A stretch of 20,305 nt of DNA, taken from a virus. Under the pieces are notes generated by a model. That model searched no databases and was not told the DNA's origin. It worked only from the letters and a program-made list of their open reading frames with translations. The translations under genes were made by a program, and so were the position numbers. Numbering within the stretch: position 1 is the first letter of the stretch; each line of letters starts with the position of its first letter. This document shows positions 1 to 20,305 of this stretch, in pieces. The stretch covers positions 1-20,305 of the IMG/VR virus record IMGVR_UViG_3300031658_000194; one strand, written 5' to 3'.

Positions 1-2254
1 CAAATTCTTCTTCTTGAGGTAAAGTAACATTTGAATATCCGTTACAAACACCTGAAAGACCCCAAGGAACTCGATCTGTTCCTGAGTAAGATGCAAAATT
101 ATTTGGATTAAAGTCCATTTTAAACCCATTAGGTTTAATCTTCATGTATACTCCTGGTATTTCTTTTATTTCACCTTCTGCTGCATCTAAATTACCACTC
201 AACCATCCTTCGTTAGATTTAGCGTCAGTTGACTGATCTACATCTAAAGTGTTTTTTATTTGATAATCTAAAACTTTAACTTTAATTTCTTTAATTAAAG
301 GGCCGTCATCATCAGATTTTACAACTAAATTAGTTCCTATCTCTACTTTATTTATATTGTTACCAGTCATTAAAACCCACCGATAAAGACCATCTTCATA
401 AAAAATAGTGCTATATACATTGTAGTATTGATCTCGGTTTGATTTAATAAAAAATTTATATCTATCAGCCCAGTATGGAGGTAAGTGGTTTAATGTTATT
501 TTAGCTCTGTTAATATCAACAGAATTTTCTATAGGAATAAATACCTCAGAAGAATTATATCCAGAAGTGTTAGATGCAGGTATTATTGAACTATATCTTC
601 CATCTTTATCTAAATAAACTAAACCAAACTCATAACTTCTATTACTCTTTAAAGATAGATTAGAATTTGTTTGCCTAACATAAAACGCTGAATCAGAAGT
701 AAATTTGAAATTTTCTACTGTATTAGTAAAATTAACATCATTAGTATCTCCAGGAGTGTTATCTACTTGATGAGTTATTATAGGAGATTTTAGTGTTATT
801 ACAGTTGATGTTGCTGAAATTACAGAAAACCCTCCATATGTAACTAAACTAGTGTTAGCTGGGCTGGTTGTTGTTACTAATGCAGCAAAATTATTTGTTA
901 AAGCTAATAATAACTCTTCAAAATCAGGAGAGTTAGAAAAATCCAATGCATTTGAATAACTTTCAGTAAGCTCTACAGCATTATCACCAGCAAAAGAACC
1001 ATTAAAATAAAAACTAGGAGATGTTCCTGCTTGATCAGACTCTAATTCAAGGCCAATAAAAACAGAATAACCCTTATTTAAACTGAATGAAGAAAAATCC
1101 ATGTTAAAATTAAGATCACCACTAGTAATTGTAGATGTTCCTTCGTAACCGTCTTGAGCTAGAGAAACTTTTTCAGCAGTATAATCTATCTTTATTTTAT
1201 CTGTATCAGTTATTGTTCTTATTAAATCATATTGTTTCGTAATATTACCAAAAACAATTCTATTCTGTATAAAATCTTGAGCTTTTGCAGTTAAAGGAAC
1301 GTCATCAAATATTCTACCTAACTCGTCATCTGGTAAAGCTCTGTATATTTTCTTATTACTAAATGAATATGTCTTTTCAGTATCATTTAAATATCCTTTT
1401 TCTTTTTTATTTAAGTTTTCTATTACAAAAATTAAACTAGAACTAGGGTTTTTAAAGCAAATCTGGACATCAGTAACTCTTTTATCTCCAGTATTAAATC
1501 CAATTCTGTATGCATTAAATATATTAAGCATGGAATTGTTTTCCATTGTAGAGTAATCTAACTTAAACTTAGTAGATGGAGTAAATTGGTAATCAGTAAA
1601 AGAAGATAAAGCAGAATACTCACCATCTAAATACTTATATCTATAAGAAAAAGCAAAATATTTCTCTTTTACAGCGTTCTCAGTAACCTGGGCTGTAGTA
1701 AATGGAGATACACTAGGTGCTTTTCTAGGTGGTTTTTTATACAAGTTTATATCATCCTCAATAAAGCTATTTGCTCCATAGGTTTTTGCTCTTTCAATAT
1801 TTATACATCTAGGAGGATTTAATCCATCTGTCCATAATAATAAATTTTGATTAGTAGATGTATTGTATATTACATTTGCTCCAGTAACTTTATAATACTC
1901 ATCAAAGCCTATAACTTGATTTACACCTGTTCTAGTGTCTTCGAGTAATGTAGACATTGTCTCTGTCTCTGAATTATATTCATAAACAAAAGAATGATTT
2001 AATGAATTAACAACAAACCAATAAATCTTTTCTCCAACCTCATCAGAAACAGATCCTATACACATAGGATTATTTGACTCAGAAATAAACGTAAGTTTAG
2101 TATTCCCTCTTTCGTTTTCTACTGCACCTGCATCTGAACCAGCGGTATTAACCACTCTGACATTTAAAGCATCTACATATTCCCCTGGAGGAACAAGACG
2201 CTCGTCAAAGTCTTTGTTCATTTTTCCTTTTGAAAAGGTATTTTGTATTTTCAT
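1..2254 (-). CDS. Tail stabilization / muzzle-type protein, 3' end beyond window
   Basis: The frame is open from an ATG at 2254 to the window edge, giving 751 codons with no stop; the C-terminus is missing. Residues 12-31 hold a run containing NKDFDERLVPPGEY, followed near residues 40-52 by SDAGAVENERGN. This pairing is the N-terminal signature I recognise in large phage proteins annotated as tail stabilization protein, corresponding to the muzzle of crAss-like virions. The rest looks beta-rich with many short polar strands, as expected for a beta-propeller-like tail component. It probably sits at the distal end of a short tail. The start is supported by the junction TAATATG, where the stop of the 295-residue gene lies one base before the ATG, suggesting translational coupling. 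The family call rests on the motif; the muzzle role is inferred. Confidence 0.85.
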   Translation of the reverse strand, partial: MKIQNTFSKGKMNKDFDERLVPPGEYVDALNVRVVNTAGSDAGAVENERGNTKLTFISESNNPMCIGSVSDEVGEKIYWFVVNSLNHSFVYEYNSETETMSTLLEDTRTGVNQVIGFDEYYKVTGANVIYNTSTNQNLLLWTDGLNPPRCINIERAKTYGANSFIEDDINLYKKPPRKAPSVSPFTTAQVTENAVKEKYFAFSYRYKYLDGEYSALSSFTDYQFTPSTKFKLDYSTMENNSMLNIFNAYRIGFNTGDKRVTDVQICFKNPSSSLIFVIENLNKKEKGYLNDTEKTYSFSNKKIYRALPDDELGRIFDDVPLTAKAQDFIQNRIVFGNITKQYDLIRTITDTDKIKIDYTAEKVSLAQDGYEGTSTITSGDLNFNMDFSSFSLNKGYSVFIGLELESDQAGTSPSFYFNGSFAGDNAVELTESYSNALDFSNSPDFEELLLALTNNFAALVTTTSPANTSLVTYGGFSVISATSTVITLKSPIITHQVDNTPGDTNDVNFTNTVENFKFTSDSAFYVRQTNSNLSLKSNRSYEFGLVYLDKDGRYSSIIPASNTSGYNSSEVFIPIENSVDINRAKITLNHLPPYWADRYKFFIKSNRDQYYNVYSTIFYEDGLYRWVLMTGNNINKVEIGTNLVVKSDDDGPLIKEIKVKVLDYQIKNTLDVDQSTDAKSNEGWLSGNLDAAEGEIKEIPGVYMKIKPNGFKMDFNPNNFASYSGTDRVPWGLSGVCNGYSNVTLPQEEEF

Positions 2255-2255
2255 A

Positions 2256-3143
2256 TTACTTTATCCACTTATCACGACCTCTCAATATCTGAGTTAATTC
2301 GCTTAGTTTTATTGAATTCAATCTAATTTTAGCATTCCTTAAAGCCGCTGAAGATTGCTTGCTAGTTCTTCTTACAATATATTCCTGAACCCCAAATTTA
2401 GATTTTAATATTATAGCTTGTAAATATTCATACATAAAAGTTTCAGCTAATTTATGAACTTTTATTTCACTATCAGATAATCCATATACTCCATCAGAGA
2501 CATATTGTATAATAATATTTTGTTCTTGCAGGTTTGAGCTGAATAATATCATTCCTGAATTCTTGTCTATAAGGTAGCTTCCGTTGCTATTAGCTGTAGA
2601 ACCATCCATTCCGAATCTTCCTCCACGAGAACTCTTCCCTGAGCTTCCTAAACTGTCTGACCCTTTGTTCTTCCAGTTAGTTTCTATTACTGGAGTTCCG
2701 GTTAATGCATTTCCATTAGCATCTAAAAGAATATTTTTTTGAGCAGTGTTATCTTGTAGGTATGATTTTGTTATTTTGGAATTAAAATTCTGCATTATGT
2801 CATGAGTAAGACCATCATTACCGACATAAGAAACTTTAACTAAACTAACGAAATCGTGTGGTAAATGCATTTGTAAAGTCTGTGGTACTTGAGCTTCAAA
2901 TCCAATAACCTCTCTTAATGCATCATAGTGAATTTCCTGCAAACCTCTTTTTGCATGAAAAACAACTTCATTTCTTTCTACCTTATTAATAACTTTATCA
3001 TCTCCAACATAAGTTAAAAGAAAATTATTTATAATATCCTCTAGTAAAAGGTATTGATATGTACCCCAATTATCATTAGTAGGTTCATTACCACTGTTTT
3101 GGTAATATTGAGATTGAGTTAAGTTTTGTCCAATTATAGGCAT
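2256..3143 (-). CDS. Putative neck connector / ring protein, 295 aa
   Basis: This is probably an adaptor between portal and tail. Residues 34-80 are a helical segment with the pattern NNFLLTYVGD...VFHAKRGLQE, then a strand-rich stretch (LPHDFVSLVKVSYVGNDGL, about 94-112). A Gly/Ser-rich loop follows at 157-188, and a C-terminal helical part rich in Lys and Arg (about 228-295). This layout resembles the ring or tail-tubular proteins encoded next to the stabilization protein in podovirus-like Bacteroidetes phages. It lies between the 247-residue protein (three bases apart, TAGATTATG) and the stabilization protein (one base apart), which fits a neck operon. The neck assignment is position plus remembered resemblance; which ring it forms cannot be decided here. 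Confidence 0.7.
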   Translation of the reverse strand: MPIIGQNLTQSQYYQNSGNEPTNDNWGTYQYLLLEDIINNFLLTYVGDDKVINKVERNEVVFHAKRGLQEIHYDALREVIGFEAQVPQTLQMHLPHDFVSLVKVSYVGNDGLTHDIMQNFNSKITKSYLQDNTAQKNILLDANGNALTGTPVIETNWKNKGSDSLGSSGKSSRGGRFGMDGSTANSNGSYLIDKNSGMILFSSNLQEQNIIIQYVSDGVYGLSDSEIKVHKLAETFMYEYLQAIILKSKFGVQEYIVRRTSKQSSAALRNAKIRLNSIKLSELTQILRGRDKWIK

Positions 3144-3146
3144 AAT

Positions 3147-3890
3147 CTATGTGTTTTGTTTTTGGTATGTCTGACCTTCCATTGCATTAGTTGCTTGTAC
3201 AACATCATTCTCTCTTATACTTAACCCTGCTAATTTACATATTTTTACAACTAAAGAACTTTCATCAGAAGATGGTATTTCAAAGTTAGTTGATGTATCA
3301 GAATTATATACTGGGTCATTATTAATTGTATTATATCCCCAATTAGGATCTAATGGTTTTCTTACATAATTACAAACTAAAGGCGGCTCTGTTCCTTGTG
3401 GAGTAGCTGCTGTATAATATATACTTAAAGGTCTTACAAATAAGTTTGATCCATTTCTTTTATATATTGGATAAGTTATAGAAGGAGCTGTTAAATTACT
3501 TGAAGATAACATATCAAACTTTGAAGTTGGTACTCCCTGAACTATCTTACTTTTGTAAGTTACGTTAATTAATTTATATAAATTTACTGGTAAAATAAAA
3601 TAATCTTCAACACCACCTACAGATGTAGAACTAACATCTGTGTAGTTTAATGTTGAGCTTGTAGTAAATATGTCTATTTTATTTTGTATTTGAGATACTG
3701 TATCTCCATGGCCTATTGCTTTTTTTCTAGCATTTTGAAGCTGCATAGCCTTTGAGTAATCAGAAAAATACTGCTCAAACATCTCTAATTGAGCTTGCTT
3801 TGCAAAATAATTATACTCTAAAGGAGCAATGTACCCTCTATTGTCTTTATTCAAAAGAAACAAGACGGTGTTTCTTACACTGTTAATCAT
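3147..3890 (-). CDS. Putative head-tail connector protein, 247 aa
   Basis: The N-terminus is a helical segment (residues 1-55, SVRNTVLFLLNKDNRGYI then FAKQAQLEMFEQYF) that I recognise from proteins downstream of the capsid gene in Bacteroidetes and other marine podovirus-like phages. The middle (about 70-180) is strand-rich with FILPVNLYKLINVTY and CNYVRKPLDPNWGY, and the C-terminus is a helix (about 210-240, SSLVVKICKLAGLSIREND). There is no signal peptide or membrane segment. It is the first gene after the terminator at 3915-3946 and has its own candidate promoter just upstream, so it probably starts the neck transcription unit. The likely role is a portal-proximal connector; the precise ring is unknown. 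Confidence 0.68.
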   Translation of the reverse strand: MINSVRNTVLFLLNKDNRGYIAPLEYNYFAKQAQLEMFEQYFSDYSKAMQLQNARKKAIGHGDTVSQIQNKIDIFTTSSTLNYTDVSSTSVGGVEDYFILPVNLYKLINVTYKSKIVQGVPTSKFDMLSSSNLTAPSITYPIYKRNGSNLFVRPLSIYYTAATPQGTEPPLVCNYVRKPLDPNWGYNTINNDPVYNSDTSTNFEIPSSDESSLVVKICKLAGLSIRENDVVQATNAMEGQTYQKQNT

Positions 3891-3902
3891 TGGATATATT
3901 TT

Positions 3903-3934
3903 TTACAAAAATACAAAAAAAAAGAGGTCGCAAA
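3903..3934 (-). promoter_or_regulatory. Candidate Bacteroidetes-type promoter for the neck genes
   Basis: On the minus strand TATTTTTG (plus 3906-3913) matches the Bacteroidetes -7 consensus TAnnTTTG. A TTTG (plus 3931-3934) lies 17 bases upstream, inside the usual -33/-7 spacing for Flavobacteriia. The ATG of the 247-residue gene is only 15 bases downstream of the -7 box, so the transcript would be nearly leaderless. The -33 element falls in the loop and stem base of the preceding terminator. The motif match is seen; activity is inferred. Confidence 0.45.
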
Positions 3935-3946
3935 TTGCAACCCCTT
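3915..3946 (-). terminator. Intrinsic terminator after the 258-aa gene
   Basis: Read on the minus strand, AAGGGGTTGC and GCGACCTCTT form a 10-bp stem (two G-T wobbles) around a 5-base loop (plus 3932-3936), followed by about seven further T residues. It lies just downstream of the stop of the 258-residue gene at 3975 and before the 247-residue gene. This is a classic Rho-independent shape. Confidence 0.8.
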
Positions 3947-3974
3947 ATTAACTTTAATAGTAATTAGTTTATTA

Positions 3975-4751
3975 TTATAGACTATTTGTTATTTTTTGCA
4001 AAACATCTAATCCCTCATCTGTTTTAAAGAATAAAGCTAATCCGCTATATACGTTTTCACCATAAGGTACAACTATTACTTTTTGAGTTTTCTTGTCTCC
4101 CCACACAACTGTTCTGTTATCTGTTTTAACATGAAGAATATTCATCTCAACAGCTCTAACTGCTAAGTTTCTTAATTTTAAGTTCTCATCATTTAAAAGA
4201 TCCATGAACTCTTCTGAGTTATTTCCTGCCCAGATAATCATATCTCTCTTAAGTTCTGATGAAGTCATTAAGGATATATTGCTTTTTCCTTTCAAAACAA
4301 CTCTTGCAATTGCTTCAAGGTCATTAATGTCTAGGTCTTTAGCTGCTATTTGAGCATCTAACCTTCCAACCATTACTTGAACTTCTTCATTTGCATCTTT
4401 TTCTTTGTCAAACTCTTCAAATTTAACTCCAAAAGAAGGGTGAATCATTAAAAATTTCTGAAGATTTTGATCTCCAGCATCAACAATTAATTTTCCATCT
4501 GTGAAAACTATTGGTGATAAAGTTACTAATCCATCTTGTTCATCAACAAATGGAGAAATTTGATTTGTAGCCCATCTTAAAGCTCTATTTAATCCACTGT
4601 CATTATATGTAAGTGGTTTAGAACCTGTATGCTTTACAGCGATCATATGTCTTATTGGTGTTCTGTTGCTCGTTAAAACGAAAACCCTTGTCTTAATTTG
4701 TAAGTTAGGGAAAAGGCCAGGATAGCCTGTTTTTGAATTTTTTACTGCCAT
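3975..4751 (-). CDS. Conserved-looking protein of unknown role downstream of capsid gene, 258 aa
   Basis: I do not recognise a characterised function. Residues 1-100 look beta-rich (KTRVFVLTSN, RHMIAVKHTG, LSPIVFTDGKLIV) with a short helix NRALRWATNQISPF. Residues 110-160 are acidic and probably helical (KFEEFDKEKDANEEVQ, IAAKDLDINDLEAIARVVL). Residues 165-200 are helical (SSELKRDMIIWAGN, EEFMDLLND). The last 55 contain a strand pair (NRTVVWGDKKTQKVIVVPYG) and a short helix. There is no membrane segment. The same arrangement appears to me in hypothetical proteins after the major capsid gene in other marine phages. The gene is bracketed by intrinsic terminators on both sides, so its dose is probably set apart from capsid and neck genes. 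A minor head, decoration or vertex protein is possible but unproven. Confidence 0.85.
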   Translation of the reverse strand: MAVKNSKTGYPGLFPNLQIKTRVFVLTSNRTPIRHMIAVKHTGSKPLTYNDSGLNRALRWATNQISPFVDEQDGLVTLSPIVFTDGKLIVDAGDQNLQKFLMIHPSFGVKFEEFDKEKDANEEVQVMVGRLDAQIAAKDLDINDLEAIARVVLKGKSNISLMTSSELKRDMIIWAGNNSEEFMDLLNDENLKLRNLAVRAVEMNILHVKTDNRTVVWGDKKTQKVIVVPYGENVYSGLALFFKTDEGLDVLQKITNSL

Positions 4752-4776
4752 TATATTATAATTTAATTAGATTTAA

Positions 4777-4806
4777 AAAGAGGGTATCGATTAAGACACC
4801 CTCTTT
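4777..4806 (-). terminator. Intrinsic terminator after the major capsid gene
   Basis: The minus strand carries a perfect 9-bp stem, AAAGAGGGT pairing with ACCCTCTTT, around a 12-base loop (plus 4786-4797), ending in a short T run (TTTTT, partly in the stem). It begins 8 bases beyond the capsid stop codon at 4814. A strong terminator here is common for the abundantly expressed capsid transcript. Confidence 0.82.
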
Positions 4807-4813
4807 AAATGTA

Positions 4814-6193
4814 CTAGTTCATTAATATGAAGTTATTAGCTCCCATAACACAAAGTGCTCTTTCTGATAAGAAATGTACTTCCATGTTATCTTTATCTGT
4901 AGTAGATGCTCCACCAGCAGATCCAGTTACCCAAGACTTATACTTTCTGTCTTCAGTAGCAGACTGACGGTAACGAACATGTAAAAATGGTCGTTTAGCG
5001 TTTTGTCCTAATACCTGATCGTAGATAGTAGTTGTCCCAGCAGGAACCATAATTCCGTCAACACCACCAATGTTACCTCTTGTAGTAGCATCGTTTAAGT
5101 ATTTCCAGTCAGACTTATAAAAGTCATATCCAATTCTAAATCCAGTAAATCCTAGATTTAAAGCCATGTCTTCGTCGTTATCAAATAAACCATAAGAACT
5201 TGTAGAAGCTCCAGAGTTGTTTTGATCAGCTAATACTCTATCAATTTTGAAAGAAGTATCTCTGTTTACGAAAAGAACATTTTCTTGAATAGCTCCTTCT
5301 TTATCAAGAACTTTAGCGAAAGCCTCAAGATCATCTCTATCCGTGATATCTCCAGATGAAGTGTTTCCTCCATTTTCGATTTCATAGAAAAGACCTTTTG
5401 TACCTTTGTAACCTGCAGTTAAAGCAGCAGAAGACGCGACAGCTGGTTCTCCTTCTACCATTGAAGTTTCAAGGTAGTCTTCGAATCTTAATCTCGTTTC
5501 GTGCTCAGACTTCAAGTACCATAAGTAACCAGAAGCTCCGTTTTCAGTAGTTACTTCTACCCAACCAACATGTGCCATCTCAGATCCAGATACTTCGTAT
5601 TTGTCTTTGATGATAATAGGGTTGTTCTCTTTAGCTTCCATACTAGCTTGTAAAGATCCAGACATTCCATTTGTTCCTTTTTTAAATTCAGAACCGAATA
5701 CAAAGATTTTTACAGCATCAGAAGCAGAAAAAGATCCTGCTCCAGTAACCATATCAGCGTGTGAGTAAGGTGCTACTTCGATAGAATCAGCTGCGCTAGC
5801 ATCTGTTACTAAAGCTTTAATTTGTACAGTAGCAGCTGCGTTAGAAACAATAATCGTTTGATTAGTTCTAAAGTCATGCCCTGTAGCAGCGATAGTATTA
5901 CCATCTGTAATAACCCCTGCAGCTTGTACGTGTAACCTTCCTTGCTCAGTCCACTTAATTAAGTCAGAGCTAGATGGAAGTTCAGCTCCAACTAATCTTA
6001 AGAAAGACGCGATAGATCTGTTTCCATATTTTTCAAATTCTTTCTCATACAAATCTGGTAAATGTTGTTGTGCGAAAGTATAGTCAGCGTTACTAAGGTA
6101 GTTAGCATTTTGTAACCCCTTACTTGGCGCTGGCGTAAGAGCTGTAGAACCTGCGATAGTTCCTGCTCCTCCGAATGTAATTGCTTGTGCCAT
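4814..6193 (-). CDS. Major capsid protein (HK97-fold), 459 aa
   Basis: This protein should form the icosahedral shell. It follows terminase, portal and an acidic scaffold-like gene, the standard place for the capsid gene, and has the usual length. Residues 35-90 contain a helical N-arm (NADYTFAQQHLPDLYEKEFEKYG) and a segment LPSSSDLIKWTEQGRLHV that I recognise from capsid proteins of crAss-like and related marine podovirus-like phages. The end (about 440-456, HFLSERALCVMGANNFI) is also typical. Residues 100-165 look like a beta-rich insertion. The middle has a probable P-domain region (about 290-360). Codon choice is somewhat more GC-ending than in neighbours, as expected for high expression. 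The ATG follows an almost pure A/T leader without Shine-Dalgarno, and an intrinsic terminator lies just downstream. The fold is inferred from family and position. Confidence 0.9.
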   Translation of the reverse strand: MAQAITFGGAGTIAGSTALTPAPSKGLQNANYLSNADYTFAQQHLPDLYEKEFEKYGNRSIASFLRLVGAELPSSSDLIKWTEQGRLHVQAAGVITDGNTIAATGHDFRTNQTIIVSNAAATVQIKALVTDASAADSIEVAPYSHADMVTGAGSFSASDAVKIFVFGSEFKKGTNGMSGSLQASMEAKENNPIIIKDKYEVSGSEMAHVGWVEVTTENGASGYLWYLKSEHETRLRFEDYLETSMVEGEPAVASSAALTAGYKGTKGLFYEIENGGNTSSGDITDRDDLEAFAKVLDKEGAIQENVLFVNRDTSFKIDRVLADQNNSGASTSSYGLFDNDEDMALNLGFTGFRIGYDFYKSDWKYLNDATTRGNIGGVDGIMVPAGTTTIYDQVLGQNAKRPFLHVRYRQSATEDRKYKSWVTGSAGGASTTDKDNMEVHFLSERALCVMGANNFILMN

Positions 6194-6215
6194 TTTTTAA
6201 TTTTTTTTAAATAGT

Positions 6216-7373
6216 TTAACGTTTTTTAATTTTTAGTCCTGAACTAAAGTCTCCGGCATCTTGTAACACTTTAAACTTAGTCCCAACTGTTGATGAATCT
6301 ACTTTACTTCTGACGTCCATATTTATATTTTTCCCGTCTTGTACAACTTCATTTACTGCATCGGATTTACCCTGCTCGTAAAAGAATTTTGCATACTTTT
6401 CAGGATCCATAGCCATATCCATAGCTTTATGGTAATCAGCAGCATTATTCAAAGATCCTTTATCATCAATATGCTTTGAAATAAAATTGTTAAGGTTACT
6501 ATTCTTCTCCATAACTCCTTTAGGGTCTTTGGGATTAAAAACAACTTTCTTTTCTCCTACGTTAAATTCAAAACCTTTGAATTCGTTATTGAATAGTTTT
6601 TGTGTTTTTTTGTCAAAGACAACACGTTGATTATCTTGAATCTCTTTGTTTTTTTTAGATTCCTCTTGGTACTTATTGTAATTACTAAATGCATCTTTAT
6701 ATTCTTGTGGCACATTCTCATCACTTGACTCAAGTGGAGATTTGTATTTTTCCTTCAGATTATTAAAATATTCTTTAGCTTTAAATAATTCTTTTTTCTT
6801 TTCAAGTTCTTTTACTTTCTTCTGAGATTCAGTATCAACAGAATCATTAGAATTAAACTTCTCTTCTATTAAAAAAGATACATCCTCATCGTTAAGACCT
6901 GGATTCGTTTCTTTATAATATTGAACAAGAAGATCATTTTGATTTGATTCATCAAAATCTTGCTGTAACTTCATATAATCTTTTAAACCTCTTTTGGTTT
7001 CTTTCTTATACTCAAGATACTTCTCAATCTCTTCAGGTAGTTCCTGAACTTTACTTTTTTCTTTATTTGAAAGAACGTCTTCTAAAGAATCTATATCCAA
7101 CTCATACTTATCAGTTAAATATGAACTTAATATTTCCTCTTTAGTTAGTTTTTTTTCTTCTTTTTTATCAGAAGATTCTTCTTTTTTTTCTTCAGCTTCA
7201 GGAACTTTTTCTTCTTTATTATCCTTTGTTTCTTCTTCTGGTTTTTCTTCTTCTTCCTTTTTCTCTTCTAAAGGTTTAGAAAAATCAACCTTAAAATCAA
7301 CATCTACTGATTGGTCTGTACTGGTATCAACCCCCTTATTGGTTAGGTCTACCTTTATTGTGTTATCACTCAT
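6216..7373 (-). CDS. Putative capsid scaffolding protein, 385 aa
   Basis: The protein is very hydrophilic. Residues 30-80 are almost entirely Glu and Lys, residues 85-140 and 185-255 are Lys/Glu-rich probable coiled coils (for example VKELEKKKELFKAKEYF), and the C-terminus is basic (LKIKKR). It has no Cys, signal peptide or membrane segment. An acidic, helical protein with a basic tail between portal and capsid genes is the usual profile of a scaffold that binds the inner capsid surface and leaves or is degraded during packaging. No protease gene is visible, so its fate is unknown. The gene begins 41 bases after the portal stop, with a TATTTTTGTAA box in the gap that may be a promoter for scaffold and capsid. 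Function is inferred from composition and position; an internal virion protein is the alternative. Confidence 0.7.
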   Translation of the reverse strand: MSDNTIKVDLTNKGVDTSTDQSVDVDFKVDFSKPLEEKKEEEEKPEEETKDNKEEKVPEAEEKKEESSDKKEEKKLTKEEILSSYLTDKYELDIDSLEDVLSNKEKSKVQELPEEIEKYLEYKKETKRGLKDYMKLQQDFDESNQNDLLVQYYKETNPGLNDEDVSFLIEEKFNSNDSVDTESQKKVKELEKKKELFKAKEYFNNLKEKYKSPLESSDENVPQEYKDAFSNYNKYQEESKKNKEIQDNQRVVFDKKTQKLFNNEFKGFEFNVGEKKVVFNPKDPKGVMEKNSNLNNFISKHIDDKGSLNNAADYHKAMDMAMDPEKYAKFFYEQGKSDAVNEVVQDGKNINMDVRSKVDSSTVGTKFKVLQDAGDFSSGLKIKKR

Positions 7374-7396
7374 ATTATATTAAATTAAATTTTACG

Positions 7397-7407
7397 TTAC
7401 AAAAATA
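7397..7407 (-). promoter_or_regulatory. Candidate -7 promoter element before scaffold and capsid genes
   Basis: The minus strand reads TATTTTTGTAA in the gap between portal and scaffold genes, matching TAnnTTTG and identical over 11 bases to the element upstream of the 247-residue gene. I could not find a well-placed TTG -33 element (the nearest is about 10 bases away), so this is weaker than the other site. A promoter here would raise scaffold and capsid output over portal. Confidence 0.35.
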
Positions 7408-7414
7408 AACTAAA

Positions 7415-9925
7415 TTACAACATGTTTTGTTGATTCATTTGTTGCATCATTCCAGCCATTGGATCTTGATTAGGTTGTTGAGGTTGTCCACCCATTGCAG
7501 GCATCTCTAATCCACCTAATCCTTGTTCTTGTCCTTGAGGCTCTTGTCCTTGACCATTTTCAAAATCAGTTGGTGGTAAGTCTTTTTTTCTTTGACTTAT
7601 CATTTTACTTTGTTGAGAAGCTTGTTTTTCTGTTCTTTTATCTTTTCTATCTTCCTTTTCACCTTCTCTACTTGAAAAACCCTCTATCTCTAATTTCTTT
7701 AATTCCATTGCATGTTCGAACTTCATTTGCTCTAACTCTTTCTCCAACTTAGCCTTTACCTCTAGTTTCTGAAGATCCATTTTATTTGTCATTTGAAGCA
7801 TTTGAGCTTCAGACTGAGCTTTAATATTATTTTCTTGAGTTCTAGCTTGAGCAGCAGATTGAGCAGACTGAGAATTAGCTTCAGTTTGCATTTTAGTTTT
7901 CTTCTCCTCAAGAGACATATCGTTTTCTTCTTTCCTTGCTTTTCTTACTTTAAGTAACATATTGGCTAAATGTAAATTATTAACCATTCTAAGATCAATA
8001 ACATCATCTAAATCTATCTTACCAGATTGTAATGCTAATTGTATATTTTGTTCTAGCAATGATTTTTCTTCTTCATCTGGTTCTAATTCTATATAAATAC
8101 CAAAATCATGAAGATGTAAGTTTTGTATTTCAGAAATTACCTGAAAGTTGTTTTTACCAATCATCTTAGCAAAGTCTTCGCTAAATGAAGAGTATTTTAA
8201 TATATCAGATATTCTATAAGATAAAGCAGTACATAATTCTTTAGTGATATTTATACCAGCCTGAACAACATGCCTAGTTGCTGTGTTGCTATTTAAAGCC
8301 GCTAATTTCTGAACACCTACCAAAGAGTATTGATCTGGTGAACTTCCATCTCTAGCTTCATTAATACCTGTAGCAGCTCTAATCATATTAAGCTGATAGT
8401 TATACATATTAATTAAACTAGATATTTTAGCATTAGACCCACTACTTGTTAATTCTTGTATTGGAACTCTAGCATTATTAAATTCTCCATCTTCAGTATA
8501 ACTTCTACCTATAACACTACCTGTTTGGAAGTACATAGATAAAGCTTCTGAAGGATTATATGACGCTCCGTTTCCTAAATCAACACTATTTAAACCATCG
8601 GCATCTATAAAAACCCCATCTGGAATCATTTTAGATACTACTTGTTGTAACTTAAGGTGTACTAATTGTATTTGATCAGCAAAAGGAATCATTCTTTTAA
8701 CTAAAGAATCAACTTTACCTTTTGTCATTTTAGGTGCAGATAATAAATAAGGTGCACAAGTTTTTTGAAAAGCAGACTTTGGCCTAACCATATTCTGCAT
8801 AAGCTCCCACTTGATAAGTTTATTACTTCCCAACACCATAACTCCTTCATACCAAACATCTATTCTTCTAGACGCCTTTACAAATCTTTCTGTTTCTCCT
8901 TCTGGATTAAAAGAAGAATCTTTTTTTATAGGTTTTTGACCACCATTTACGGTTTCTTTTATTTTATATACAATTTCTTTATCTGTTTTGTAACAGAAAT
9001 ATAATAAAGAAACGTTAGAATTATCTGATCCACCAGATTGATTTACTGTTGATTTAAACCCATCAAGTCTACTTGCTGTTTTAGCTAAATCTTCTAACTC
9101 TTCTTGAGTTAAATTAGGATTTATCTTTTTTAATTCAGTAACATGAGAATTTTTTACCTCTCCATAATAATAACAATCCTTAAAAGAAGGATCTTCTGTT
9201 GGGGAATATATTAAATTAACTGGATCTACATATTCTATTCGAACTCCATCATGAACATCAAAACTATGCTTAATAGCTGATATACCTAAAACTACATTAT
9301 CCTCTGTAGTTCTTTTAGATAACTCTTCATAATCGTTAAGCTCTAGCAATGAATTTATAGCTGTTTCTTCTGCTATCTCTATTCCTTGCTTATATTTAAG
9401 CTTCATGTATAAACCTAGTTCTTCAGTAGTTCTAGGTAACTCACCTTCTTCGAAATTAAATATATCAACTCCAGTTTGTTCTTTAAGTTCTTTTAATGGT
9501 TGATAAGCAATCATATCTGCTTCCATCTCCTTTCTAAAATCCTCTCTAATTTCACTAGAGTAAGAATCTACAGCTTCAACTTTAACATCGTATAATCTAT
9601 TAGCTATTCCGTTAACTACTATATCTACATATTTAGGTATAATAGCTACAGGAGTCCAATCTAAATTTAGATAAGATAAATCTCCATTAATAGATAATTC
9701 GTTTTTATATTTTTCTACTGGCTGTTCAGCCCTAGCATAAAGTCTCCTTAACAAGTATTCAGATCTCATGTCTCCATATAACGAAGACCCTCTGTCTCTC
9801 GAAAACCATTCTGATTCAATTGCCTGACCTACACGAAGACCATACTCCAATGTTTCTTTTTCTTTATCTGGAGCAAATTGATTAGGGAATCCTGTTCCAG
9901 AAGTGAACTTTGGGTTATTTATCAT
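7415..9925 (-). CDS. Portal protein, 836 aa
   Basis: This should form the dodecameric portal through which DNA enters and leaves the head. It directly follows terminase (two bases between stop and start, TAGATATG) and has the length of crAss-like portals (about 800 residues). Residues 500-580 carry the pattern MIRAATGINEARDGSSPDQ, LVGVQKLAAL and NTATRH, which I recognise from portals of Bacteroidetes podovirus-like phages; it probably includes the channel helix. Residues 85-110 hold a helix of the clip and wing region. Residues 655-775 are a long Lys/Glu/Gln coiled coil, and 785-836 are Gln/Gly/Met/Pro-rich and probably disordered. This extended C-terminus would project into the capsid as a barrel or tail, or assist scaffold docking. 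Family assignment is strong; the C-terminal role is inference. Confidence 0.94.
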   Translation of the reverse strand: MINNPKFTSGTGFPNQFAPDKEKETLEYGLRVGQAIESEWFSRDRGSSLYGDMRSEYLLRRLYARAEQPVEKYKNELSINGDLSYLNLDWTPVAIIPKYVDIVVNGIANRLYDVKVEAVDSYSSEIREDFRKEMEADMIAYQPLKELKEQTGVDIFNFEEGELPRTTEELGLYMKLKYKQGIEIAEETAINSLLELNDYEELSKRTTEDNVVLGISAIKHSFDVHDGVRIEYVDPVNLIYSPTEDPSFKDCYYYGEVKNSHVTELKKINPNLTQEELEDLAKTASRLDGFKSTVNQSGGSDNSNVSLLYFCYKTDKEIVYKIKETVNGGQKPIKKDSSFNPEGETERFVKASRRIDVWYEGVMVLGSNKLIKWELMQNMVRPKSAFQKTCAPYLLSAPKMTKGKVDSLVKRMIPFADQIQLVHLKLQQVVSKMIPDGVFIDADGLNSVDLGNGASYNPSEALSMYFQTGSVIGRSYTEDGEFNNARVPIQELTSSGSNAKISSLINMYNYQLNMIRAATGINEARDGSSPDQYSLVGVQKLAALNSNTATRHVVQAGINITKELCTALSYRISDILKYSSFSEDFAKMIGKNNFQVISEIQNLHLHDFGIYIELEPDEEEKSLLEQNIQLALQSGKIDLDDVIDLRMVNNLHLANMLLKVRKARKEENDMSLEEKKTKMQTEANSQSAQSAAQARTQENNIKAQSEAQMLQMTNKMDLQKLEVKAKLEKELEQMKFEHAMELKKLEIEGFSSREGEKEDRKDKRTEKQASQQSKMISQRKKDLPPTDFENGQGQEPQGQEQGLGGLEMPAMGGQPQQPNQDPMAGMMQQMNQQNML

Positions 9926-9927
9926 AT

Positions 9928-12144
9928 CTATGTAATAATTTCACTAACAAAACCTTTGTTACTGTACTTTGCAAAGTTAACATTTATTTGATCACGTTTT
10001 TTTACTTCCCTGTTCTTATTACTTTGATTAGCCATTATAGCAAACCCTGAACTAACAGTAGCATCAAACTTAGTTCTATTGTTAATATCGTAGTTAGACC
10101 AGTCTAATAGAGTTCTATTAAAAAACATATTCCCACATGATCCAAAATCAACATCTTCTTGATTAGTTATAACACCAACATTATTTTCGATGTAGCTTTC
10201 TATAGCTTCAGCGTGTACAGAAATTACAGCAGAAGAAGAAGGAATTCCACCTAATTCTTTTTCTGATTTAGAAAGTATATTCCTATGCTTATCAGGTCTG
10301 TTTAAAGAGAACCCCCTGTAACCTCGCTCTTTTAAATAGTATAGTAATCTAGGTTTATTGTTTTCTACAAGTATAGGCATACCATAGTAATGAAGAGCCA
10401 TTAAAACATCTTCATAAAATATTTCAGCAGTTGGAGGTCTAGATATATATTCTAAAAAAAACATATTAGTTGGAGCATCATCCATATGAAACTTAGTCAT
10501 TCCAGATAAAGACCCTTTAGATCCACCACCACCTACAGTTCCTGATATATCATATGAATCACATCCAAAAGAACCCATGTGAATGTTTCCGGGATGTTTT
10601 TTATTTCCTTTCACAATCACGTTATTCATAAGACTAGGTGAAGGCATCCATGAAATATAAAATCTACCTTTATTATCTGGAGCCCAAACAACTTCTGTAT
10701 CTCTTTCTCCATTCTTCCAATGAAAATTACCTCTCATTATATTGCTTTTAACAGCAAAAGAATCATTGTAATCTATTTGTTCATATAACCTAGTAAGATT
10801 AAATAAAGTGTTTTTTGATTCATCTCTAAAAGCATGAGACTCTGTTTTAGGAAACTGCCTATAAAATTCATTTAAAGCATCTGAATCATTTTTTAAACCA
10901 TCAACCTCATTATCCCAACTCTCTAATACCCCGGAGTCTATAACATCTCCATAAGAATCTAAGACCTTACTATCTGGAGCATCAAATACAGGATGTCCGA
11001 ACTCATCTATATATCCTTCAAAATTCCATTCCATAGGAATAAATAAACTATAAAGTCCAGACTGAGTTTGTCCATTTTTATTTCTTTGTGTAGCGTCAGA
11101 GTTTTCGTAAAGTTTTTTAAAGTTTCCACCACCTTTTTCTAAGGCATTAGAAGTAGATCCCATCATACATTTACCTATAACCCTAGAACCTAACCTTAAT
11201 GTTGTTTTTGTAACCCTCCAGTTGTTGAGGATGTTTTCTGGCTTCTCCCATTTACCCGCTTCATCATGGACGAGGAGGGATAGTTTTTCTCCATCATAGG
11301 AGTTGTCGCCCGTATTTTTCCAGTCAATGGTTGTGTCCAGCCCTTCCATTTCTTGAGGCTTATCTTTTGAATCGAATCTTTTTCTTGTAAATTTGGATGC
11401 TGGTACTCTATATGCGAGTTCCGTCTTGGGACGATCCATACCGTCCTGTATTGGTCTGAAAAAGAATGGATAATTGATTGAAATTGGAACCACTTTATCT
11501 GTGAACATCTTTTTCGCATCGGCTCCAGATTTGGACAGAATCCCAAACCGTGAATCGGAAGATATGGTCGCCAAGTTAACAGTCTCTGCGGATGCCATGA
11601 ACGAAAAACCACTACGTCTATTCTTGAGATAGCACATTCCGTAACATCTTTTATCCGCTTTACATGCTTCCCAAAAGATAAAGAATATCCTATTAGCTTC
11701 CCTGAAGTCTGGGTTTCCAACATCGATTTTTGTCCACTGCAAGTACATATAGTGAGAGCCAGTAATATAAGTGCTAACCCCTTTATTTGTAAACCAATAA
11801 CCCTCTTCACGCCTTTTAAATTCATTATCTATGTAGTTATGCCAATTACCTTTAAATTCATCAGGCAAATCCTTCCAATCAAAAATACTTTGTACGTTTT
11901 TTAATTCTTTTGGATAGTCCTCTTTAACCCATTTCTTTGTTTTGGCAACGTTGTTGGGTTTAGGTAATGCAATAATCAGGCCTTGAATAGAATATATCTC
12001 TCCTATTTCACCTGTTCTACTAATAATAATAACATCATACTCTTTATTATAGCCATAAGACCATAATTTATTCTTATTATTATGCCTTATAACCTTTTCA
12101 GGTATTATATTCGACACAACAGAGTATAAAGTTTGTTTATACAT
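9928..12144 (-). CDS. terL: Terminase large subunit, 738 aa
   Basis: This is the DNA-packaging motor, with an N-terminal ATPase and a C-terminal RNase H-fold nuclease. The P-loop at 174-181 reads KNRRSGFS: there is no GK[TS], but Lys174 precedes the arginines as in the deviant lambda-type P-loop. Walker B is LLVHDEAG with Asp294 and Glu295. A coupling motif GSTSNA lies at 329-334. Nuclease acidic residues are visible at Asp529/Asp532 (GCDSYD), Glu594 (VENN) and Asp694 (KFDATVSSG). All key residues are present, so it looks functional. It overlaps the upstream small gene by one base (TAATG) and is followed by portal. Bases 11221-11760, encoding roughly residues 129-308 including P-loop and Walker B, have higher GC and different codon choice than the rest of the gene. 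Confidence 0.97.
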   Translation of the reverse strand: MYKQTLYSVVSNIIPEKVIRHNNKNKLWSYGYNKEYDVIIISRTGEIGEIYSIQGLIIALPKPNNVAKTKKWVKEDYPKELKNVQSIFDWKDLPDEFKGNWHNYIDNEFKRREEGYWFTNKGVSTYITGSHYMYLQWTKIDVGNPDFREANRIFFIFWEACKADKRCYGMCYLKNRRSGFSFMASAETVNLATISSDSRFGILSKSGADAKKMFTDKVVPISINYPFFFRPIQDGMDRPKTELAYRVPASKFTRKRFDSKDKPQEMEGLDTTIDWKNTGDNSYDGEKLSLLVHDEAGKWEKPENILNNWRVTKTTLRLGSRVIGKCMMGSTSNALEKGGGNFKKLYENSDATQRNKNGQTQSGLYSLFIPMEWNFEGYIDEFGHPVFDAPDSKVLDSYGDVIDSGVLESWDNEVDGLKNDSDALNEFYRQFPKTESHAFRDESKNTLFNLTRLYEQIDYNDSFAVKSNIMRGNFHWKNGERDTEVVWAPDNKGRFYISWMPSPSLMNNVIVKGNKKHPGNIHMGSFGCDSYDISGTVGGGGSKGSLSGMTKFHMDDAPTNMFFLEYISRPPTAEIFYEDVLMALHYYGMPILVENNKPRLLYYLKERGYRGFSLNRPDKHRNILSKSEKELGGIPSSSAVISVHAEAIESYIENNVGVITNQEDVDFGSCGNMFFNRTLLDWSNYDINNRTKFDATVSSGFAIMANQSNKNREVKKRDQINVNFAKYSNKGFVSEIIT

Positions 12145-12422
12145 TATTTAGATCTTCTTTCAGCAAACCCACTAAATGCTTTTTTATCGTTTTCAATAGG
12201 TCTATTTTCTATATAACTCTTTTCTTGTTCTATTCTAGAAAGTATCTCAAAAGCATCGAATATTGCTAGCTTTTTTGTTGCTGCCGCATTCTTAAGCCTG
12301 TCCGCAGATACATCATCTTCTGTTCCTGTAACAATTTTTTCCTTTGCTACGTTAATTAACTCATCTACAGCTTGATGTCCAGCCTCTATAATTCTTCTTT
12401 TAATCTCATTTAAGTCTTGCAT
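12144..12422 (-). CDS. Candidate terminase small subunit, 92 aa
   Basis: This small protein is largely helical: LNEIKRRIIEAGHQAVDELINVA (about residues 4-26), then DVSADRLKNAAATKKLAIFDAFEILSRIEQE (about 38-68), and a basic tail ending ERRSK. It sits immediately before terL and overlaps it by one base (TAATG), which implies translational coupling, and its start overlaps the DUF3310 gene by 13 bases. Small-terminase subunits are short helical proteins that recognise phage DNA and are usually encoded exactly here. No clear helix-turn-helix stands out, and the length is at the short end for the group. The call is mainly positional; another packaging accessory protein would also fit. Confidence 0.55.
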   Translation of the reverse strand: MQDLNEIKRRIIEAGHQAVDELINVAKEKIVTGTEDDVSADRLKNAAATKKLAIFDAFEILSRIEQEKSYIENRPIENDKKAFSGFAERRSK

Positions 12423-12625
12423 GCCATTTCCTTATTAATTCTATCAATTTCTCTTTGTAAATAATCCTTAGCTTTTAAAAGATCTTGTAATTCATCCTTC
12501 TTCTTACCTGCTCTTACAACGTACTTGATGACGTTACCTCTACAGAAATTTACATTATAATCATTAATTACATCAATTAAGTCGTAAGTTTTTCCATTAT
12601 CATAATGTGGTTGTGTGCTTTTCAT
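12410..12625 (-). CDS. DUF3310 family protein, 71 aa
   Basis: Residues 7-66 match the DUF3310 pattern I know: HYDNGKTYDLIDVI, then FCRGNVIKYVVRAGKK, then DLLKAKDYLQREI. The protein is little more than this domain. The family is widespread in phages; members include lactococcal SaV proteins and a segment linked with phage nucleotide kinases such as T7 gp1.7. The role here is unknown, with nucleotide metabolism or host interference as possibilities. It sits between the GroES-like gene (10-base gap) and the small terminase candidate (13-base overlap). The start ATG follows an AT-only leader (TTTATAAATATG) without Shine-Dalgarno. Confidence 0.88.
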   Translation of the reverse strand: MKSTQPHYDNGKTYDLIDVINDYNVNFCRGNVIKYVVRAGKKKDELQDLLKAKDYLQREIDRINKEMACKT

Positions 12626-12635
12626 ATTTATAAAT

Positions 12636-13196
12636 TTAACTTAAAATTGTACACACGTCTTTAGTGTTCATTCTATATAGTACTTCGTCGTTTATAACAA
12701 ACTTATACTCACTGTTTTTGCTAAAGTTTATTTTACATTTTTCGTTAACTCCTAAATTCCTTAAAGAATTATTGGAATAAACTACAACACCTGTATTCTC
12801 TTCCAAACCTTCTTGATGAAGATACTTATGTTCTAAGTCTATAGGTTTCACAAAACAAAATTCATCCACTGAATTCCATTTTACACCATCGTGATATAAA
12901 TAGAATTGACTAGGGTCTATAAAATATATATTATCTTTAAAGAAATTAGGAGACCTCCTAGGCCTACCTTTCATATCATAATATATTCTAAAAACATTAT
13001 GATGAACTACAATAATGTCTCCTTTTTTAATCTCTCCCTTATAATAATTAGGTACACAGATTACTTCAGCGAATCTATTTACATTTTCGTGATTTTCAAC
13101 AGAAGAGTTGATTATAATCTTCTCTCCTGCAATCTCTATTGTATTTTGATATTCGCTTCCTTTTGGTTTAATTAAAAAAAAGAAAGGTGATTTCAT
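12636..13196 (-). CDS. GroES-like co-chaperonin candidate, 186 aa
   Basis: The sequence resembles phage-encoded co-chaperonins in two parts. Residues 1-72 contain FLIKP, then a polar stretch, RFAEVICVPN and IKKGDIIVVHHNVF, like the GroES strand order with the G-D pair before the barrel strand. Residues 114-186 contain CFVKPI, TGVVVY, LGVNEKCKINF and FVINDEVLYRMNTKDVCTIL, matching the GroES C-terminal ending. The protein is twice the usual 95 residues, so a double GroES fold is suggested. A start at 13196 is chosen over the earlier ATG at 13223 because it gives the TAATG junction with the upstream stop and removes a 28-base overlap. A co-chaperonin would work with host GroEL to fold capsid or tail proteins. 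No phage GroEL is seen. Chaperonin binding is inferred. Confidence 0.68.
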   Translation of the reverse strand: MKSPFFFLIKPKGSEYQNTIEIAGEKIIINSSVENHENVNRFAEVICVPNYYKGEIKKGDIIVVHHNVFRIYYDMKGRPRRSPNFFKDNIYFIDPSQFYLYHDGVKWNSVDEFCFVKPIDLEHKYLHQEGLEENTGVVVYSNNSLRNLGVNEKCKINFSKNSEYKFVINDEVLYRMNTKDVCTILS

Positions 13197-13420
13197 TAAA
13201 AGTTTATATTGAATTCGACACAAATAGGAACATTCTTGTTAAATGATTTCCATGGTATAATTTCATCTTTCTTTTTGATGAATATAAAATAAGATTCCTG
13301 GTCAACATCATACTCTATTAAAAATATAGTATAATTTCCACCTAATATCTCTTGCCCTACAATATAATGCATAGCACTAGACTTATAATCTGCGCCTATA
13401 GATATCTTACGAATTTGCAT
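13196..13420 (-). CDS. Hypothetical protein, 74 aa
   Basis: I recognise the pattern (RKISIGADYKSSAMHYIVGQEILGG near residues 3-27) from small hypotheticals that accompany the GroES-like gene in other marine phages, but no function is known to me. The protein looks like an alpha/beta mix with strands NYTIFLIEYD and SYFIFIKK and no membrane segment or signal peptide. Its stop shares one base with the start of the GroES-like gene (TAATG), so the two are probably translated together. The start lies seven bases after the stop of the 86-residue gene. Confidence 0.75.
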   Translation of the reverse strand: MQIRKISIGADYKSSAMHYIVGQEILGGNYTIFLIEYDVDQESYFIFIKKKDEIIPWKSFNKNVPICVEFNINF

Positions 13421-13426
13421 AAATTA

Positions 13427-13687
13427 TTATGAATCTAATTCTGAAAGAGTTCCGTCTTGAATGTTTATAGAAACTTTACCATATGCAGTCTCTAGAGAGT
13501 CTTGCATTTCTTTTAGGTTCGTTTGAATACCATTTATTGAGCTTATAATATTAGCTTTTTGGGTTTCAAGTTGACCAATAGATAATTGAGCTTTATTCAA
13601 CTCATTGATAATTCCTTGTAGATCTCTTAACTCTTCATCTGTGATTTTTTCCACTGGTGGAGCTAAACTAATTGTGTTTTTTGACAT
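13427..13687 (-). CDS. Small coiled-coil protein, 86 aa
   Basis: No family is recognised with confidence. Residues 15-68 are one long amphipathic helix with heptad-like spacing (LRDLQGIINELNKAQLSIGQLETQKANIISSINGIQTNLKEM in pieces), followed by a short polar tail (VSINIQDGTLSELDS). It has no Cys or Trp. It could be a small virion or assembly coiled coil or a regulator. It is the first gene after the 577-residue tail protein, separated by a 52-base AT-rich gap that shows no hairpin and only a weak TATATTTAC box. Confidence 0.72.
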   Translation of the reverse strand: MSKNTISLAPPVEKITDEELRDLQGIINELNKAQLSIGQLETQKANIISSINGIQTNLKEMQDSLETAYGKVSINIQDGTLSELDS

Positions 13688-13739
13688 GATTTTATTTAAT
13701 TTATGTAAATATACGAATTATTTCTTTTATATATTTAGT

Positions 13740-15473
13740 TTAATAATTAGCATTTATTGAATTAGTTGTTCCGTTTGATCCAAAAATATTAGAAGACTGA
13801 GGTTTTTTCCATAAAGTAGTTCCTGCACTAGTCCATGTTGAAGAGGCTCCATAACTAGTTCCGTTAATAACAATATTGGTAAACGATGGTTTAGTACTAC
13901 TAAAATATATATAAAGATAATCAGTTCCACTTGAATTCATCCAATAAAGAGCTGTTAATGTCGATCCATTAAAAGAGGTGTTTGATATAGAACCACAAGA
14001 AAAAGGATATGAATTACTCCAACCGTTTACCACTGTACTATAATATTGAGAAGTACCTGTAGTTAGTGTTGCGCTAAATGAATATCCAGCCGGAACTGTA
14101 AACCCTACCACGTTTCCATAAATAATATTTGAACCCTGTCTTGCCACAGCTCTATACCTATAAGTATTATTACTTGTTAATGGTACACCATTTTCTGTTA
14201 TAGTCTGAGTTCTTGCCGAAGTGGATGTTCCTCCATGAGTGTTATCTTGTTGATAATCATTACCAGTAGCATCAGTAAGAGACCCTGTACTTATACTTAC
14301 TGTTGGAGTTTGTGAATAACCACCATTACAGTAGGTAATTCCAAGTTGATCAACATGTCCCTGAGTACTTGTATTTACAATGCTACTGTAAGTTGTACCA
14401 GCAGAATTTTTAGCAAAAGCTCTAAAACTAACAGGTCTAGCACCAACACTAGTAGGAGTGTAGTTTGCTACAAAACTAGTTGCAGTTATAGCAGAAGCAT
14501 TAGCGGTAGTTAACGTAGCTGTACCTGCACTTATAGTTGCAGTAGGCTCTGTGTAATCTCCTGTAGTATTTATAGTAGAATCATCCTCTAAAACCTCGAC
14601 TACATCTGCAGTAAATGTACCACTTGGAGTCTCTCTGTAGAAATTGCTTGAAGTTGTAACACCTGGGAGATAAACAAATCCTTTTTCACTTATAGTTCCA
14701 GTTGTAGTAAAGTTAGATGTAAAACCTTTACTACTAACATTACCCCTCATTCCAATCAAAGTAGTAGCTACTGCCATAATACTAGCTGTTATAGAAGGAG
14801 CAATTCCATCTCCACCACCAATAACTTGCATTCCTGGACAGCTAACTGAAAACCACCAACCTGTACCTGAAAGTGGAGCAGAAATTCTCATATTTGAAGA
14901 ACTAGTTGATGAATTTTTATTAAACGTTATAGTACCTCTACCACCGTTTTGCCCTTGAGGCCCAGTAGTTCCACCATAAACACCTGTCAATGTAGTTAGT
15001 GGCTGTACCAATGAGGTACTAGAGTAACTTGCACTTCCTACAAACCCACTTCCTGTTCCGTTACCACTACCACTAGTGTAAGTATTATTGTTCCATGTGA
15101 AAACAAATTTATCTGGTACACTGTAAGCTTGGTATTCTATGGTTACAGTACCAGTTGCAGAACCTAGGTTTATAGGAAAATCAAATGTTCCAACTCCACC
15201 CGTTTGGTAAGCTATATTACAAACTGGAGCCGCGTAGTCATGGTCGTAACTATAAAATTCACTCATTCCAAAAGCAGCTACATTATCAGGATGTGAAGGA
15301 CTGAATCCATTTGTAATATCATAATCCTCACTACCACCGTAAGTGTCACCACCTTCAGTAATATCTCTAAGACTGTATGGCCCAGATCCATCATCACCAT
15401 CGTTGTAATCATTACTTAGCTTTTCATTAGCTATAGAAAATAAACTTAAACTTCCGCTTCCAGGAACTGCCAT
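13740..15473 (-). CDS. Virion protein with fibronectin-like repeats, probable tail fibre, 577 aa
   Basis: The start at 15473 (MAVPGSGSLSL) is preferred because it gives TAATATG with the upstream stop, instead of an ATG at 15494 that overlaps the previous gene by 20 bases. Numbering from that start, residues 1-80 carry a signature (SLSLFSI, GPYSLRDI, MSEFYSYDHD) shared, from memory, with marine phage fibre proteins. Residues 95-220 are Gly/Ser/Thr-rich beta structure, with FDFPINLGSATGTVTIEY. Residues about 230-370 and 380-460 each end in a fibronectin-like strand pair: SFRAFAKNSAGTTYS and RYRAVARQGSNIIYG, a form common in Bacteroidetes surface proteins. The C-terminus (about 460-577) is Ser/Thr/Tyr-rich with strands. 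It probably binds the host envelope. There is no signal peptide, consistent with a virion protein. Confidence 0.75.
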   Translation of the reverse strand: MAVPGSGSLSLFSIANEKLSNDYNDGDDGSGPYSLRDITEGGDTYGGSEDYDITNGFSPSHPDNVAAFGMSEFYSYDHDYAAPVCNIAYQTGGVGTFDFPINLGSATGTVTIEYQAYSVPDKFVFTWNNNTYTSGSGNGTGSGFVGSASYSSTSLVQPLTTLTGVYGGTTGPQGQNGGRGTITFNKNSSTSSSNMRISAPLSGTGWWFSVSCPGMQVIGGGDGIAPSITASIMAVATTLIGMRGNVSSKGFTSNFTTTGTISEKGFVYLPGVTTSSNFYRETPSGTFTADVVEVLEDDSTINTTGDYTEPTATISAGTATLTTANASAITATSFVANYTPTSVGARPVSFRAFAKNSAGTTYSSIVNTSTQGHVDQLGITYCNGGYSQTPTVSISTGSLTDATGNDYQQDNTHGGTSTSARTQTITENGVPLTSNNTYRYRAVARQGSNIIYGNVVGFTVPAGYSFSATLTTGTSQYYSTVVNGWSNSYPFSCGSISNTSFNGSTLTALYWMNSSGTDYLYIYFSSTKPSFTNIVINGTSYGASSTWTSAGTTLWKKPQSSNIFGSNGTTNSINANY

Positions 15474-15474
15474 A

Positions 15475-15789
15475 TTATAACCAAGGTTTTTCAAGACCTA
15501 AATTCGTAGGTGCTTTCATGTTAGATATAAATTCTTCTAGAAAGTTTTTATGATTTTCGTGTACAGGGTGAGCTTCAACCCATCCTACAACTACCTCTTC
15601 TGTTATATCTTCAAAAGCAGTAAAATCATCTTCATTTAAAGCAACACCTAAGTGTCCTATACTGTTATGTGTATATTCACCATCTACAGCTACTACTTCA
15701 AATTCTACTTCAGTTATGACATTAGATAATTCCCCTAATGTTGGTGCTCCTTTTAAATGCAGGATGCTTGTACTATAAGTTATTGCCAT
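15475..15789 (-). CDS. Small phage protein (DUF7936-like), 104 aa
   Basis: The sequence has strands around NVITEVEFEVVAVDG and an acidic helical part (FEDITEEVVVGWVE and KNFLEEFISNM), a pattern that resembles the small DUF7936-type proteins found beside tail fibre genes in marine phages. This match is by memory and moderate. It sits between the S74 fibre (17-base overlap with its 3' end) and the fibronectin-type virion protein (one base apart), so it may be a fibre assembly factor or small baseplate part. No membrane segment or signal peptide is seen. The overlap with the fibre gene implies coupled translation. Confidence 0.7.
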   Translation of the reverse strand: MAITYSTSILHLKGAPTLGELSNVITEVEFEVVAVDGEYTHNSIGHLGVALNEDDFTAFEDITEEVVVGWVEAHPVHENHKNFLEEFISNMKAPTNLGLEKPWL

Positions 15790-17743
15790 CTTTTATTAGT
15801 TTTTTTAGTTCGTTTATTTGTTTTTGTTGTTCTTTTATTGCTTCTATTAAATAACCAGTTATGTTACCGTAAGCAACTCCTTTATATTTTCCATCATCTA
15901 TGACTAGCTCAGGAGCAACTTTTTCCAATTCTTGTGCTATAACCCCAGAACTATATTTACCATTATCTAAACGATCAAAGCTAACTCCTCTCATTTGTAA
16001 TACTTTACTACCATCTAAAGTTTTTACATTTTCTTTTAATCTCTCATCTGAATAGGCTATTACATCTGCTGCTGCAGTTAAACTACCCACTACGCTTGTG
16101 CCACTAGTTTTACAGCTAAGAGCAGCTAAACTATCTACTATTATATAACCTCCTTCTGCATAAGTAGAAGTGTCTATTTCTGGAGTTGTAACTGGTGATA
16201 ACGGTACTGGTTCTGTAGTAACTATTGTTGATGATGTGTGAAAAGAAGTATTACCCGATTTAGTTAAATGAAGACGTACTTGAGAATATCTGGTAGTTCT
16301 TATCCATACGTAAAATCTATCATAATTAGTTTCATCTGTTCCTCTTACAACTCTAATACCACATTTATCAGTGGCAGTTGCACCAGATGCATTATGAAAA
16401 ACATCAACCTGTCCATTTACTTCTACAGTAGGGCTTGTCTCTCGACCTTGTATTGCTAAGTCAAATTTCTGCGATCCAAATGTCTCAACATGATTAGAAA
16501 TATAACCTCTAATATGTAAGCCTCCAGAACCTCCGTTTACAGTAGCAACTTTATACCATCTGTTTCCTGACATATTACCTTCGTCATTAACTTCAAAAAC
16601 AAACTCTTTTGCTGAACCGTCTTTAGTTAAGAATTTAGCATTTGATTCAGTTTCAGTAAAGTATCTTCCATCGTGTGTATGTGAATCATTTGCAACTGCT
16701 GCTGTTAAAGTAACATTTGCCGAACCATTTATAGATACATTACCTGATAAATCTCCCCCTAAAGTTATTGTTCTTGCTGTTGTCCATATATCAGCATTTG
16801 GATGGTAATTCTCATTAAAAATTCTATGACCAAACAGATAACCTATGTTAGTGTCTGCCTCGAGCTGAAGTACATGAGGAGTTTCCCAACCAGTATTTAC
16901 CTGATCTGCTGGACTATCAGTTCTATTCGTTAAAACATAAAAGTTATTACTGTTTATATGTATGTAAAAATCATCTGAATTTGTATCTGTATCAAGAAGA
17001 CTGATAGTTGGATCTGTGCCTTTCATGACAATATTATCTCCAACGTACATATCACCAGTAAAAAAACCGTTTCTAAATCTATTTTGAGTAGTACTAAAAC
17101 CTAAATCAGTACTAGCATCTGTACTTGGATATATCTTTCTATTTAAGTCTATATTTAAAACCTGAACTGCTCCAGCAGATAAACTAAGATTATTCCCAGA
17201 AGCTTTAAAATGTTGTGGCGCTGTTACCGTGCCTACAAAAGTTGCATTAGTATCTAAAGTTAATTGAAGAACTGAACTAGTAGCTCCTGAGTAAAACTTA
17301 ATTGAACTTCTTCCGTATATACTTAACCTATCTTGGTCACTAAAAGAATTCCAATTACCTTCTGTTATACCAAGAGGAGCTGAGTTTGTCGTATCACCAA
17401 AGTGCAATTCACCACCTTGAACCATTCTGATTCTTTTAATAGCACCTGTAGAATATGTACCTAATTCTGTAGTGTTATTACTGTCACCAGCAATAGAACC
17501 ATTTAAAGTTAAATTTCCATCTAAAGTTAAATTTCCATCTAAAGTTAAATTTCCATCTAAAGCAACTAAACCACTAGAGTTAACATTTAATATCGGTACA
17601 CCAGATATATCAGATACAGAAAACAAATCTCCTGTGAGACTATCTGTTACAGAAAATAATTGCCCTTGAGTTCCTTGAATATCAAGAACTGTGTTTGTGC
17701 CATCTACTATAAGACCTTTTTTTACTTTAAATTCGTTTGCCAT
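15773..17743 (-). CDS. Tail fibre with C-terminal peptidase S74 chaperone, 656 aa
   Basis: This is a receptor-binding fibre. The N-terminus (FKVKKGLIVDGTNTVLDIQG, GQLFSVTDSLTGDLFSVSD) is a common phage fibre attachment region. Residues 62-80 repeat LDGNLT three times, encoded by 18-bp DNA repeats. The body (100-540) is beta-rich, with TDLGFSTTQNRFRNGFFTGDMYVGDNI typical of triple-stranded fibre segments. From residue 565 the peptidase S74 domain begins with SDERLK (Ser565, Lys570, the autocleavage residues), then FDRLDNGKYSSGVIAQELEKV and a final helix with IKEQQKQINELKKLI. It trimerises the fibre and is then released by self-cleavage. Unlike most genes here, it has an AAGGA Shine-Dalgarno-like site seven bases before the ATG. 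It lies 36 bases from the upstream LamG gene. Confidence 0.93.
   Translation of the reverse strand: MANEFKVKKGLIVDGTNTVLDIQGTQGQLFSVTDSLTGDLFSVSDISGVPILNVNSSGLVALDGNLTLDGNLTLDGNLTLNGSIAGDSNNTTELGTYSTGAIKRIRMVQGGELHFGDTTNSAPLGITEGNWNSFSDQDRLSIYGRSSIKFYSGATSSVLQLTLDTNATFVGTVTAPQHFKASGNNLSLSAGAVQVLNIDLNRKIYPSTDASTDLGFSTTQNRFRNGFFTGDMYVGDNIVMKGTDPTISLLDTDTNSDDFYIHINSNNFYVLTNRTDSPADQVNTGWETPHVLQLEADTNIGYLFGHRIFNENYHPNADIWTTARTITLGGDLSGNVSINGSANVTLTAAVANDSHTHDGRYFTETESNAKFLTKDGSAKEFVFEVNDEGNMSGNRWYKVATVNGGSGGLHIRGYISNHVETFGSQKFDLAIQGRETSPTVEVNGQVDVFHNASGATATDKCGIRVVRGTDETNYDRFYVWIRTTRYSQVRLHLTKSGNTSFHTSSTIVTTEPVPLSPVTTPEIDTSTYAEGGYIIVDSLAALSCKTSGTSVVGSLTAAADVIAYSDERLKENVKTLDGSKVLQMRGVSFDRLDNGKYSSGVIAQELEKVAPELVIDDGKYKGVAYGNITGYLIEAIKEQQKQINELKKLIKDGNNL
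17503..17556 (-). repeat. Three 18-bp tandem repeats in the tail fibre gene
   Basis: The plus-strand unit CTAAAGTTAAATTTCCAT occurs at 17521-17538 and 17539-17556, with a one-mismatch copy at 17503-17520, then a partial unit (CTAAAG). Each unit codes for six residues (LDGNLT), so gain or loss of a unit keeps the frame and changes fibre shaft length. Confidence 0.92.
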
Positions 17744-17750
17744 AATGTTG

Positions 17751-17755
17751 TCCTT
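17751..17755 (-). promoter_or_regulatory. Shine-Dalgarno-like site for the S74 tail fibre
   Basis: The minus strand reads AAAAAAGGA with the AAGGA core seven bases before the ATG at 17743. Other starts in the window have only A/T-rich leaders. The core can pair with an upstream CCTTTT (6-bp stem, plus 17752-17757 with 17768-17773, 10-base loop), a weak hairpin that might mask it. Confidence 0.45.
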
Positions 17756-17779
17756 TTTTCATTGTCCAAAAGGTTGGTT

Positions 17780-18961
17780 TTATAAGTTAAATCTATTCTT
17801 GTACGCGTTAAAATTTTGTTTTACTTCTTCTGCCGTTAATACTTTGTTGTATATTTTTGAGACTGGTACGCTTCCGTTTAAACCATAACTGCTTTCAAGC
17901 CCATGATAATCAGATCCCACTGTAACTAAACCATTAGCAAGGCTCATCTGTGACGTTTCCCCTGTATTTATAGTTCCAGTCAATACTCCATTTAAGTAAA
18001 TGTAAGCAATTCCTGTTGATTGACTCCATGTACCAACGAGATGATATTTTGTATTATTAACTAAAGCGCCACTAACCATAGCTAGTAATCCGCTGGATCC
18101 AAAACCTAACCATAGTCCATATCGATCATGATTTTTATAACTCATTAACTTAGCTCCTCGATTATGGTTTGTGTCTGTACATAATATAGTGGTGTGAGGG
18201 GCTGTACCTCCAAACTCTTCAAAAACAACCTCTAGGGTAATGTCTCCTGTTACTCCACAATTTGTATCTGTTTGAAAATAATCTCCAGTTCCATCAAGAA
18301 TAGGTTGTCCTGTCGAATCAAAAGATACATTAGACAAGTCTATATTAGTTGATTTTTTTAAATCTATTAAAGAAGCTGTAGATGATCTAGATCCATTAGT
18401 AAATGGAGATGAAATAGTTCCTGGGGCTAATTGAGCTTTAGATATTAAGAATGATTTTCCTCCATGGCTATTATGTGATCCTATGTATATCTGATGTGAC
18501 GTAGTGTCCGCTGGATTTATATTAAAACTATATTTCACCCACTCTGTTGTGATATTAAAATTAGTACTAGAAGGCAAGCTCCATGGGCTGTTTCTAAACG
18601 CTCCAACAAAACAACCTTGACCTGTAGTTTCACCTTTCAGCCATACGGAAAAAACATGTGCAGTTGTAGATGTTGGTGTAAAATTTTGATATATTCTAGG
18701 GTAACTCCCGTCAGAAGGTAATGATAATCTATCCGCCATTGTTCCAGAAATAGGACCTTCTTTTACTTTGGTATTTATAGTTGGATATGATCCTGAATTT
18801 TTTGCCTTCGTCCATGAATTAAAATCGTCGCCATAACTAAGCATATTCACCACAGGTTTTCCTTTATAAAACCTTGTAGCAGTACTATTGTCAGCAATAC
18901 CGTATCCAGTATCGTATCCAAATACTAAACCTTCTCTCTCTATGTTTGGCCCTGTTATCAT
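17780..18961 (-). CDS. LamG-domain tail or adhesion protein, second tandem copy, 393 aa
   Basis: Residues 10-45 hold GLVFGYDTGYG and a RFYKGKPVVN segment shared with the next-door paralogue. Residues 48-185 look like a carbohydrate-binding jelly-roll module (strands such as HVFSVWLKGET, TTEWVKYSFNI, KSFLISKAQLAPG). A linker SRSSTASLIDLKK (191-203) leads into a LamG/concanavalin A-like lectin domain (about 222-375: ITLEVVFEEFGG, YHLVGTWSQSTGIAYIYLNG). The end VLTAEEVKQNFNAYKNRF is nearly the same as in the paralogue. The protein probably binds surface glycans as a fibre-associated adhesin. The start codon shares one base with the stop of the paralogue (TAATG), suggesting coupled translation. 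There is no signal peptide, as expected for a virion part. Confidence 0.87.
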   Translation of the reverse strand: MITGPNIEREGLVFGYDTGYGIADNSTATRFYKGKPVVNMLSYGDDFNSWTKAKNSGSYPTINTKVKEGPISGTMADRLSLPSDGSYPRIYQNFTPTSTTAHVFSVWLKGETTGQGCFVGAFRNSPWSLPSSTNFNITTEWVKYSFNINPADTTSHQIYIGSHNSHGGKSFLISKAQLAPGTISSPFTNGSRSSTASLIDLKKSTNIDLSNVSFDSTGQPILDGTGDYFQTDTNCGVTGDITLEVVFEEFGGTAPHTTILCTDTNHNRGAKLMSYKNHDRYGLWLGFGSSGLLAMVSGALVNNTKYHLVGTWSQSTGIAYIYLNGVLTGTINTGETSQMSLANGLVTVGSDYHGLESSYGLNGSVPVSKIYNKVLTAEEVKQNFNAYKNRFNL

Positions 18962-20205
18962 TATATATTGAATCTGTTTTTATATGCGTTAAAATTTTGT
19001 GTCACCTCTAAAGCAGTCAGCGCTTGATTGTAGTGTTTTATTACAGGAATATTACCATTTAAATCATAAGCCAAATCATTCCTGCAGCCTATATATAAGG
19101 CAGCAGTACTGGGCCCTGTATACGAACCCCTTGATGAGTCTGTATCAATCAGCTCTCCATTTACATACATTTTAGTAACCCCGTTATTAAATTGAAAAAT
19201 AATATGGTTATATTTGCTTGGGTCAAAACTAATATTAACATCATTATTATCCCATCCAGTTGCTGAATTTTGAATTCTAATATGAAAGTTATTGTAATTA
19301 TACAGAGTAAGTAGGTAGTTTAAATTCCCAGTAGCTTCACTCCATACAATTCCTTGGTGAGTTCCATTGTTTCCATTAAATTTCATAACAAACTCCCAAG
19401 TAAAAACATTACTAAATAAAACATCTGATTGAGGTACTGGTATCGAAATATAGTCATTTGATCCATCAAATATAGGATGTGCAGTACTATCGAAACTTAC
19501 ATTACTAACATCAATTGTAGTAGTCTTTTTTAAGTCTATTAAAGACTGAGTAGATGAGCGTGATGTAGATGTATATTGAGTTGGATTATTACTTTCCTCT
19601 ATTTGTAATTGAGCTACATACATCTTACCTGTCAGTAGCCAGTCGGCATATACATACCATCTATGTACTTTTGCGGTGTTAGCAGGTATTGTTGCTCTAC
19701 CTGATACTTGAATCCACTTGTTCAAATGAGCTGGGTTGTCTGACCAACTTTGATCAGCTACACCGTCTACTGTGTATGTCCATCCTGCATTACCTGTAGA
19801 GACATCACTACTATTATAAAATCCAGCATACCCTCCTAGGTATCTATTAGTCCCGGAATACACCTCGGTCATATATACTTTAAATGAAATATATAAATAA
19901 GTAGAACCTCCAATTATATTAAAATGAGTTTGAGATTGAAAACCTCCATTATTACCTGTGTTAGGGGCTGTTACTTCGTGGTACATAGGTAGACCGTTAT
20001 TTCCTACTCCTGTATTATCTGTTAGATACTTTCCATCTGGTGTTGGTGTTGTGGAAGTTAAACTACCTCCTTGAGCACCAACAGTTAATCCACTAGCTAA
20101 ATTAGTCGTAGGCTCACCTGGATAGAATCTTGGAGATCTATCGTCAGCATCATATCCGAATACTAATCCATCTGTTATTATATCTGGCCCTCCTGCTGTT
20201 GCCAT
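18961..20205 (-). CDS. LamG-domain tail or adhesion protein, first tandem copy, 414 aa
   Basis: The architecture equals that of the following gene: GLVFGYDADD and RFYPGEPTTN (13-35), a jelly-roll-like module (about 55-205, with LNKWIQVSGRATIPANT and KMYVAQLQIEE), the linker SRSSTQSLIDLKK (215-227), a LamG-like domain (about 245-395, with FTWEFVMKFNGNNGTHQG, NHIIFQFNNGVTKMYVNGE and ALYIGCRND), and the end ALEVTQNFNAYKNRF. The shared linker and C-terminus with divergent binding faces indicate tandem duplication. LamG domains bind glycans or proteins, so a host attachment role is likely; the exact receptor is unknown. It starts at TAATATG one base after the stop of the partial gene upstream, so it belongs to the same operon. 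Confidence 0.88.
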   Translation of the reverse strand: MATAGGPDIITDGLVFGYDADDRSPRFYPGEPTTNLASGLTVGAQGGSLTSTTPTPDGKYLTDNTGVGNNGLPMYHEVTAPNTGNNGGFQSQTHFNIIGGSTYLYISFKVYMTEVYSGTNRYLGGYAGFYNSSDVSTGNAGWTYTVDGVADQSWSDNPAHLNKWIQVSGRATIPANTAKVHRWYVYADWLLTGKMYVAQLQIEESNNPTQYTSTSRSSTQSLIDLKKTTTIDVSNVSFDSTAHPIFDGSNDYISIPVPQSDVLFSNVFTWEFVMKFNGNNGTHQGIVWSEATGNLNYLLTLYNYNNFHIRIQNSATGWDNNDVNISFDPSKYNHIIFQFNNGVTKMYVNGELIDTDSSRGSYTGPSTAALYIGCRNDLAYDLNGNIPVIKHYNQALTALEVTQNFNAYKNRFNI

Positions 20206-20206
20206 A

Positions 20207-20305
20207 TTATATTAATTCTTCAGTTGATGTCCACGCTTCAGTTCCTAGTAATTCTAAGATATCTGCATGATTATATTCTATATAATCCTCACTATATACT
20301 GAAGG
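20207..20305 (-). CDS. C-terminal 32 codons of a gene that begins outside the window
   Basis: A minus-strand frame runs from the window edge to a TAA at 20207-20209 and ends IEYNHADILELLGTEAW followed by TSTEELI. It stops one base before the LamG gene start (TAATATG), the same spacing as at other gene junctions here, which supports it as a real gene end. Product unknown; by position it is probably another tail or adhesion gene. Confidence 0.6.
   Translation of the reverse strand, partial: PSVYSEDYIEYNHADILELLGTEAWTSTEELI

Follow-up and report, generated by a model that had tools for sequence, protein, structure and literature searches.

A tandem two-domain GroES-like protein in the packaging module of Bacteroidota phages, a putative co-chaperonin

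The phage co-chaperonins described so far are mainly replacements of GroES with a single domain. An example is gp31 of phage T4, which forms a heptamer, uses the GroEL of the host and has as its client gp23, a virion protein. The window analysed here, a virus record of 20,305 bases that represents a 20-kb fragment, carries on its minus strand an ORF for 186 residues (12636-13196; ATG at 13196, stop at 12636-12638) whose product was described in a first-pass annotation as two GroES-like halves with an apparent internal duplication, a possible lid for host GroEL. The locus raises the question of whether some phages encode a double co-chaperonin and, if so, which barrel it would close and in what company.

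Two GroES-like domains in one chain

The motifs on which the first description was built are found where it placed them, with FLIKP from residue 7, IKKGDIIVVHHN at residues 56-67, CFVKPI from residue 114 and a C-terminus reading NDEVLYRM...CTILS. An AlphaFold2 model of the full-length protein, computed from 70 sequences with an alignment drawn from IMG/VR loci (mean pLDDT 79, pTM 0.72), consists of two successive barrels and no other domain. The first barrel runs from the strand at residues 7-11 to that at 98-102 and the second from 113-118 to 181-185. The best full-length match in the PDB is 7ekq_R, named there as a Cpn20 co-chaperonin subunit (Foldseek E 1.4e-4, VIA-align Z 10.2), with 149 residues aligned at 4.4 A over model residues 1-186. 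The C-terminal domain (residues 108-186; 12639-12875, minus strand) matches the structures of GroES (Z 9.7) and T4 gp31 (Z 7.6-8.0). Because this half dominated the list of full-length matches, the N-terminal domain (residues 1-104; 12885-13196, minus strand) was modelled separately (pLDDT 87). GroES and gp31 structures occupy rows 1-14 of its VIA list at Z 5.8-7.4, headed by GroES (Z 7.4) and a gp31 complex (Z 7.1), all values below 8 and obtained with a predicted model. The tandem gene is predicted to encode two GroES-fold domains in a single polypeptide, and the proposal of two GroES-like halves is borne out, each half matching GroES best and gp31 as well. The 'GroES-like' fold of MDR alcohol dehydrogenases ranks below GroES in both structural lists, mostly at Z 3-6; it was rejected because GroES comes first and the C-terminal half of relatives is Cpn10 by sequence.

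At the sequence level only the second half is recognised, and only in relatives. Pfam Cpn10 (PF00166) matches the C-terminal half in 47 of 70 family members at E values up to 1, and the scores for phages phi38:1 (28.2 bits) and phi18:3 (32.6 bits, E 8.5e-8) lie above the cut-off of 21.1 bits. The window protein itself has no Pfam Cpn10 match. The N-terminal half is not recognised as Cpn10 by sequence in the family; its alignment to a small GroES profile is weak (hhalign probability 7%), and a profile comparison between the two halves detects no similarity (hhalign probability 1.5%). The equivalence of the halves therefore rests on structure and on the GroES likeness of each. The negative comparison also excludes a recent internal duplication; if duplication is the origin at all, it would be old, given that the first half is unrecognised by sequence and shows no detectable relation to the second. 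Of the duplication suggested at first, the two GroES folds are retained and the mutual sequence similarity is not. The family profile finds no match among PDB sequences, and a phmmer search of the single protein against the same sequences gave only chance matches, to pyruvate kinase. A weak Pfam match to TiaS (E 0.086) was likewise taken as chance.

The protein belongs to PHROG 13932, 'co-chaperonin GroES' (E 2.7e-16, residues 14-182 on positions 13-196 of 200), a family reported as a core protein of the Pervagoviridae (PMC8776804). Full-length homologues occur in 77 phage records, including Flavobacterium elemoviruses, a Maribacter phage and the Cellulophaga Callevirus phages phi38:1, phi40:1 and Calle, and gp96 of phi18:3 is a more distant member. 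A scan of viral contigs with the family alignment confirmed at least 586 stretches. Sixteen relatives come from genome bins of bacteria or archaea, where they plausibly represent phage contigs binned with cells. The window protein is homologous over its full length to the PHROG members and to the 'chaperonin cpn10' of Callevirus, Elemovirus and Baltivirus, and its gene has the same place beside the terminase, but it is divergent from the members in phage isolates (about 30-40% identical). Neither annotation mentions a two-domain architecture, and no paper noting a tandem phage GroES or its pairing with a single GroES was found in the open-access literature, where absence is weak evidence. The family is thus already known, while its tandem architecture and the pairing with a single-domain GroES are apparently undescribed.

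Chloroplast Cpn20 (7ekq_R from Chlamydomonas; Arabidopsis Cpn20) is likewise a chain of about 190 residues with a pair of Cpn10 domains arranged head-to-tail and, like the phage protein, is found alongside a single-domain Cpn10 and a Cpn60. The likeness to double co-chaperonins drawn in the first-pass annotation holds in structure, in a fold also related to T4 gp31. However, there is no useful sequence similarity between Cpn20 and the phage protein; both halves of Cpn20 are GroES by sequence (in two stretches) whereas only the C-terminal half is in the phage family, and the C-domain loop of the phage protein is shortened. The phage gene is probably the product of an independent duplication. 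T4 gp31 is also a phage-encoded lid with the GroES fold, but it is a single domain rather than two fused ones and, unlike gp31, the tandem GroES is accompanied in most relatives by a phage GroEL and a further single GroES. CocO of RB49 is another phage-encoded GroES-fold lid; the structural matches given here are to gp31. Bacterial GroES (Cpn10) has the same fold as each half; the tandem protein differs from it in its double length, in extra N-domain residues and in the short C-domain loop.

A fixed place in the packaging module

On the minus strand of the window, tail-type structural proteins are followed by an 86-aa ORF, a 74-aa ORF (13196-13420) and the tandem GroES gene. Downstream come a DUF3310 protein (12410-12625; PF11753, E 6e-15), a 92-aa ORF (12144-12422; 127 homologous ORFs in the fetched loci), the terminase large subunit (9928-12144; PHROG 6681, E 4.3e-167), the portal protein (7415-9925; PHROG 6547, E 1e-143) and capsid-type proteins. 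One of these, a virion structural protein (4814-6193, minus strand; PHROG 13704, E 2.6e-102), is probably the major capsid protein and is the proposed chaperonin client, since in Calle_1 the structural protein at the corresponding position, second after the portal, is noted as the major capsid protein. The original placement of the gene next to the terminase is nearly right: in the window the DUF3310 and 92-aa ORFs intervene, and in elemoviruses and Callevirus the tandem gene abuts the terminase directly. Among loci of Bacteroidota phages whose sequence continues for 2.5 kb or more past the tandem gene, all 110 have a terminase gene downstream on the same strand, no further than 2.1 kb away; the figure refers to loci and not to independent genomes, because some share one contig. 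The tandem gene's place among the packaging genes points to late expression and to virion proteins as clients.

The same fixed place beside the terminase would also suit a protein that has left the chaperonin cycle, its GroES fold now serving in packaging, at the portal or in head assembly. Across 70 diverse family sequences conservation is strongest in the N-terminal domain (HHN at residues 65-67, G77) and not in the loops, and the shortening of the C-domain loop points in the same direction. Against this, a hydrophobic triplet in the N-domain loop is conserved, phi18:3 keeps a canonical loop sequence, GroEL and a single GroES usually co-occur with the tandem gene, and in phi18:3 and phi38:1 neighbouring genes carry a virion-protein label that the tandem genes lack. 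Such repurposing appears improbable.

Nearly every locus has a homologue of the 74-aa ORF immediately before the tandem gene, and in the window the stop of this ORF overlaps the start of the tandem gene in a TAATG junction. It may encode a functional partner of the tandem GroES. Members of this family have 74-75 residues with the pattern IRKISIGxDYK...AMHYIVGQ, and their stop usually adjoins or overlaps the tandem start; the family has no Pfam match and no significant PHROG match. The stretch separating the tandem gene from the 92-aa ORF is likely a gene-exchange spot, because close relatives have different small genes there, DUF3310 in the window (12410-12625) and, in the sister contig G002, another ORF of 90 aa (2525-2797). 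Homologues of the DUF3310 protein are represented by only two ORFs among the fetched loci.

GroEL and single GroES in relatives

Longer relatives commonly encode a barrel and a second lid, with GroEL present in 18 of 22 and a separate single-domain GroES in 19 of 22, the latter close to GroEL and on the same strand. GroEL has also been reported in related marine phages (PMC5332604), and for phi38:1 mass spectrometry revealed the phage GroEL both in infected cells and in samples of virions (PMC13288928). Sister contig G002, whose tandem protein is 87% identical to that of the window and which shares its gene order around the tandem gene, carries, on the same strand and about 18.6 kb upstream of its tandem gene, GroES (21960-22238) and GroEL (22235-23830). 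No GroEL is present in the 20-kb window, which reaches only 7.1 kb upstream of the tandem gene, so that a pair placed as in G002 would fall outside it. The remark in the first-pass annotation that there is no phage GroEL nearby is therefore misleading, and by comparison with sister contigs the window phage would have its own GroEL and GroES. Elemovirus, MW202828 and L181 also have GroEL together with a single GroES. The most compact version seen is that of L181, a contig binned as Sphingobacteriales, in which GroEL, single GroES, a 75-aa ORF, tandem GroES, the 92-aa ORF and the terminase lie on one strand within about 9 kb.

An adaptor that would close host GroEL and need no phage barrel had been proposed on the assumption that the phage lacks a barrel gene of its own. 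T4 gp31 is a precedent, and two relatives fit the arrangement: the complete circular record of phi18:3 has both lids and no GroEL in an HMM search of the whole record, and the 72.8-kb Callevirus-like record G022 (from L117) has a single and a tandem GroES and no GroEL match. Most relatives do encode GroEL, however, and the sister contig and most long relatives have the single GroES as well. As a general account the host adaptor is quite unlikely, and a lid for host GroEL may apply, if anywhere, to relatives such as phi18:3. In the Pachyviridae, phi18:3 (NC_021794, L183) has its single and tandem GroES at 31108-31362 and 41458-42060, phi13:2 (NC_021803, L185) also has both, and in the two phages the tandem gene lies just upstream of the terminase.

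A single GroES was found in all complete or near-complete genomes examined. Three fragmentary relatives yielded neither GroEL nor a single GroES, and for this reason an obligatory pairing of tandem and single GroES is unproven; the co-occurrence in 19 of 22 long relatives is consistent with a hetero-oligomer and does not prove one.

Mobile loops and a proposed mixed lid

The mobile loops were expected at about residues 14-40 and 121-136, close to the low-confidence segments of the model at about 11-40 and 121-134. The N-domain loop spans about residues 11-42, is 27-31 residues long and, where GroES has its mobile-loop motif, contains a conserved GG-x-x-hydrophobic triplet (residues 23-29). By column counts residues 27, 28 and 29 are hydrophobic in 100, 97 and 73% of sequences, respectively. 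In phi18:3 this loop contains TESGLEL, which closely resembles the KTESGLLL found in single phage GroES proteins, and all 23 distinct single GroES proteins examined have the G-hydrophobic-x-hydrophobic motif. The C-domain loop, between P118 and G136, has 16-19 residues and no clear GroES motif in most members; in Callevirus-like members it has 26-27 residues with NGLRV or GSIIV. This difference in length suggests that the loop was shortened in the lineage of the window.

In chloroplasts Cpn20 and Cpn10 form active mixed oligomers, for which a 3:1 arrangement has been proposed, and binding to GroEL needs at least four functional subunits out of seven (PMC4242682). The phage protein is, with reasonable likelihood, a co-chaperonin acting together with the single GroES, possibly in a mixed seven-domain ring, in the folding of virion proteins. 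Late in infection it would help to close a chaperonin barrel, which in most relatives would be encoded by the phage itself and in phages lacking a GroEL gene would come from the host. The closed barrel would fold virion proteins, with the capsid protein as the most probable client. For the lid a mixed ring, for example of three tandem chains and one single GroES, would be the likeliest architecture, comparable to that proposed for Cpn20/Cpn10. Such a ring would offer three N-domain loops and one loop of the single GroES, which makes four good contacts and equals the reported minimum. The make-up of the ring and the partner and clients of the tandem protein are all proposals. Counting against them are the missing Pfam Cpn10 match of the window protein, the short C-domain loop with its missing motif in most members, the apparent loss of GroES-contact residues from phage GroELs and the three fragments in which no single GroES was found.

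The tandem protein might instead form a homo-oligomeric lid on its own for late virion proteins, with the single GroES serving GroEL separately. In several genomes the tandem gene, in the packaging module, and the single GroES, beside GroEL, are 13-21 kb apart, which suggests separate regulation, and homo-tetramers of Cpn20 are functional in vitro (PMC4242682). On the other hand, chains of two domains cannot tile a seven-fold ring evenly, in the lineage of the window only the N-domain loop looks intact, and the single GroES accompanies the tandem gene in every complete or near-complete genome. A lid of tandem chains alone is accordingly held to be unlikely.

The purpose of the mixed Cpn20/Cpn10 lids of chloroplasts is still debated. 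A bolder form of the mixed-lid proposal, which we put forward only tentatively, is that Bacteroidota phages independently evolved the chloroplast solution, an obligatory lid of tandem and single GroES in which only the N-terminal domains and the single GroES contact the barrel, leaving an asymmetric chamber for virion proteins. Widespread phage lids of this kind, usually with their own GroEL, would be a compact and tractable model of Cpn20/Cpn10 lids and would also supply a defined set of clients, the virion proteins. The role of the tandem lid is directly testable in the cultured phages phi38:1, phi18:3 and Calle.

ATPase residues are retained in the phage GroELs, with D52, D87, D398 and, for the most part, the DGTTT motif unchanged. 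These proteins appear to differ from E. coli GroEL at several apical positions that contact GroES, in a region where the alignment is uncertain, and the differences may therefore be taken only as a hint that barrel and lids co-evolved. The phage GroELs (L033, L034, L023, L139 and others) are 34-40% identical to that of E. coli and end without its GGM tail.
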